Shown: piece after piece, positions 1 to 64,000 of the stretch | Numbering within the stretch: position 1 is the stretch's first letter | Layout: the number at the start of each line of letters is the position of its first letter | Assembly: GCF_900184265.1 (NCBI RefSeq) | Contig: NZ_FXXA01000002.1 | Location: 2,528,539 to 2,592,538, forward strand | DNA length: 64,000 bases | Source: Eggerthella timonensis | GTDB lineage: Bacteria; Actinomycetota; Coriobacteriia; Coriobacteriales; Eggerthellaceae | Direction of reading: 5' to 3' | Position numbers and translations under genes: made by a program | Notes under the pieces: model-generated | What the model saw: the letters and a program-made list of their open reading frames with translations, nothing else | Databases searched by the model: none | What the model was told of the DNA's origin: nothing

Positions 1-1160
1 CGCGTTCCGGGGAAATGGCAGCAGCGTGCGCAGGTGAGAGCCGCATCCGCGCGGCCGATCCACACGGTGCCCACCGGCTTGCCCGGCTCGGCCCCGCCCG
101 GCCCGGCGATGCCCGTCACCGACACGGCCACGTCGCACGCGAGCGTGCGCCGGGCGCCCTCCGCCATGGCGCTCGCCGTCTCCTCGCTGACCGCGCCGCA
201 CAAGGCGAGCGTCTCGCGGCCCACGCCCAGCACGTCGCGCTTCACATCGGACGAGTAGCTGACGATGCCGCCGCGCACGACGTCCGAGCTGCCCGGAACG
301 TCGGTGAGCGTCGCGGCGATGAGGCCGCCCGTGAGGCTCTCGGCCGCGCCGATGGTCTTCCCCGCCGCGCGGGCTGCCTCCAGCACGCGCCCGGCCAGCT
401 CGTCGAGCGCCTCGGGCGCGATGCTCGCAGCCTCCTCGGCGTCGAGCGCGCGCACCGCCGACCCGTCGGCCGCATCCGCTTCCGCCGCCGCGCTCTCGGC
501 AACCTTCGCCGCGCGCTTCGCGCGCTTACCCGACGGCGTGAACCCGAGGATCTCCTTCGCCTTCACGAAGTAGTCGAGCATCGAGACGATGGTGAGCGCC
601 ACCGCCACGAGCATGACCGCCCACGACACGAGGTACAGCGGGTTGTGCAGCACGCCTTGCGGGTCGGTGATGACCACGCTGTCCTTGACGATGAACAGCA
701 CGATGGCGATGATCTGCGTGACGGTCTTCGCCTTGCCGTACCAGCTGGCCGCGATGACCACGCCCTGGCTGGCCGCCACCATGCGTATGCCCGAGACGAT
801 GAACTCGCGCGTGAGTATGACGAGCGCCACCCACGAGGGCAGCACGCCCAGCTCGATGAGCGCGAGCAGCGCGGCCGCCACGAGGATCTTGTCGGCCAGC
901 GGGTCGATGAACTTGCCGAAGTTCGTCACTTCGCCGCGGCTGCGGGCCAGGTACCCGTCGAGGCCGTCGGTGGCGGCCAGCAGGATGAAGATGCCGGCGG
1001 CGATCCACGATTTCGACGCCTCGGCGTCGGGCCAGAACGGGAAGTACTCGGGCCACGGGCTGATGATGGCCACCACGAACACCGGCACGAGGCAGATGCG
1101 CAAGAGCGTCACCACGTTCGCCGGCGTCCACAGCTTCTCGTGGACGGGACCTTGCGCCAT
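1..1160 (-). CDS. pgsA: PgsA-CinA fusion: phosphatidylglycerophosphate synthase joined to a nicotinamide-nucleotide amidase domain (3' end cut by window)
   Basis: One open frame runs from ATG 1160 to the window edge without a stop. Roughly residues 1-195 are a CDP-alcohol phosphatidyltransferase with several hydrophobic helices and the family signature DG..A...G...D...D (DGLDGYLAR, then FIDPLADK). This makes phosphatidylglycerophosphate for membrane lipid synthesis. After an Ala-rich linker, from about residue 230 on, comes a CinA C-terminal domain ([21 protein letters not shown]), the nicotinamide-nucleotide amidohydrolase of pyridine nucleotide salvage. Neighbouring pgsA and cinA genes are common in bacteria; here they are joined in frame. 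The start lies 5 nt after the rimO stop, so the two are co-transcribed. The missing C-terminus cannot be judged. A fusion caused by a sequencing error is possible but both halves read cleanly. Confidence 0.88.
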
Positions 1161-1165
1161 CGCGC

Positions 1166-2479
1166 TCACTCCCCTTCCATCTCGTAGAGCAGCGTGTCGG
1201 CGATGCGAACGCGCCGCACCTCGCCCGGCTCGCCTGCGGCGAGGTAGGTGACGCCGTCCACCTCGGGCGCCTGGCACATGGCGCGCCCGAACAGCTGGCC
1301 GTCCTCCTCGAACCCCTCCACGAGCACGTCCATCTCGCGCCCGACGCGCGCGGCGATGCGCGGGCAGCACACGGCGTCGGCCAGGTCGCGCAAGCGCTGG
1401 GCGCGGTCGGCCTTCTCGTCCTCGTCAACCTGGTCGGGCAGGTCGTAAGCGCGCGTGCCCTCCTCGCGCGAGTACGGGAACACGCCCACGTAGTCGAACA
1501 GCCCCTCCTCCACGAAGGAGCACAGATCCTCGAACTGCTCGTCGGTTTCGCCGGGGAAGCCCGCGATGAGCGTCGTGCGCAGCGTGGCGCCCGGCACGTG
1601 CGCGAGCACGCGCTCGACGAGGGCCATGAACTCCTCGCGCGAGCCCGTGCGGTTCATAGCGCGCAGGATGCCCGCGTCGACGTGCTGCAGCGGGATGTCG
1701 AAGTAATCGCACACGTTCGCGTGCGCGGCCACGGCGTCGAGCAGCTCGTCGGTGAGGCCCTCCGGCTGTATGTACATGACGCGGAACCACGTCTGCGGGA
1801 ACTGCTCGGCCAAGGCCGACAGAAGCCTCGCCAAAGACGACGGCTCCTCGAAGTCGGCGCCCCAGCGCCCCGTGTCCTGGGCGATGAGCACGATCTCGCG
1901 CGCGCCGGCCTCCACCTGAGCGGCCACGTCGGCGCGCACGTCGTCGAGCGGGAAGCTGCGGTAGCGCCCGCGGATGTAGGGAATGGTGCAGTACGTGCAG
2001 AAGCGGTCGCAGCCGTCGGAGATCTTCACGTAGGCCGACACGGAGCCCGGCAGGACAACAGGCGCCTCGGCGTCTCTCGCGGGGAGCTCGTCGAGCCCCA
2101 GCGCCTCGGCCGCGACGGCGGCGATGTCGTCCTCGCGGCTGCACGGCACGAACGCGCGCGCCTCGACGAGCTCGCCCGCCAGGTCGTCGCCGTAGCGCGC
2201 AGGCATGCAGCCGGCCACGATGAGCGCCGCCCCTGCCGCCACGTTGGGCAGCCCCGCAACGTCGAAGATGGCCTCGAGGCTCTCCTCCGTGGCGCTCTGG
2301 ATGAACGAGCAGGTGTTCACCACCACGGCGTCGGCGCAGGCCGGATCGTCCTCGATCGAAAAGCCGGCCTGCACGAGCCGCGCGCGCATGCGAGCCGTGT
2401 CCGCCTCGTTCTTCGCGCACCCCAGCGTGACGAAGGCGACGCGGGGCGCAGCGAGCGCCGCGTCAGATGAGCGTTCCAT
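1166..2479 (-). CDS. rimO: RimO, ribosomal protein S12 methylthiotransferase
   Basis: Radical-SAM methylthiotransferase that puts a methylthio group on an aspartate of ribosomal protein S12. The order is UPF0004 N-terminal domain with three cluster cysteines ([22 protein letters not shown]), radical SAM core with CDRFCTYC near residue 160, and a C-terminal TRAM domain. At 437 aa it has the usual length. The N-terminal motif GCAKNEAD and the [10 protein letters not shown]-type core favour RimO over MiaB or MtaB; the window has a separate MtaB at 25.6-27.0 kb. It sits between yajQ and the pgsA-cinA fusion with very short spacers, so they form one operon. Confidence 0.93.
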
Positions 2480-2494
2480 AATGGCGCGACCGTC

Positions 2495-2992
2495 CTAGCG
2501 GTAGTTGACGAACTGGAGCGGCTGGCCGTAATCGTTGCCCTTGAGGAACGCGATGACCTCCTGCAGCGCATCGCGCGACGGCGAGCTGACGCGCAGCTTG
2601 TCGCCCTCGATCTGCACCTTCACCTTGAACTTCTCGGCCTTGATGTCCTTGTTGATCTTGCTGGCGACGTCCTTCTCGATACCCTCGACGATGGTGGCCT
2701 TCTGGCGCACGCTCTGGCCGGCGGCCGCCTCGGGCTCGGCCCACTGCACGGCGGCGAGGTCGATCCCGCGGCGGATGAGCTTCGAGCCGATGACGTCGAT
2801 GACCTGCTTGGCCACGAAGTCTGCCGGCGCCGCCACCGTCATGGTCTTGCTCGCCTTGTCCAGCGTTATCTCGGCCCCCGAATCCTTCAGGTCGTAGCGC
2901 TGGGCGAGCTCCTTCTTCGCCTGCTGGAAGGCGTTGTCCACCTCCTGCATGTCGACCGTGGACACGACGTCGAAGCTGGATTCCTTGGCCAT
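2495..2992 (-). CDS. yajQ: YajQ-family (UPF0234) nucleotide-binding protein
   Basis: Small cytosolic protein of 165 aa with two ferredoxin-like repeats. Members of the family bind cyclic di-GMP or nucleic acids; the role in this organism is unknown. The sequence starts MAKESSFDVVS and contains the family motif SKINKDIK. The open frame extends upstream to 3067, but ATG 2992 is preceded by GGAAAGGA at good spacing and matches the usual family start. It lies 15 nt upstream of rimO. Confidence 0.9.
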   Translation of the reverse strand: MAKESSFDVVSTVDMQEVDNAFQQAKKELAQRYDLKDSGAEITLDKASKTMTVAAPADFVAKQVIDVIGSKLIRRGIDLAAVQWAEPEAAAGQSVRQKATIVEGIEKDVASKINKDIKAEKFKVKVQIEGDKLRVSSPSRDALQEVIAFLKGNDYGQPLQFVNYR

Positions 2993-3133
2993 GAGCGTTC
3001 CTTTCCGCACGACGCGGCCCGCGCTTGCGGGCCGCTCGAATTTTCGTTTGCGCACAGCATAGCGCATTTTCGCGTTCAGGCCGGCAATTTCAGAGGCGCT
3101 CCACGACGAGCGGGCGCTCTTGCCGGTCGGGCC

Positions 3134-4291
3134 CTACGTCGCTTGAGACCCGTCGCCGGTCGCCGAGCCCTCGCCTGCGCCTCCCGCGTCGGAGTCGCCG
3201 GCGGCGTCCGTATCGCCCGCGTCCTTCTTCTTGGCATCCGGATGGTCTTCGTACCACTGCTCGAGGTAGGCGTCGAAGTCTACCGTGGCCATCGGCATGC
3301 CGCTCGCGTCGGCGCCGTCGAACTCGACCGCCTCGCCGTCCGCGGTGATGGTCACGCCGTCGCTCGCCCAGGCGGCGAACGACCAGGTGCCGCCTTCGGT
3401 CAGCTCGACCGTGTCCTCCTCGCCGCCCGAGAACATCTGATCCGTCGCCACGCCGTCTTGCGTGATGACGGCGTACACGGGCGTGTTCTTCGCGATCGAG
3501 TACGTCACCTTCAGGCTGGTCGGGGCCGTCTCCTTGGGCGCGGGCTGCGGCTGGGCGCTCTCGGCGCTGCCGTCCGACCCGCTGCCGTCCTGCGTCGGAT
3601 CGGTGAGCCCCGTCACCGGCAGCTTCGTCATATCCTCGTTGGAGCCGCCGCCGTTGTTGCCGAACACGAGCACGAGCACCACGACGAGCAGCACGAGGAT
3701 CACGCCGCCCGCGATGATGAACGGCAGCTTCGACTGCACGACGCTCGAGGCCTTCGGCCCTGCGTAGAAGTTCGTGTACTCGGCGTTCGGAAGCGCCGCA
3801 TGGCGGCTGGGATGCGTGCGGTCCTCGGAGTAGAGGCGCCCCGCCCCGCCGCTGCGCGTGCCGTAGTCGCGGCCGTAGTCGCGCCGGTCGTCGTACATCG
3901 TGCGCCCGAGCGCGTTCTGCCGCGGCGGGCGCTCGTCGGCCTGCTGGGCCGGCCGGGCGCCCTGGCGCGCAGACGAGCGGGCGGTGCGCGACGAGCCGCC
4001 CCGATCGAAGCCCGAGGGCTGGGCGTCGTTGCGGGCGCGCCCCACCTGGTAGGCGTAGGCCTCGTCCAGGTACATGCGCGTCATCTCGGTGGGGTTGAGG
4101 CCCACGAGGCGCGCGTAGGCGTTCACCATGTTGCGCGCGTACCCGCGCGGGGGCATGCGCGAGAAGTCGTCCTCCTCGATGGCGCGGAGGATGTCGGGGC
4201 GGATGCGGAGCCTCCGCGCGGCCGTCGCGAGGTCGTAGCCCTTGCGCTCGCGCGCCTCTCTCAAAATGGTACCGAATGTCACCTGCGCCAC
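3134..4291 (-). CDS. rodZ: RodZ-like membrane protein with N-terminal helix-turn-helix
   Basis: The 385-aa protein has an HTH_25 domain (residues 5-70), a long Arg/Ser/Gly-rich linker, one transmembrane segment near residues 190-213, and an extracytoplasmic beta-domain of DUF4115 type (about 265-345), ending in an acidic low-complexity tail. RodZ links the cell-shape machinery to the membrane in rods. This lineage is actinobacterial and MreB is not visible here, so the role may be partly different. It begins 4 nt after the ftsK stop, a coupling to the cell-division genes. Confidence 0.85.
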   Translation of the reverse strand: MAQVTFGTILREARERKGYDLATAARRLRIRPDILRAIEEDDFSRMPPRGYARNMVNAYARLVGLNPTEMTRMYLDEAYAYQVGRARNDAQPSGFDRGGSSRTARSSARQGARPAQQADERPPRQNALGRTMYDDRRDYGRDYGTRSGGAGRLYSEDRTHPSRHAALPNAEYTNFYAGPKASSVVQSKLPFIIAGGVILVLLVVVLVLVFGNNGGGSNEDMTKLPVTGLTDPTQDGSGSDGSAESAQPQPAPKETAPTSLKVTYSIAKNTPVYAVITQDGVATDQMFSGGEEDTVELTEGGTWSFAAWASDGVTITADGEAVEFDGADASGMPMATVDFDAYLEQWYEDHPDAKKKDAGDTDAAGDSDAGGAGEGSATGDGSQAT

Positions 4292-4295
4292 CTCG

Positions 4296-6827
4296 TTATT
4301 CCTCCGGGCTCGCCGCGTCGTGCGCCTCGAAGGCCTTCAACGTCTCGAGCTCCATGGCGTCCACGAGCACTTCGCGGGGCTTGCTGCCGTTCGGCGGCCC
4401 CACGACGCCCTTTTCCTCCAGCATGTCCATTATACGCCCAGCGCGCGAATAGCCCACCTTGAGGCGGCGCTGGATGTTCGAGGTTGATCCGAGGCCGCTC
4501 GACACCACGATGTCGGCCGCCTCCCAGATGAGCGGGTCGTCGTCGGAGACGCCGCCGCCCGAGCCGTCGGGCTGCGAAGCGCCCAGCGTGATGAGGTTCG
4601 TCTGCAGGATCTCGGAGTGGTAGTCCGGTTCGCCCTGGTCCTTGAGCATGGCCACCACGGCGTTGATCTCGTCCTCCGACACGTAGCAGCCCTGGATGCG
4701 CTGGGGCCGGGCGAACTCGGGCTTCGAGAGCAGCAGGTCGCCCAGGCCGATGAGGTTCTCGGCGCCCGGCGTGTCGAGGATGACGCGGCTGTCGATGCCG
4801 CTGGCCACGTTGAACGAGATGCGGTTCGTGATGTTCGCCTTGATGAGGCCCGTCACGACGTTCGTGGAAGGGCGCTGCGTGGCCACGATGAGGTGGATGC
4901 CGGCCGCGCGCGCGAGCTGCGCGATGCGGCTGATGGAGAACTCCACCTCCTTGCCCACGTTCATCATGAGGTCGGCCAGCTCGTCGATGATGATGACGAG
5001 GTAGGGCAGCTCGGCGCCCATCTCGCCGGCGGGCGGCTCCTCGCCGGCCTCGATCGCCTTCTGCTGCGCGGCAAGCTCGGCCTGCACCTTGGCGTTGTAC
5101 TGGCCGATGTTGCGGGCGCCCACCTTCGAGAACACCTTCAGGCGCCGCTCCATCTCGGCCACGCCCCACGACAGCGCGCTGGCCGCCTCGCGCGGCTCGG
5201 TGACCACGGGCACGTACAGGTGCGGGATGCCGTTGTAAGGCGTGAACTCCACGCGCTTCGGGTCGATCATGATGAATCGCACCTCGGAAGGCGTGGCGCG
5301 CATGAGGATGGACATGATCATCGCGTTGATGGACACCGACTTGCCCGAGCCGGTGGTGCCGCCGATGAGCAGGTGGGGCATCTTCGCAAGGTCGGAGACG
5401 ATCGAGCGCCCCTCGACGTCCTTGCCGATGACGATCTGCAGCGGGCCCTCGTCGGCGTCCTTGATGACGTCGCCCAACAGCACGCTCTGGCGCGTGCGGT
5501 TGGGCACCTCGATGCCGACGTAGTTCGTGCCGGGGATAGGCGCGAAGATGCGCACGCCCGGCGCGGCCAGAGCGAGCGCGATGTCCTGCTCGAGCGCCGT
5601 GATGCGGCTGACGCGCACGCCTGCGGGCAGGTCCACCTTGAACAGCGTCACCGTGGGGCCGGCCACCCAGCCCACGACCTCGGCCATGATGGCGAAGCTC
5701 TCGAGGGTCTCCTGGAGGCAGGCCGCGGTGTCGGCCAGCTCGGCGTCTGAGGCGCGGTCCTTCTTGGAGTTCTTCGACACGGCCAGCAAGTCCGCAGGCG
5801 GCAGCACGAAGCCGTCCGCCGGGCGCGGGGCGGCCAAGGGAGTGGAGCTCGCCCGCGACGTGGGGGCCGAAGGGGCGCTTCCGGATTTGTCGTGCTTGCG
5901 GCCGAGCTTGCGCGTGAGCGTCTGCGGCGCCTCGCCCGCCCCCTCCTCGGCGGTGGCCGCGCGGTTGCCTATGGCCTGCGTGGGCAGCGACTGCGACGCG
6001 CGGCGCGGCTTGCCCGGACGGGCCTTCGCGGCGTCCTTGGCGCGCGGCAGGACGTTCGTCGCGCCCGCCTCCACCACCTCGCCGGTCGTGGGCACCACGG
6101 GCACCTTCGCGCCCGTCGAGCGCTTCACGCGGGCGTAGGGCGGCGCGGCCAGCACCTCGCCGTCGCCCTCGCCGCCGACGAGCGCGCGGCGCGCGTCCTG
6201 CACGCGCTCCACGAGCTTCGACAGCGAGAACCCGATGATCACGAGCCCGGCCAGGATGACGCCGACCATGACGATGCACGACACCGCCTGCCCGAACAGG
6301 CTGAGGCCCACCCACGCGATGCCGGCGCCCACGTAGCCTCCGCGCGCGACGAGCTCGTCGGCCAGGAACAGCCGGTCGACGGAGTCGGGCGCGGGCTCGG
6401 GCGTGAACAGGGCGAGCATGGCCAGCACGGCCACGAAGATCATCACGAGGCCCACGGCCACGCGCGTCGGCACGCGCTCGCGGTCGAAGCGGGCGAGGAA
6501 GCTGGCGCCGATGACCAGCAGGAAGAACGGCAGCAGGTAGGCGCCCAAGCCCAGCGTGAGGTGGAGCGCCGTGGAGACGAACGACGTGACCACGGCGTTC
6601 GTGGGCAGCACCGCCGCCACGAACAGCACGACGGCGAGCACGGCGAAGGCCACGCCCGTGATGTCGCGGCGCGTGCGCTCGTCGAACAGGCGGGGTTCCT
6701 CCGCCGCCTGCGCGCGCGAGCCCTTGGCCTGCTTCGCCCGCTTTTCGGCGGGAGAGGCCGCCTTGCCCTTCGATTTCGCCGCCGAAGCCGCCTTCGGCTT
6801 CGCGGTGCTGGATGACTGTCGGGCCAC
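4296..6827 (-). CDS. ftsK: FtsK/SpoIIIE DNA translocase
   Basis: The 843-aa protein pumps chromosome DNA across the division septum. It has four or so transmembrane helices in residues 50-210, a low-complexity linker, then the motor: Walker A GTTGSGKS near residue 490, Walker B IIIDELADL, and a C-terminal winged-helix gamma domain (SNIQRRLKVGYSRAGRIM) that reads KOPS-like DNA polarity signals. Length is normal for a Gram-positive-type FtsK. It is followed by rodZ and preceded by the RNase J gene, about 100 nt away. Confidence 0.95.
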   Translation of the reverse strand: MARQSSSTAKPKAASAAKSKGKAASPAEKRAKQAKGSRAQAAEEPRLFDERTRRDITGVAFAVLAVVLFVAAVLPTNAVVTSFVSTALHLTLGLGAYLLPFFLLVIGASFLARFDRERVPTRVAVGLVMIFVAVLAMLALFTPEPAPDSVDRLFLADELVARGGYVGAGIAWVGLSLFGQAVSCIVMVGVILAGLVIIGFSLSKLVERVQDARRALVGGEGDGEVLAAPPYARVKRSTGAKVPVVPTTGEVVEAGATNVLPRAKDAAKARPGKPRRASQSLPTQAIGNRAATAEEGAGEAPQTLTRKLGRKHDKSGSAPSAPTSRASSTPLAAPRPADGFVLPPADLLAVSKNSKKDRASDAELADTAACLQETLESFAIMAEVVGWVAGPTVTLFKVDLPAGVRVSRITALEQDIALALAAPGVRIFAPIPGTNYVGIEVPNRTRQSVLLGDVIKDADEGPLQIVIGKDVEGRSIVSDLAKMPHLLIGGTTGSGKSVSINAMIMSILMRATPSEVRFIMIDPKRVEFTPYNGIPHLYVPVVTEPREAASALSWGVAEMERRLKVFSKVGARNIGQYNAKVQAELAAQQKAIEAGEEPPAGEMGAELPYLVIIIDELADLMMNVGKEVEFSISRIAQLARAAGIHLIVATQRPSTNVVTGLIKANITNRISFNVASGIDSRVILDTPGAENLIGLGDLLLSKPEFARPQRIQGCYVSEDEINAVVAMLKDQGEPDYHSEILQTNLITLGASQPDGSGGGVSDDDPLIWEAADIVVSSGLGSTSNIQRRLKVGYSRAGRIMDMLEEKGVVGPPNGSKPREVLVDAMELETLKAFEAHDAASPEE

Positions 6828-6927
6828 GCCCTACTCCTTTATGCTGCGTTTGATCTGCGTTTCACGGGTTCGTTTCGGCCGATGATGCGGCCGCGTGCGC
6901 CGCGAGGGCGCATGCGGCCATTATAGC

Positions 6928-8859
6928 TTAAACCTCGAGCAAGTTCACAATCACCATGGGGCGGGTTTTCGTGCGCTCCCACAGAAGCGACAGCAAGGCG
7001 TCGCGCCCGGCCTTCTTCCACTCCTTCTGGCCGCCTCCCTTGCCCATGGCGCGCCCGAGGGCGCTCTTCACGGTGTTCTGCGCCTCGCGCACGAGGAAGT
7101 CGTCGTCGCCGCCCGTGATGCCGTGCATCTCGATCTGCACGTTGCCCACCACGTTCTTGCCCTTCGGCGACACGGCGGCCGCGATGGCCGCGAACCCCTG
7201 CGACCCGAGCGCGTTGCGCTCGTCGAGCACGCCCTGCGAGGTGTCGCCCACCGACAGGCCGTCCACGAACACGATGCCGCTCTGCACGGTCTCGCCGCGG
7301 ACGACGCCCTGCGACGTCAGCTCGAGGCTCTCGCCGTTCTCGCAGATGAACACGTTGTCGGCCGGCACGCCCGTGGCCTCGGCCAGACGCGCGTGGGCGC
7401 GCAGGTGCGTGGCCTCGCCGTGCACCGGCATGAACGCCTTGGGCTGCACGATGGAGAGCACGAGCTTGAGCTCCTCGGCGCCGGCGTGGCCCGACACGTG
7501 CACGCGGGCGCGGTTCTTGTCGTACACGTCCGCGCCGATCTTCGCGAGGCCGTTGATGACGCGCGTGACCGCCTTCTCGTTGCCCGGCACCGGCGTGGCC
7601 GACACGATGACCGTGTCGCCCTCGTCCATGGTGATGGTGCGGTGCTCGCCGTTGGCGATGCGGGCCAGCGCCGAGAGCGGCTCGCCCTGGCTGCCCGTGC
7701 ACATGATGACCACCTGCTCGGGCGGGATGCCCTTGAGATCGTAGGCGTCGATGAGGTCGGTGTCGCTGATGCTGAGGTAGCCCAGGCGGCGCGCGATGTC
7801 GGTGTTCTGGATCATCGAGCGGCCCGTGACCACCACCTTGCGGCCGTTGGCCACCGCCGCGTCGCAGATCTGCTGCATGCGGTGGATGTGGCTGGCGAAC
7901 GACGCGATGATGACGCGTCCCTTCGCCTGCGCGATGATCTTCGCCAGCTCCTTGCCAACCTCGGCCTCCGACGGCGTGAAGTTGGGGTTCTGCGCGTTCG
8001 TTGAGTCGCTCATCATGAGGTCGACGCCGATCTGGCTGAACTTCGACAGCGCGCCGAAGTCGGTGGTCACGCCGTCGATGGGCGTCTGGTCCAGCTTGAA
8101 GTCGCCCGTGTGCAGCACGTTGCCGGCCGGGCTCTGGAAGAACACGCCCACCGCGCCCGGGATGGAATGGTTCACGGCAAAGAACTCGGCCGTGAAGCAG
8201 CCCAGCTTGATCTGGTCGCCGGGCTTGATCTCCACGAGCTTGGCGTTCTTGATCTTGTGCTCGGCGAACTTGCCCTCGATGAGGCCGAGCGTCATCTTCG
8301 TGCCGTAGATCGGCACGTTGCGGTCGAGGTCCTTCATGAGGTACGGCAGCGTGCCGGTGTGGTCCTCGTGGCCGTGGGTGATGATGATGCCGCGCAGCTT
8401 GTCGGCGTTCTCCAGCACGTAGGTGTAGTCGGGCAGGATAAGGTCGACGCCCGGATGGTTGTCGTCGGGGAACATGAGGCCGGCGTCGTCGAGGATCATG
8501 TCGCCCTTGCACTCGAAGGCCGTCATGTTCTTGCCGATGGCGTCGAGGCCGCCGAGCGGGATGATCTTGAGCGTTGCGTTCGGGTCCTTCTTCGGCGAGG
8601 CGAAGTTGCGCCGCGCGCTCTGGTCGCCGCGGCCCGCCGCCTGCTGGCCGTTCTGGCCGCCCTTCGACAGCTGCGGTCGCTTGTGCTCGAGCTGCACGTG
8701 CTTGTACGTGCGGGTCTTCTTGTTGTTCTGGCCGTTCTGGCCGCTTTCGCTTCCGTTCGCTCGGGGCGTCTTCTCGCCCCTGCGCGGGTTCCCGCCGCTG
8801 CGGTTCTCCGTGCGTGCGCGATCGCTTCCGCGCTGAGCGCGCGGGTTCTTCTCTTCCAT
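6928..8859 (-). CDS. rnj: Ribonuclease J
   Basis: Metallo-beta-lactamase/beta-CASP ribonuclease with endo- and 5'-exonuclease activity, central to mRNA decay in actinobacteria. The zinc motif HGHEDHTG occurs around residue 160, followed by the beta-CASP insert and the C-terminal domain. The first roughly 95 residues form a basic, disordered Arg/Asn/Gln/Lys-rich extension typical of actinobacterial RNase J. ATG 8859 is chosen because AAAAAGGA precedes it; the frame remains open to 8982. The protein is 643 aa. It follows dapA after a 266-nt gap that holds a repeat. Confidence 0.94.
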   Translation of the reverse strand: MEEKNPRAQRGSDRARTENRSGGNPRRGEKTPRANGSESGQNGQNNKKTRTYKHVQLEHKRPQLSKGGQNGQQAAGRGDQSARRNFASPKKDPNATLKIIPLGGLDAIGKNMTAFECKGDMILDDAGLMFPDDNHPGVDLILPDYTYVLENADKLRGIIITHGHEDHTGTLPYLMKDLDRNVPIYGTKMTLGLIEGKFAEHKIKNAKLVEIKPGDQIKLGCFTAEFFAVNHSIPGAVGVFFQSPAGNVLHTGDFKLDQTPIDGVTTDFGALSKFSQIGVDLMMSDSTNAQNPNFTPSEAEVGKELAKIIAQAKGRVIIASFASHIHRMQQICDAAVANGRKVVVTGRSMIQNTDIARRLGYLSISDTDLIDAYDLKGIPPEQVVIMCTGSQGEPLSALARIANGEHRTITMDEGDTVIVSATPVPGNEKAVTRVINGLAKIGADVYDKNRARVHVSGHAGAEELKLVLSIVQPKAFMPVHGEATHLRAHARLAEATGVPADNVFICENGESLELTSQGVVRGETVQSGIVFVDGLSVGDTSQGVLDERNALGSQGFAAIAAAVSPKGKNVVGNVQIEMHGITGGDDDFLVREAQNTVKSALGRAMGKGGGQKEWKKAGRDALLSLLWERTKTRPMVIVNLLEV

Positions 8860-9013
8860 GTCGTTCCTTTTTCTCAGGCGACGCGGGCGCATATACGAGG
8901 AGCCGGGGCGTCCCGGCTGTCTCGCCGCAGGCGGAAATCCGTTCGCACCTGCGAGCCCGCGCGTCGCGGTTATGTCATGCACCGCCTTGGCGGCGCTTCG
9001 GTCCTTCTTCAGC

Positions 9014-9117
9014 CTGTCACCCTGGACGAAGCGGGAAGCCGTGTCGCCGAAAGCCTCGCAGCTGGCGCCGCGCGGGATCCTTCGACTACGGCCTGCGGCC
9101 CTCGCTCAGGATGACAG
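9014..9117. repeat. Imperfect inverted repeat with CCTTCGACT...CTCAGGATGACAG type end
   Basis: The ends are CTGTCACCCTGG (from 9014) and CTCAGGATGACAG (to 9117), with GACGAAGCG and GGATCCTTCG arms inside. It lies in the 266-nt gap between dapA and the RNase J gene. It resembles the interspersed REP-like sequence family found in many bacterial genomes with the core CCTTCGACT..GCTCAGGATGACA. It could act as a terminator for dapA, but there is no U-tract. Confidence 0.5.
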
Positions 9118-9125
9118 CCTGGGCG

Positions 9126-10016
9126 TTACAGCACGCCCACTTCGCGCATGGTGGCGGCCAGGCGCTCGGACTGCTCGGGCGTGGCGTCCACGAGCGGCAG
9201 TCGCACGCCGCCCACAGGGAAGCCGAGAAGCTTGAGCGCCTCTTTGACGAGGATGGGGTTCGAAGTCTCGAACAGCCCCGTCATGAGCGGCATGAGGCGC
9301 TCGTTGGCCGCGGCTGCGGCCTCCCAGTCGCCGGCAGCGCACAGGTCGACGATCTCCTTCATGCGCGCCGGAGACACGTTGCCGATGGTGGAGATGACGC
9401 CGGTGCCGCCGAGCTTCATGATGTCGAAAGTGGCGGAGTCGTCGCCCGAGTACACGGCGAAGCCCTCCGGGGCGCCGTCGACGATGGCCTTGACCTGGTC
9501 CATCTTGCCCGACGCCTCCTTCACGGCCACCACGTTGTCGCAGTCGTGCGCGAGGCGCAGCGTGGTGTCGGCCTCCATGTTCACCACGCAGCGGCCCGGG
9601 ATGTTGTACAGGATGATGGGCAGCTCCACCGCGTCGGCGATGGTGCGGAAGTGCTGGTACATGCCCTCTTGCGGGGGCTTGTTGTAGTAGGGCACCACGC
9701 ACATGAAGCCGTCGACGCCGAGCTTCTGCACGTCGCGGGCGAAGCTCACCGTGTCGGCCGTGCAGTTGTCGCCGACGTTCGCGATGACGGGCACGCGGTC
9801 GCCCACGGCCTCCACCACGGCGCGGAACAGCTCCATCTTCTGCGGGTAGAACACGGTCGGGCTCTCCCCCGTCGTGCCGTTGATGATGAGGGAGTCGCTG
9901 CCGCCGTCGACGAGACGCGCGGCGAGAGCCTGGGCCTTGTCAAGATCGAGCTCGCGATTCTCATCGAAGGGCGTGACCATGGCCGGGATCATTCGGCCGA
10001 ACCGGGGCTGCGACAT
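9126..10016 (-). CDS. dapA: DapA, 4-hydroxy-tetrahydrodipicolinate synthase
   Basis: The enzyme condenses pyruvate and aspartate semialdehyde in the lysine/diaminopimelate pathway. The (beta/alpha)8 barrel shows GTTGES for substrate binding, the tyrosine in LYNIPGR and the Schiff-base lysine in VAVKEASG. ATG 10016 is preceded by GGTGAGGAG; the frame extends to 10082 without a better start. It gives 296 aa, the normal size. dapB lies just upstream in the same direction, so the two form a small DAP operon. Confidence 0.95.
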   Translation of the reverse strand: MSQPRFGRMIPAMVTPFDENRELDLDKAQALAARLVDGGSDSLIINGTTGESPTVFYPQKMELFRAVVEAVGDRVPVIANVGDNCTADTVSFARDVQKLGVDGFMCVVPYYNKPPQEGMYQHFRTIADAVELPIILYNIPGRCVVNMEADTTLRLAHDCDNVVAVKEASGKMDQVKAIVDGAPEGFAVYSGDDSATFDIMKLGGTGVISTIGNVSPARMKEIVDLCAAGDWEAAAAANERLMPLMTGLFETSNPILVKEALKLLGFPVGGVRLPLVDATPEQSERLAATMREVGVL

Positions 10017-10117
10017 GCTCTGACTCCTCACCTTCCATGCGCGCCGCGTGTTGCATAGCGCGCATCCATCGTACACGAACAAGTGCCTGAACGGCTATTA
10101 TGCCATGAGACGGGCCG

Positions 10118-10885
10118 TCAGGCCATGAAGTTCTCCAAACCTACAACGAGTCCCTCGCACGACCCTGCGCTGCGGATGCCCAGCAGCACGCCCGGCATGT
10201 ACGAGGTGCGCTCCCAGGAGTCGTGGCGGATGGCGAGCGTCTGGCCCAGCGACCCGAAGATCACTTCCTGGCTGGCCACATAGCCCATCGAGCGAACCGA
10301 GTGCACGGGGACCCCGTCCACGAGCGCGCCGCGCGCGCCCTCGGCCCCCTCGATCTCGGTCTCCTTGCCCGGCGCCTCGCTCGCCCGCCCGCCGCGCGCC
10401 TCGGCGATGATCTGCGCCGTGCGCACCGCGGTGCCCGAGGGGGCGTCTTTCTTGTTGCAATGGTGGAACTCGATGACCTCGGCCTCCGGGAAGTACGGCG
10501 CCGCCGCCTTCGCGAACTCCATCATGAGCACCGCGCCCGTCGTGAAGTTCGGCGCGTAGAACAAGCACGTGCCCGCCGGCGCGAGCGCGGCCAGCTCCTC
10601 GAGCGTCTCGTTCGACAGGCCCGTCGTGCCCACCACGCAGTCGACGCCGGCGGGAAGGGCCTCGCGCAGGTTGCCGGCGACCACGGAGGGCTGGGTGAAG
10701 TCCACGAGCACGTCGAACGTCCACGACTCGAGCGCCGCCGCCACCGTCGGGTACACGGGGAAGTCGACTTCGGGCCTATGCGGGTCGATGCCGCACACGA
10801 GCTCCATGTCGTCCGCCGCGCGCACCGTGTCGCACACCGTGCTGCCCATCCGGCCCGCGCATCCCGCTACTGCCACCTTGATCAT
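10118..10885 (-). CDS. dapB: DapB, 4-hydroxy-tetrahydrodipicolinate reductase
   Basis: NAD(P)H-dependent reductase, the step after DapA in diaminopimelate and lysine synthesis. The N-terminal Rossmann motif is VAGCAGRMGS, and the catalytic region reads EFHHCNKKDAPSGTA, with the His and Lys residues of the family. It is 255 aa, the usual size. It is the first gene of the dapB-dapA unit; a 251-nt gap with two hairpins separates it from pnp. Confidence 0.95.
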   Translation of the reverse strand: MIKVAVAGCAGRMGSTVCDTVRAADDMELVCGIDPHRPEVDFPVYPTVAAALESWTFDVLVDFTQPSVVAGNLREALPAGVDCVVGTTGLSNETLEELAALAPAGTCLFYAPNFTTGAVLMMEFAKAAAPYFPEAEVIEFHHCNKKDAPSGTAVRTAQIIAEARGGRASEAPGKETEIEGAEGARGALVDGVPVHSVRSMGYVASQEVIFGSLGQTLAIRHDSWERTSYMPGVLLGIRSAGSCEGLVVGLENFMA

Positions 10886-11019
10886 CGCTACCTGCCTTTC
10901 GCTTCATGTCCGTGCGTATCCTACCACGTCGAAGGCGGGGTTTGCGCGCCCGTTACCCGGTCGGCACGATTTGTCCGGGCAACGTCCGCATCGATGCCTT
11001 CGCCCTTCAGCGGGACACC

Positions 11020-11069
11020 GTCGCCCGATTCGTACGGTTTTCCACGCAAAACCGTACGAATCGGGCGAC
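11020..11069. repeat. Perfect 22-bp palindrome with 6-nt loop (GTCGCCCGATTCGTACGGTTTT arms)
   Basis: The arms at 11020-11041 and 11048-11069 are exact reverse complements, with loop CCACGC. It sits between pnp (upstream, minus strand) and dapB. A stem this long and perfect is unlike the short GC-rich terminators nearby, so it looks like a mobile or repetitive palindromic element. Confidence 0.8.
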
Positions 11070-11076
11070 GGAACGA

Positions 11077-11102
11077 CGAAGGGGCCGCGTGCGGCCCCTT
11101 CG
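11077..11102 (-). terminator. Probable pnp terminator hairpin
   Basis: A 12-bp perfect GC-rich stem (CGAAGGGGCCGC) with a 2-nt loop, 35 nt past the pnp stop. There is no clear U-tract, so efficiency is uncertain. Confidence 0.6.
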
Positions 11103-11136
11103 AAACCAACCTTGCAGCGCCTATGCGCCGGAAACG

Positions 11137-13374
11137 CTACGCGTCGTGGCGACGGCGCGGCGTGCGGCCGCCGTTGCCCTCGCGCCCGCTGCGGCCCGGA
11201 CGGTTGTCGCGACCGCCGTTGCGCTCGCCGCGATCCCCGCGGTCGCCGCGCTCGCGACGCTCGCCGCTGGGGGCGGAGCCTTCGGGAGCGTCGGGCTTGT
11301 CGAGGCGGTCGAGCGAGATCTTGCCCGTCTTCGGATCCACCTCGAGCACTTCCACCTTGATGACGTCGCCGAGGTTGAGCACGTCCTCCACCTTGCCGAC
11401 GCGGCCGTTGGCCACGCGGGAGATGTGCAGCAGGCCGTCCTTGCCGGGCGTCAGCTTGATGAACGCGCCGAAGTCCTTGATGCCCACGACCTCGCCGTCG
11501 AACTGCTCGCCCACCTCGGGCTCCTTGACGATGCCGAGGATCATGGCCTTCGCGGCCTCGCCGGCCGGGCCCTCGATGGCGGCGATGTGGATGGTGCCGT
11601 CCTCCTCGATGTTGATGCTGGCGCCCGTCTCCTCCTGGATGCCGCGGACGACCTTGCCGCCGCTTCCGATGACGTCGCGGATCTTGTCGACCGGGATGTG
11701 GATGGTCTCGATGCGCGGCGCGAACTCGGAGAGCTCCTCGCGGGGCGCGGAGATGGTCTCGAGCATGGCGTTGAGGATGTGGGCGCGACCTTCGCTCGCC
11801 TGCTTGAGCGCGCGGGCGAGGATGTCGACGGACAGGCCGCGGGCCTTGTTGTCCATCTGCAGGGCGGTGATGCCCTTCTCCGTGCCGCACACCTTGAAGT
11901 CCATGTCGCCGAGGAAGTCCTCGATGCCCTGGATGTCGGAGAGGATGACCACGTCGTCGCCCTCCTTGATGAGGCCCATGGCGATGCCCGACACGGGCGC
12001 CTTGATGGGCACGCCGGCGTCCATGAGGGCGAGCGTGGAGCCGCAGGTGGAGGCCATGGACGACGAGCCGTTCGACTCGAGGACCTCGGACACCACGCGG
12101 ATGGCGTAGGGGAACTCGTCCTCGCTCGGCAGCACCGGGATGAGGGCGCGCTCGGCCAGCGCGCCGTGGCCGATCTCGCGGCGCTTCGGGGCGCCCATGC
12201 GGCCGGTCTCGCCCGTGCAGTACGGCGGGAAGTTGTACTGGTGCATGTAGCGCTTGCCCTCGGCGGGGTCGATGGTGTCGAGGCGCTGCCACTCGTTCAG
12301 CATGCCGAGCGTGCAGACGGAGAGCGCCTGCGTCTGGCCGCGCTGGAACAGGCCCGAGCCGTGCACGCGGGGCAGGTAGCCCGGCACGATGTAGAGCGGG
12401 CGGATGTCTTCGGGACGGCGGCCGTCGGCGCGCTCGCCCGTCTCGATCACCATGGCGCGCATGGCTTTCTTCTCGAGCTTCTTGAGCTCGGCGTTGACGT
12501 CGCCCTTCCACGCGGCGCGCTCCTCGTCGGAGAACTGCTCCTCCTTGATGCGGGCCTTGAGCTCTTCCACCTTACCCATGCGCGACAGCTTGTCGGCATC
12601 GTGCAGCGCGGCGGACATCTCGGACATGAACGGCGCGACGCGCTCGGCGATGGCCGGGTCCGCGACGTGGATGGGCCACTCGACCGGCACGATGTTCGCG
12701 CGATCGAGGAAGCGCTGCTGGGCCTCGCAGAACGCGGCGATGGCTTCCTGGCCGAACGTCATGGCGGCCAGCATATCCTCTTCGGAGATCTCGTCGGCGC
12801 CGGCCTCCACCATGGAGATGTAGTCGGCCGTGCCGGCGATGGTCAGCTCGAGGTCCGAGTTCTCGGACTCCTCGAACGTGGGGTTCACGATGAACTCGCC
12901 CGTCTCGACGTCGCGGCCGATGCGCACGCAGGCGGCGGGGCCGTCGAAGGGGGCCGCGCCCAGCATGAGGGCCGCGCTGGCGCCCATGACGCAGATGGTG
13001 TCGGGCGGGTTGATGCTGTCGACGACGAGCGTCGTGCACACGACGTGCACCTCGCGCTTGAAGCCGTCGGCGAAGCCGGGACGGATGGGACGGTCCACCA
13101 TGCGGGCCGTCAACGTGCCCTTGTCGGAGGGACGCGCCTCGCGCTTGAGGTAGCCGCCCGGGATGCGGCCGACCGCGTACATCTTCTCGATGAAGTCGAC
13201 CGTGAGGGGGAAGAAGTCGTAATCCTTTTCCTCCTTCGAGATGACGGCCGTGACGAGCACGGTCGTGTCGCCCTGCGTGACGACGACCGCGCCGGTCGCC
13301 TGCTTGGCGAGCTCGCCAGTCTCCAAACGGTACTGCTTTCCGTACAGTTCGAAGGATTCGACGATTTTTTCCAT
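11137..13374 (-). CDS. pnp: Polyribonucleotide nucleotidyltransferase (PNPase)
   Basis: Phosphorolytic 3'-5' exoribonuclease of 745 aa. It has two RNase PH folds separated by an alpha-helical domain, then KH (VIGSGGKVVRGI) and S1 RNA-binding domains and a basic Arg/Gly-rich tail (GERRERGDRGDRG). It degrades mRNA together with RNase J, which lies about 2.3 kb downstream. The start at 13374 follows an AGAAAGAAAGCAGC leader. It is downstream of rpsO, the conserved rpsO-pnp arrangement. Confidence 0.96.
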   Translation of the reverse strand: MEKIVESFELYGKQYRLETGELAKQATGAVVVTQGDTTVLVTAVISKEEKDYDFFPLTVDFIEKMYAVGRIPGGYLKREARPSDKGTLTARMVDRPIRPGFADGFKREVHVVCTTLVVDSINPPDTICVMGASAALMLGAAPFDGPAACVRIGRDVETGEFIVNPTFEESENSDLELTIAGTADYISMVEAGADEISEEDMLAAMTFGQEAIAAFCEAQQRFLDRANIVPVEWPIHVADPAIAERVAPFMSEMSAALHDADKLSRMGKVEELKARIKEEQFSDEERAAWKGDVNAELKKLEKKAMRAMVIETGERADGRRPEDIRPLYIVPGYLPRVHGSGLFQRGQTQALSVCTLGMLNEWQRLDTIDPAEGKRYMHQYNFPPYCTGETGRMGAPKRREIGHGALAERALIPVLPSEDEFPYAIRVVSEVLESNGSSSMASTCGSTLALMDAGVPIKAPVSGIAMGLIKEGDDVVILSDIQGIEDFLGDMDFKVCGTEKGITALQMDNKARGLSVDILARALKQASEGRAHILNAMLETISAPREELSEFAPRIETIHIPVDKIRDVIGSGGKVVRGIQEETGASINIEEDGTIHIAAIEGPAGEAAKAMILGIVKEPEVGEQFDGEVVGIKDFGAFIKLTPGKDGLLHISRVANGRVGKVEDVLNLGDVIKVEVLEVDPKTGKISLDRLDKPDAPEGSAPSGERRERGDRGDRGERNGGRDNRPGRSGREGNGGRTPRRRHDA

Positions 13375-13500
13375 ATGCTGCTTTCTTTCTCTTCACCTGA
13401 ACGGCCCTAGTGCCGCCCAGCTTCTTCGGCGTCAGGGTACTTACCGTTCCCCCGCCGCCGCGAGCGGATGCGCCCTTGCGTCCCGCCCGCCGTCTATGTA

Positions 13501-13522
13501 AAAGCCCGCCGAAGCGGGCTTT
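13501..13522 (-). terminator. rpsO terminator
   Basis: Stem AAAGCCCGC/GCGGGCTTT with a four-base loop, followed on the minus strand by TTTTA. It starts 7 nt after the rpsO stop and separates rpsO from pnp, perhaps only partly. Confidence 0.75.
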
Positions 13523-13528
13523 CATACG

Positions 13529-13816
13529 CTAGATGGTGTCGCGGATGCCGAGCTGCTTGATGAGCGCGCGGTACTCCTCGATGTTGCGGTTCTTCACGTA
13601 CTTCAGAAGACCGCGGCGCTTGCCGAGGAGCATCATGAGGCCGCGGCGGGTGTGGTTGTCCTTCTTGTGCACCTTGAGGTGCTCGGTGAGGTTGCGGATG
13701 CGCTCCGTGAGGATCGCGATCTGCACCTCGGGACTGCCCGAATCGCCTTCGCCCTTGCCGAATTCCTTGACGAGCTCGGCGGTGCGCTCCTTGCTGATGC
13801 TGAGTTTGCTGGCCAT
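13529..13816 (-). CDS. rpsO: 30S ribosomal protein S15
   Basis: The 95-aa protein binds 16S rRNA at the platform. The family motif [16 protein letters not shown] is intact, as is LLGKRRGLL. It is about six residues longer than the usual 89, from a slightly longer N-terminal segment. A terminator follows directly, and pnp is downstream. Its 150-nt leader could hold an autoregulatory S15-binding structure. Confidence 0.96.
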
Positions 13817-13976
13817 GTGCTATTCCACCTTTCGTTTGCAGCGCCTCGTCCGGGGCGCCGCTTCCTGCACGCCTGCCCGGCCCGGGCCCGCGTGCGTCGT
13901 ATGCGCGTCCCTCTGGGTGGGCATGCGGTGAACATGCGGACCAAGCGGAACGTGCCTGCGTTTTCGCAGCCCGCCT

Positions 13977-14005
13977 ATTGTAGCGGCAAGCGCCGCGCGC
14001 GGCAA
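13977..14005 (-). promoter_or_regulatory. Probable rpsO promoter and long leader
   Basis: On the minus strand TTGCCG, 17 nt, then TACAAT. The predicted start leaves about 150 nt of leader before rpsO, long enough for the S15 autocontrol known in other bacteria. Confidence 0.5.
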
Positions 14006-14067
14006 GCGGGCGACGGGGCGCCCACAGGTTCCGCACAAAGCGCCGACGCTTCGTTGCCGCCCCGTCA

Positions 14068-14520
14068 TCAGGACAGACGCAGCTCCATGAAGACGTCGGC
14101 CACCGGGTTTCCGCCGTAGCGCTCGATGTCGCAAAAGCCCAGCCGACGGTAGAGCGCGATGGCGCTCTCGCTCGTGGAGACGGTGTCGAGGCGCATGGCG
14201 GCGTACCCCCGCTCGCGCGCGAAGGATATGGCGCGCTCGGCGAGGCGGCGGCCCCAGCCTTGGCCCTGCAGGCGCTCGAACACGAACAGCGTCTTGAGCT
14301 CGCAGGTGCGCGCGTCGAGCGCGCGCACGCCGACGCACCCCACGATCCCGATGCCGTCCTCGACGAGGCACCAGAGCGCCTCGTAGGCCTCCTCGACGCG
14401 CTTCAGGTGCGCATGGCGCCCCTCGGGGTCGAACGAACGGCCCGATTCGGGCAGGCAGCGATGCAGGAACGCGAGCAGCTCCACATGGCGGCGCGGCTCG
14501 TAGTCGACGAGCTCGATCAT
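14068..14520 (-). CDS. GNAT-family N-acetyltransferase
   Basis: 150-aa acetyl-CoA-dependent acetyltransferase of unknown substrate. The acetyl-CoA loop is present as RLQGQGWGRRLAERAI, and the C-terminal YRRLGF motif is typical. ATG 14520 is chosen over 14556 because it has AAGGA at the right distance. It lies downstream of the two-component genes but the link is not clear. Confidence 0.85.
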   Translation of the reverse strand: MIELVDYEPRRHVELLAFLHRCLPESGRSFDPEGRHAHLKRVEEAYEALWCLVEDGIGIVGCVGVRALDARTCELKTLFVFERLQGQGWGRRLAERAISFARERGYAAMRLDTVSTSESAIALYRRLGFCDIERYGGNPVADVFMELRLS

Positions 14521-14589
14521 GGGCGTCCTTCCCCTCTTCGACGACGGAGCTTCCATGGTAGCGCGCCTTCGTTTCGTCGGTGTTTCGCG

Positions 14590-15744
14590 TTACCGCGACA
14601 CGACGCTGGGCCCCTGGGGGATCCAGATGGTGAACGACGTGAGGCCGGCGTCGCTCAAGGCGTAGATGTCGCCGCCGTGGGCGCGCGCGATCTCGCGGGA
14701 GATGGCGAGGCCGAGGCCCGCGCCGCCCGCCTGCGACCCGCGCGACTCGTCGGCGCGGTAGAACTTCTCGAAGATGCGCTCGAGGTGCTGCGGCGACAGC
14801 TCGCGGCCCTGGTCGCTCACCGTGAGCTCCCACCACACGAAGCCGTCGGCCGCCGTCACGAGGCCCGTGCGAACCTTCACGTCCGTCTCGGGGTCGGCGT
14901 AGGCCACCGCGTTCTTGATGACGTTGTTGAGCACGCGCGCCACGCGGCCCGCGTCGGCGAACACCGACAGCTCGGAGGGGCCCTCGTAGACCAGCTCGAG
15001 GCGGCGCCCCTCGGCCAGCGGGAAGAACTCGTCCATCACCTGGTTCACGAACAGCGCGCCGTCGAAGCGCGAGCGCTCGATGGGGATGGTCTGCAGGTTG
15101 TACCGCGTGATCTCGAAGAACTCGTCGAGCAGCTCCTCGAGCCGGTAGGCCTTGTCCAGCGTGATGTTCGTGTAGCGCTCGCGCACCTCGAGCGGCAGGT
15201 CGGGCGACTCCTCGAGCAGCGTGAGGTAGCCGATGATGGAGGTGAGCGGCGTCTTGATGTCGTGCGCCAGGTACACCACCAGCTCGTTCTTGCGCTCCTC
15301 GGCCGCCTTCGCGGCGCGCTCGTTCTGCTCGGAGGCGGCCTTGATGGTGTTGAGCGCGAGCGCGGTGGGCGCCAGCTCGCTCGGCAGCATGACGGGGCCG
15401 TCGCTCTTCGCCAGGATGTCGGACATCGAGTCGAGCAGCAGGTCGAAGTAGCGCAGGCCCCGGTTGATGCCCGAGCGCACCACGAGCACGATGCCGACCA
15501 CGAAGCCGATGGCCGAGCATATCATGAACGCGCTGGCGATCGTCGTGTGCAGCAGGTAGTTGTAGTCGAGCAGCTCGTAGACGAAGTTCGACACGGTCGA
15601 GCCGAACACGGTCATGAAGCCGCCGTACAGCACGAAGTATATGACGACGAACAGGATGACGTTCACCACCGTGCGCCTCAGTATGGCGTTCGAGAGCCGC
15701 TTCGTCTGGTCGATCCGCGCCTGGGAGCGCGCAGGTGCCTCCAT
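14590..15744 (-). CDS. Membrane sensor histidine kinase (VanS-like)
   Basis: 384-aa sensor. Two transmembrane helices lie at about residues 28-50 and 67-90 with a very short outside loop. A HAMP-like segment leads to the H-box (YLAHDIKTPLTS, His near 180) and then the ATPase with N box NVIKNAVAYA, the F box FEKFYRADES and G box GAGLGLAISREI. The short loop suggests sensing at the membrane, as in VanS-type or antimicrobial-stress sensors. It starts 12 nt after the response regulator stop, so the two are a pair. Confidence 0.92.
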   Translation of the reverse strand: MEAPARSQARIDQTKRLSNAILRRTVVNVILFVVIYFVLYGGFMTVFGSTVSNFVYELLDYNYLLHTTIASAFMICSAIGFVVGIVLVVRSGINRGLRYFDLLLDSMSDILAKSDGPVMLPSELAPTALALNTIKAASEQNERAAKAAEERKNELVVYLAHDIKTPLTSIIGYLTLLEESPDLPLEVRERYTNITLDKAYRLEELLDEFFEITRYNLQTIPIERSRFDGALFVNQVMDEFFPLAEGRRLELVYEGPSELSVFADAGRVARVLNNVIKNAVAYADPETDVKVRTGLVTAADGFVWWELTVSDQGRELSPQHLERIFEKFYRADESRGSQAGGAGLGLAISREIARAHGGDIYALSDAGLTSFTIWIPQGPSVVSR

Positions 15745-15756
15745 AGCTTCCTCCTC

Positions 15757-16455
15757 CTAGCCCAGCTTGTAGCCGACGCCCCACACCGTTTCGACGAACT
15801 CCTGGGACGAGTCGACGGCGGCCAGCTTCTTGCGCAGATGGCGGATGTGCACCATCACCGTGTTGTTGCTCTGGGCGTTGGCCTCCTCGCCCCACACCGC
15901 CTCGAACAGGTCGCGCGAGGCCACGGGATGGCCGCTGTCGCGCATGAGGCAGGCGAGGATGGCGAACTCCTTCGGCGTGAGGCCGAGCGGCTCGCCGTGG
16001 AGCGTGGCCGTGTAGGCGCCCTCGTCGAGCGCGATGCCGCAGCATTCGAGCACCCCCTGCGCGGGCGCCTTCCCCGCGTCGGCCGCCGCGCTGCGGCGCA
16101 GGCGGGCGCGGACGCGGGCGACGAGCTCGCGGGGTTTGAACGGCTTCACCACGTAATCGTCGGCTCCCAGCTCGAAACCCACCACCTTGTCGATCTCCTC
16201 GTCCTTCGCCGTGAGGAAGATGATGGGCGCCGAGCTCGTGCGCCTGAGCTCGCGACAGCAGGCGAACCCGTCCATGCCGGGCATCATGATGTCGAGGATG
16301 ACGAGGTCGAAGGGCTCGCCCGCCTGCTCGGCCAGCAGGTCGGCCGCCGCGTAGAACACCGAGGGGGAGAACCCCGCCTCCACGAGCAGCTGCCCCACCA
16401 AGTCGGCGATGGCCTGCTCGTCGTCGCACACGGCGATGCGCATCTTCGATTCCAC
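15757..16455 (-). CDS. OmpR/PhoB-family response regulator
   Basis: The receiver domain has the acidic CDDE pocket, phospho-acceptor in VILDIMMPG, and lysine in KPFKPRE. A winged-helix DNA-binding domain follows. The frame stays open to 16527; GTG 16455 has GGAGG five bases upstream, and ATG 16443 is the alternative. The gene is first in the operon with the sensor kinase. A TTAAG-N6-TTAAG box lies about 115 nt upstream, the direct-repeat layout bound by this regulator class, so autoregulation is likely (inference). Confidence 0.92.
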   Translation of the reverse strand: MESKMRIAVCDDEQAIADLVGQLLVEAGFSPSVFYAAADLLAEQAGEPFDLVILDIMMPGMDGFACCRELRRTSSAPIIFLTAKDEEIDKVVGFELGADDYVVKPFKPRELVARVRARLRRSAAADAGKAPAQGVLECCGIALDEGAYTATLHGEPLGLTPKEFAILACLMRDSGHPVASRDLFEAVWGEEANAQSNNTVMVHIRHLRKKLAAVDSSQEFVETVWGVGYKLG

Positions 16456-16570
16456 GCGTTCCTCCTCGCTCGCTTTCGCGCCCGTCCGGGCGGGGAGGCG
16501 CCCTTGCGCGCCTCCGTCTCGTGCCATTGTATAAGCCCCTGTCCGCGCTCGCGCCCCTGACGAGGCAAGA

Positions 16571-16596
16571 TTAAGGAAAACTTAAGCAATCGGTTG
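16571..16596. promoter_or_regulatory. Probable response-regulator box, copy 1 (TTAAG-N6-TTAAG within a 26-bp repeat)
   Basis: Two TTAAG half-sites start 11 bp apart (16571 and 16582), about one helical turn. The 26-bp stretch through CAATCGGTTG recurs at 17347 with one mismatch. It lies upstream of the response-regulator gene, where a minus-strand TATACA -10 occurs at 16528-16533. Confidence 0.6.
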
Positions 16597-16683
16597 GAAT
16601 GAGCGTTGATGCGCGCAGAGCGCGCGGGCAAAGACCCTGAAGCGGCAGTTGCACATCCGAGACATGTTGCGTTCCTTCGCGCC

Positions 16684-16730
16684 GTTGACAACGTAAACGG
16701 ATTAGACCATAATGAGTTGACAATGTAAAC
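16684..16730 (+). promoter_or_regulatory. Toxin-antitoxin promoter with repeated operator
   Basis: TTGACA (16685) is followed after exactly 17 nt by CATAAT (16708). The near-palindrome GTTGACAAYGTAAAC occurs at 16684-16698, over the -35, and again at 16716-16730, just past the -10. This is the layout expected for autorepression by the ribbon-helix-helix antitoxin. Confidence 0.7.
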
Positions 16731-16748
16731 TCATGGAAGGAGGCACCT

Positions 16749-16976
16749 ATGGCCATGACGGCATCGGCTATTCGGTTCGAACCGAACGAGAAAGAATGGA
16801 TTGCCGCATTCGCCGAGATGAACGGTTCCACGTTTTCCGCGCAGGTGCGCCAGTGGACGCTCGAGCGCCTCGAGGACGAGCTTGACGCTCGGGACCTTTC
16901 GCAGGCGATCGAGGAAGACGACGGCACGCGCATTTCCTGGAGCAAGGCCAAGGCCGATCTCGGGCTGGCGATCTGA
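16749..16976 (+). CDS. RelB-like/DUF6290 antitoxin
   Basis: 75-aa protein. The N-terminal segment SAIRFEPNEKEWIAAFAEM is a ribbon-helix-helix type DNA-binding start, and the C-terminal part ending in SWSKAKADLGL is the toxin-binding tail usual in this antitoxin group. GGAGG precedes ATG 16749. Its stop codon is followed at once by the TTG start of the toxin gene. It should repress its own promoter through the two operator copies upstream. Confidence 0.85.
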   Translation: MAMTASAIRFEPNEKEWIAAFAEMNGSTFSAQVRQWTLERLEDELDARDLSQAIEEDDGTRISWSKAKADLGLAI

Positions 16977-17249
16977 TTGGGCTATTCGGTAGAGCTGACG
17001 AGCGGAGCGGCAAGGCAGCTGCAGAGCCTCGATCGCAAAACCCTGCTGCTGGTATCGGAGCTGATCGAGCGCCTTGACGGGTGCGAGAACCCCTGCATGC
17101 TCCCCAACGCGAAGAAACTCCAGGGAGTGAAGAACGGTTGGCGTTGGCGCTCCGGAACGTATCGCGTGCTCGGCACGGTCGACGGCAACCGCATAACGAT
17201 CGAAGTGTTCAAGATCGGGCACCGTCGAGACGTATACCGCAACCTCTGA
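16977..17249 (+). CDS. RelE/ParE-family toxin
   Basis: 90-aa protein with the RelE fold pattern: N-terminal helices (GAARQLQSLD), the strand motif WRWRSGTYRVLG, and the C-terminal VFKIGHRRDVYR. RelE-like toxins cut mRNA on the ribosome; ParE-like ones act on gyrase. The sequence alone favours RelE-like. The start is TTG directly after the antitoxin stop, which suggests translational coupling. A 14-bp hairpin follows the gene. Confidence 0.85.
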   Translation: MGYSVELTSGAARQLQSLDRKTLLLVSELIERLDGCENPCMLPNAKKLQGVKNGWRWRSGTYRVLGTVDGNRITIEVFKIGHRRDVYRNL

Positions 17250-17271
17250 CGGAAGACGGCGGCGAACACCT

Positions 17272-17309
17272 TGTCGATACGGCCGCCATGCCAGACGGCC
17301 GTATCGACA
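17272..17309 (+). terminator. Hairpin after the toxin gene
   Basis: Perfect 14-bp stem TGTCGATACGGCCG with a 10-nt loop, 23 nt past the toxin stop. No U-tract, so a Rho-independent role is uncertain. Confidence 0.5.
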
Positions 17310-17346
17310 TGCGCACACGCGAGACCCCTTCTCGAAGCATCCTTCA

Positions 17347-17372
17347 TTAAGGAAAAATTAAGCAATCGGTTG
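17347..17372 (+). promoter_or_regulatory. Probable response-regulator box, copy 2, upstream of the C39-like gene
   Basis: TTAAG half-sites at 17347 and 17358, 25 of 26 bases identical to the box at 16571. The repeat runs into TTGACG at 17370-17375, a plausible -35, so the box sits where an OmpR-family activator would contact polymerase. Target: the gene at 17523. Confidence 0.6.
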
Positions 17373-17522
17373 ACGTTTCTTCTGGGACGGGATAGGCGCG
17401 TCCGGGGGATACTTGACGGCGAGGACGGCGCGCCGAAAGCGGGCCGGAGGTCGTCCGGGGCAGCGCCTCGGACGACTCCTCGCTATCTCGTCTCACTGCC
17501 GAACGCCTTTGAGGAGGCTCCC

Positions 17523-18305
17523 ATGCCGTATACGAACTCCTTCGACACGAGGCCCCGCCCGAACCGACCGGCCTATCGCGCCCAGCCGACCCGCCGCATG
17601 GTCGCTCCCCCGACCCGCGCCTACGCCGCGCCGGGCGCGCGCCGCTCGCCATCGCGCACGCCGGGGCAGCTCGCCGTCGTGCTCGCGCTGCTGGCCGCCC
17701 TCGGCGGCGCCTGCTGGTACGCCGTGAGCACGCTGGGAGGCATGGTCGCCGGAGCGGAGGCGAGCGGAACCTCCGCCGCCGGGCCGCAGTCGACGCCGCA
17801 GAGCGCCTGGAAGGCCGGCGAGGTGCCCGCGTTGTACCAGCGCGACCCCGCCTGGGCGAACGGCACCTACGCCGAGGACTCGTTCGGCACGACGGGCTGC
17901 GGGCCTACGTGCCTCGCCATGGTGTACGTGGCGCTGACCGGCAACGCCGATATGACCCCGGCCGACATGGGGACGTTCTCCGAGCGCCTCGGCTGCGCCA
18001 CGCCCGACGGCACCGCCTGGACGTTCATGACCGAGGGAGCGGCCGAGCTGGGGCTCGTGGCCGAGGAGGTGCCCGCCGACGAGGCGAGCGTGCGCCGAGC
18101 CCTGCTGTCCGGCTCCCCCGTCATATGCAGCGTCGGGCCGGGCGACTTCACCAGCACGGGGCACTTCATCGTGCTCGCGGGCATCGACGAGCAGGGCCGC
18201 CTGCTCATCCGCGACCCCAACAGCCCCGAGCGCACGGGCAAGGCCTGGGACTTCGGCACCGTGCTGGGCCAGTGCCGCGCGATCTGGTCCTATACGGCCG
18301 CCTGA
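17523..18305 (+). CDS. Membrane-anchored C39-like cysteine peptidase family protein
   Basis: 260 aa. A basic cytoplasmic N-terminus (about 48 aa) leads to one transmembrane segment near residues 49-72, then an outside C39-like domain. The catalytic Cys is in TTGCGPTC, the His in STGHFIVLAG, followed by RDPNSPE. Substrate unknown; related proteins cleave peptides or act on the cell wall. ATG 17523 follows GAGGAGGC. A paralogue lies at 24076-25185. The upstream box suggests control by the neighbouring two-component system (inference). Its end overlaps the convergent TSCPD gene by 16 nt. Confidence 0.82.
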   Translation: MPYTNSFDTRPRPNRPAYRAQPTRRMVAPPTRAYAAPGARRSPSRTPGQLAVVLALLAALGGACWYAVSTLGGMVAGAEASGTSAAGPQSTPQSAWKAGEVPALYQRDPAWANGTYAEDSFGTTGCGPTCLAMVYVALTGNADMTPADMGTFSERLGCATPDGTAWTFMTEGAAELGLVAEEVPADEASVRRALLSGSPVICSVGPGDFTSTGHFIVLAGIDEQGRLLIRDPNSPERTGKAWDFGTVLGQCRAIWSYTAA

Positions 18306-18541
18306 CGCGCTTCGCGCAGCCCCTTCACCAGCTGATCGGCGCAGGAGGTGCTGCGCCGACCGCAGGTGTTGCCTTCGAGCGCCGCGGCGACCTCCTCCAC
18401 CGTCATGCCCTCGATGAGCTTGGACACGGCCTTGAGGTTGCCGTTGCAGCCGCCGACGAACTCGACGCGCGCCACCTTGTCGCCGTCGAGGTCGATGCCG
18501 ATCGCGCGCGAGCAGACGCCGCGCGGCGTGAACTGGTACAT
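18290..18541 (-). CDS. TSCPD domain protein
   Basis: 83-aa protein of the TIGR03905 type, with the conserved Cys residues in GGCNGNLKAVSKL and GNTCGRRSTSCADQL. TSCPD domains also occur at the C-terminus of vitamin B12-dependent ribonucleotide reductases; the role of the free-standing form is unknown. ATG 18541 has AAGGAGA upstream and fits the family start MYQFTPRGVCS. Confidence 0.85.
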   Translation of the reverse strand: MYQFTPRGVCSRAIGIDLDGDKVARVEFVGGCNGNLKAVSKLIEGMTVEEVAAALEGNTCGRRSTSCADQLVKGLREARQAAV

Positions 18542-18581
18542 GCCCCTCTCCTTCCCCGTACGGGCCAGCGCCCGCACGTTT

Positions 18582-19352
18582 TCAAAACAATCCGCAGGTG
18601 AACAGAAAGTTCAGCGATTTCAGATTCGACCCCACGTGCTCGTGCACCCACTGCTGGCAGAAGCGCAGCACGGCGAACGAGGCGGAAGGGTCCACCTCGA
18701 GGGCCTTGATCTCGGCGAACGTGGAGCCCAGCAGCGCCCGGCACCACGCCACCGTGGAGGCCGGCACGAGGACCGTCTCGACGTTCGGCCGGCACGCGGC
18801 GCACACCGTGCCGCCCTCCTGGTACGAGAGCGGCACGAGGGCGTCCGTCGGAGCGGGTGCGACGTCGCGCCCGCAGCCCACGCACACGTCGAGGCTCGGG
18901 CGCAGCCCCGCGAACGCGAGCGTCTTGAGCAGATGGGCGGCGCACACCGCCGGCACCTGGGCGGCCTCGACCCGTCCCAAGCTGGCCAGCGCCGCGCGCG
19001 TGAGCGCGAACAGGCGGGGGTTCTCGAGGCCCATCTGCGTGACGCGGTCGAGCAGCTCGGCCATGGGCGCGGCGCCGGCGGCGTGCTCGATGTCGCGCCG
19101 CAGCCGGTCGTTGCTCTCGACGAGCCGCACTTCCTTCACGATGTCGAGGCTGCGCCCGCGCGCGACGAGCGCGTCGGCCACCGAATACAGCTCGAGGCGT
19201 GCGGCGAACGAGCTGGTGGGCTTGCGCGCGCCCTTCGCCACAGCCCGCATCTGCGAGCCGTCCTCGGCGAGCATGGTCACGATGAGGTCGCTCTCGCCGA
19301 GCTTCGTCTTGCGCAGCACGATGGCGCGCGCGTCGTAGGTGGGCTGGGACAC
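18582..19352 (-). CDS. recO: RecO, DNA repair protein
   Basis: 256-aa recombination mediator that loads RecA with RecF and RecR. An N-terminal OB fold (RAIVLRKTKLGESDLI) is followed by a helical domain with a four-cysteine zinc site (CVGCG and CAAC). It sits next to the era block, the usual neighbourhood of recO. Confidence 0.93.
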   Translation of the reverse strand: MSQPTYDARAIVLRKTKLGESDLIVTMLAEDGSQMRAVAKGARKPTSSFAARLELYSVADALVARGRSLDIVKEVRLVESNDRLRRDIEHAAGAAPMAELLDRVTQMGLENPRLFALTRAALASLGRVEAAQVPAVCAAHLLKTLAFAGLRPSLDVCVGCGRDVAPAPTDALVPLSYQEGGTVCAACRPNVETVLVPASTVAWCRALLGSTFAEIKALEVDPSASFAVLRFCQQWVHEHVGSNLKSLNFLFTCGLF

Positions 19353-19358
19353 GCGGGC

Positions 19359-20879
19359 CTACGAAATGCTGGCGATGGCGTTGTCGCTCGTCCAGACGAT
19401 GGCGCCGCTCTTCTGCTTCGAGGAGCCGTACACGGTCTCGCCGTCGAGCGAGGTCACCGCCTTGCCCGTAATGGTGAACGACGTGGTCTCGTTGCCCTCG
19501 TACTTCACCGCGTCCACCGATTCCACCAGGTAGGCCGTGCCGCCGATGGTGATGGGCTCGCCCGAGCCCTGCACGCCGCCGAGATACGACAGCGCAGCCT
19601 GCTCGAGCTCGGAAGCGCGCGACAGAGCGATGGACACGGTCACCGAAGAGCCCGAATCGGCCTTCTCGCCGGCGCCGGGATCGGTGCCCAGCACGGTGCC
19701 GGGCGCTGCGCTCTCGTCGTACACGTAGCTGGCCACGGCCTCGTACCCCTCGTCCTGCAGCAGCTTGGACGCCTCGTCCCACGTCTTTCCGACCACGTCG
19801 GGAACGGTGAAGGGCACGGCTACCGTGACGGTGATCTCGGTGTTGGCGGTCGCCTTCGACCCTGGCTCGGGGGCTATGCCCAGCACGAGCCCTTCGTGCT
19901 CGTCGGACTTCTCGGTGACGAAGGTGACGTTCTTGAAGCCGTCCTTCTCGAGCTGGCCGGCCACCTCGTCGCGCTGCTTGCCCACGGCATCGGGGATCGT
20001 GCGCGCCTCGGAGACGTGGATGGTGACCTCGGAGCCGGCTTCCTCGCGCGCGCCGGCGGCGGGATCCATGAGCAGCACGACGCCCTCGGTGTCGTCGGAC
20101 TTGATCTTCTCCTCGTGCACGGTGAAGCCCTTGGACTCCAGCACGTAGACGGCGTCGGACTGGGTCATGGAGACGACGTCGGGCAGCATCTTGCCGCCCC
20201 ACAGCTCCAGGTAGTACGTGACTCCCGCCGCTCCGCCGCCGAGGACGAGCAGGCAGACCAGCACGATGGCCACGATCTTGCCCTTGCCGCCCTTCTTCTG
20301 GTTGGCGTCGGGCGCGCGGAATTCCTTTTGCTTCGGGGCGGCCTGGCCCTCGATGCGGGGCATCTCCATGGTGTCTCCCGGCCCCCACGACTTCTTCGGC
20401 GGCACGTAGCCCGCATCGACGAGGCATTCGTCGAAGCCCGAGAAATCGGAGCGTCCGGACACCGGCTCCTCGTCGGGACGGCGGGGCACGAACGGCGTGA
20501 GATCATCGGCAGCGCGCGCGGCCTCGTCGTCCCCGACGGAGGCGAAGTCGAACGCGTTGCCGTTCTCGTCGACGTTGACGCCCGCCACGTCGATGGCGGG
20601 GAGGCTCGAACGGTCGAGCGGGCCCGAGGCGTCGGGGCCGTCGGAAACAGACTCGTCGGCGGACACGACGCCCTCGAAGTCGGGATCGAGCCCGTCGGCG
20701 GCTCGGTCCGCTTCGGGCGCACGTTCCTCGGGGGCCTCGTCGGCCGCGATCGAGCGCAGCGTCGCATCGCTCGTGGACGCTGCGGCAACGGCCGCCATGC
20801 GGCCGGTCAGCGGAAACCCGCACTCGTTGCAGAATTTCGCGCCGTCTTTGTTATCGGATTGGCAGTTCGGACAGATCAT
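19359..20879 (-). CDS. Zinc-ribbon, single-pass membrane protein with three PASTA domains
   Basis: 506 aa. N-terminal zinc ribbon (CPNC...CNECG), acidic disordered region to about 205, transmembrane segment around 206-230, then three PASTA repeats (each beginning with a P.VVG- or PDAVG-like motif) and a C-terminal NTF2-like or unknown domain. PASTA domains bind peptidoglycan fragments and beta-lactams. Unlike the usual Ser/Thr kinases there is no kinase domain here, so it would present PASTA repeats outside the cell without its own signalling part. Start ATG 20879 follows GAGGGAGT. Confidence 0.85.
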   Translation of the reverse strand: MICPNCQSDNKDGAKFCNECGFPLTGRMAAVAAASTSDATLRSIAADEAPEERAPEADRAADGLDPDFEGVVSADESVSDGPDASGPLDRSSLPAIDVAGVNVDENGNAFDFASVGDDEAARAADDLTPFVPRRPDEEPVSGRSDFSGFDECLVDAGYVPPKKSWGPGDTMEMPRIEGQAAPKQKEFRAPDANQKKGGKGKIVAIVLVCLLVLGGGAAGVTYYLELWGGKMLPDVVSMTQSDAVYVLESKGFTVHEEKIKSDDTEGVVLLMDPAAGAREEAGSEVTIHVSEARTIPDAVGKQRDEVAGQLEKDGFKNVTFVTEKSDEHEGLVLGIAPEPGSKATANTEITVTVAVPFTVPDVVGKTWDEASKLLQDEGYEAVASYVYDESAAPGTVLGTDPGAGEKADSGSSVTVSIALSRASELEQAALSYLGGVQGSGEPITIGGTAYLVESVDAVKYEGNETTSFTITGKAVTSLDGETVYGSSKQKSGAIVWTSDNAIASIS

Positions 20880-21013
20880 GCTGGCTTACTCCCTCGCGCA
20901 AATGGCACCTCCTGCGATTGTAGCCGAAAACGGCCCGCCCGCAGCGGGACAACGCACCGATTGCGCGCTTCGTGACAATACCTGCAGAAAAACGTCCCAT
21001 ATGCGAGCAAATG

Positions 21014-21087
21014 GGTGAGACAGAGGGACGGGGGTAACGTCTCATTCGCAACCGAATGAGACGTTACCCCCGTCCCTCTGTCTCACC
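21014..21087. repeat. Perfect 35-bp palindrome with CAAC loop
   Basis: Positions 21014-21048 and 21053-21087 are exact reverse complements over 35 bp; the arm contains GTGAGACAGAGGGACGGGGG and TAACGTCTCATTCG. It lies between era (stop at 21104) and the PASTA gene. There is no U-tract. It looks like a repetitive or mobile palindrome that may also end era transcription. Confidence 0.85.
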
Positions 21088-21103
21088 GGGCAACCGGAAT
21101 TCC

Positions 21104-22027
21104 CTACGCGCCCTCGCCGTAGCCGAAGCGGCGGATCTGGCTGGCGTCGCGGCGCCAGTTCTTCTTCACCTTCACCGACAGGTCGAGGAACACCCGGCAG
21201 CCCAGCAGCTGCTCGAGGTCCGTGCGCGCCTCGGTGCCGATCTGCTTGATGGCCGCGCCCTTCTTGCCGATGATGATGCCCTTCTGGCTGTCGCGCTCCA
21301 CGTACACGATGGCGTAGATGCGGTAGAGGTCCTTCTTGCGGTCGTACTCCATCTCCTCCACGTGGACGCCGATGGCGTGGGGCACCTCGTCGTGGAACGA
21401 GCGCAGGATCTTCTCGCGGATGAACTCGGCCACCACCACCTCGATGGGCTGGTCGGTCTCCATGTCGGCGGGGAACCACGCCGGCCCCGGCGGCAAGAGC
21501 GCCACCACCTCGTCGACGAAGTCCTGCACATGCTCGCCCGTGGCGCTCGATAGCTCCACGACGGCGTCCCAATCGCCCAGCTGGGCGGCCGCGAAGCGCT
21601 GGCGGTCCAGCTCGCCCTCGTCCACGAGATCGATCTTCGACAGCACGAGGATCTTCTTCGACCGCGCGCGCGAAAGCTGGGCGGCCACCCATTCGTCGCC
21701 CGTGCCCACGGGCTTGGACGCGTCCACAAGGAAGGCGACCACGTCCACGTCCTCGAGCGCTTTGAGCGCCGAGGTGTTCAGCTCCTCGCCGAGGGCGTCG
21801 TGGGGCTTGTGCAGGCCCGGCGTGTCCACGAGGATGAGCTGGAACTCGTCGCGGGTCAGCACGGCGCGGAAGCGGTGGCGCGTGGTCTGCGCCGTATCCG
21901 ACGTGATGGCGATTTTCTTGCCCATGATGGCGTTGATCAGCGTGGACTTGCCCGCGTTCGGGCGCCCGACCAGCGTGACGAACCCGGATTTGAAGGATTC
22001 GCCCTTCGGGGGAAACATATCGGTCAT
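21104..22027 (-). CDS. era: Era, ribosome-assembly GTPase
   Basis: 307-aa GTPase that binds the 3' end of 16S rRNA. G1 is GRPNAGKST, G3 DTPGLHKP; the G4 position reads SKID rather than NKxD. The C-terminal KH domain has IIGKKGAAIKQIG. The frame remains open upstream to 22381, but ATG 22027 has AAAGG upstream and gives the usual length. It follows dgkA and ybeY, as in many Gram-positive genomes. Confidence 0.95.
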   Translation of the reverse strand: MTDMFPPKGESFKSGFVTLVGRPNAGKSTLINAIMGKKIAITSDTAQTTRHRFRAVLTRDEFQLILVDTPGLHKPHDALGEELNTSALKALEDVDVVAFLVDASKPVGTGDEWVAAQLSRARSKKILVLSKIDLVDEGELDRQRFAAAQLGDWDAVVELSSATGEHVQDFVDEVVALLPPGPAWFPADMETDQPIEVVVAEFIREKILRSFHDEVPHAIGVHVEEMEYDRKKDLYRIYAIVYVERDSQKGIIIGKKGAAIKQIGTEARTDLEQLLGCRVFLDLSVKVKKNWRRDASQIRRFGYGEGA

Positions 22028-22047
22028 CGATGGAACCTTTCTCGGTA

Positions 22048-22527
22048 TCAGCTCAGGAGCGCCAAAAGGCGCGGGACGAACACGGCGGCGGCGACCGCCA
22101 CGGCGCCGAGCGCGCACACGAGCACCGCGCCGGCGGCGCAGTCCTTCGCGCGCTTGGCGAGCTCGGCGTACTCGGGCGACACGAGGTCGACCACCGACTC
22201 GAGCGCCGTGTTCAGGCACTCGGCGGCCAGCACGACCGCGATGCAGATGGCGATGGCGGCCCATGACGGGGCGTCGATGCCGAGCACGATGCCGAGCGCG
22301 ACCGCCGCAGCGCCCACCGCGAAGTGTATCTTCATGTTGCGCTGCGTCCGCGTGGTGTAGGCGATGCCCTCCCAGGCGCACGAAAACGCGCGCCCGAGCG
22401 AGAACCGGGCGCGCGAGCCTTTGTCCGCGTCGTTGCGAACGAAACGATCGTCTTCGCGCGCGCCGCCCTCCGGCGACGCCGCCCCCTCGGCGCGATCGTC
22501 TTCATCCACGGCGTTGGTCGCATCCAT
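22048..22527 (-). CDS. dgkA: Diacylglycerol kinase family protein (DgkA-like)
   Basis: 159 aa. After about 45 acidic and disordered residues comes the small three-helix membrane kinase domain: RNMKIHFA, then AAECLNTALESVVDL with the catalytic glutamates, and a last helix. It phosphorylates diacylglycerol or undecaprenol; Gram-positive members act on undecaprenol. The N-terminal acidic extension is longer than usual. ATG 22527 has only a distant GGGAGG. It sits between ybeY and era. Confidence 0.85.
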   Translation of the reverse strand: MDATNAVDEDDRAEGAASPEGGAREDDRFVRNDADKGSRARFSLGRAFSCAWEGIAYTTRTQRNMKIHFAVGAAAVALGIVLGIDAPSWAAIAICIAVVLAAECLNTALESVVDLVSPEYAELAKRAKDCAAGAVLVCALGAVAVAAAVFVPRLLALLS

Positions 22528-22550
22528 GCAATCCCGCCCCTCCCCCGGCC

Positions 22551-23012
22551 TTACCGCTTGGACCAAGCTTCGAGGATCTCCGCCTCGCGCTTCTCCATGA
22601 CCTCGGCCTCGTCGTCCTCGATATGATCGTAGCCGCACAGGTGCAGCAGGCCGTGCACGAGCAGCAGGCTGATCTCCTCCTCGAAGGTGGTGCCGAACTC
22701 GCGCATCTGACGCGAGGCCACGTCGGGGGCGATGATCACGTCGCCCAGCTCGAAGATGGGATCCTCCGCCAGGGTCATGGCCGACAGGTCGTCGTCCACG
22801 CCGTCGCATTCGAAGGACAGCACGTCGGTGGGGCCTTCCTTGTGACGGTAGCGCTCGTTGAGCTCGGCGATGGCCTCGTCGGTGACGAAGCTGATGGACA
22901 CCTCGGTGTTGAAGGGCTTGTCCTCGCGCGCGAGCACGAACTGCGTGAGCTCGTGCAGCGGCAGCTTCTCGAGGTCTTCTTTGCGATAATCGTAGTTGAT
23001 CTGGATGTCCAT
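22551..23012 (-). CDS. ybeY: YbeY, endoribonuclease for rRNA maturation
   Basis: 153-aa zinc-dependent RNase for 16S rRNA 3'-end processing. The three-histidine motif HGLLHLCGYDH is intact near residue 115, and TDVLSFE occurs upstream. ATG 23012 is preceded by AGAAAGGC. It begins 5 nt past the phoH stop, so the two are coupled. Confidence 0.94.
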   Translation of the reverse strand: MDIQINYDYRKEDLEKLPLHELTQFVLAREDKPFNTEVSISFVTDEAIAELNERYRHKEGPTDVLSFECDGVDDDLSAMTLAEDPIFELGDVIIAPDVASRQMREFGTTFEEEISLLLVHGLLHLCGYDHIEDDEAEVMEKREAEILEAWSKR

Positions 23013-23017
23013 GGTAC

Positions 23018-23974
23018 TCAAGCCTTTCTGCTTGCCTGATCGTAGGCCGAGACGATGGCGGCCACCAGCGAATGGCGCACCACGTCCTTGCCCGTGAAAT
23101 CGCAGAACGCGATGTCGTCGATGCCTTCGAGGATGGCGCGCACGCCCTTGAGGCCCGAGATGCCGCGCGGCAGGTCGAGCTGGGTCACGTCGCCCGTCAC
23201 CACCATCTTGGAGCCGAAGCCCAGGCGCGTGAGGAACATCTTCATCTGCTCGGGCGTGGTGTTCTGAGCCTCGTCGAGAATGATGAAGCTGTCGTTCAAA
23301 GTGCGCCCGCGCATGAACGCGAGCGGGGCGATCTCGATGACGCCGCTCTCGATGAGCTGCGTAGCGCGCTCCATGTCGGTCATGTCGAACAGCGCGTCGT
23401 AGAGCGGGCGAATATATGGATCTACCTTCTCCGTGAGGGTGCCGGGCAAAAAGCCCAGGCTCTCCCCCGCCTCCACCACGGGGCGCGTGAGGATGATGCG
23501 GCCGACCTCCTTGCGCTTGAGCGCGGCCACGGCCATGGCCATGGCGAGGTAGGTCTTGCCGGTGCCCGCGGGACCGATGCCGAAGGTGATGGTGTGCTCG
23601 CGGATGGCGTCCACGTAGCGCTTCTGGCCCGCCGTCTTCGGGCGGATGGCCCGTCCGCGGTACGTGAGCAAGATGTCCTCGCGCAGCGCAGCGGGGCTGA
23701 ACTCGGCCGTGCGCAACAGGTCGATGGCATGGCGCACGTACTCCAGCGTGGGCTCGCCGCCGCCTTCCACGAGCTTGATGAGGTCGGAGAACAACGCCGT
23801 GAGCGATTGCACCTCGAGCGGGTCGCCCTCGAGCACGATCGTATCGCCGCGCACGGTGATACGCGCCTGGAACGCGTCTTGCACGACGTGGAGAATCTCG
23901 TCCGCAGGCCCGACGATCAGCGCCATGTTCACGCTTTGCGGGGCCGTGAGGGTGATTTGCGTTTGGTCTGTCAT
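23018..23974 (-). CDS. phoH: PhoH-family ATPase (PhoH-like)
   Basis: 318 aa. A KH-like N-terminal part is followed by a RecD-like ATPase: Walker A GPAGTGKT, Walker B IILDEAQNT, and VVTGDVTQLD. The function is linked to RNA metabolism with YbeY, but the substrate is not known. ATG 23974 is chosen because it fits the family start; the frame is open to 24097. Confidence 0.92.
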   Translation of the reverse strand: MTDQTQITLTAPQSVNMALIVGPADEILHVVQDAFQARITVRGDTIVLEGDPLEVQSLTALFSDLIKLVEGGGEPTLEYVRHAIDLLRTAEFSPAALREDILLTYRGRAIRPKTAGQKRYVDAIREHTITFGIGPAGTGKTYLAMAMAVAALKRKEVGRIILTRPVVEAGESLGFLPGTLTEKVDPYIRPLYDALFDMTDMERATQLIESGVIEIAPLAFMRGRTLNDSFIILDEAQNTTPEQMKMFLTRLGFGSKMVVTGDVTQLDLPRGISGLKGVRAILEGIDDIAFCDFTGKDVVRHSLVAAIVSAYDQASRKA

Positions 23975-24075
23975 GGGGGCATTGTACCACGTACGGCTGC
24001 GACCGGCCTCGATGTCATCGAACCGACAAGGGAATATGGTGCAGGTGCTCAATTTTGGACGGGAGCGGCGCCGCG

Positions 24076-25185
24076 TCAGGCGAGCCGGTAGGCCCATAGC
24101 GCCTTCGTCTGGCCGAGCACCGTGTCAACGCTCCAAGCTTTGTTCGAGCGCTCGGCCGAATACGGGTCGTTGACGGAGAGGTTCCCCTCGTCGTCGATGC
24201 CCGTGACGACGAAGAAGTGCCCGTTGTCGGTGAAGTCGCCGGGGCCCACGTTGCAGACGAGCACGGCGCCGTCTTCGAGCGCGGCTCGCACGCTGCCCGC
24301 ATCGGCGGCGAGCGTCTCGCAGGAGAGCCCGAGCGAAGCGGCCTCGTCGACGAGGAACGTCGCGTCGGTGCCGTCGAACTGCGTCTCGTAGCCGCCGTCG
24401 CTCGCGCGCTTGCCCATGTCGTACGGCGAGAGGTCGCCCTTGCCGGTGAGGCCCTGGTACACCATGGAGAGCGACGTGGGGCAGCAGCCCGTCAGCGCGA
24501 ACGCCGTGGAGCTGTAGACGGTGGACCCCCAGCGGGAATCCCACTGGTAGAGGCGCGGCACCTCGCCGGAGGCGGGGTCGTCCGTGCCAAAGGCGCTCTC
24601 GGCGGGATAGGCGTCGGGGAACGTGCGCACGAAGGACACGGCCTCGGGTTCGACCGCGGCCAGCTTGAGCAGCTTGTACTGCACGGCCTCGCCGTCGACG
24701 GCGTAGGCACCCGGATGGGCGGCGATCCATGCGGCGTCGTCGCTCGTCTCGGCCGCTTCTACGAGCCGGGCGGCCAGCTCGTCGCCGAGCACGGCCTTGA
24801 GCTCGCCTTCGTCGATGGGATCGCGGGGCGCCTGCTGCTCGACGGGGGCCTGGTCGGCCTCGTCCAGCTCCGGCGCCGCCGCGCCGGCGGCCATGCAGCC
24901 GCGGACGCCCGCGACGAGCGCGATGACGAGCACGACCGCGGCGAGCGCGATCGCGAGGCGCTTGGGCCCGACGGCGCGCACGAGGTTCGTCGCAGCCTCA
25001 AAGAGGGCGAAGAGGGGCTCCGGGCCGTGCGCCTCCCACGAGCGCCGATTGCCCGTTCCGGGACGGCTCGAACGGAGGCGGCCCGAGCTGATCGGCTCAT
25101 GCGCGGCGGGCGCCCCTCCGCGCATGCGGGCCTGGCGCTCCTCGAGCCTCCTCCGCGCTCGCTCGCGCGCTTCGTCATCGGCCAT
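24076..25185 (-). CDS. Membrane-anchored C39-like protein, paralogue of the one at 17.5 kb
   Basis: 369 aa: a basic N-terminal region, one transmembrane segment near residues 78-96, a linker, then a C39-like domain with ALTGCCPTSLS (catalytic Cys expected here, the usual GCGP being GCCP), a conserved His in NGHFFVVTGI and NDPYSAER. Compared with the 17.5 kb paralogue it has a longer stalk. GGGAGG precedes ATG 25185. Substrate unknown. Confidence 0.82.
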   Translation of the reverse strand: MADDEARERARRRLEERQARMRGGAPAAHEPISSGRLRSSRPGTGNRRSWEAHGPEPLFALFEAATNLVRAVGPKRLAIALAAVVLVIALVAGVRGCMAAGAAAPELDEADQAPVEQQAPRDPIDEGELKAVLGDELAARLVEAAETSDDAAWIAAHPGAYAVDGEAVQYKLLKLAAVEPEAVSFVRTFPDAYPAESAFGTDDPASGEVPRLYQWDSRWGSTVYSSTAFALTGCCPTSLSMVYQGLTGKGDLSPYDMGKRASDGGYETQFDGTDATFLVDEAASLGLSCETLAADAGSVRAALEDGAVLVCNVGPGDFTDNGHFFVVTGIDDEGNLSVNDPYSAERSNKAWSVDTVLGQTKALWAYRLA

Positions 25186-25368
25186 AGGCGCCTCCCGTCC
25201 TCTCCCGGCCTTTCAGGAAACCATATCATACCTGATCCTATGGGGAGGAATCTTCCCCGAAGCGGCACAATACGACGCAGACTGCGCACCTGCGCGCAGG
25301 AGCTCCGTTCGCGGCGGTCCTTCCGAAGAGCCGCCACGAGGCCCCGGCGCCGTCGAAAGCTCAAGCCG

Positions 25369-25530
25369 TGGCGGTTTTCGACGGAAATCCGCTATCCGGA
25401 ACGCCCGGATCGCGCTGGTGCGACGAACCTAGCCCGCATCTGCTGCATTTCGCCTGATAGGAAACCGCGTTCGCAAAGCATGTTCGGGAAAGCCCCAAGG
25501 CCGAACGCGGATTTCCGTCGAAAACCGCCA
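25369..25530. repeat. Intergenic inverted-repeat element 1 (24-bp perfect arms, 114-nt interior)
   Basis: Arms at 25369-25392 and 25507-25530 are perfect reverse complements (TGGCGGTTTTCGACGGAAAT...). The 440-nt gap 25186-25626 holds no convincing gene; this 162-bp element is its only clear structure. The size and ends are like those at 30.2 and 32.6 kb. Confidence 0.75.
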
Positions 25531-25626
25531 TATCCGAGCCGTTCCCCTGCACAGGCCGTCCCCCCCTCCCTCGGAGCGGGATCGCGCGGCGCCGTCGCCG
25601 TCCGGCCCGCACCGGCGACGACGCGG

Positions 25627-26958
25627 CTACATCGTCGCCTTCACGAGCGTGCCCAACGGGGCACCGACGGGAGCGGGCAGCTCGAAGTAGCTTTCCGACA
25701 TGGCCACGCCGCCTTCCTCGACCAGCGCGAGCTCGACGGTTCCCACGCGGCGGGCGCGCTCGGACGCGCGCAGCTCGTCGCCGAGGGCGCGCAGCGCGGC
25801 TGCTCGGGCCGCCTTGACCTCGGCAGGCACCTGGTCGGCGCGCGCGGCGGCGGGCGTGCCGGCGCGGCGCGAGTACGGGAAGGCGTGGATCTTCGCGAAG
25901 CGGCAGGCGCGCGCGAGGGCGAGCGTCTCCTGGAACTCGGCATCGGTCTCGCCCGGGAAGCCCGCGATGATGTCGGTGGACAGCGCCAGCTCGGGCACGG
26001 CGGCGTAGAGCCGCTCCACGAGCGCGCGGAACCGCTCCGCGTCGTAGGGGCGCGCCATCTCGCGCAGCACCTTCGAGCTTCCCGCCTGCAGCGGCAGGTG
26101 CAGATGGCGGCAGACGCGCCCGTCGGCGGCGGCGAGGAGGTCGATGAGCGCGTCGTCCACGTCGCGCGGCTCGACGCTCGAGATGCGGAAGCGCACGGGG
26201 AACGCGCCGGGCTCGTGCAGGTCCGCCGTCTCGTCGAGCAGGCGGCGCAGCAGGCCGGCCAGGCGCGTCGCGGACGGGTCGCGGCGCTCGCCGTCGCAGT
26301 ACGAGCCCAGGTTGATGCCCGTGAGCACGATCTCGCCCGCGCCCGCCCGCGCGTACGCCGCGCACTCGCGCACGACCTCGTCGGCGGGGCGGCTCGTCGC
26401 CCGGCCGCGCGCCACGTGCACGATGCAGTACGTGCACGCGTTGTCGCACCCGTCCTGCACCTTGACCCCCACCCGGGTGCGGAACCCGGATCCGATATGC
26501 AAAAGGGGAGCCTCGCTCGACGGGGACGCCTCGCGCGCCGCGCCGGAGGGAGAGCCCGCGGGCTCCTCGGTTCGCGCGGCGGGGGCGTTGGCAGGATCGG
26601 CAGGCTCGTCGGCGGAGCCCTGGGAGGGACGGGCCTCGCACCAGTCCCGTATCGCGTCGGCGAGCTGGGCCTTCCCCACCACGGTGACGCGGTGGTCGAG
26701 AGCCTCGTAGAACGCCGCGTCGATGGCGGCGGCGCAGCCGGTGACCAGGACGCGGGCGCGATCGTTCGCGCGCAGGGCGCGGCGCACGGCCTTGCGGGTC
26801 TTCTTCTCGGCCTCGCCGGTGACCGTGCACGTGTTGACCACGATGAGGTCGGCTTCCGCTTCGGGCGTCTCCACGCCGCACGCGGCGAGACGCGCCGCCG
26901 CGTCGTCAGACTCGACGCGGTTCACCTTGCACCCCAAGTTGACGACGGCGAAGTTCAT
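25627..26958 (-). CDS. mtaB: MtaB, tRNA t6A37 methylthiotransferase
   Basis: 443-aa radical-SAM enzyme that adds a methylthio group to t6A at tRNA position 37. It has the N-terminal cysteines VNLGCKVN, VNTCTV, TGCAAA; the radical SAM motif CDNACTYC near residue 175; and a shortened C-terminal part. Its N-terminal GCKVN motif is the MtaB type. Between the two domains lies an acidic, low-complexity insert (about residues 112-155). ATG 26958 overlaps the end of rsmE by 4 nt. Confidence 0.93.
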   Translation of the reverse strand: MNFAVVNLGCKVNRVESDDAAARLAACGVETPEAEADLIVVNTCTVTGEAEKKTRKAVRRALRANDRARVLVTGCAAAIDAAFYEALDHRVTVVGKAQLADAIRDWCEARPSQGSADEPADPANAPAARTEEPAGSPSGAAREASPSSEAPLLHIGSGFRTRVGVKVQDGCDNACTYCIVHVARGRATSRPADEVVRECAAYARAGAGEIVLTGINLGSYCDGERRDPSATRLAGLLRRLLDETADLHEPGAFPVRFRISSVEPRDVDDALIDLLAAADGRVCRHLHLPLQAGSSKVLREMARPYDAERFRALVERLYAAVPELALSTDIIAGFPGETDAEFQETLALARACRFAKIHAFPYSRRAGTPAAARADQVPAEVKAARAAALRALGDELRASERARRVGTVELALVEEGGVAMSESYFELPAPVGAPLGTLVKATM

Positions 26959-27752
26959 CGCGCGCCCGCCCTCGCGCGACGCTCCAGCTCGTACAGCACG
27001 AGCGCGGGCGCCACGATGCCGGCGGTCTCCGTGCGCAGGATGGACGGGCCGAGCGACACGAGCGAGGAGCGGGGGTTGCAGGCCGAAAGCGCCTCCACCT
27101 CGCGCTCGGTCAGGCCGCCCTCGGGCCCCACCACCACGACCACGCGAGCGCCCTGCGCCGCCGGGCCGCCGCCGAGCGCACGGTCGAGCGCGACGTCGAG
27201 CCGCGACGCGCTGGGAGCCTCCTCCCAGCACACGAGCACCGCCGCGGCCGTCTCCAGCAGCGCGCACGTCTCCCCCAGGCCCGCCGGCTCCCGCACCTCG
27301 GGCACGGCCGGCTGCCCCGACTGCATGGCCGCGCTCTTCGCGATGGCGCGCCAGCGCTCGGCCTTCGCCGCGCCCTTGCGGGCGTCGAGCCGCACGATGG
27401 AGCGCTCGCATGCCAGGGGCGCGAAGGCGGACACGCCCAGCTCGGTGGCGTGGCGGATCACCGTCTCCATCTTGTCGCCCTTGGCCAGGCCTTGCACGAG
27501 CGTCACCGACGGACCCGCGTCTGCGCGCTCGAAGCGCTGCGCGATGCGCACGACCGGCAGCGCCTCGTCGAACGCGACGATCTCGCAAGCGAAGTAGTCC
27601 TGCGCCGCGTCCACCACCGCGATGCGCTCGCCCGGCGCCAGCCTGAGCACCCGGGCGTGCTTCGCGTCGTCGGCCTCGAGGCGCAGCGGGAACGCCGCGG
27701 CCTCCTCGTCGGCCAGCACCTGGTCGCGCAGGTAGAAATGCTGCAGGGACAT
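26955..27752 (-). CDS. rsmE: RsmE, 16S rRNA m3U1498 methyltransferase
   Basis: 265-aa SPOUT methyltransferase. The knot motif is VVVVVGPEGGLTEREV, and the N-terminal PUA-like domain has HARVLRLAPGERI. The gene lies between dnaJ and mtaB in the conserved order, 10 nt after dnaJ. Confidence 0.94.
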   Translation of the reverse strand: MSLQHFYLRDQVLADEEAAAFPLRLEADDAKHARVLRLAPGERIAVVDAAQDYFACEIVAFDEALPVVRIAQRFERADAGPSVTLVQGLAKGDKMETVIRHATELGVSAFAPLACERSIVRLDARKGAAKAERWRAIAKSAAMQSGQPAVPEVREPAGLGETCALLETAAAVLVCWEEAPSASRLDVALDRALGGGPAAQGARVVVVVGPEGGLTEREVEALSACNPRSSLVSLGPSILRTETAGIVAPALVLYELERRARAGAR

Positions 27753-27762
27753 CGCGGGTCCG

Positions 27763-28902
27763 CTAGTTGAACGCGTCGCGGAGCTTCTGGAGCGGGGTGC
27801 GCTCGTCGGCGACGTTCTCGCCCAGCTCCTCGGCCAGCTGCTCCAGCAGCTCGCGCTGCTTCTTCGTCACCTTCTTGGGCACCACCACGTTCACGTGCAC
27901 GAACATGTCGCCGCGCGACTCGCTGCGGAACTTCGGCATGCCGAAGCCCTTCACGCGCACCACCTGCTCGTTCTGGCAGCCTTCGGGGATGCGCACCTGC
28001 ACCTTCTCGCCCTCGAAGATGCCGTCGATCTCGATCTCGGCTCCGAGGGTGGCCTGCACGATGGACACGTTCGCCCGCGCGTGCAGGTTGTCGCCGTCGC
28101 GCTCGAAGAACTCATGCGGCTGGATGCGGCACGTGACGATGAGGTCGCCCGGGCGCGCGCCGTGCATGCCGGCCTCGCCGAAGCCGGACAGGCGCAGCTG
28201 CTGCGCGTCGCGGATGCCCACGGGCACCTCCACGGTGACGCGCTGGCGGTCGGGCACGCGGCCCTGGCCCTCGCACTCGGGACACGGGTTCTCGATGGTG
28301 TGGCCCGTGCCGCCGCAGGTCTTGCACGTGGTGGCCGTCTGCATGTCTCCGAGGAACGTGTGCTGGATGGTGACCACGCGGCCCTGCCCGTGGCAGTCGG
28401 GGCAGGTGACCTCGCGACCGTCGGGGCCGAGGCCCGAGCCCTCGCAGTCGGGGCACGGGGCGAGACGGTCGTAGACGATCTCCTTCTTCGCGCCGGCGGC
28501 CACTTCCTCGAGCGTCAGGCGCAGGCCCACGCCCATGTCGCGGCCCTCCTTGCGCATCGGCGTGCGGCCGGTCGCCTGCCCGCCGAAGAAGGAGCTGAAG
28601 ATGTCGCCCATGCCGAAGCCGCCGCCGAAGAGGTCCTCGAAGTCGACGTAGCCGCCGCCCCCGTAGGGGCTGCCGCCGCCGGCCGCGCCCGGAATGGTGC
28701 CGAAGCGGTCGTATTGGGCGCGCTTCTGCGCGTCGGACAGCACGTCGTAGGCCTCGTTCAGCTCTTTGAACTGGTCTTCGGCATCGGGCGCCTTGTTCAC
28801 GTCCGGATGAAGCTCGCGCGCGCGCCGACGGAACGCCTTCTTGATCTCGTCTTCGGTTGCCTCGCGGGACACGCCCAGAACTTCGTACAGATCCTTCGCC
28901 AT
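27763..28902 (-). CDS. dnaJ: Chaperone DnaJ
   Basis: 379-aa co-chaperone of DnaK. J domain with HPD near residue 33, Gly/Phe-rich region, four CxxCxGxG zinc repeats ([32 protein letters not shown]) and the C-terminal substrate domain. dnaK and grpE are not in the window. The start [11 protein letters not shown] at 28902 is the standard one, although the frame continues upstream. It follows hrcA, so CIRCE control applies to it too. Confidence 0.95.
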
Positions 28903-28960
28903 CTTGCTTTCGAAACCTTTCCTCGAGGACGGCGCGTCCCGCGCCGCCGCCACATGTCGT

Positions 28961-29974
28961 TTATACGTCCTCCAGCGCCGCGCTCGCTATGCGCACCGCC
29001 TGGATCACCTTGGAATAGTCCATGCGCGTGGGCCCCACCACGGCCACGACGCCCGCCGATGCGCCGCGCCCGTAACGGCTGGCCACCACCGACACGCCCG
29101 CCAGCGCGGCCGCGTCGTTCTCGCGCCCGATGCGCACGCTGGGAACGCCCGCGCTTCGCCGGGCGGCGTCGTCGAGGATCTGCAGCAGCACGGTGTCGTC
29201 CTCGAGCACCTGCATGACGGGCAGCAGCGCCTGGGACTGGCTGAACTCGGGCTTCGTCAGAAGCGAGCTGACGCCCAGGCGATGGGTGCGCGACGCGTCG
29301 CCTTCCTGCAGGCACGACAGCACCTCGTCGAGGGCCATGCGCACGAGCGGGTCGCGGAACGCCTCGACCATGCCCTCGCCCAGGCCGTCCTCGATCTCCT
29401 GCAGGGACTTGCCGCCCATGACCTCGGAGAGGAAGCGCTGAACGCGGGCCAAGTCGTCGGGGGACACCTCTTCGGCGAACTCCATCTGGCGGTTGAACAC
29501 CTGGCCGTCCTCGGTGACGAGCACCACGAGGGCGCACTGCGGGGACAGCGAGATGAGCGAGAGCTGCTTGATGTGCAGGTTCAGCACCGACGGCGCCAGC
29601 ACGATGGACAGGCAGTCGGTGAGGCGGGTGAGCGCCGACGACGTCTGCTCGAGCAGCGCATCGAGCTCGCTCGCGCTGCGGCGCAGCTGGTCGACGACGG
29701 GCCGGTAGCGGTCGTCGTCGCCGGCGAGGTCGGAGGCGAGCAGGTTGTCGACGAACGCGCGGTAGCCGAAATCGGTCGGGATGCGCCCGGCAGACGTGTG
29801 CGGCTGCGTGATGTAGCCGCCGTCCTCGAGAACGGACAGCTCGTTGCGCACCGTGGCCGGGCTCACGCCCAGCTGATAGCGCTCCGTCAACGTGCGCGAC
29901 CCCACGGGCAGAGCGCGCGCGACGTACTCTTCGATGAGGGCGCTCAGCACCCGTTGCCTTCGATCCGAAAGCAC
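28961..29974 (-). CDS. hrcA: HrcA, heat-shock repressor
   Basis: 337-aa repressor that binds CIRCE. The N-terminal winged helix reads [13 protein letters not shown] and [16 protein letters not shown]-like domain follows. A degenerate CIRCE site lies 85 nt upstream, over the likely promoter, so hrcA-dnaJ-rsmE-mtaB is a self-regulated heat-shock operon. Confidence 0.94.
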
Positions 29975-30058
29975 GCTCCTCCACCTACCTCTCTCTTACC
30001 GGTCTCTTGCCGGTCCGCGTTCCCCGAACCCGAACCCGAACCATAGTAACGCATCATA

Positions 30059-30085
30059 TTAGCAGCCGAAAGCCGAGAGTGCTAA
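30059..30085 (-). promoter_or_regulatory. CIRCE operator overlapping the hrcA promoter
   Basis: TTAGCAGCC-N9-GAGTGCTAA (plus strand), against the consensus TTAGCACTC-N9-GAGTGCTAA: one arm is perfect, the other has three changes. On the minus strand TTAGCA and TAATAT are 18 nt apart, so bound HrcA would cover both promoter boxes. Confidence 0.85.
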
Positions 30086-30230
30086 CGACAGTCGCAAATT
30101 GTGGAGAAACTCGACGGTTACTGCACATGGGACGCGCGTGCCAGTCGCGCGCGCGGCACCCACGATCGCGTGCCGCCCGGAAGCCCTGCAGGCTCCCGGG
30201 CTATTCGCGACACGCGAATCGGCGCGTTTC

Positions 30231-30389
30231 AAGCAGTTTTTGCGTTTTGCGCGCATCGGAAGCGCGCTTTTCAGGGCAATCGCCGTACGCCACCTATGCG
30301 ATCAGGGCTTATGTGCATAACGCAGCGCGAGCTTCGGGCAAAAACCGCCCGCATGCAAGCTTAAAACGCGCAAAACGCAAAAATTGCTT
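30231..30389. repeat. Intergenic inverted-repeat element 2 (23-bp arms, 113-nt interior)
   Basis: Arms 30231-30253 (AAGCAGTTTTTGCGTTTTGC...) and 30367-30389 match in 22 of 23 bases. Imperfect pairing continues outward to about 30213 and 30408. The gap 29975-30462 holds only the CIRCE/promoter and this element; small frames on both strands read through it and look like by-products of the repeat. Confidence 0.7.
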
Positions 30390-30462
30390 GCTTCCGGGCG
30401 ATTCTCGCGCTGCCGTTCCCTCAATGCATGCACGGAGAAGGCGGGAGCGCGAAGGGCCTGGC

Positions 30463-31575
30463 CTAGGGCGCCAGGTCGAACAGCTCGCCGTACAGCTCGT
30501 TGCCGCAGAGCCAACCTCGCTCGGTGGGGCGCCAGCGGCCTTTCGCATGCTCGACGAGGCCGCGCTCCTCGAGGGCGGCCAAGGTCGCGGGCGCTTCGGG
30601 AAGCAGCTCGGCGGCCCGCGCGACGCGCTCGTCGGACACGCCGTCGGTCATGCGCATGCCCAGCATGAGGTCCTCGGCGGCCATCTGGCGCGGATCGAGG
30701 TCGTCGGTGACCGCGCCGTCCTTCACCCGCATGCGGCGCTCGGCGTTCTGCGTCATCGTGGCGGCCGAGCGGCCGAGCCCCAGGTAGGGCACGCCCGTCC
30801 AGTACGCGATGTTGTGGCGGCAGCGGTAGCCGGGGCGGGCGTAGCTCGCCACCTCGTAGCGCTCGAAGCCCGCCTCGGCCAGCACGCGCGCGGCGATCTC
30901 CATGTGCGCGGCCTCCACGTCGTCGTCGGGCTCCTCGAGCTCGCCCGCCAACACCGCGGCGTCGAAGGGCGTGTGCGGCTCGATGGTCAGCGGGTACACG
31001 CTCACGTGCGTCGCGCCGAGGCGCACCGCCTCGCGCACGCCGGCCTCGAAGCTCTCCGCGCTCTGCCCCGGGATGCCGCACATGAGGTCGAGGCTCACGT
31101 TGTCGAAGCGCGTGCGCGCCGCCTCGACGGCGCGGCGGGCGTCCTCGGAGGAATGCGCACGGCCGAGCGTGCGCAACACCTCGTCGTCGAAGCTCTGCAC
31201 GCCGATGGACAGGCGGTTCACGCCGAGGGCCCAGATATCGCGCACCATGCGCTCGGTGAGGCTCTCGGGGTTCGCCTCCATCGTGCACTCCACCTCGGGC
31301 GTGAGGTGCATCGACAGCGACAGCGTGTACAGCAGCATCGACAGGCCCGCCAGGCCCACGTGGCTCGGGGTGCCGCCGCCGAGGTACACCGTCTCGAGCG
31401 CGCCCAGCTCGCCCTCCTTCGCCTTGCGGCGGATCTGCAGGCTGAGGTCCTCCACGTAGGCGTCGATCTCGGGGGAGCCGGCGGGCACGGCCGCCGTGGC
31501 GAAGTCGCAGTAGGCGCAGCGCTTCACGCAGAACGGCAGATGCAGGTAGAGCGCCTTGTACGGATCGTGCGGCAT
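30463..31575 (-). CDS. hemW: HemW, radical-SAM heme chaperone (HemN-like)
   Basis: 370 aa. The cluster motif is CVKRCAYCDF near residue 17; the GGGTPS and GVQSF motifs follow. The three-residue spacing and lack of the HemN N-terminal part point to the HemW heme chaperone rather than coproporphyrinogen oxidase. It lies in the lepA-hemW-hrcA-dnaJ order. ATG 31575 (MPHDPYKAL) has a weak GAGG ahead. Confidence 0.9.
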   Translation of the reverse strand: MPHDPYKALYLHLPFCVKRCAYCDFATAAVPAGSPEIDAYVEDLSLQIRRKAKEGELGALETVYLGGGTPSHVGLAGLSMLLYTLSLSMHLTPEVECTMEANPESLTERMVRDIWALGVNRLSIGVQSFDDEVLRTLGRAHSSEDARRAVEAARTRFDNVSLDLMCGIPGQSAESFEAGVREAVRLGATHVSVYPLTIEPHTPFDAAVLAGELEEPDDDVEAAHMEIAARVLAEAGFERYEVASYARPGYRCRHNIAYWTGVPYLGLGRSAATMTQNAERRMRVKDGAVTDDLDPRQMAAEDLMLGMRMTDGVSDERVARAAELLPEAPATLAALEERGLVEHAKGRWRPTERGWLCGNELYGELFDLAP

Positions 31576-31589
31576 GCGCGCCTCGCTTC

Positions 31590-32573
31590 TCACTCGTGGG
31601 CTGCGCCGTGCGCGCAGGCGCACGCCAGCAGCTCGTCGAACACCTCGTCGAAATCCTCCACCGACACGCAGCCGTTGATCCGGCCGCGCGCGGCCGCGGC
31701 GCCCGGCAGCCCCGCCAGGTACCACATCGCGTGCTTGCGCATGCGCACGATGTTCTTGCCCTCGCGCGCGCCGAGGAGCCGCGCATGACGGCGCGCGAGC
31801 GCGATGCGCTCCTCGATGCCGGGAGCCTCGGGCTCGGGCTCTCCTGCAAGCGCGGCCTTGGCCTGCGCGAACAGCCATGGGTTGCCCTCGGCCCCGCGGG
31901 CGATCATCACGGCGTCGCAGCCCGTGCGCGCGACGAGGGCCACAGCGTCGGCGCCGCTCCTCACGTCGCCGTTGCCGATGACGGGCACGCTCACGGCCTC
32001 CTTCACCCGCGAGACGGCGTCCCATTCGGCGCTGCCGCGGTACAGCTGCTCGGCGTAGCGCCCGTGCACGGCCACGGCGCACGCCCCCGCGTCCTCCATG
32101 CGGCGCGCGAACGCGGGAGCGGTCTCAACGCCCTGCGCCCAACCGCGGCGGAACTTCACCGTGACGGGACAGCTCACAGCCCGCGCCACGGCGCGCACGA
32201 TGGAGGCGGCCAGCTCCGGATCCTTCATGAGCGCCGAGCCGTCGCCCTTCGACACGATCTTGCGCGCGGGGCAGCCCATGTTGATGTCAAGGTAGGCCAG
32301 CGCCTCCCCCATCTCGCGCTCGATCCACGCGGCCTGGGCGGCCATCGTGTCGGGCTCGTGGCCGAACAGCTGGACGGCCACCTGGTCCTCCCCCGGCGCG
32401 AGGCGCAGCAGGTGCCGCGTCTTCTCGTTCGCGTAGGAAAGCCCCTTGGCCGACACCATCTCGGTGTAGGTGAGATCGGCGCCCTGCTCGCGGCAGAGCG
32501 CGCGGAAGGCCTCGTCGCTCACGCCCGCCATGGGGGCGAGCAGCAGGCGGTGTGTTTGGAAGAATTCGAACAT
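31590..32573 (-). CDS. dusB: tRNA-dihydrouridine synthase (DusB family)
   Basis: 327-aa FMN enzyme that reduces uridines in tRNA. It shows LLAPMAGVSD near the start, the catalytic cysteine in NMGCPARKIVSKGDGSA, and the FMN motifs KFRRGW and IGNGDV. It is 14 nt upstream of hemW. Confidence 0.9.
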   Translation of the reverse strand: MFEFFQTHRLLLAPMAGVSDEAFRALCREQGADLTYTEMVSAKGLSYANEKTRHLLRLAPGEDQVAVQLFGHEPDTMAAQAAWIEREMGEALAYLDINMGCPARKIVSKGDGSALMKDPELAASIVRAVARAVSCPVTVKFRRGWAQGVETAPAFARRMEDAGACAVAVHGRYAEQLYRGSAEWDAVSRVKEAVSVPVIGNGDVRSGADAVALVARTGCDAVMIARGAEGNPWLFAQAKAALAGEPEPEAPGIEERIALARRHARLLGAREGKNIVRMRKHAMWYLAGLPGAAAARGRINGCVSVEDFDEVFDELLACACAHGAAHE

Positions 32574-32605
32574 GACTCATTTCCTCGCGGCTTCGGGTAG
32601 TTTTT

Positions 32606-32744
32606 GGCGGAAACCGCCCCTATTGGCAATCGGCTTCAGCGACTGCGGTTCTGTCGGGCAAGCCGAACAGGGACGATGGGAAAATCGATGCGACAGTTCG
32701 CGAAACCGAAGCCGGGACGCTTGCCAATAGAGGCGGTTTCCGCC
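32606..32744. repeat. Intergenic inverted-repeat element 3 (24-nt arms, 91-nt interior)
   Basis: Arms 32606-32629 (GGCGGAAACCGCCCCTATTG...) and 32721-32744 match in 23 of 24 positions, and weaker pairing continues inward (CGGCTTC/GAAGCCG, CTGTCG/CGACAG). It lies between dusB and the nitroreductase. Confidence 0.75.
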
Positions 32745-32799
32745 GCAACGTCCCGCGGAGCGCGCCGTCGGATCCCAAGCCGCTCCAAGACGCGCGCCC

Positions 32800-33321
32800 C
32801 TATCCGACCCAGACGACGCCGCTCAGGCGCGCGTGCGAGCGCCCCTCGGCGGCCGCGTAGCCCAGCGCGCAGACGCCGTGCACGACGCTGCCGGCGGGAA
32901 CGCCGAGCTCGTCGAGCTCGGCGCGCACGGCGGGCTCGTCGCAGACGCCCTGCAGCTGGTTGATCCACACGCTGCCGATGCCCAGCGAGTGCGCGGCCAG
33001 CATCATGTTCTCCATCGCGCAGCCGTCGTCCTCGCGGGCGAACGGCGCGTCGGCCGCGTGCGCGACGATCACGATGGCGCGGGGCGCGTACATGTCGTAG
33101 GCCGCGCGGCCGAGCGCGACGCGCACGGCCTCGGCCAGGCGCGCGATGCGGGCGCGGTCGTCCACGACGACGAACGTCCATTCCTGGCGGTTGTTGGCCG
33201 ACGGGGCCCACTGCCCGCAGGACACGATGGCCTCGAGGTCCTCGCGCGCGACGGGCGCATCCTCGAAGGAGCGGATGGAGCGGCGCGACAGGATGGCGTC
33301 GATGACGGCGTTGGTCTTCAT
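32800..33321 (-). CDS. Nitroreductase-family protein
   Basis: 173-aa FMN-binding protein of the nitroreductase family. The start AILSRRSIRSFED and WAPSANNRQEW are family motifs for FMN contacts, and GIGSVWIN is the later conserved element. Substrate unknown; anaerobes carry many such proteins, and the C-terminal GY.A.E motif suggests a general reductase. Separate from the lepA unit by the small gene at 33344. Confidence 0.88.
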   Translation of the reverse strand: MKTNAVIDAILSRRSIRSFEDAPVAREDLEAIVSCGQWAPSANNRQEWTFVVVDDRARIARLAEAVRVALGRAAYDMYAPRAIVIVAHAADAPFAREDDGCAMENMMLAAHSLGIGSVWINQLQGVCDEPAVRAELDELGVPAGSVVHGVCALGYAAAEGRSHARLSGVVWVG

Positions 33322-33343
33322 GGGAGGTCCTTTCCCCGGCGCC

Positions 33344-33538
33344 TTACGCGGCCAGGATGTCGATCATGTTGACGGCGGCGAACAGGAACAGCACCACGAT
33401 GCCCACCACCGCCACGAGGCAGCCGCAGCCCAGCGCCAGCTTCGAGCCGCCCGATGTGGCGGCCTTGAGCTCGTCCTTCGCGGCCTTCTTCTCGTCGAAC
33501 GGATCGTCCAGCCAGTCGAAATCGTCTTTGCGTGCCAT
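33344..33538 (-). CDS. Small single-pass membrane protein
   Basis: 64 aa. A charged acidic N-terminus (KDDFDWLDDPFDEKKA) is followed by a Gly/Cys-containing hydrophobic helix (about residues 34-60). No family recognised. It lies 18 nt after lepA and 22 nt before the nitroreductase gene, so is expected to be co-transcribed. Confidence 0.65.
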   Translation of the reverse strand: MARKDDFDWLDDPFDEKKAAKDELKAATSGGSKLALGCGCLVAVVGIVVLFLFAAVNMIDILAA

Positions 33539-33556
33539 ACCTCACCTGCCCTTATG

Positions 33557-35362
33557 CTAGTCGTCCACCTTCAGGATGGCCATGAACGCTTCCTGCGGGA
33601 CCTCGACGTTGCCGATGTTCTTCATGCGCTTCTTGCCGGCCTTCTGCTTCTCCAGCAGCTTGCGCTTGCGGCTGATGTCGCCGCCGTAGCACTTCGCCAG
33701 CACGTCCTTGCGCTTCGCCTTCACCGTCTCGCGGGCCAGCACGCGCCCGCCGATGGCGGCCTGGATGGGCACCTCGAACATCTGGCGCGGGATGATGCTG
33801 CGCAGCTTCTCCGTGAGGACGCGGCCGCGATCGTAGGCCTTGTCCTTGTGGATGATGAACGACAGCGCGTCCACCGGCTTGCCCGACAGCAGGATGTCCA
33901 GCTTCACCAGCTTCGAGGGCTTGTAGTCGTCGAAGTCGTAGTCGAGCGAGGCGTAGCCCTTCGTGTTGGACTTCAGCTTATCGAAATAGTCCATGATGAG
34001 CTCCGAGAGCGGGATCTCCCACAGCATCTCCACCGTCGTCGGGGACAGGTAGTTCATCGTGACGAAGGTGCCGCGGCGCGCCGTGGTCAGCTCCATGACC
34101 GCGCCCACGTAATCGGGCGGGATGAGGATCTTCGCCTTGAGGTAGGGCTCCTCGATGCGCTCGATCTCGCCGGGATCGGGCATCTCCTGGGGCGAGTGCA
34201 GGCTGATCATCTCGCCGCCGGCCCGGTACACGTGGTATTCCACGCTGGGCGCCGTGGCCAGCAGGTCGAGGCCGAACTCGCGCTCGAGGCGCTCCTTGAT
34301 GACCTCCATGTGCAGCAGGCCGAGGAAGCCCACGCGGAAGCCGAAGCCGAGCGCATGCGATTTCTCGGGCTCCCAGGCCAGCGCCGGGTCGTTGAGCGAC
34401 AGCTTCTCGAGCGCCTCCTTCAGCGGCTCGTACTGGTCGCCGTCGATGGGGAACAGGCCCGTGAACACCATCGGCTTGGCCTCGCGATAGCCCGGCAGCG
34501 GCTCCGACACGCCGCCCTTGACGGCGGTGATCGTGTCGCCCACCTTCACCTGGCGCACGTCCTTCAAGCCCGTGACCAGGTAGCCCACCTCTCCCACCGA
34601 CAGCGTCGGCAGCGGCGTCTCGGCGGGGCGGCGCGCGCCCACCTCCTCCACGAGCACCTCGGTGCCCGTGGCCATCATGAGCACGCGATCACCCTTCTTC
34701 ATGGAGCCGTCCACCACGCGCACGAGCGCCACCACGCCGCGGTACGGGTCGAAGTACGAGTCGAAGATGAGCGCGCGCAGAGGCGCGCCCGCGTCGCCCT
34801 CCGGGGCGGGGATGTTGTAGACCACGGCCTCCAGCAGATCGTGCACGCCGACGCCCGTCTTGCCCGAGGCGAGCACCGCGTCGTCGGCGGGGATGGCGAG
34901 GCCCTCCTCGATCTCCTCGCGTACGCGCTCGGGCTCGGCGGCGGGAAGGTCGATCTTGTTGATGAGCGGGACGATCTCGAGGTTCGCGTTCATGGCCATC
35001 ATGGCGTTCGCCACGGTCTGCGCCTCGACGCCCTGGGTGGCGTCCACCACGAGCACGGCGCCCTCGCACGCGGCCAGCGAGCGGCTCACCTCGTAGGTGA
35101 AGTCCACGTGGCCCGGCGTGTCGATGAGGTTGAACTGGTAGGTCTGGCCGTCGTCGGCCGTGTAGTCCACGCGCACCGCCTGGCTTTTGATGGTGATGCC
35201 GCGCTCGCGCTCGATGTCCATGCTGTCAAGCAGCTGCGCCTGCATGTCGCGGCTGGCCACGGTGCCCGTGAGCTCGAGGATGCGGTCGGACAGCGTCGAC
35301 TTGCCATGATCGATGTGCGCGATGATGGAGAAGTTGCGGATGAAGTTCGGATCGGTGGTCAT
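33557..35362 (-). CDS. lepA: LepA, elongation factor 4
   Basis: 601-aa ribosomal GTPase. G1 [10 protein letters not shown]3 DTPGHVDF, G4 NKIDL; the C-terminal LepA-specific domain contains [19 protein letters not shown]. It begins at ATG 35362. Highly conserved and of normal length. Confidence 0.97.
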
Positions 35363-35462
35363 AGCCTGTCTTTCACGTCGTGCGCGCTCGCAGGCGTGCG
35401 GGCGCTTCGGGGAAACGGAGCCTATTCTACCTCATTCGCGTGCGGCGCAGGGGGTTTTCGCA

Positions 35463-35903
35463 CTACAGTTCCACGACGGCCTCCGCGTCGCTTGCCGAAT
35501 CGACCCGCACGAGCCGCGCCCGGGCCGCGTCGCCGTCGTCCACGCAGAGCGCCCACAGGCCGTCGTCGAGCTCGACGACGGCCTCTCCCCCGCTCAGGGA
35601 GACCGTCTTCTCCTGGAGGGGCACGAAGCGCGCGCCGTCCTCGGACGTGAACAGGGGCTCGGCCACCGCGACGGCGCTCGCGCCGGAGGCTTTCACGCGC
35701 ACCCGGGTCCCGCTCTGCGCGGTCCCAGCCGGATCCTCCGCGCGCTCGTAGGAGGGCTTCTCCTCGGAATGGCACGTCGCGCAGGCCTCGTTCCGGTCGA
35801 TCACCTGGTGCTGCGACGCGTCGGAGCACCCGGCGAGCGCCGTTGCGGCGACGAGGGGCAGCGCGAGGGCGCGGATCGGCGAGCGGAGGGCGACATGGGG
35901 CAT
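35463..35903 (-). CDS. Predicted lipoprotein with one c-type heme motif
   Basis: 146 aa. The start at 35903 (AAAGGAG upstream) gives a signal with lipobox LAGC, then ACATCHSEEKP, a single CxxCH heme-binding motif, then a beta-rich C-terminal region. It suggests an extracytoplasmic electron-transfer protein, in line with a multiheme, respiratory anaerobe. The cognate oxidoreductase is not next to it. The frame stays open to 36278, but the upstream part lacks coding character. Confidence 0.7.
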   Translation of the reverse strand: MPHVALRSPIRALALPLVAATALAGCSDASQHQVIDRNEACATCHSEEKPSYERAEDPAGTAQSGTRVRVKASGASAVAVAEPLFTSEDGARFVPLQEKTVSLSGGEAVVELDDGLWALCVDDGDAARARLVRVDSASDAEAVVEL

Positions 35904-36280
35904 GGCAAGCTCCTTTTCCCAGGTTGATGGAGAATCGCGCACGATTTTCCATTTGTGCGTGAAAAAGCGGTCAACGTTTGCTATTCTATCGCATTGTGTA
36001 TCCGGCACGTACGTTCGCGCGATGGTTTCATCGCCGATCTGCAGACGTGGCTGCGCTTTAAGATTCGTAGTGTCGGTGACCGATTGGTCCGCGAAACAGA
36101 GAAATCCCGCCTGTTTCACCATGCATCGAAGGCCGTCCGCCTGCGCGGGCGCGCCGCGCCCCTCGGGGCCCGCATGCGAGGCCGTCGTCACCGTGCCACC
36201 GCATCTCGAAACCGCAGCGCGCTTGCGCCGCCGGAGACGCACGGTATTCGATAGGTTTTCATATTGGAGGAACATCACCC
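35904..36280. other. Divergent intergenic region before rpsT
   Basis: 377 nt between the lipoprotein start (minus) and the rpsT start (plus). The first 100 nt are relatively AT-rich and probably hold both promoters, but I find no pair of -35/-10 boxes good enough to place. The remaining part would be a long rpsT leader. GGAGG is 13 nt upstream of rpsT. Confidence 0.4.
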
Positions 36281-36793
36281 ATGGCGAACATCAAAAGCCA
36301 GAAGAAGCGCATCATCACCAACGAGAAGTCCCGCATGCGCAACCGCGCGGTCAAGAGCGAGCTCAAGACCGCGACCCGTCGCGTGAAGGACGCCGTCGCC
36401 GCCGGCAACGGTGCCGAGGCCTACGCCGCCGCGTGCGCCGCATGCCGCCTCATGGACAAGGCCGCCTCGAAGGGCGTCATCCACAAGAACCAGGCCGCGA
36501 ACCGCAAGAGCGGCATCATGGCTCTGGCCAACACGGTTGCCACCGACGCCGACCGCGCCGCGTACGTGGCGCCGGCCAAGAAGGAGCAGAAGACCGGCTC
36601 CAAGAAGGCCGAGCGCAAGGCTGCGCGCGTCGCCGAGATGGAAGCCGTTTCCAAGGAGAAGGCCAAGCGCCGCGAGAAGCAGCTCAAGGAAGAGGCCGCC
36701 GCTCAGAAGCGCAAGGCCAAGGAAGCCGAAGAGGCCGCCAAGGCCGAGGCTGCTGCCGCCGCCGAAGGCGCCGAGGAAGCTGCCGCCGAATAA
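36281..36793 (+). CDS. rpsT: 30S ribosomal protein S20 with a long C-terminal extension
   Basis: 170 aa, about twice the usual 85-90. Residues 1-88 are a typical S20 ([35 protein letters not shown]). The remaining 80 residues are Lys/Glu/Ala-rich with a helical, coiled-coil-like pattern ([25 protein letters not shown]). It is the only plus-strand ribosomal gene here, separate from the surrounding minus operon. A strong terminator follows. Confidence 0.93.
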
Positions 36794-36840
36794 CGACGAT
36801 GCATACGACGATCGCTCCGCGATCCGTCCGCATATCAAGA

Positions 36841-36874
36841 GCGAGAAGGCCCCGGATTTCCGGGGCCTTCTCGC
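36841..36874 (+). terminator. rpsT terminator
   Basis: Perfect 15-bp stem GCGAGAAGGCCCCGG with loop ATTT, 48 nt past the rpsT stop; may serve the convergent holA as well. U-tract is short. Confidence 0.75.
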
Positions 36875-36980
36875 GTTTCGGGACGCGCTGGACGCGCGGT
36901 CGTCGCCGGCCGAACCATACGCTGCTCGGTCCGATTCCGTGGGTTTCGGCCGACGACGGATCCGGAGGGGGTCGGCCGCC

Positions 36981-37958
36981 CTACCCCCGCGCGGTCACGT
37001 GCAGCACCCAGTCGAGGAAGGCGCTTCGAGGGTCGGCGCCGCTCTTCATGGCCCGCTCCGTGTCGCGCGATGCGATGATGGCGCGGCGCAGCTCGGCGGC
37101 GGTGAAGCCGCGCGCCCAGTTCACATGGTTCTTCACGCGCCAATCGGGCGCCTTGAGGGCGGCGGCCACGCCGCGGGGGTTGCCGCGGTCGGCCATGGAG
37201 CGCGCGCAGACGAGCTCGCGCAAGCGCGAGGTGCACATGGCGAGCAACGCATGGGGCGAAACCGAGTCCATGCGGCCCAGATACAGCAGGCACTTGCGCA
37301 CGTCGCGCGCCGCGAAGGCGTCGACGAACTCCCAGGGCTTCACCTCGGCCGTGCGGCTGACCATCTCGACGATCTCGTGCTCGTTCACGGCATCGGTGCC
37401 GCGATGCGCGAGCGTGATCTTCTTGATCTCGCTGTCGAGGTGCACCGTGTCCTCGCCCACGAGGTCCACGAGCTTCATGGCCGCGCCCTCGGTGAGCGTG
37501 ACGCCGTGGCCCACGGCCATCGAGCGCACCGTCTTGGGCAGCTCGTAGCGCTTGAGCGGCGTGCAGTCGATGACGGCCGTCTTGCCGTGCGCGGCCACCG
37601 CCTTGTACAAGCGCGTGTTCTTCGCCAGCTTCTCGGCGACGAGCGCGAGCACGGTGGTCTCGTTCGGCGCGGCGAGGTAGCTCACGAGCTGCTCGGCGTC
37701 GGCCTTCTTCAGCTTGTCGGCCGCGCGCACCTCGACGAGGCGCACGGGACTCGCGAACGGCACGGTGTTGCAGGCCGTGACGATGTCGCCGCCGAGCGCG
37801 GTCTCGCCGGTGAACTCGTCGGCGTTGAACGACAGGTCGCCCATCGCCGACAACCGAGCGCGCAGACGCTTCATCACGGTGTCGCGCTTGAGCGCGTCCT
37901 CGCCCACGACGAGGTAGACGGGCAGCAGCGGTGCTTCTTGTTTCTTTTGAGTAGCCAT
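36981..37958 (-). CDS. holA: HolA, DNA polymerase III delta subunit
   Basis: 325 aa. It opens the sliding clamp in the clamp loader. LVVGEDALKRD and CLLYLGRMDS are family features, with a C-terminal collar helix domain containing HVNWARGFT. It lies 9 nt downstream of comEC, the usual comEC-holA pair. Confidence 0.9.
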   Translation of the reverse strand: MATQKKQEAPLLPVYLVVGEDALKRDTVMKRLRARLSAMGDLSFNADEFTGETALGGDIVTACNTVPFASPVRLVEVRAADKLKKADAEQLVSYLAAPNETTVLALVAEKLAKNTRLYKAVAAHGKTAVIDCTPLKRYELPKTVRSMAVGHGVTLTEGAAMKLVDLVGEDTVHLDSEIKKITLAHRGTDAVNEHEIVEMVSRTAEVKPWEFVDAFAARDVRKCLLYLGRMDSVSPHALLAMCTSRLRELVCARSMADRGNPRGVAAALKAPDWRVKNHVNWARGFTAAELRRAIIASRDTERAMKSGADPRSAFLDWVLHVTARG

Positions 37959-37967
37959 GCCCCCATT

Positions 37968-40172
37968 CTAGCGCAGCGTCCGGACGTCGATCCCATCGTC
38001 GGTCAATTTGCATGAAACATCTCCCTGCTCGTCGGTGCGGCAGATGCGCGCGCCCGCCGCGCCCAGCCGATCGAGCGTCTCGTCGGCGGGATGGCCGTAG
38101 CGGTTGCCCGCGCCCACGCTGACGAGCGCGATGCGCGGCGCGAGGACGGCCGCCTCCTCGTCGTCGAGTGCGTTCTTGGACCCGTGGTGCCCCACCTTGT
38201 AGAGGTCGACGGAGCCCACGAGGCCCGCGTCGATGAGCGCGCGCAGCTGGTCGCGCTCGGCGTCGCCGGTGAACAGCGCGCGCCACTCGGGCGCGCCGTC
38301 TCCGTCGAGGTCGGCGTCGGCGACGAGGCACACGCTGTCGGCGTTGCCGCCCTCGTCGACGAACCGCTCGGGCCACACCACCCGAAGGGCGAAGGCGCCC
38401 GCTTCGAGCACGTCGCCCTGCCGCAGGCCGATCACTCCCCCGTCGCCGGCGAGCGCGCGGGCGTCGGCGACGAGCCCCGCGCATGCCGCGCAGCCGCACG
38501 AGAGCGCATCCTGCGCCACGAGCACGCGCCGCACGTCCACGATGCCCGCGAGCGAGGCGAGCGAGCCCATGTGGTCGTCGTCGCCGTGGGTGATCACCAC
38601 CGCGTCGAGGCGGTACACGCCGTGGCGGGCGAGCGCCTCGCGCAGCTTGCGGTCCTGGTTGCCTGTGTCGATGAGGACGGCCGCCCCGCGGCTGCGCACG
38701 ACGAAGGCGTCGCCCTGGCCCACGTCGAGCATGACGATCTCGTCGCCCGCGAGGCGCGGCGCGACGACGATGGCGGCGATAAGGGCGCAAACAAGCGCGG
38801 TCGCCGCGCCGAACGCGAAGCGGCGGCTCGGGCGCGGCCAGGCGAGCCAGAGCGCCGCCGCGCAGAGTGCCGACGCCGCGAGCGCGGCGACGGGCGGCAC
38901 GGCTGCGGGCACGCTGGCGTAGGGGATTCCCGCAAGCGCCCGCACGACGGCGGTGAGCGCGCCCGCGCCTGCCGAGGCGAGCCCTATCAGAGCCGGCGCC
39001 GCCGGAGGGAGGGCGACGGCGCCGAGCACCGCCGCGAGCCCTCCCGCGCAGACGAGCGGGAACAGCGGCGCGGCCGCCACGTTGGCGAGCGGCGCCACGA
39101 GGGGCAGCTGCGAGAACAGCGACGCGGCGAGCGGCGTGGCCGCGAGGCTCGAGGCGGCCGTCAGCGCGAGCGCCTCGCGCGCGAGGCGGGGCACGCGCGG
39201 CAGGCAGCGCGCGATCCATCCCTGGCAGAGCCCGGCGAACAGCACGATGCCGAGCGTCGAGAGCGCCGACAGGGCGAACGAGACCGACAGCGCCGTGGTC
39301 GGACCCGAGGCGATGCAGCCGACCATGCACACAGCGAGCGCGCTGAGCGCCGCCGGACGGCGGCGCGCCGCGAACGCGAACATGCCGGCGAAGGCCATGA
39401 CGGCGGCGCGCACGGCCGAGGGCGGGGCGGCCGCCAGCACGAGGAAGAACAGCAGAAGCGCGGCCTGCAACGCGATCCCCGCGCGGCGGGAAACGCGCAG
39501 GGCCCGCAGCAGCGCCGAGGCGCACCCGGCGACGATGGACAGGTGGGCGCCCGACACCGCCACGAGATGGGCGAGGCCGCTGGCCTGGTACGCGGCGTAC
39601 GCGTCGCCTTCCTCGAGCCCGCCGCGCCATCCGCACACGAGCGCCGCGAGCACGGCCCCGCCGTCGCCGCACCCCTCTTCGGCGATGAGGTCGATAGCCC
39701 GGTTCCGCAGCCCTGCGAGCATGCCGAGCACATCGCCGCGCTCGCAGGGCTCCACCTCGCGCGCGGTCCCTTCGAGCACCGCTCCCTGCCGCCAGCAGTA
39801 CGCCGCCGACGTCCCCGAAGGCGCGGAGAGCGCGACGTCGGCCTCGAACACGTCGCCGTAGCGCGGGGGCGGCGCCTCCCCATCGAAGCGCAACCGCACG
39901 AGCGCCGCCCCGATGCCGGGCAGGTCGACGCGCGCGAAGCACGTCGCGCCGTAGAGGCCTTCCGAGCCGTCCGCCGCCGCTTCGAAGCGCCATCGCCCCG
40001 ATGCGCCGTCGCCCTGCAGCTGCGCCTCGTGCTGCATCGCCGCGCATCCGCCCGCGCAGGCGACGCCGAGCGACGCGCCCAAAAGCGCCGCCCAGACGAG
40101 CGGCGCCGGCAGCCGCCACAGCGCCAACGCGCAGGCGATGCTCGCAAGGGCGCACCCGCTCACCCCACGCAT
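37968..40172 (-). CDS. comEC: ComEC/Rec2-family DNA uptake channel
   Basis: 734 aa. Several transmembrane helices at the N-terminus, an OB-like DUF4131 segment (50-190), the Competence domain with many helices, and a C-terminal metallo-beta-lactamase domain (THGDDDHMGSL). It transports single-stranded DNA across the membrane. The start ATG 40172 overlaps the end of comEA by 13 nt. Its neighbour ComEA binds DNA, which supports a natural-transformation role; other competence genes are not in the window. Confidence 0.9.
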   Translation of the reverse strand: MRGVSGCALASIACALALWRLPAPLVWAALLGASLGVACAGGCAAMQHEAQLQGDGASGRWRFEAAADGSEGLYGATCFARVDLPGIGAALVRLRFDGEAPPPRYGDVFEADVALSAPSGTSAAYCWRQGAVLEGTAREVEPCERGDVLGMLAGLRNRAIDLIAEEGCGDGGAVLAALVCGWRGGLEEGDAYAAYQASGLAHLVAVSGAHLSIVAGCASALLRALRVSRRAGIALQAALLLFFLVLAAAPPSAVRAAVMAFAGMFAFAARRRPAALSALAVCMVGCIASGPTTALSVSFALSALSTLGIVLFAGLCQGWIARCLPRVPRLAREALALTAASSLAATPLAASLFSQLPLVAPLANVAAAPLFPLVCAGGLAAVLGAVALPPAAPALIGLASAGAGALTAVVRALAGIPYASVPAAVPPVAALAASALCAAALWLAWPRPSRRFAFGAATALVCALIAAIVVAPRLAGDEIVMLDVGQGDAFVVRSRGAAVLIDTGNQDRKLREALARHGVYRLDAVVITHGDDDHMGSLASLAGIVDVRRVLVAQDALSCGCAACAGLVADARALAGDGGVIGLRQGDVLEAGAFALRVVWPERFVDEGGNADSVCLVADADLDGDGAPEWRALFTGDAERDQLRALIDAGLVGSVDLYKVGHHGSKNALDDEEAAVLAPRIALVSVGAGNRYGHPADETLDRLGAAGARICRTDEQGDVSCKLTDDGIDVRTLR

Positions 40173-40834
40173 ACGAGATCGGCCAGATCGGCGAACTTCT
40201 TGTCCCCGATGCCGGAAACGCGCTTGAGATCCTCCACCGTGCGGAAGGGGCCGTTCGCCTCGCGGTCGGCCACGATCTTCTCCGCCGTCGACGGCCCCAC
40301 GCCCGGCAGCGCGTCGAGCTCCGAGGCCGTGGCCCGGTTGAGGTTCACCTTCCCTCCGACCGAGGACGCGCCCTCCCCGCCGTCTGACGCGCCCGCAGCC
40401 GATCCCGCCGCAGCGGCGCCCGCCTCCTCCTGCGTCGGCACGACGATCTGCTCGCCGTCGACAAGCACCCGCGCAAGGTTGAGCCCGTCGCGCGCCGCGC
40501 CCTCGGCGAACCCGCCCGCCTCGTCGATCGCATCCTGCACGCGCGACCCCTCGTCGAGCTCGCGCACGCCCGGATCGGCGACCGCGCCGCCGACGTGCAC
40601 GACGATCGTCGGCGCAGGCGCGGGAGCCTCCTCTTCCGCATCGTCCTCGGTCGAAAGCGCGCCCTCCTCGCGTGCGAGCGAGAACCCGTCCGCCGTCCCC
40701 GCCTTGATGAGCGCACCGCCCGCCGCGACGAGCACGATCGCCGCGAGCGCCGTCACGCCCACGAGCACCGGCAAGCGCACGCCGCTCAAATGCGCCTTCG
40801 CCCGCCACGATTCCGCCTGGTCCACGAATCCCAT
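40160..40834 (-). CDS. comEA: ComEA, membrane DNA-binding protein
   Basis: 224 aa: N-terminal transmembrane segment (residues 19-40), SLBB domain (VVHVGGAV), Ala/Ser-rich linker and a C-terminal helix-hairpin-helix pair (LNRATASELDALPGVGPSTAEKI). It is the receptor for incoming DNA. ATG 40834 has GAGGGGG at good spacing; a GTG 42 nt upstream (40876) is an alternative with a closer AAAGGG. Confidence 0.88.
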   Translation of the reverse strand: MGFVDQAESWRAKAHLSGVRLPVLVGVTALAAIVLVAAGGALIKAGTADGFSLAREEGALSTEDDAEEEAPAPAPTIVVHVGGAVADPGVRELDEGSRVQDAIDEAGGFAEGAARDGLNLARVLVDGEQIVVPTQEEAGAAAAGSAAGASDGGEGASSVGGKVNLNRATASELDALPGVGPSTAEKIVADREANGPFRTVEDLKRVSGIGDKKFADLADLVCVG

Positions 40835-41114
40835 GCCGCCCCCTCGTATCGCCGTTGCCGCCTCGTCCTTCCGCACCCGCCCTTTTATGATAGCGAGCCG
40901 GTCTCACGCGGCGATGGCGCAGATCCAGCGAAACGAGCCCCGTTTTCCAGCGCGCCTTCCACGCGTTTCCAGCGCCGATTCCATGCGCCGTCGATGGCGA
41001 TCCGACGCGGTTTCCACGCGCCGTGCCGACGGATCTCCCGCGAATGCGACGCCGCGGCGAGCCCCGCATCATCCCTGCCGAATCACCTGCTGCGTACCGC
41101 AGAAACAGAACGGA

Positions 41115-41130
41115 TGTTTCATGTGAAACA
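41115..41130. other. parS-like site 1 (one mismatch)
   Basis: TGTTTCATGTGAAACA against TGTTTCACGTGAAACA; the palindrome extends to CGGA...TCCG on both sides (41111-41134). parS is the binding site of the chromosome partition protein ParB. Confidence 0.85.
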
Positions 41131-41366
41131 TCCGGGCCGACAAGGGCTTCGCTCCGGCATTCCGCCGCAGCGGGCTTCCGCTTCGCATGAAAGCCGGGAG
41201 CGAAACGCCGCCTCTCCCCGGTGCCCGCCCGGCCGCGAAGCTGCGGCGTCGTCCTTGTGCCTCGTGCCCGTCGGAGCGCTGGACGAACGCAAACGGCGGG
41301 GAACGGCCGACGGCGAAAGGAGTTCTTGCATCCGGCCGCATGCGCCTGAGAGATTACCCGAACAGG

Positions 41367-41382
41367 TGTTTCACGTGAAACA
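41367..41382. other. parS-like site 2 (perfect consensus)
   Basis: TGTTTCACGTGAAACA exactly, 252 bp from site 1. Known parS sites cluster near the replication origin, though no parAB or dnaA is in this window. Confidence 0.9.
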
Positions 41383-41403
41383 TCCGGAGCGGGACGCGAA
41401 AAG

Positions 41404-41434
41404 GCGGCGCCCCGAGGAATACCCGGGGCGCCGC
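41404..41434 (-). terminator. thiI terminator
   Basis: 11-bp stem GCGGCGCCCCG/CGGGGCGCCGC with a 9-nt loop, followed on the minus strand by CTTTTCGCG. It lies 29 nt past the thiI stop. Confidence 0.8.
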
Positions 41435-41462
41435 GCTCGCGAATGCATGATGTCCGAAACGC

Positions 41463-42680
41463 TTACGAGGCGCGCTTCTTCTTCGGCTTGTAGGCAGGGC
41501 ACGCGTAATCGCGCACCTCGGCCGCGTCGGCGATCTCGACCACCCATCGCTCGATGGGCAGCGGAGATTCGGCCTCGAGCACGTCCGGCAGCTTCGCGTG
41601 CGTCTCGGGGCTGCGCGGCATGAACAGCGTGCAGCAGTCGGGCGCGTCCTGCGACGAGATCTCGAAGGAGCCCAGGCGCTCGGCCTCCGCGATGATCTCC
41701 AGCTTGTCGGTGCCGATGAGCGGCCGGAAGACGGGCATGTCCACCGCCGCGTCGGTGCACCGGATGTTGTCGAGCGTCTGCGAGGCCACCTGCCCCAGGC
41801 TCTCGCCCGTCACGAGCGCCCCGGCGCGCTCGCGCCGCCCCAGCTCCTCGGCCACCTTGAACATGAGGCGGCGGTACATGATGACGCGCAGCTCGGGCGG
41901 CACGGTCAGCGCGATCTCGCGCTGGTAGTCGCCGAACGGCACCGTGTAGACGCGCGCGATGCAACCCGTGCGCTCCAGCACCTGCGCGATGTCGTCAACG
42001 AGGTACTCGCTGGCGTCGGAGGTCTGCGGACGGCCCGAGAAGTGCACGCCGATGCACACCGCGCCGCGCCGTGCGAGCTTCCAGGTGGCCACCGGCGAAT
42101 CGATGCCCGACGACAGCAGGCACATCACGATCCCCGAGCTGCCCACCGGCAGGCCGCCCACGCCCGGCAGCGAGCGCGCGTACACGTAGGCCGCGTTCTG
42201 CACCACCTCGACGCCCACGGTCAGGTCGGGCCTCTTCATTTTCACGGCCTTGTCCGGATACGCCGCGCACAGCGCCGAGCCGATGATCTGGTTCATGTCC
42301 ATCGAACCCGTGGCGAAATCGGTGTGGTTGCGCCGCGCCGCCACCTTGAACGTGTCGAACGGGCCTGCCTCGCCCATGGCGGCGAGCGCCGCCTCCGTCA
42401 TGGCGTCGAGGTCGCGCTCGCACTTGAACCCGCACGACACGCGCGCCACGCCCGGGACCTTGCCGATGACGTCGGCCGCCTCCTTCGCCGTCTCCCAATC
42501 GGTGCCCTCGCGCAAGAACACGCACAGACGGCCCGCGATGCGGTGGATCGTGACCACGGGGAACCGGCCCAGCAGCGCCTCGAGGTTCTTGAGCAGCCTC
42601 ATCTCGAACGCGGAGCGGTTGTGGCCCTTGAGCCCGATCTCGTGGTAGTGGACCAGGCAGATGCGTTGGAATTCAGTCAT
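41463..42680 (-). CDS. thiI: ThiI, tRNA 4-thiouridine/thiazole sulfurtransferase
   Basis: 405 aa: N-terminal ferredoxin-like/THUMP domain, then the PP-loop ATP pyrophosphatase. The P-loop reads LLSSGIDSP, where SGG is usual. It has no C-terminal rhodanese domain, like many Gram-positive ThiI. The protein adds sulfur to tRNA U8 and may support thiamine thiazole. It lies about 100 nt after rpoZ with a hairpin between. Confidence 0.92.
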   Translation of the reverse strand: MTEFQRICLVHYHEIGLKGHNRSAFEMRLLKNLEALLGRFPVVTIHRIAGRLCVFLREGTDWETAKEAADVIGKVPGVARVSCGFKCERDLDAMTEAALAAMGEAGPFDTFKVAARRNHTDFATGSMDMNQIIGSALCAAYPDKAVKMKRPDLTVGVEVVQNAAYVYARSLPGVGGLPVGSSGIVMCLLSSGIDSPVATWKLARRGAVCIGVHFSGRPQTSDASEYLVDDIAQVLERTGCIARVYTVPFGDYQREIALTVPPELRVIMYRRLMFKVAEELGRRERAGALVTGESLGQVASQTLDNIRCTDAAVDMPVFRPLIGTDKLEIIAEAERLGSFEISSQDAPDCCTLFMPRSPETHAKLPDVLEAESPLPIERWVVEIADAAEVRDYACPAYKPKKKRAS

Positions 42681-42715
42681 GGACGACCTTGTCTTTCAGG
42701 GTGCGGACACAGCAA

Positions 42716-42742
42716 AGCCGCGCCGGGGTTCCCAGCGCGGCT
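42716..42742 (-). terminator. Hairpin between rpoZ and thiI
   Basis: 8-bp stem AGCCGCGC/GCGCGGCT, 11-nt loop, followed on the minus strand by TTTGCTG. It could reduce but not stop thiI transcription. Confidence 0.5.
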
Positions 42743-42778
42743 GAATGACGCGATTCCGGCCGATCGGCGAGATACGGC

Positions 42779-43039
42779 CTAGTGGTAGTTGACGTCGATG
42801 GAATTCGGATCGTACGACACCTCGCCGCGAGCGACCTCGTTGAAGGCGAGCGACAGCGGCTTCTTGTCGGCGGCGCGGGCGATCTCGACCGCCGTCTGCA
42901 GCTGGATGGCGCGATCGCGCTGGCCGCGCATCATGTCGTTGATGTCGTGCGCGCGCTTCGAAGCGAGAGCGCACAGCAGGAAGCGGTCGTTGTCGGTCTC
43001 GTTCAGCAGGACGTCGATCTTCGGTTCGATAATGCTCAT
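42779..43039 (-). CDS. rpoZ: RNA polymerase omega subunit
   Basis: 86 aa. The core omega motif is FLLCALASKRAHDINDMM, then KPLSLAFNEVARGEV. It promotes assembly of the beta' subunit. The gene follows gmk by 7 nt, the conserved order. Confidence 0.93.
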   Translation of the reverse strand: MSIIEPKIDVLLNETDNDRFLLCALASKRAHDINDMMRGQRDRAIQLQTAVEIARAADKKPLSLAFNEVARGEVSYDPNSIDVNYH

Positions 43040-43046
43040 ATGCGTG

Positions 43047-43619
43047 TTAACCTCGTATTTTCTCGGCTTGCTCGTTGACGTAGCCCACCAACGCGTTGAC
43101 GGCTTCGTCCAAATCGTCGTTTACCAGCCGTATATCATACTCCATTTTGCGGGAAAGCTCCACCCGCGCCGTTTCCATGCGAGTCGCGACGGCCTCGTCG
43201 CTCTCGGTCCCGCGTCCGCGCAGACGCGCTTCGAGCACGTCGAGCGAAGGCGGTTCGATGAACACGAGGTGCGCCGCCGGAAACTTGTCGCGCACCTGGA
43301 ACCCTCCCTGCACGTCGATCTCCAGGATGACCTGATCGCCGCGCGCGATGTGCTCCTCGACGGTGGCGCGGGGCGTGCCGTAACGGTTCCCCCCGTACGT
43401 CGCCCACTCCAGCAGGCCGTCGCTCGCGACGAGCTGCTGGAATTCCTCGGGAGACGCGAAGCGGTAGTGGACGCCGTCCACCTCGCCCTCGCGCGGCTTG
43501 CGGGTGGTCACCGACATAGACACCCATGCATCGGGGACCTCCTGCACAAGTCGGGCCACCAGCGTGCCCTTGCCGGCACCCGATGGCCCTGAGATGACGA
43601 ACAGATTGCCGTGGCGCAT
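43047..43619 (-). CDS. gmk: Guanylate kinase
   Basis: 190 aa. P-loop SGPSGAGKGTLV, GMP-binding TTRKPREGEVDGVHY, and ARVELSRKMEYD later. It makes GDP from GMP. It starts 7 nt past mihF. Confidence 0.96.
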   Translation of the reverse strand: MRHGNLFVISGPSGAGKGTLVARLVQEVPDAWVSMSVTTRKPREGEVDGVHYRFASPEEFQQLVASDGLLEWATYGGNRYGTPRATVEEHIARGDQVILEIDVQGGFQVRDKFPAAHLVFIEPPSLDVLEARLRGRGTESDEAVATRMETARVELSRKMEYDIRLVNDDLDEAVNALVGYVNEQAEKIRG

Positions 43620-43626
43620 GGAGCGA

Positions 43627-43935
43627 TTAGCCCAAGCGCTCCAGCAGGGCGGTCTGCTGGCGCTCGCCCAAACCGCGCAGGCGGCGGCTCTCGGCGATCT
43701 GGAGCTCCTTCATGATCTTCTCAGCCTTGGCCTTGCCGTAGCCGGGAAGCGTCTCGATGAGGGTGGAAACCTTCATGCGGCCCACAACCGGGTCGTTCTT
43801 CATTCCAAGAACCTTCTCGAGCGTGAGCTTGCCGGACTTCAGATCGTCGCGAACCTCGGCGCGCTTGATGCGGGCCGCCTTCGCCTTTTCCAAAGCCGCC
43901 TGACGCTCTTCAGGGCTGAGTTGAGGAATAGCCAT
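43627..43935 (-). CDS. mihF: Actinobacterial integration host factor (mIHF)
   Basis: 102 aa. Basic N-terminal helix (QAALEKAKAARIKRAEVRDDLKSG type) and a helix-two-turn-helix H2TH-like fold with TLPGYGKAKAEKIM. Nucleoid-binding and needed for phage integration in mycobacteria. This family marks actinobacteria. GAGAGAACACG precedes the ATG. It is the first gene of mihF-gmk-rpoZ. Confidence 0.93.
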   Translation of the reverse strand: MAIPQLSPEERQAALEKAKAARIKRAEVRDDLKSGKLTLEKVLGMKNDPVVGRMKVSTLIETLPGYGKAKAEKIMKELQIAESRRLRGLGERQQTALLERLG

Positions 43936-43968
43936 CGTGTTCTCTCCTTCTGTTCCAAAAGCGATTCC

Positions 43969-43981
43969 GTGATACTATCAC
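43969..43981 (-). promoter_or_regulatory. 13-nt palindrome upstream of mihF
   Basis: GTGATACTATCAC, 34 nt before the mihF start. It could be an operator or a second -10 (TAGTAT on the minus strand); no protein is known for it. Confidence 0.4.
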
Positions 43982-44044
43982 GCATTCGCCCACTTCACCT
44001 TGTCTTTTACCACAAATCCCAAAAATTTCAGCGCGCGGTCACAC

Positions 44045-44073
44045 ATTCTAGAAGCTGAAGCGCCCTTTGTCGA
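44045..44073 (-). promoter_or_regulatory. Probable mihF promoter
   Basis: On the minus strand TCGACA, 17 nt, TAGAAT. About 100 nt of leader would precede mihF. Confidence 0.65.
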
Positions 44074-44129
44074 TAGTCCGTCGCCTAACCGTCATTTTAC
44101 CTGACCGGACGCGCAGTGCGCCGAAACGC

Positions 44130-44855
44130 CTACAACTCCGCCACGATGGCCGCGAACGCCGCCGCCGGATCGGGCGCCTGCGTGATGGGCCGGCCGATGA
44201 CGATGTGCGACGCGCCGTTCTCGAACGCCTGCGCTGGCGTGGCCACGCGGCTCTGGTCGCCGCGATCGCTGCCCGCAGGGCGCACGCCCGGCGTGACGAT
44301 GTAGGCGTCGGGCCCCAGGATGTCGCGCAGGCGCGCGGCCTCCTGCGGCGAGGCGACCACGCCCGAGATGCCCGCGCGCTTCGCCTGCTCGGCCAGCACG
44401 ACCACCTGGTCGGCCATGGCGCGGCTCACGCCCGTCTCGGCCAACGCTGCGTCGTTCATGCTGGTGAGCACCGTGATGCCGAGAGTTGCCGGCACGTCGT
44501 GGCCGTACTCGGCCGCCGCGCGCTCCGCGCCCTTCTGGGCCGCCGCCATCATGTCGACGCCGCCCACCGTGTGCATGGTCAGCATGTCGGCCCCGCTGCC
44601 GGCGGCGGCGTACGCGGCGCCCTCCACCTGGTGCGGGATGTCGTGGAACTTAAGGTCGAGGAACACCTTGAAGCCGCGTTCCTTGAGCGCGTACACGATG
44701 GCCGGGCCGTTCGCGTAGAACAGCGTCATGCCCACCTTCATCCACGTCGCCTTGCCTTGCAGCTGGTCCGCGAGGTCGAAGGCCTCCTCGATGCCGCAGT
44801 CGAGCGCCACGATCACGCGGTCGCGCGCGGGCACCCCTTCGAACGAACTCACCAT
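44130..44855 (-). CDS. pyrF: Orotidine 5'-phosphate decarboxylase
   Basis: 241 aa. Catalytic signature [11 protein letters not shown] (DxKxxDI). Last step of UMP synthesis. The frame opens at 44906, but ATG 44855 has AGGAGC and overlaps pyrD by 7 nt. The last gene of the pyrK-pyrD-pyrF unit. Confidence 0.93.
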
Positions 44856-45802
44856 TCCAAAGCTCCTATCAGTTGCCGCACGTCGTCGATGCCGTGCCTT
44901 TCGCAATACTGCGCTATTCCGTCGATGATTTCAACCGTGGCGTGCGGATTCACGAAATTCGCGGTGCCGACGGCCACCGCCGTGGCTCCGGCCAGCATGA
45001 ACTCCACCGCGTCGGTTGCGCACGAGATGCCGCCCATGCCCAAGATGGGCACGTCGACAGCCTGATGGACCTCCCACACCATGCGCAGCGCCACGGGTTT
45101 GACGGCGGGGCCCGACAGCCCGCCCACGCCGCGCGCGAGCTGCGGGCGGCGGCGCTCGGCGTCGATGGCCATGCCCAGAAGCGTGTTGATGAGCGACAGC
45201 GCGTCGGCGCCGGCGGCGACTGCGGCGCGCGCGATCTCGGCGACGTCGGTGACGTTGGGGGTGAGCTTCACGATGAGCGGCCGCTTCGTGGCGGCGCGGC
45301 AGCGCGCCACCACGGCCTCCACGCTGTCCGCGCACGTGCCGATGGTCATGCCGCCCGCATCCACGTTCGGGCACGAGATGTTCACCTCGTAGGCGTCCAC
45401 CGGCGCGTCCTCGAGCGCCTCGATCACCTGCACGTACTCGTCGAAGCTGTGGCCCGACACGTTCACGATGACCGTCGCGTCGCGCTCCTCGAGCCACGGC
45501 AGGTCGCATTCCTTCAGGTGCGCGACGCCGGGGTTCTGCAGCCCGATGGAGTTGAGCATGCCCGAGGGCGTCTCGGCGATGCGGGGGCTGGCGTTGCCCT
45601 CCCAGCCGGCGAGCGACACGCCCTTCGTCGTGACGGCGCCCAGACTGGCCACGTCCACGAAGTCGCCGTACTCGCGCCCGGCGGCGAACGTGCCCGACGC
45701 CACGGTCACGGGGTTCTTCATCTTGAGGCCGCCCAGATTCACGGCCATCTTGACGCTGGTGGGCGCCGTCGTGAGCGGCAGCGCGTTCTCGATCCCGGCC
45801 AT
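44849..45802 (-). CDS. pyrD: Dihydroorotate dehydrogenase, class 1B catalytic subunit
   Basis: 317 aa FMN enzyme. [11 protein letters not shown] near the start, [10 protein letters not shown], and the FMN motif GMGGIS(C). The pairing with PyrK indicates the NAD-linked B type. The ATG follows the pyrK stop with no gap. Confidence 0.95.
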
Positions 45803-46609
45803 CTACCACACCACCTTCCGCGCATCGAACACGGGGCCGTCGACGCACGCCCGCTGCTTGCCGTCCACCGTGTCCACCACGCATGACAGGCAGGCTCCGA
45901 CGCCGCATGCCATGCGCTTCTCGAGGGACACCTCGCAGGGCACGCCCGCCTCGGCCGCCATGCCGGCGACGATCTTCATGAGGGGCTCCGGGCCGCATAC
46001 GGCCAGGTAGTCGTACGGCTCGCCCGCCGCATCCGCCTCGGCGAGCGCCTCGGCGACGAGCGAGGTGCAGAAGCCCTCGCGGCCGAAGCTGCCGTCGTCG
46101 GTGGCGCAGCGCGGCGGAGACTCGAGCAGGGCCTCGTAGCGCGCGCGGCACGTGAGGGCGCCCTCGGTCTGCGCGCCCAGCACGACGTCCGTGCGCACGC
46201 CGGCCCCCACGAGCGATTCGGCCAGCATGAACAGCGGCGCCGCGCCCACGCCGCCGCCCACAAGGAGCGCGCGGCGCGCGTCGGGCGCCGGCTGCCACGT
46301 GCGGCCCACTGGCCCGACGAGCTCGACGTCGCCGGCCAGCGGCCCGTCGGCAGCCAGCGCCGTCATGTGCGCGCTTCCGAAACCGACCGCCTGGTAGAGG
46401 ATCTCGAGCGTTCCCGCGCGGGCGTCGCGCGCGTACACCGAGAACGGGCGGCGCAGGATGTGCGCCTCCATGCCCGGCACCTTCATGTGCACGAACTGCC
46501 CCGGCTCGATGGACGCCGCGATGGCGGGCGCCTCGAGCGTCATGAGGTAGAGGTTCGGGCCCACGCACGCGTTATCCCGCATGCGCGCCCGTTCGTTGAC
46601 GAGTGCCAC
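45803..46609 (-). CDS. pyrK: PyrK, dihydroorotate dehydrogenase electron-transfer subunit
   Basis: 268 aa. FAD-binding domain with RRPFSVYA, then LLVGGGVGAAPLF for NAD, and the [2Fe-2S] site CGVGACLSC with a later Cys. It passes electrons between PyrD and NAD+. The GTG at 46609 has AAAGG at seven bases; another GTG at 46624 is the longest option. Confidence 0.92.
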   Translation of the reverse strand: MALVNERARMRDNACVGPNLYLMTLEAPAIAASIEPGQFVHMKVPGMEAHILRRPFSVYARDARAGTLEILYQAVGFGSAHMTALAADGPLAGDVELVGPVGRTWQPAPDARRALLVGGGVGAAPLFMLAESLVGAGVRTDVVLGAQTEGALTCRARYEALLESPPRCATDDGSFGREGFCTSLVAEALAEADAAGEPYDYLAVCGPEPLMKIVAGMAAEAGVPCEVSLEKRMACGVGACLSCVVDTVDGKQRACVDGPVFDARKVVW

Positions 46610-46789
46610 GTTCCTGCCTTTCACTCCTCGCCGCCGCCCTCGCGAGCGGCGCCGCGCGTTTTCGTCTCTCGGCCGTCGATTGTATCATCTGCGCGCGGGA
46701 CGCACGGCTGACAAGCCAAAATGCAAGGAATGTGCACGCCAGGGGCGCGGATGCGCCCGCTGGCGCGGCGGAAGGCGCGAACGGCGAGG

Positions 46790-47437
46790 CTACCGCCGGC
46801 GGCGCACGGGAGCGCAGGCGTGGCGAGGACGCGCGGCTCGACGCTCCTCGCACCAGCGGAACGCAAGCGATACGAGCAGCCACGCCGCGACGGCCGCGAG
46901 CGCGCCCACGAGGAAGCCGGCCAGCACGTCGGAGGGATAGTGCGCCACGAGGTAGCAGCGCGCCGCGCCCATGACCAGCATGACGAGCGAGCCGCCCAGC
47001 ACCGTCTTCCAGGTTCGGCATGCCAGCATGAGCGCCACCATCGCCGCCGAGGCCGCGGTCATGTGCCCGGAGGGGAACGAGAACCCGTCCTCGGGCGCGG
47101 CGCCGGCGAAGCGCCACCAGTCGAGAAAGAGCGTGGACGACTCGAACGGCCGCGGCCGCGCAACGAGGTCCTTGAGCACGATGTTGGTGGCGAGCGCACC
47201 CAGGCAGATGGCGACGAACATGACCGCCCCTGCACGTCGCGTGCGCTTGAACGCCATGAGCACGAGGGCCAGCGCGAAGAAGCACGCGCCCTTCTCGCCC
47301 ACGAAGCTCACCGCCTCGAACAGCGGCGTGAGCGCGAAGCCCCCGCATTCTGCGAGCGCGTGCAGCGCCCCCAAGATCGTCGTATCGAACGCGGCGAACG
47401 CATCGTTCAGCCACGCGGCCATCAGGGTCGTTTCCAT
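46790..47437 (-). CDS. PAP2-family phosphatase
   Basis: 215 aa. Several transmembrane helices and the phosphatase motif split in three: KDLVARPRP, FPSGHM, and ARCYLVAHYPSDV. It would dephosphorylate a lipid phosphate such as undecaprenyl diphosphate. ATG 47437 has AAAGG upstream; the frame runs on to 47731 without coding character. Confidence 0.9.
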   Translation of the reverse strand: METTLMAAWLNDAFAAFDTTILGALHALAECGGFALTPLFEAVSFVGEKGACFFALALVLMAFKRTRRAGAVMFVAICLGALATNIVLKDLVARPRPFESSTLFLDWWRFAGAAPEDGFSFPSGHMTAASAAMVALMLACRTWKTVLGGSLVMLVMGAARCYLVAHYPSDVLAGFLVGALAAVAAWLLVSLAFRWCEERRAARPRHACAPVRRRR

Positions 47438-47579
47438 CGAGCCGTCCTTTCGTCTCACGGATGTCGCGGGGTCCTTGCGGGCCCCGCCGAGCCTCCATGA
47501 AACGATGCGCGCCGCCCGGCGGCAAGCCACGATGCGTCGCGCGGGCGACACGGTGCGTGCCTCCGCCGACGACCAGGGA

Positions 47580-48197
47580 TTACGAGCGCAGGATACGGTA
47601 GCCGACGACGGCCTTCGCCAGAAACAGCGCGAACGCGAGCGTGGTTGCGTAGGGCTGCATGGTGGAAACGAACAGATCGACGGCGACCGCTTGCACCGTG
47701 AACCCGACGAGGCCGACGACGCGCGCCGCACGGCGCGGACCCGCGACGGCCAGCGCGACCTCCACCGCGCCCACGAGCACGAGCGAGACGATGGCCGCCG
47801 CCATGACGGCGAACGACACGCCGAAATCCACGGATACGCCGTACTCGACCAGGTTCGCCATGCGCACGAACGAGCCGTCGTCCACGCCGTACAGCGGCAG
47901 GAACGCGAACACGACGGCCATCATGTCGAGCAGGCCGAACGACAGCATGCCGCCGCTGCGCGCCGACGAGCGGCGCTCGTCGCGGGCGAGCACGATGAGG
48001 TCGTCGGTGGACAGGAGATCGTCCACCGACACGTCGAACAGGCGCGCGACTGCCTGCAGCGAGTCGAGGTTGGGCGAGCCGCCGCCCGTCTCCCACTTCG
48101 ACACGGCCGTGCGCGACACGTACAGCTTGGCGGCAAGCTGTTCCTGGGTCAGGCCGCGCTCGGTGCGCAGCGCTTTCAGCTTCTCTCCGAAATCCAC
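47580..48197 (-). CDS. XRE-family regulator with membrane domain
   Basis: 205 aa. N-terminal helix-turn-helix (GLTQEQLAAKLYVSRTAVSKW), then three to four hydrophobic helices (about residues 85-200). Such membrane-tethered XRE regulators sense envelope or unknown signals. It is an orphan gene. Confidence 0.85.
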   Translation of the reverse strand: MDFGEKLKALRTERGLTQEQLAAKLYVSRTAVSKWETGGGSPNLDSLQAVARLFDVSVDDLLSTDDLIVLARDERRSSARSGGMLSFGLLDMMAVVFAFLPLYGVDDGSFVRMANLVEYGVSVDFGVSFAVMAAAIVSLVLVGAVEVALAVAGPRRAARVVGLVGFTVQAVAVDLFVSTMQPYATTLAFALFLAKAVVGYRILRS

Positions 48198-48264
48198 AGG
48201 ACGCGCCCCCTTTCAGGCTCCCAAGATGGCGGAGCCGCGGCGCTCCGGCAAGACACGTTTCGTG

Positions 48265-49125
48265 TCATCGCCCATCCTCGCTGGTCGCAGACTTGCGAGC
48301 GACCGCGCAGATCGTCGGGCTCGCGTCGTCGAAGGGCGCGCCCGCCGCGTCGCCGACCAGCTCCGCCACCTCGAAACCGGCCGCCTCGAGCTCTGCCGAG
48401 AGCGTCGCGGGCGTGAAGTACGTGTTCCACAGATGATAGGTCGTCGCGCCTTCGGGCGCGATCACCGCGATCTGCTCGAGCGACACGGCGTCGGAGAAGC
48501 GGACGCATCGCTGCACCTCGAGGTGCGGGCCCGGGTTCCAGAACCCGCCTGCAGGGTGCTCCTCCCACGTCGTGCGCTCCTCGAAGACCTCGAGCTTGCG
48601 CTGCGAGAACACGTCGAGCACGAGCGCGCCGCCCGGCCGCAAACGCTCGCGGACACGGCGCAGCGCGACGCGGCGCTCGTCGGTCGACAGCGCGCCGTAG
48701 TCGCAGTAGATCATGACGGCGATGTCGAAGGTCCCGTCCAGATCGAGCTCAAGGTAATTCCGGCATCGGTAGTCGATGGCGAGGCCCTGCTCGTCCGCGG
48801 AGCCCCGCGCATGGCCGAGCGAGCGCGGCGAGAGGTCGACGCCCGTCACCGCGTAGCCCGCGCGCGCGAAGCGCTCGGCGTACAGCCCGGGCCCGCAGCC
48901 CAGGTCGAGCAAGCGCGGATGCGTCGCCGGAGGCGCCGTGGCGCGTATCCAGTCGACGGAGCGGTCCATGAACGCGAAGCTGCGGCTGGCACCCTCGAAC
49001 GCGGAATCGAGATGCGCCGCCAGCATGCCGCGCGAGATATGCTCGTCGTCCCAGAACGCCGCGCCGGTACGTTCGTACAGCTCGGGCGTTCTCATCAGCT
49101 CGTGCAGGTCCTCGTACAGCGTCAC
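48265..49125 (-). CDS. Class I SAM-dependent methyltransferase
   Basis: 286 aa. SAM motif I LLDLGCGPGLYAERFA, then GVDLSPRSL and LRPGGALVLDVF. Substrate unknown. The C-terminal half carries a conserved WNTYFTPATL element. A separate unit between the XRE regulator and the divergent 49230 gene. Confidence 0.88.
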   Translation of the reverse strand: MTLYEDLHELMRTPELYERTGAAFWDDEHISRGMLAAHLDSAFEGASRSFAFMDRSVDWIRATAPPATHPRLLDLGCGPGLYAERFARAGYAVTGVDLSPRSLGHARGSADEQGLAIDYRCRNYLELDLDGTFDIAVMIYCDYGALSTDERRVALRRVRERLRPGGALVLDVFSQRKLEVFEERTTWEEHPAGGFWNPGPHLEVQRCVRFSDAVSLEQIAVIAPEGATTYHLWNTYFTPATLSAELEAAGFEVAELVGDAAGAPFDDASPTICAVARKSATSEDGR

Positions 49126-49229
49126 GGGCGCTCCTTCTTCGGCGGTTGCATCGACGTTCGTCGTGCCATTCTATCATCTGGTATCATGCTGCCCCTGAGA
49201 GCATGACGCACCGCGACCGAAGGAGTTCC

Positions 49230-49715
49230 GTGGAGAAGCTGCCGCCTATCGAGAAAGTGTACGAGGCCCTGAGCGCCGTCGCCGACGGCCGCGTGACGCT
49301 GCGCCCCGACGAGCGGCAGGCGACCGTCGCCTCGTCGAACGGCGCGAAGACCTACACGGTCGCCTGGAGCGAGGACGGCTCGACGTACTCCTCGAACGAC
49401 AACGCCACGTACTGGCAGGGCTATGCGGGCTACCCCGTCATCGCCGTGCTCATGGAGCAAGGCCGCCTGCCGCTCGACCGCGCCGTGGCCGACGGGTTCG
49501 CGCAGGTGAACTGGACCGAGCTCAACGAGCGCTGCCGACGCGACTACGCTGCCGCCGTGCGCGCCGTCGTCGACGAGCGCGGCCTCGACGCCGTCCGGGC
49601 ACAGGCTGCGGCGCAAGCCGCCTACGACGCCCTCGCCGGGCTCGATCTTTCCGTCAAGCGCGGATCGGCCAAGCCGCCGAAGTCCCCCAAGTCCCCGAAA
49701 CCCCCGAAGGCGTAA
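49230..49715 (+). CDS. Conserved hypothetical protein
   Basis: 161 aa with GTG 49230 after AAGGAG; the earlier ATG at 49203 is poor. The N-terminal half reads as a small alpha/beta domain (TVAWSEDGSTYSSND, GYPVIAVLMEQG), the tail is Lys/Pro-rich (KPPKSPKSPKPPK). No family recognised. It lies 9 nt upstream of the DUF3267 gene. Confidence 0.65.
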   Translation: MEKLPPIEKVYEALSAVADGRVTLRPDERQATVASSNGAKTYTVAWSEDGSTYSSNDNATYWQGYAGYPVIAVLMEQGRLPLDRAVADGFAQVNWTELNERCRRDYAAAVRAVVDERGLDAVRAQAAAQAAYDALAGLDLSVKRGSAKPPKSPKSPKPPKA

Positions 49716-49724
49716 GGAGGCGGC

Positions 49725-50350
49725 ATGGCCGACCAGGAGCGCAAGCTGACGAAAGCCGAGCTGGCCCGCAAGGAAGCGTTCGAGCGGGCGAAGGCCGATT
49801 TCGAGGCGCAAGGGTTCCGCACGCAGCCGCTGACCCTCAGCGTGGTGTCGGCCAACGTCCAGGCCCTCGTGCTGGGGCTCCCCCTCGCCGTCGTGCTGGG
49901 CGCGGGGTTCTTCCTGCTGCATCCGACCCTCAGCTTCTCGTTCGACCTCGTCGGCACGCTGCTCGTGCTGGCCGCGTTCTTCGCGCTCGTCGTGCTCCAC
50001 GAGCTCATCCACGGCATCGCGTGGAGCGCATGCGCGAAGGGCGGATGGAAATCGGTCTCGTTCGGCGTGATCTGGCAGTACCTGACGCCGTACTGCACGT
50101 GCGACGAGCCCCTGTCGAAGCGCGCCTACGTCGTGGACGCGCTCGCTCCCACCGTGGTGCTGGGCCCGCTCCTCGTGATCGCGGCGTACGCGAGCGGATC
50201 CGCGGCAGTGCTGGCCGTCGGGCTGCTCATGATCCTCGAGGAGGGGGCGGCTTGGTCATCGCGCTCAAGATGCTGCGCTTCAAGCCCGGCAGCGAGGTGC
50301 GCTTCCCCGACCACCCTTTCGAATGCGGCCTCGCGGCGTTCGTTCGGTGA
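49725..50350 (+). pseudogene. DUF3267 membrane metallopeptidase-like protein, frameshifted
   Basis: Frame 1 from 49725 has two to three transmembrane helices and the motif LHELIHG (HExxH-type), ending in GLLMILEE near 50246. The C-terminal part (LVIALKMLRFKPGSEV to FECGLAAFVR) is in the -1 frame and ends at 50350. The switch lies at the G-run 50243-50247. A one-base loss in this run explains it; a sequencing error or programmed shift cannot be excluded. Unshifted, the frame continues over the next gene to 50588 with no sensible sequence. Confidence 0.8.
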
Positions 50351-50442
50351 CGATCCTGCCACAACCCTGAAAACTCCGCTGCGCCGCGGCGCGCGCCCGC
50401 GAGCATGGAGGGCGTCGCAACCGCTTGAAAGGAGCTTTCATC

Positions 50443-50856
50443 ATGGGATTCTCATTGTTCATCAACTTCGACGGGAACTGCCGCCAGGCCGTCGACTTCT
50501 ACGCGCACGTGTTCGATTCGGAAGTGCAAGGGCTCATGACGTTCAGCGAGATGCCGCCCGACCCAACCTATGTCGTCTCCGAGGATGATCGCGACAAGAT
50601 CATGTACTGCAGCATGATGATCGGCGGCACGAACGTCATGTTCAGCGACGTGCCGAGCGGCATGCCGTTCACGCAGGGAAACAACATCAGCCCCGTGGTG
50701 AGCCTGAAGAAGGACGCCGACGTGAGCCGCGCCTTCGACCGGCTCAAAGCGGGCGGAACGGTGGACATGGAACTGCAGACGACGTTCTGGAGCCCGTTGT
50801 ACGGCATGGTGACCGACCGCTTCGGCGTGCCCTGGCAGCTCATGATCGACGAGTGA
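50443..50856 (+). CDS. VOC-family (PhnB/glyoxalase-like) protein
   Basis: 137 aa. The start MGFSLFINFDGNC and the later FWSPLYGMVTDRFGVPWQLM are typical of the PhnB-like VOC group. Function unknown. ATG 50443 has AAAGGAG eight bases ahead. Its end overlaps the convergent acetyltransferase by 17 nt. Confidence 0.88.
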   Translation: MGFSLFINFDGNCRQAVDFYAHVFDSEVQGLMTFSEMPPDPTYVVSEDDRDKIMYCSMMIGGTNVMFSDVPSGMPFTQGNNISPVVSLKKDADVSRAFDRLKAGGTVDMELQTTFWSPLYGMVTDRFGVPWQLMIDE

Positions 50857-51424
50857 GGTCGCGCACGTACCTGACCTCGCACACGGCGCTTCCGCCTACC
50901 TCGACCTCGGCGACATCGCCGTTCGGCGCGAACCCGCGGCGCTCGTAGAAGGCACGGGCGCCGCGGTTCTCCTCGAGCACCCAGAGGTAAGCGCGCTCGA
51001 ATCCCTCGGCCGCCAGCGCATCGAGCGCGGCGTCCAGCAAACGCGACCCGAGGCCGCATCCTCCGCGTTCGGGCAGCACGTACAGCGACACGATCTCGCC
51101 CCATCCCGCAAGCGCCCCATCGCGCGACGGCCCGTACGTGCACACGCCCGCCACCTCGCCGCCCGCACACGCCACCCAGGTGCAATCCGCGTGGTCCTCG
51201 AGCGACGCGGCCCATGCGCTCGGCGACAGCGCATCGAGGTACTCCTGCTCTACGATGCCCGCATACGCCTCCCGCCACGTGCTCACGTACACCTGCGCCA
51301 CCGCCGCCCTGTCGTCGTGAGGTGCGAGCCTGCGCACCTCGACGTCTTCCCGCATGCGATTCCCGGCCCACGAGACGAGCGCCTCCAGAGAGGGCTCAAG
51401 GGCTCGGCCTGCTTCCGTTTCCAC
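50840..51424 (-). CDS. GNAT-family N-acetyltransferase
   Basis: Acetyl-CoA site PERGGCGLGSRLLDAAL and YERRGF are clear. The 51424 GTG has AGGGGAG upstream and gives 194 aa; the ATG at 51355 (MREDVEVRRL) is an alternative start. Substrate unknown. Confidence 0.85.
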   Translation of the reverse strand: METEAGRALEPSLEALVSWAGNRMREDVEVRRLAPHDDRAAVAQVYVSTWREAYAGIVEQEYLDALSPSAWAASLEDHADCTWVACAGGEVAGVCTYGPSRDGALAGWGEIVSLYVLPERGGCGLGSRLLDAALDALAAEGFERAYLWVLEENRGARAFYERRGFAPNGDVAEVEVGGSAVCEVRYVRDLTRRS

Positions 51425-51543
51425 GGTCTCCCCTTTCGATGCTCGCTTCCAGGGCACGGAATTGTACGTGCTTTCCGCGACTGCCCCCAGCCGGCGACAA
51501 TCATAGCATCCGCGCAGGATCGACACAGGGAGAGGTGACGGGA

Positions 51544-51762
51544 ATGAAAGCGCCCGCTGCTCACCTGGAGCTGCCGGGCGGCCCGTCCGCGTACGTCTTC
51601 GCGGCGGACGCGTACCGGTTCGACGGCTACGCGCGCTACGCCGCCTTGGACTTCGACGAGCGCGAGAAAGCGCGCGTGCGCGCCGAGCGCATCCCCGGGA
51701 ATGCACGGCGGCGCGGGCCATGGGCTCAGAGCCGTGCCGCCGAAGCGGATGGCGCGTCGTAG
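51544..51762 (+). CDS. Short ORF, possible gene fragment
   Basis: 72 aa with GAGGTG upstream; middle part FAADAYRFDGYARYAALDF looks protein-like, but the tail is Arg/Ala-rich. It may be a remnant of a longer gene. No family recognised. Confidence 0.35.
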   Translation: MKAPAAHLELPGGPSAYVFAADAYRFDGYARYAALDFDEREKARVRAERIPGNARRRGPWAQSRAAEADGAS

Positions 51763-51769
51763 AAACGCA

Positions 51770-52129
51770 TCACGCGGACTCGGCTTCCAGGATAGCTCGG
51801 ATACGATCGGCAAACACGCCCAAATCTCGAAAAATCGCTTCCGCAATGTATTCGAAGCTGACGCCCTCGTAGTTATGCACAAGGCGATGGCGCATGCCGC
51901 TCACGTAGCTCCACTCGCCATCAGGGTGGGCGTCTTTGAATTCCCGCGAGAGCGCGTGTGTCTGTTCGCCGATCTCGGCCAACGGCATCGAAAGCATCCA
52001 CTGCGTGTCGCGGTCTTCGAGCACGCGATCCTCGGTGATCTCGTTGCGACGAACGCAATCGTCGATCTGCGCAGCCACTTCGAGAATTCGCGCGAGCTTC
52101 CTTCGGTCGCCTCCGCGATCACAGGGCAA
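51770..52129 (-). CDS. hepT: HepT-family (DUF86) toxin
   Basis: 119 aa. The C-terminal RHRLVHNYEG carries the RX4HXY motif of HepT ribonucleases. The TTG start at 52129 is inferred: it overlaps the end of mntA by 11 nt, typical of this pair. The frame extends upstream to a GTG at 52180, which lacks a ribosome binding site. Confidence 0.82.
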   Translation of the reverse strand: MPCDRGGDRRKLARILEVAAQIDDCVRRNEITEDRVLEDRDTQWMLSMPLAEIGEQTHALSREFKDAHPDGEWSYVSGMRHRLVHNYEGVSFEYIAEAIFRDLGVFADRIRAILEAESA

Positions 52130-52421
52130 CCCCCTCTTCTTCGATCGCCTGCAGCAAAGGACTGCCCTCTTGTATCTCACGACGTTCGTACACGTCTACG
52201 CGCTTGCCGGACGCCTCGTGAAGCTCCTCGGCGATCGCAAACACCGATCTCGCCTGAAAACCGTCACCGCCGTAGACGACCATATCGATGTCGGACTCGG
52301 GGGTCGCCGTACCTCGAGCGTACGACCCGAACACCACGGCTTTATCTACACGGTGCCTGTCGATGATGGGCCGCACGATGCCCGAAAGACCATCGAGGCT
52401 GAGAATATCGGTATCGGACAC
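52119..52421 (-). CDS. mntA: MntA-like nucleotidyltransferase antitoxin
   Basis: 100 aa. GSYARGTATPESDID is the nucleotidyltransferase motif (GSx10DxD). MntA inactivates HepT by adding AMP in related pairs. GTG 52421 has AAGGAGG upstream. It heads the pair with hepT. Confidence 0.85.
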   Translation of the reverse strand: MSDTDILSLDGLSGIVRPIIDRHRVDKAVVFGSYARGTATPESDIDMVVYGGDGFQARSVFAIAEELHEASGKRVDVYERREIQEGSPLLQAIEEEGVAL

Positions 52422-52454
52422 GAGCGCACCTCCTTGACGAGCAGTATAGGCTCA

Positions 52455-52484
52455 TTCTACCTTATCCACCGAACCGTTGCCAAA
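52455..52484 (-). promoter_or_regulatory. Probable mntA-hepT promoter
   Basis: On the minus strand TTGGCA, 18 nt, TAGAAT; a second -10, TATACT, lies at 52444-52449. Confidence 0.55.
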
Positions 52485-52487
52485 AAC

Positions 52488-52521
52488 GGCACCTCGCCCC
52501 CGCAAGAGAACGAGGTGCCGC
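52488..52521 (-). terminator. carB terminator
   Basis: 10-bp stem CGGCACCTCG with a 14-nt loop, followed by TTTTT on the minus strand. It ends the carAB unit and lies directly upstream of the mntA promoter. Confidence 0.85.
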
Positions 52522-52557
52522 ACGAAGGTCGATCGCAGCGCAACACCCAACGCCCCT

Positions 52558-55793
<3,236 letters not shown>

Positions 55794-55794
<1 letters not shown>

Positions 55795-57275
55795 TAGTCT
55801 TCCTCTCCTGATTGAAGGCTTCCCGTGGCGGGCTCAGCGCCATTCAGAACCTGCCGCCGTTCGCACACGGCCTCAAGGCCGCTTAGCTCGTCGGCCGCAG
55901 AACCTTCAAGGCGCTGAGATCCGTCACGAAAACCCTGCTTCCCTGTTCCCGCAAACGACCAGCCGGCCAGGCGGTCCTCGGCGATGTCGATGTCGAGGTA
56001 GTCGGCGCGGCCCTCCATCAACCGGGCGAACGCCGTGAACAGATAGTGGGCGTCGGTGGGGCCCGGCGAGGCCTCGGGATGGTACTGCACGGAGAACGCG
56101 GGGACGTCGAGGAACGCGACGCCCTCGGCCGTGCCGTCGTTGAGGTTCACGTGCGTGAGCTGGATGCGCCCGAAGCGCGCGTTCTCGACGACGGGGGCGA
56201 CGCCGCGGCGCGCCCAGCAGCGCAGGTCGTCCTCGTGCGCGGCGACGCCGTCCGACAGCTCCGGCACGAGCGCGCCGAGGCTGGGGAACACGAGGCCGAA
56301 GCCGTGGTTCTGCGCGGTGATCTCCACGCGGCGCGTGCGCAGGTTCATGACGGGGTGGTTGCCGCCGCGGTGGCCGAACTTGAGCTTCTCGATGTCCGCG
56401 CCCGCCGCCTTGGCGATCATCTGGTGCCCCAGGCAGATGCCGAACACGGGCACCTTGCCCAAAAGCTGCTCCACCTGGGCGAACGTGCCCTCGACAGCTT
56501 CGGGGTCGCCCGGGCCGTTCGACAGGAACACGCCGTCGGGACGCATCGCCAGCACGTCGGCGGCCGGGGCGTCCCACGGCACGCAGGTCACGTCGCAGCC
56601 GGCGCGCACGAGGTTCTCGAGGATGGAGCGCTTCGCGCCGCAGTCGTAGGCCGCAACCTTGAACCGCGGCTCGGGCGGCGCGGCGAGCGCGAACGCCTGG
56701 GAGGCCGGCAGCCGGTCGGCCGCGAAGCGGTACGGACGCGGGCACGACACCGCGGCCGCGAGGTTCTGCCCGACGATGGACGCGCTCCCGCGCACCTTGG
56801 CGAGGAGGCTGGCCTCGTCGACGTCGACGGTGGACAGCACGGCGCGCTGCGCGCCGCGGTCGCGCACGTGGCGCACGAGCGCGCGGGTGTCAACGCCCTC
56901 GACGGCCACCACGCCGTGCGCGCGCAGGTAGTCGGGCAGGCTCTGCGCGCTGCGCCAGTTCGACGGCGTCGTGCACATATCGCGCACGACGAGCCCGCGC
57001 AAGGCGGGCTCGTCGGACTGCGCGTCGTCCCCGTTCACGCCGTAGTTGCCGATCTGAGGGTAGGTCATCGTGACGATCTGGCCCGCGTACGACGGGTCGG
57101 AGATCACCTCGAGGTAGCCCTCGAGCGACGTGTTGAAGCATATCTCTCCGAACACCTCCCCCGCCGCCGCGCACGACGTGCCGCGGAACACGGCACCGTC
57201 CTCGAGCACGAGGGCCGCCGGTGCCCCGGCGGGCTTCGACGTTCCCTTCATCAGCCGCTTCGATATCTCGCTCAA
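55794..57275 (-). CDS. carA: Carbamoyl phosphate synthase small subunit, with insert and C-terminal extension
   Basis: 493 aa, against about 360-390 usually. N-terminal CPSase domain, then the glutaminase with nucleophile in FGICLGHQ and the later His/Glu in YHPEASPGP. About 35 residues are inserted before THVNLNDGT, and about 60-70 low-complexity residues follow the normal end. The TTG at 57275 follows GGAAGG; ATG 57251 is an alternative. The leader forms an attenuator. Confidence 0.93.
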
Positions 57276-57310
57276 GCTTCCATCCTTCCGTGTGTGCAGC
57301 GCGCGCGTAT

Positions 57311-57340
57311 AAAAAAGCACCCCGTCCCTCGACGGAGTGC
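57311..57340 (-). terminator. Attenuator terminator in the carA leader
   Basis: On the minus strand GCACTCCGTC-GAGG-GACGGGGTGC then TTTTTT. It lies 36 nt before carA, in the leader rather than after a gene. The CUCCGU of its 5' arm can pair instead with ACGGAG in the upstream PyrR-like hairpin. Confidence 0.85.
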
Positions 57341-57368
57341 TGGAAAATGCGGAAAGGTGCGCTGCGTG

Positions 57369-57400
57369 CCTTGTCGGTCTCTCCGTACCGCCTTAAAGGT
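57369..57400 (-). promoter_or_regulatory. PyrR-type RNA binding hairpin in the carA leader
   Basis: The minus-strand leader has ACCUUUAAGG, then GGUACGGAGAGACC and ACAAGG. The loop sequence CGGAGAG fits the PyrR recognition pattern CNGNGAG. The stem is closed by CCUU/AAGG. A TATACT -10 at 57409-57414 puts the RNA start right before it. PyrR with UMP would stabilise this hairpin and so let the terminator form. Confidence 0.75.
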
Positions 57401-57414
57401 TGTTCGGTAGTATA

Positions 57415-57590
57415 CGCCTATTGCGAGTTTTCTTTCTTTAAAATGCAATTTTTATTTGCTATTTATAATTTTTATGCAGTATTGAATCATCGATCAGATC
57501 GTTTGGAGGGGCCGTCGAGCCCCGATGGTAATTCATGATGGCTCAACGTATACTTGAGGCAGACCGCCGCAGAGCGGTGCCATCCTGCGA
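57415..57590. other. AT-rich intergenic segment
   Basis: About 80 nt (57420-57500) are clearly more AT-rich than the surroundings, with TATAAT at 57464 but no good -35. It is the upstream region of the 57602 gene and may mark foreign DNA or a promoter under a regulator. Confidence 0.4.
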
Positions 57591-57601
57591 TAGGAGGAAC
57601 C

Positions 57602-58576
57602 ATGGCCACAATGCACGTCGGACACTACCCTATCAACAGCCATACCGCAGAGCATGCCTTCGCCATCATGGAGTGCAACGGGAGCGAGTACCGGTTCCAA
57701 TGCTACGGAGGCGTCTGGGACGAGGAGCGCTACTACCCGGCCGAGTACTACGAGAAGCGCAGCATGTGGTACACCCGCGGCGGGGCGATCACCTCGTACA
57801 AGGAGCATTCCTGCCACCCGCAGATCGCGATGCACCTGGCGCAGTGGGGCAACCCTCTCGACTGGCAGAAAAACGACTATGACAACAAGAGCGGCAGCCC
57901 CACGGGACGCGGCGACTGCGCGGGCCTCGTCTACGCCCTCGACGGCGTGTGCCACCAGATGTGCAACACGGTAACGTGCGCGACCCGCGTGCACGACCCG
58001 CTGAACGCGCTCATCAACTGGCCGCCTTCGCTCAACGCCTCGAAGCTAATTTACGGGAACCGGGGCATTTGGGGACACGAGGGGGCCATCGTCGACTACG
58101 TGCGGGCGCTCCGGTCGTTTTACGGCGATGCGACGGGCGACGTCGAGCCCGCAGGCTCCGACATCGACGTCTCGGCGCTCGATGACGCGCTGACGGCCAT
58201 CGAAGAGCGCAGGCGCGCCGTCATGAAGGAGGCGCTCGAGAACGGCCCTGACGCCGACGAGCGGCGCGAGCTGCTGGGAAGCGCTGTGTCCGGACTCGAC
58301 AGCGTCCAGCCGCTGCTCGACGCCGACCTCGAGGCCATGGCGCTCAAGCACGAGCTGGACAACCTCCTCGTCCGTGGGCAGATCGCGAACGAGGAGTACG
58401 CCGATCAGATGAACGAAGGCGTGCGTGCCCTCGTCGCCCGCTACGCCGACCTTATGGGGGAGGCATCGTTCGAGGAAGCGTTCGGCTGCCCGACCGGAGA
58501 CGTCGACTGCAACATCGTCGACGCGTCCCTCATGCTTCCCGACTACGGCGCGGTAAAGGAGTACTTGGACCGGTAA
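57602..58576 (+). CDS. Protein of unknown family with a possible cysteine-peptidase-like motif
   Basis: 324 aa with AGGAGG before ATG 57602. The N-terminal half is rich in aromatic residues, His and Cys; GRGDCAGLVYALDG resembles the DCSG.V motif of NlpC/P60 enzymes, followed by VCHQMCN. The C-terminal half (about 200-300) is acidic and helical, probably coiled-coil. No signal peptide or transmembrane segment. Family not recognised. Isolated gene on the plus strand with a terminator after it. Confidence 0.6.
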   Translation: MATMHVGHYPINSHTAEHAFAIMECNGSEYRFQCYGGVWDEERYYPAEYYEKRSMWYTRGGAITSYKEHSCHPQIAMHLAQWGNPLDWQKNDYDNKSGSPTGRGDCAGLVYALDGVCHQMCNTVTCATRVHDPLNALINWPPSLNASKLIYGNRGIWGHEGAIVDYVRALRSFYGDATGDVEPAGSDIDVSALDDALTAIEERRRAVMKEALENGPDADERRELLGSAVSGLDSVQPLLDADLEAMALKHELDNLLVRGQIANEEYADQMNEGVRALVARYADLMGEASFEEAFGCPTGDVDCNIVDASLMLPDYGAVKEYLDR

Positions 58577-58618
58577 GGGAAGGCGCGCCGTCTTCGGGAT
58601 TCAGGACGAGACGACGAA

Positions 58619-58646
58619 GCGGGACCCGCGCGTGCGCGGGTCCCGC
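58619..58646. terminator. Hairpin between convergent genes
   Basis: 13-bp perfect stem GCGGGACCCGCGC with a GT loop, between the 57602 gene and the torD-like gene; could serve both. No U-tract. Confidence 0.6.
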
Positions 58647-58659
58647 GTTGCGGCCGGGC

Positions 58660-59289
58660 TCAGGCGGCCAGCACGTCCGCCGCCTCGGCGGCGAGGGCGC
58701 ACACGCCGGCGTAGAAATCGTCGTCGGCGCGGCGCAGGGCCTCGGCGGCCGCCCCGAACCAGCCTGCGGCGTGCTCGCGCGAGAACCGGCGCAGCAGCTC
58801 GACGCCGCGTGCAGCCGCAGCATCGTCGCCGCCCTCGCAGGCGCGCCGCGCGAGCGAGGCCATGAACGCCAACTCGCACGCCATCGAGTCGGGCCGCAGC
58901 TGCGCCACGGCGGGCGCGAAGCCCTCGAGCGCTCGGTAATCGAACCCGACCGCCCGGTAGCACCGCAGCGCGTGGTCGGCCGCCGGGCCGCTCGCGGTGC
59001 CGAACGAGCGGCGGCCGTCCTGCTCCCACGCCCCGCGCACGCAGCTTTCCACGAGGGGCGCGAACAAGGGGCCTCCCGATACGAAGAACCGGTCGTAGTA
59101 GCGTTGCCGAAGGGCGGCGCCGGGCTCCACGCAGTCGAACCGCGTCATGCCCAGCGCCTGCGCCACGCGGCGAACGTCGCGCACCACCTCGGAGGACGGC
59201 TCGCTCACCAGGGCCCGGGCACACGCCTCGGCCACGACGGCGAACCCGCGCAGCTTGTCCTCCGAGCAAGGGGATGCCGTATCGCACAT
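58660..59289 (-). CDS. TorD/DmsD-family chaperone
   Basis: 209-aa helical protein of the TorD family: the RFDCVEPGAALRQRYYDRFF segment and the FMASLARRA region. These proteins hold Tat-exported molybdoenzymes until cofactor insertion is complete. Last gene of the operon. No strict catalytic motif, so the assignment relies on the overall pattern and context. Confidence 0.82.
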   Translation of the reverse strand: MCDTASPCSEDKLRGFAVVAEACARALVSEPSSEVVRDVRRVAQALGMTRFDCVEPGAALRQRYYDRFFVSGGPLFAPLVESCVRGAWEQDGRRSFGTASGPAADHALRCYRAVGFDYRALEGFAPAVAQLRPDSMACELAFMASLARRACEGGDDAAAARGVELLRRFSREHAAGWFGAAAEALRRADDDFYAGVCALAAEAADVLAA

Positions 59290-59307
59290 GGCGGCTCCTC
59301 CGTTTCC

Positions 59308-60168
59308 CTAGCCGAATATCGGGACGGCGGCCACCACGACCGCGTAGCGGAACGCGAACCCGCCGACGAGGATGCACGCCCATTCGGCGACGCCCATCCA
59401 AGCGAGGGCCTCAACGCCCCGACGGGAGCGCACGATCGCCAGCGCGAGCGGCGCGACGATGCCGACGGCCACCGTGCCGCCCCAGAACACGAGCGCGCAC
59501 GAGCCGCCGAGCAGGTTCGCCACCGACGCGGCCGCCGCCTCGGCGCCGCTGCCCTGCGTGCCCGACACCACCGCGACGAGCGCCGCGAGCGCGACAGCCT
59601 CGAGCACCGGCAGCGCGATCGCCGCCCGCCCGACCCATGTCGGCAGGGCGTCGTCCTTCGGCGCTGCGAAGCGCGCGACGAGCGCGTAGGCCGCATAGCC
59701 CGTGTAGGCCGCCGACACCACGAACGCGGCCGGCAGCACCGCGATGTTCCACAGCGGGAAGGCCGGCGAGGTGCTGAGCAGCACGCCCGTGTACAGCGAC
59801 ACGCCCACCGCCAGCGCCGCCGTGACGACCTCGAGCGCCCGGGGCACGTTGCGCTTCGTCAGCAGCAGAACCGCGCACGCGAAAGAACCGGCCAAGAACA
59901 GGCTGATGAGGATCACGCCCCACGCCATGACCGACCCGAGGTTGCCCAGCAGGTTGAAGTAGCGCAACGGGTTCAAAAGCCCGCCCCGCGCGTCCACCGC
60001 CAGGATGAGCGCGCCGAGCGCCACGAGCGCGAACGCCGCGACGACGCCGACGAGCTTCGCCTTGCGATGCGCCTCGTCGCGGCCGGCCGACAGCACGGTG
60101 AAGATGAACGTCCACGCGCCCAAACCCGCGCAGAACAGGTCGCAGGCGACGATACCGTCCCAAACCAT
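59308..60168 (-). CDS. NrfD-family membrane subunit
   Basis: 286 aa with about eight transmembrane helices, starting VACDLFCAGLGAWTF, a typical NrfD/PsrC/DmsC-like opening. It would link the quinone pool to the Fe-S subunit. The start overlaps the Fe-S gene stop as TAATG. Confidence 0.88.
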   Translation of the reverse strand: MVWDGIVACDLFCAGLGAWTFIFTVLSAGRDEAHRKAKLVGVVAAFALVALGALILAVDARGGLLNPLRYFNLLGNLGSVMAWGVILISLFLAGSFACAVLLLTKRNVPRALEVVTAALAVGVSLYTGVLLSTSPAFPLWNIAVLPAAFVVSAAYTGYAAYALVARFAAPKDDALPTWVGRAAIALPVLEAVALAALVAVVSGTQGSGAEAAAASVANLLGGSCALVFWGGTVAVGIVAPLALAIVRSRRGVEALAWMGVAEWACILVGGFAFRYAVVVAAVPIFG

Positions 60169-60797
60169 TACTGCCTCCCCTCGTACGGCACGAGCACGTT
60201 GCCGCCCTTGTGCACGGCGGACACGCGCTTGAGCGCCATCGTCTCTTCCAGGCCGACGTAGCGCACCGAGGGCTCCATGCCCATGTCGGCCAAAAGCGCC
60301 TCGCCGCCGCCCGCCTCGGCCAGCAGCTTCGACACGTCGCTTTCAGGGTCGTTCAGGTCGCCGAACACGCGGGCCCTCGTCACGCACGTCCCCACGCACG
60401 CGGGCAAGAGCCCGTTCGCGGAGCGATGGTGGCAGAACGTGCACTTGTGCACGTCGCCCGTCTCCTCGACGAGGTAGCGCACCCCGTAGGCGCACGCGGC
60501 CATGCAGTACTTGCAGCCGATGCACTTGTCGGTGTCGATCTGAACCGAGCCGTCCGCGTCCACGTAGCTGGCGCCCGTGGGGCACACGCTCACGCACGCG
60601 GGGTTCGCGCAGTGGTTGCAGAGCTTCGGCACACTCGCGCGGCGCACGTCGCCGTCCCGGTCCACGTCCCAGCTTTCCACCCAGGTGTTGAAGTGGCCCA
60701 ACCCCACGCCGTTCTCCATCTTGCAGGCTACGGCGCAGGCGTTGCATCCAATGCAGAGGGCCAGGTCAATCGCCATGCCCAATCGTTGTTCGCTCAT
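60168..60797 (-). CDS. 4Fe-4S electron-transfer subunit (DmsB/PsrB-like)
   Basis: 209 aa with four clusters: CIGCNACAVACK, CNHCANPACVSVCP, CIGCKYCMAAC and CTFCHH..C...C. It passes electrons between the membrane subunit and the molybdopterin enzyme. The order catalytic, Fe-S, NrfD, TorD is complete. Confidence 0.93.
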   Translation of the reverse strand: MSEQRLGMAIDLALCIGCNACAVACKMENGVGLGHFNTWVESWDVDRDGDVRRASVPKLCNHCANPACVSVCPTGASYVDADGSVQIDTDKCIGCKYCMAACAYGVRYLVEETGDVHKCTFCHHRSANGLLPACVGTCVTRARVFGDLNDPESDVSKLLAEAGGGEALLADMGMEPSVRYVGLEETMALKRVSAVHKGGNVLVPYEGRQ

Positions 60798-60812
60798 AAT
60801 CCCACACCTCCC

Positions 60813-63800
60813 TTATGCCTTCTCGATTTTGAACATGCCGCCGCAGCGCCCGGGGCTCGACGCGTCGTGGTCGGCCAGGATGCTGTACACGCCGTCCTTG
60901 GAGACGAGCGGGTCGAGCATCATCCTCGTGCGCACGCCCGCCGCGATGGCCGGGTTGCCCTCGACGAGCTTGCCGTCCACCTCGACGTCCTGCGCGCCGT
61001 AGTTGTCGTGGCCGTAGCCGAACGACAGGCTGAACGCGCCCTTCACCTGGCCGCCGCGCACCATCGCCACGCCCTCGGTCACCTCGCCGGTGGGCGTGAT
61101 CGCCCGCACGGCGTCGCCGTCGGCGATGCCGAGGGCCGCCGCGTCCTCGTCGTTGATCTCCAGGTAGTTGTGCGCGCACAGATCGCGCATGATGGGGCTG
61201 TTCGATAGCATGGAGATGGAGCGGAAGCGGGGCTTGTGCTCGGACACCGTGAACGGGAACTCCCCGACCGAGAAGTGATCGGTCATGGGCGACAGGTCGC
61301 TGAACGTCGGCGGGTTGTAGCCGAGCGTCGCGGGGAGGCGCTTGCCGGAGTAGCAGTTCGTGGCCAGCGCGCGCTTCTCGTTGTAGATGTACGTCTCGAA
61401 CGGCTTGAGGAACCGGTAGCGCCCGTCCTCGCCGCGAATCTGCTCGGAGGGCCAGTAGCGCCCGCCGCGCGACAGCACGTGCTGCACCTTCGGCCACTCC
61501 TCGGCGCTCACCGCGGCCTCGAAGTCGGCGGGCAGCTCGTCGAGCCCCTGCAGCCTGGCCTCCTCGGCCGAGATGTCGTCCACCGGCGTCTCGGCATACG
61601 CGAGGTTCGCCACCGCCTTCAGGTAGAAGTCGGCCGACGTTTCGAACGGGTGCAGGTTGCCCTCGGCGTCGGGGATGGCGTCCGCGCCCCAGCCGGGCAG
61701 GTCGCACGCCTTCGCCACGTCGATGAGGAACGTCTCCCAGCATGCGTAGCGCCCGTCGTCGAGCTGGACGGTCTCGGGCGTCTTCGCCTGCCAGCGCACC
61801 GTGGCGCCCCAGGCGCCGCTCGAGGGAAGCCCGAAGCTCTCGTACTGCGTCACGTCCGGCACGATGTAGTCGGCCACCTGGGCCATCTCGCCGATCACGA
61901 CGTCGCACACGATGTGCAGCGGCAGCACCTCCGGATCCTTCAGGCGCTCGACCACCTCGTCGCGCATGGCGCCGGGCGTCGCCTGGATGACGTTGCACAT
62001 CCAGGTGAGCATGATCTTGCACTGGTAGGGGTACTGGTTGATCGCGGACATGAGCGCCTGGCTGTCCGACTGCGGGGCGTTCGCGAACCAGGGCAGCTTC
62101 GGCTTGGGGTCCTTCTCGCCGGCCGCCACGCGGTTCGCGTACTCGTCGGTCTTCTCCCACGCCCTGCTGCCGCGCGAGATCATCGCGGCGTTCTTCATGC
62201 TCACGTCGGGCGCCCCCTCGACTGCGGCCAGGTCGTAGCGCACGCCCTTGCCGTCGGTCACCGGCCCGCCCGTGGGGAACGATCCGCCCCTCATCTGGTT
62301 CGAGCCGATGAGCGCGCGCAGCACCTCGCGGCCGTTCGGCGTGTCGAAGCCGTTGACGCCGGCCGTGGACGCGGCGGCCGCGTTGACCGTGGCCTTCACG
62401 CCGTGGGAGGCGTACTCCTTCGCCATCCGCTCGATCTCGGATGCGGGGATGCCGGTGATGTCGGCGTACTCCTCGATGGTGCGGCTGCCGATGGTGTCCT
62501 GCATGCACGAGAATCCCGTGCGCACCTTGACGCCGTTCACCTCGCCCTCGAAGTCGATCACGCCGCGCTCGCACGCATCGTGCGCCGCGGGCTCGTTCGT
62601 CGCCGCGTCGATGACCACGTAGTGCTGCACAGGCGTCGCGCCTGCGGCGACCTCTTCCTCGGGCACCTCGATGCCGGCGTCGGCCGCGCGCATGAGCTTG
62701 CGGTAGTTCGGATGGCCCTCGTCGACGATCACGAGGTAGCTCGCGTTCGTGAAGGCGCCGTAGCCCGCCGCCTCCGCCGCCTTCTGCGTGGTGAACGACA
62801 GCACGTCGGCGTTGTAGGTCTTGTCGCGCACCATGATCTGCGCGATGGCGGCGTACAGGGCGCCGTTGGTGGTGGGCTTGATGGGCACCCAGGTGATGCC
62901 CGGCATCGTCGGCGTCACCGCGCCGCTTGCCAAGGTGGGATCGACCACGTCGATCTTGAGCTTGCCCGTGCGCAGCCTCTCCGTGACGTGCTTGCTGATG
63001 AACTGAAAGTTCGACCCGTTCCCGCCCGGGAACGCACCGCTCCAGAGGATGTACTCCGCTTCGTCGATGTCGACGCCGCAGCCGTTCTTAGCATTCGTGT
63101 AGAGCGAACTCGCTCCGCCGGCAGCGCCTCAACTGGAGTTGTGACTGAACGAGTTCAGCGTACCGAACGACTTGGCGAAGCGCGCGTTCAGCTGACGGCG
63201 ACCGTCGGCGCGCGTGTTCCACACGATGATCTGGTTCGACTTGGGACCCAGGTCGGGCTGCTCGGGGTTCATCGGCGTCTCGGGATCGTGCACCTGCTTG
63301 AACCCCTCGATCACCGTGTCCTCGCCGATGTCGGCGAACAGCTTGCCGCCCTCGCACACCTCTTTCATCAGCTGGTCCCAGCCGATGGGCTTCCACTTGC
63401 CCTCGCCGCGCTTGCCGGCGCGCTTGAGCGGCACCGTGATGCGCTCGGGCTGGCTGACGGCGTCGAGCGTGCCGTTGCCGCGCCCGCACACCGTGCCGCG
63501 CGTGACGTTGCCGCCGCCGTTCGCGTAGCTCATCGAGCGGTACGCGTCCTCGAGCGGCGCGCCGAACTCGAGCGGCGAGCTCGCGCACGCGGGGTTGTAC
63601 GGGTTGCCGCCCACGCCGAGCACGCTGCCCGTCTCGCGGTCGAGCTTGATGCGGTTGCCGCAGGCGCTGTAGCAGCCCACGCAGCCCGAGTAGCGCACGA
63701 TCACGTCCTCGTTGACGGACACCGCGCCCGTCTTGGGATCGACCGCGGCCTCGATGGGCTTGCCCGTCCGGGGCGCCGGGAACTCCGACTCCGCGGCCAC

Positions 63801-63905
63801 CGCCACGGACGGCAGGGCCCCCACGCCCGCGCCGGCGACCGACAGGGTGCCCAAGGCGCCGAGCGCCTCGACGAACGTCCTTCGATCCATGTTCGCTTGT
63901 CCCAT
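60813..63905 (-). CDS. Tat-exported molybdopterin oxidoreductase, catalytic subunit, with in-frame TGA read as selenocysteine
   Basis: One protein of about 1030 aa if TGA 63129-63131 (codon 259) is read through. It starts at ATG 63905 after GGAGGAGG. Twin-arginine signal DRRTFVE; [4Fe-4S] cysteines in SGCVGCYSACG and RGTVCGRG; NTRADG and then the TGA in SHNSS-U-GAAGG; then WSGAFPGGNG and pterin-binding regions to the end. The TGA position matches the Mo-ligand residue of the DMSO reductase superfamily. Substrate unknown; the subunit set resembles polysulfide, DMSO or catechol-type reductases. If TGA is a true stop, the gene is broken. Confidence 0.82.
63101..63116 (-). promoter_or_regulatory. 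Candidate bacterial SECIS hairpin
   Basis: In the mRNA, GAGCG-AGUU-CGCUC with an outer G-U pair; the loop carries GU. The loop starts 18 nt after the UGA. This fits the loose bacterial SECIS pattern, but short hairpins are common in GC-rich DNA. Confidence 0.55.
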
Positions 63906-64000
63906 ATCCTCCTCCTTGCTTTCTTCTCGTCTGATAGCACGACGGGAAAAGCGTACGGGGCGATCGTGCGCGGATCATCACCTGATCAAGGCGTTTTAGT

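Follow-up and report, generated by a model that had tools for sequence, protein, structure and literature searches.

Clustering close to the replication origin is commonly held to be a requirement of bacterial centromeres. Two parS-like sites sharing one intergenic gap on the terminus side of an Eggerthella chromosome raise the question of what they are and what reads them. The window, i.e. the whole 64-kb stretch of DNA that was analysed (C2:2528539-2592538 of a 3,916,897-bp genome in two contigs), contained only two matches to parS at up to three mismatches. These are the perfect 16-bp palindrome TGTTTCACGTGAAACA at 41367..41382 and a copy with one mismatch, TGTTTCATGTGAAACA, at 41115..41130, in which the central CpG is replaced by TpG; both were found by pattern match and their starts are 252 bp apart. 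In 100 shuffles of the window the mean number of matches was 0.04 and the maximum 1. According to the gene caller, both sites lie in a gene-free gap of 628 bp (40835..41462), flanked downstream by a comEA-like gene (40160..40834, minus strand) and on the other side by thiI (41463..42680, minus strand, 405 aa), gene names being those of the preliminary description of this DNA. The purpose-written gene caller found no gene between comEA and thiI, and an Rfam search at E ≤ 1 over positions 40000-43700 gave no match, so that no RNA element is placed in the gap. The pair of a perfect and a one-mismatch site, their spacing and their gene-free surroundings were thus confirmed as described previously.

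The palindrome is abundant in the rest of the genome. At up to one mismatch the perfect palindrome gave 147 matches genome-wide, and the pattern TGTTTCAYGTGAAACA at up to two mismatches gave 161 forward and 162 reverse matches in the whole genome, the reversed-pattern control being 0 in both searches; the 16-bp palindrome TGTTTCACGTGAAACA characteristic of chromosomal parS is accordingly present far above chance. With ~150 such sites in the genome, the window pair belongs to a set distributed over the whole chromosome, and the earlier suggestion that it forms a singular ParB loading centre could not be upheld.

We then placed the sites along the chromosome. GC skew, computed from a sample of 1.664 Mb (42% of the genome, with the origin region oversampled), changes sign at ~480-540 kb, beside parB and the densest parS cluster, and again at ~2.45 Mb. 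At least 115 perfect sites could be located, chiefly those with a right-flank TY beyond ~1.31 Mb and as lower bounds beyond 2.97 Mb; with these restrictions their density was 325 per Mb at distances of up to 20 kb from the origin; it then dropped to 81, 50 and 40, and to 16-18 per Mb between 600 kb and the terminus. In the sample alone, the same distance bins contained 450, 106, 60, 40, 16, 34 and 12 sites per Mb; these bins are uneven, and the fall in density is evident close to the origin but irregular at greater distances. Of the 115 located perfect sites, 46 are at most 300 kb and 70 at most 600 kb away from the origin, and the others reach the terminus. Hence the sites are not confined to the origin domain, though their density peaks there. 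Five perfect sites are packed into 8 kb at the skew terminus (C2:2435590-2443457), between open frames which, judged by eye, resemble a flavoprotein, a P-type ATPase and DinB, and the window pair (C2:2569653 and 2569905) lies about 0.12 Mb beyond that terminus. The preliminary description had noted that parS usually lie near the origin, and the position of the pair far from it is indeed unusual. The genome-wide count and origin mapping that it proposed had a divided outcome: the many scattered copies speak against its interpretation, while the bias towards the origin and the presence of parB do not.

Altogether 73 sampled sites at up to two mismatches were analysed, sites with three mismatches (4 of 77) being excluded. 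Intergenic placement, previously considered remarkable, is the rule here, as 62 of the 73 sites are intergenic according to a home-made gene caller (84% coding density). The gaps that hold sites were tandem in 41 cases, divergent in 14 and convergent in 6, as expected from intergenic length. A role as promoter operator was rejected, the gap contexts of the sites tracking intergenic length.

Two local arrangements were observed in addition. Nine parS pairs spaced by 48 or 49 bp were present in two genomes, with 48-bp spacing at C2:426158, 554092 and 885528 in the own genome and with either spacing at C1:15814, 46950, 89820, 190833, 316842 and 3614410 in the same-genus comparison genome G070; most have the dyad-like CGCANTGNNNTGCGAYA or its reverse in between, and the pair is a recurrent composite module. 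Several sites also share a leader that begins at parS and reads roughly YYGTTCTGAYTCCCCGTTCGGCGCATAAC, some with a further conserved stretch near ATGGCAAGTTTTCACCGGATTCGGAC (C2:142837, 614586, 857509, 1088751 on the minus strand, 1938191 and 3686371).

The expansion was followed through the family and the phylum. ThiI identities of 93% to E. sinensis and of 86-87% to Paraeggerthella, Enteroscipio and Gordonibacter place the genome in Eggerthella. Three genomes of the same genus contained 113, 155 and 157 sites at up to one mismatch, with no match of the reversed control in any of them. Among 119 family genomes, the own one included, 29 had at least 20 sites and the remaining 90 had 0-17; Adlercreutzia hattorii (G101, 100% identical ThiI), for example, had 5. 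When 296 genomes were drawn from the whole phylum (completeness of 90% or more requested), the maximum outside the family was 33 sites, in an 8.6-Mb genome. Further genomes were named via 100% identical ThiI as Gordonibacter pamelaeae (G111), Raoultibacter timonensis (G074) and E. sinensis (G031). In G058, whose ThiI is identical to that of Adlercreutzia murintestinalis, four parS follow in a row with ~76 bp spacing (G058:C1:98884-99127).

The genome encodes a fitting candidate reader amid the sites. The canonical ParB (C2:532968-533498; TIGR00180, E=1.5e-55) lies within the densest parS cluster at C2:529-542 kb, and its 177-aa core has Spo0J (1vz0) as best match among solved structures (E=1.7e-51). 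Four residue positions separate ParB from Noc according to an excerpt of PMC7383237; mapped by eye from the conserved N178 and R204, they are R, A, E and G in this protein, i.e. the RXXG type of parS readers and not the QKKR of Noc. By their sequence the window sites are indeed parS, as their earlier designation as parS-like implied, and the encoded ParB has the specificity residues to match. Four weaker ParB-type matches occur in the own genome at C2:494953, 501638, 1411649 and 3709967; a parS at C2:503188 is close to the first two. In four genomes with 115-133 sites (G003, G004, G050 and G023) a single TIGR00180 match each was found at E ≤ 1e-10. One canonical parS-type ParB would thus suffice as reader of the sites. 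ScpA was found in each of the 85 good-quality genomes drawn, and in G044 ParA is adjacent to its ParB. ParB changes peculiar to the expanded lineages were rejected as an explanation: when 6 expanded ParBs were aligned with 23 others, leaving out 2 intermediates and 1 ParA sequence, a loose rule was passed by five columns, of which one falls in the HTH (M before SKGR), and by design of the rule no column was exclusive of all others.

A second motif accompanies the distal sites. It starts directly at the 16-mer, reads outward T-Y-Y-G-T-(T>A>G)-C-G and is mostly one-sided; a site was called tailed when it had G at +4, T at +5 and C at +7. In the own genome (G000) 2 of 18 sites less than 20 kb from the origin were tailed, 12 of 24 at 20-300 kb and 26 of 31 beyond, including all five terminus sites. 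In G070 the corresponding values were 1 of 26, 37 of 62 and 12 of 15, and in G003 14 of 22 distal sites, fetched by a right-flank TC pattern, carried the tail; at random intergenic positions 3% of sites would be expected to do so. The motif is phased: among 264 distal flanks GT[TAG]C was located 96 times at exactly +4 and at most 8 times at any other offset up to 40. The third base of this core was T in 66%, A in 21% and G in 14%. Beyond +8 little information was left on the tail side, where only a weak T at +11 stands out, and on the other side little beyond ~+4. Two-sided tails exist, e.g. in Raoultibacter, nonetheless they were fewer than independent draws predict (4 vs 7.9 and 5 vs 9.3, p ~0.024 each). 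With respect to the direction of the tail, scored in a looser GTTC form, no rule was detected relative to the replication fork (14:14) or to transcription (10:8), and a directional KOPS-like element was rejected by these splits.

On sequence grounds, the parS of this genome fall into two classes: bare sites, which crowd around parB and the origin, and dispersed ones with a phased, mostly one-sided tail. Across the family, tails occur almost exclusively in lineages in which the sites have expanded. As tallied by hand over the 119 genomes, the tailed parS TGTTTCACGTGAAACATYYGTNC gave 824 matches in the 29 genomes with at least 20 sites, compared with 7 for a scrambled tail, and 28 of these 29 genomes had some match; in the 90 genomes with fewer than 20 sites it gave 13 matches (in 4 genomes) vs 12 for the scrambled tail. 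Many sites with few tails were counted in G057 (35 sites, 0 tails), G016 (32, 3), G058 (57, 2), G086 (23, 1) and G089 (82, 3), and tail and expansion are therefore not strictly coupled. The sites of G058 and its genus mates G016 and G086, almost all of them without tails, are perhaps a separate expansion. Two viral contigs of IMG/VR (L329 and L330) contain one tailed parS each, in a search from which records near the own genome may be absent.

We next asked if the positions of the sites are kept in G070 (3,632,260 bp), in which the 0.8 Mb compared contained 103 sites, 100 of them within 600 kb around the origin. For 30 of the 73 sampled own sites there was no syntenic interval in the compared part of G070, and the 43 usable sites span C2:285294-896739, within ~0.36 Mb of the origin. 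The syntenic interval in G070 held a site for 41 of these 43, vs 6 of 120 site-free control gaps, which were intergenic, syntenic, at least 60 bp long and from the same region (Fisher p ~1e-29). The exact 16-mer was kept at 24 of 36 intergenic sites vs 474 of 5666 neighbouring intergenic 16-mers, and at up to two mismatches at 33 of 36 vs 1123 of 5666. At the terminus, two of the three testable own sites (2435590 and 2439430) had a counterpart in G070 that lies between the same anchors and is tailed on the same side, that of 2439430 carrying one mismatch; for the third (2437689), no G070 counterpart was found between the same anchors. By synteny, then, sites are positionally conserved in a second species near the origin, as are two of the three testable ones at the terminus. 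Tails were compared in 33 site pairs, taken from intervals with equal site numbers and paired by order, so that single pairs may be wrong. For 8 of 9 matched distal tailed sites of the own genome the tail was on the same side, one being flipped. Only the G070 member was tailed in three distal pairs; near the origin, two pairs were tailed in the own genome only and one in G070 only.

How does the window pair fit into this picture? Both of its sites are tailed on the comEA side. The tail of the perfect site (41359..41366, minus strand) reads CCTGTTCG outward, with G at +4, T at +5, C at +7 and G at +8, and with C instead of the usual T at +1; that of the one-mismatch site (41107..41114, minus strand) reads TCCGTTCT. 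Using thiI as anchor for orthologous gaps, we inspected its flanks (up to 1.5 kb per side) in 28 other genomes, in one of which (G063) just ~0.2 kb downstream of thiI was covered, and found the pair only in G093 (ThiI 97%). There, the same gap holds two perfect parS 194 bp apart, again tailed on the comEA side, and the intervening DNA has diverged. G070 and G031, of the same genus, have the thiI gap without the pair. Among 80 named thiI loci, some of which end at contig edges, no parS was located in a comEA-thiI-type gap; the sole site found was a perfect parS upstream of thiI in Raoultibacter timonensis (L144, 3387-3402) with two-sided tails, GAACAGA TGTTTCACGTGAAACA TCTGTTC. The relevance that had been attached to the neighbouring genes thiI, rpoZ, gmk and mihF found no support. 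With G093 as the only one of the 28 other genomes to share it, the window pair would have joined the tailed class recently, as a member on the terminus side.

We consider it probable that the window sites belong to a chromosome-wide set of ~150 functional parS that is read by the single canonical ParB of Eggerthella. Could the sites instead owe their spread to a mobile or selfish repeat of intergenic DNA (MITE- or REP-like) which happens to contain parS and has no function distally? The lineage-specific expansion and the intergenic bias would fit, as would the nine 48/49-bp pairs in two genomes, the short leader common to several sites, the row of sites 76 bp apart in G058 and the fact that G000 and G093 alone have gained the window pair. 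Copies of such a repeat should be alike beyond the core, and apart from a few related leaders they are not: the 150-bp flanks were no more similar to each other than random intergenic DNA (17 similar pairs vs 4 to 41 in ten control sets), little sequence information extends past +8 on the tail side or ~+4 on the other, and positions are kept across species while flanks diverge. We therefore regard a repeat as improbable. That the distal 16-mer is the operator of another regulator, its identity with parS being incidental, is in line with the intergenic location of the distal sites and with their own added motif, yet the same perfect 16-mer forms most of the cluster around parB, it fits the specificity residues of ParB, and there is no orientation rule relative to genes, which makes this reading very improbable. 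A Noc-like ParB paralogue that uses the dispersed sites for nucleoid occlusion seems more remote still. Noc sites in B. subtilis are likewise dispersed and the own genome has the four further ParB-type matches; against this, several expanded genomes have a single ParB match at E ≤ 1e-10, the RXXG residues of the own ParB and the sites themselves are of parS and not of Noc type, and the terminus, which Noc sites avoid, holds the five perfect sites at C2:2435590-2443457 and the window pair.

The tail itself allows a further reading, in which the dispersed sites are composite operators: ParB would compete there with LexA or a repressor like it, so that DNA damage would gate ParB loading along the chromosome. 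On the other strand, tail and adjacent parS half read CGNACRRATGTTTC, which agrees in spacing and at 13 of 14 positions with the Gram-positive LexA consensus CGAACRNRYGTTYC as quoted in an excerpt of PMC2248561, and the perfect site of the window reads CGAACAGGTGTTTC, a full match. In 1.66 Mb of the genome 22 of 23 matches to CGAACRNRYGTTYC sit on parS or a GTTTCACG half, a coincidence that is partly built in because the parS half (GTTTC) itself makes half the match. A LexA-like open frame, found by motif pattern at C2:2518748, has two GAACN4GTTC boxes at its start, GAACCTTTGTTC and GAACAAAGGTTC, although their spacers (CTTT, AAAG) differ from that of the tailed sites. A LexA half-site is expected to be tighter than the third tail base is, the parS half gives GTTT and not GTTC, and the sites show no preference for promoter-type gaps; we thus hold such composite operators to be unlikely. 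At C2:3577036 a clean CGAACATCGGTTCG box lies in an intergenic region and is a candidate true LexA site. A third contact of ParB, or some other partner, is as possible a reader of the tail as LexA. In a broader form, Eggerthellaceae might possess a bipartite network from origin to terminus, with parS in register with a second half-site. The places at which ParB clamps, and through them SMC, are loaded would then be chosen by a second regulator, possibly LexA or LexA-like. This form is tentative and we would rather doubt it; if true, a cue such as DNA damage would turn centromere activity on the arms on or off.

Returning to the set of functional parS read by one ParB, the bare origin sites would do the ordinary segregation. 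ParB-CTP clamps would presumably load at all sites, not just at the origin, and ParB would therefore act along both arms to the terminus; SMC-ScpAB may follow ParB along the arms, if recruited as in other bacteria. The tail may offer a further contact to a protein, either ParB itself or a partner, and in this way mark the dispersed sites off from the origin-segregating ones, and its reader could set when or on which side clamps leave, e.g. by limiting or directing one-sided release. No rule of tail direction was detected, so such a directing role is so far without support. That distal sites are occupied by ParB, load clamps and recruit SMC is what we infer from the sequences. A lineage with ~150 sites, some of them at the terminus, and family relatives with 2-10 constitute a ready-made natural comparison, E. 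lenta is culturable, and the fixed tail offers a concrete handle on a second reader.

Among the open-access titles listed as matches, none reported a chromosome-wide, two-class set of tailed parS, and none had parS or ParB of Eggerthella as its subject. The excerpt of PMC7333895 puts the upper end of parS numbers at 20-23, located near the origin, and poses the variation in numbers as a question, and that of PMC8357415 restricts scattered parS to few lineages. In Caulobacter, as far as the excerpt of PMC5815017 goes, a second parS cluster was best tolerated within ~500 kb around the native one, and ectopic parS were strongly disfavoured mid-arm and tolerated to some degree near the terminus. 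The mid-arm result means that 150 active sites need explanation; given these published limits, the distal sites may be weak or gated, or the lineage may tolerate what others do not.

Four known systems invite comparison. The heptamer half-parS of Pseudomonas aeruginosa likewise provide hundreds of ParB sites beyond the origin parS, according to an excerpt of PMC7022226, whereas the sites described here are full palindromes and positionally conserved near the origin. The Gram-positive LexA (DinR) box CGAACRNRYGTTYC resembles the tail plus adjacent parS half in spacing and at most positions; unlike that box, the tail has a loose third base, its fixed partner half belongs to parS, and there is no tie to promoter gaps. 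Noc sites of Firmicutes also are many dispersed copies of a ParB-family palindrome, but here the palindrome and the specificity residues are different, a second ParB is not needed and the terminus is not excluded. The closest likeness is with chromosomal parS/ParABS as known from B. subtilis, Caulobacter and Streptomyces, with which Eggerthella shares the 16-bp palindrome, the type of ParB, an encoded ScpA and a dense cluster at parB and the origin. It differs in having ~150 sites, compared with the 20-23 near the origin mentioned above, in sites that reach and cluster at the terminus, and in the phased tail of the distal ones. A system otherwise restricted to the replication origin seems to exist here in a form that spans the chromosome.
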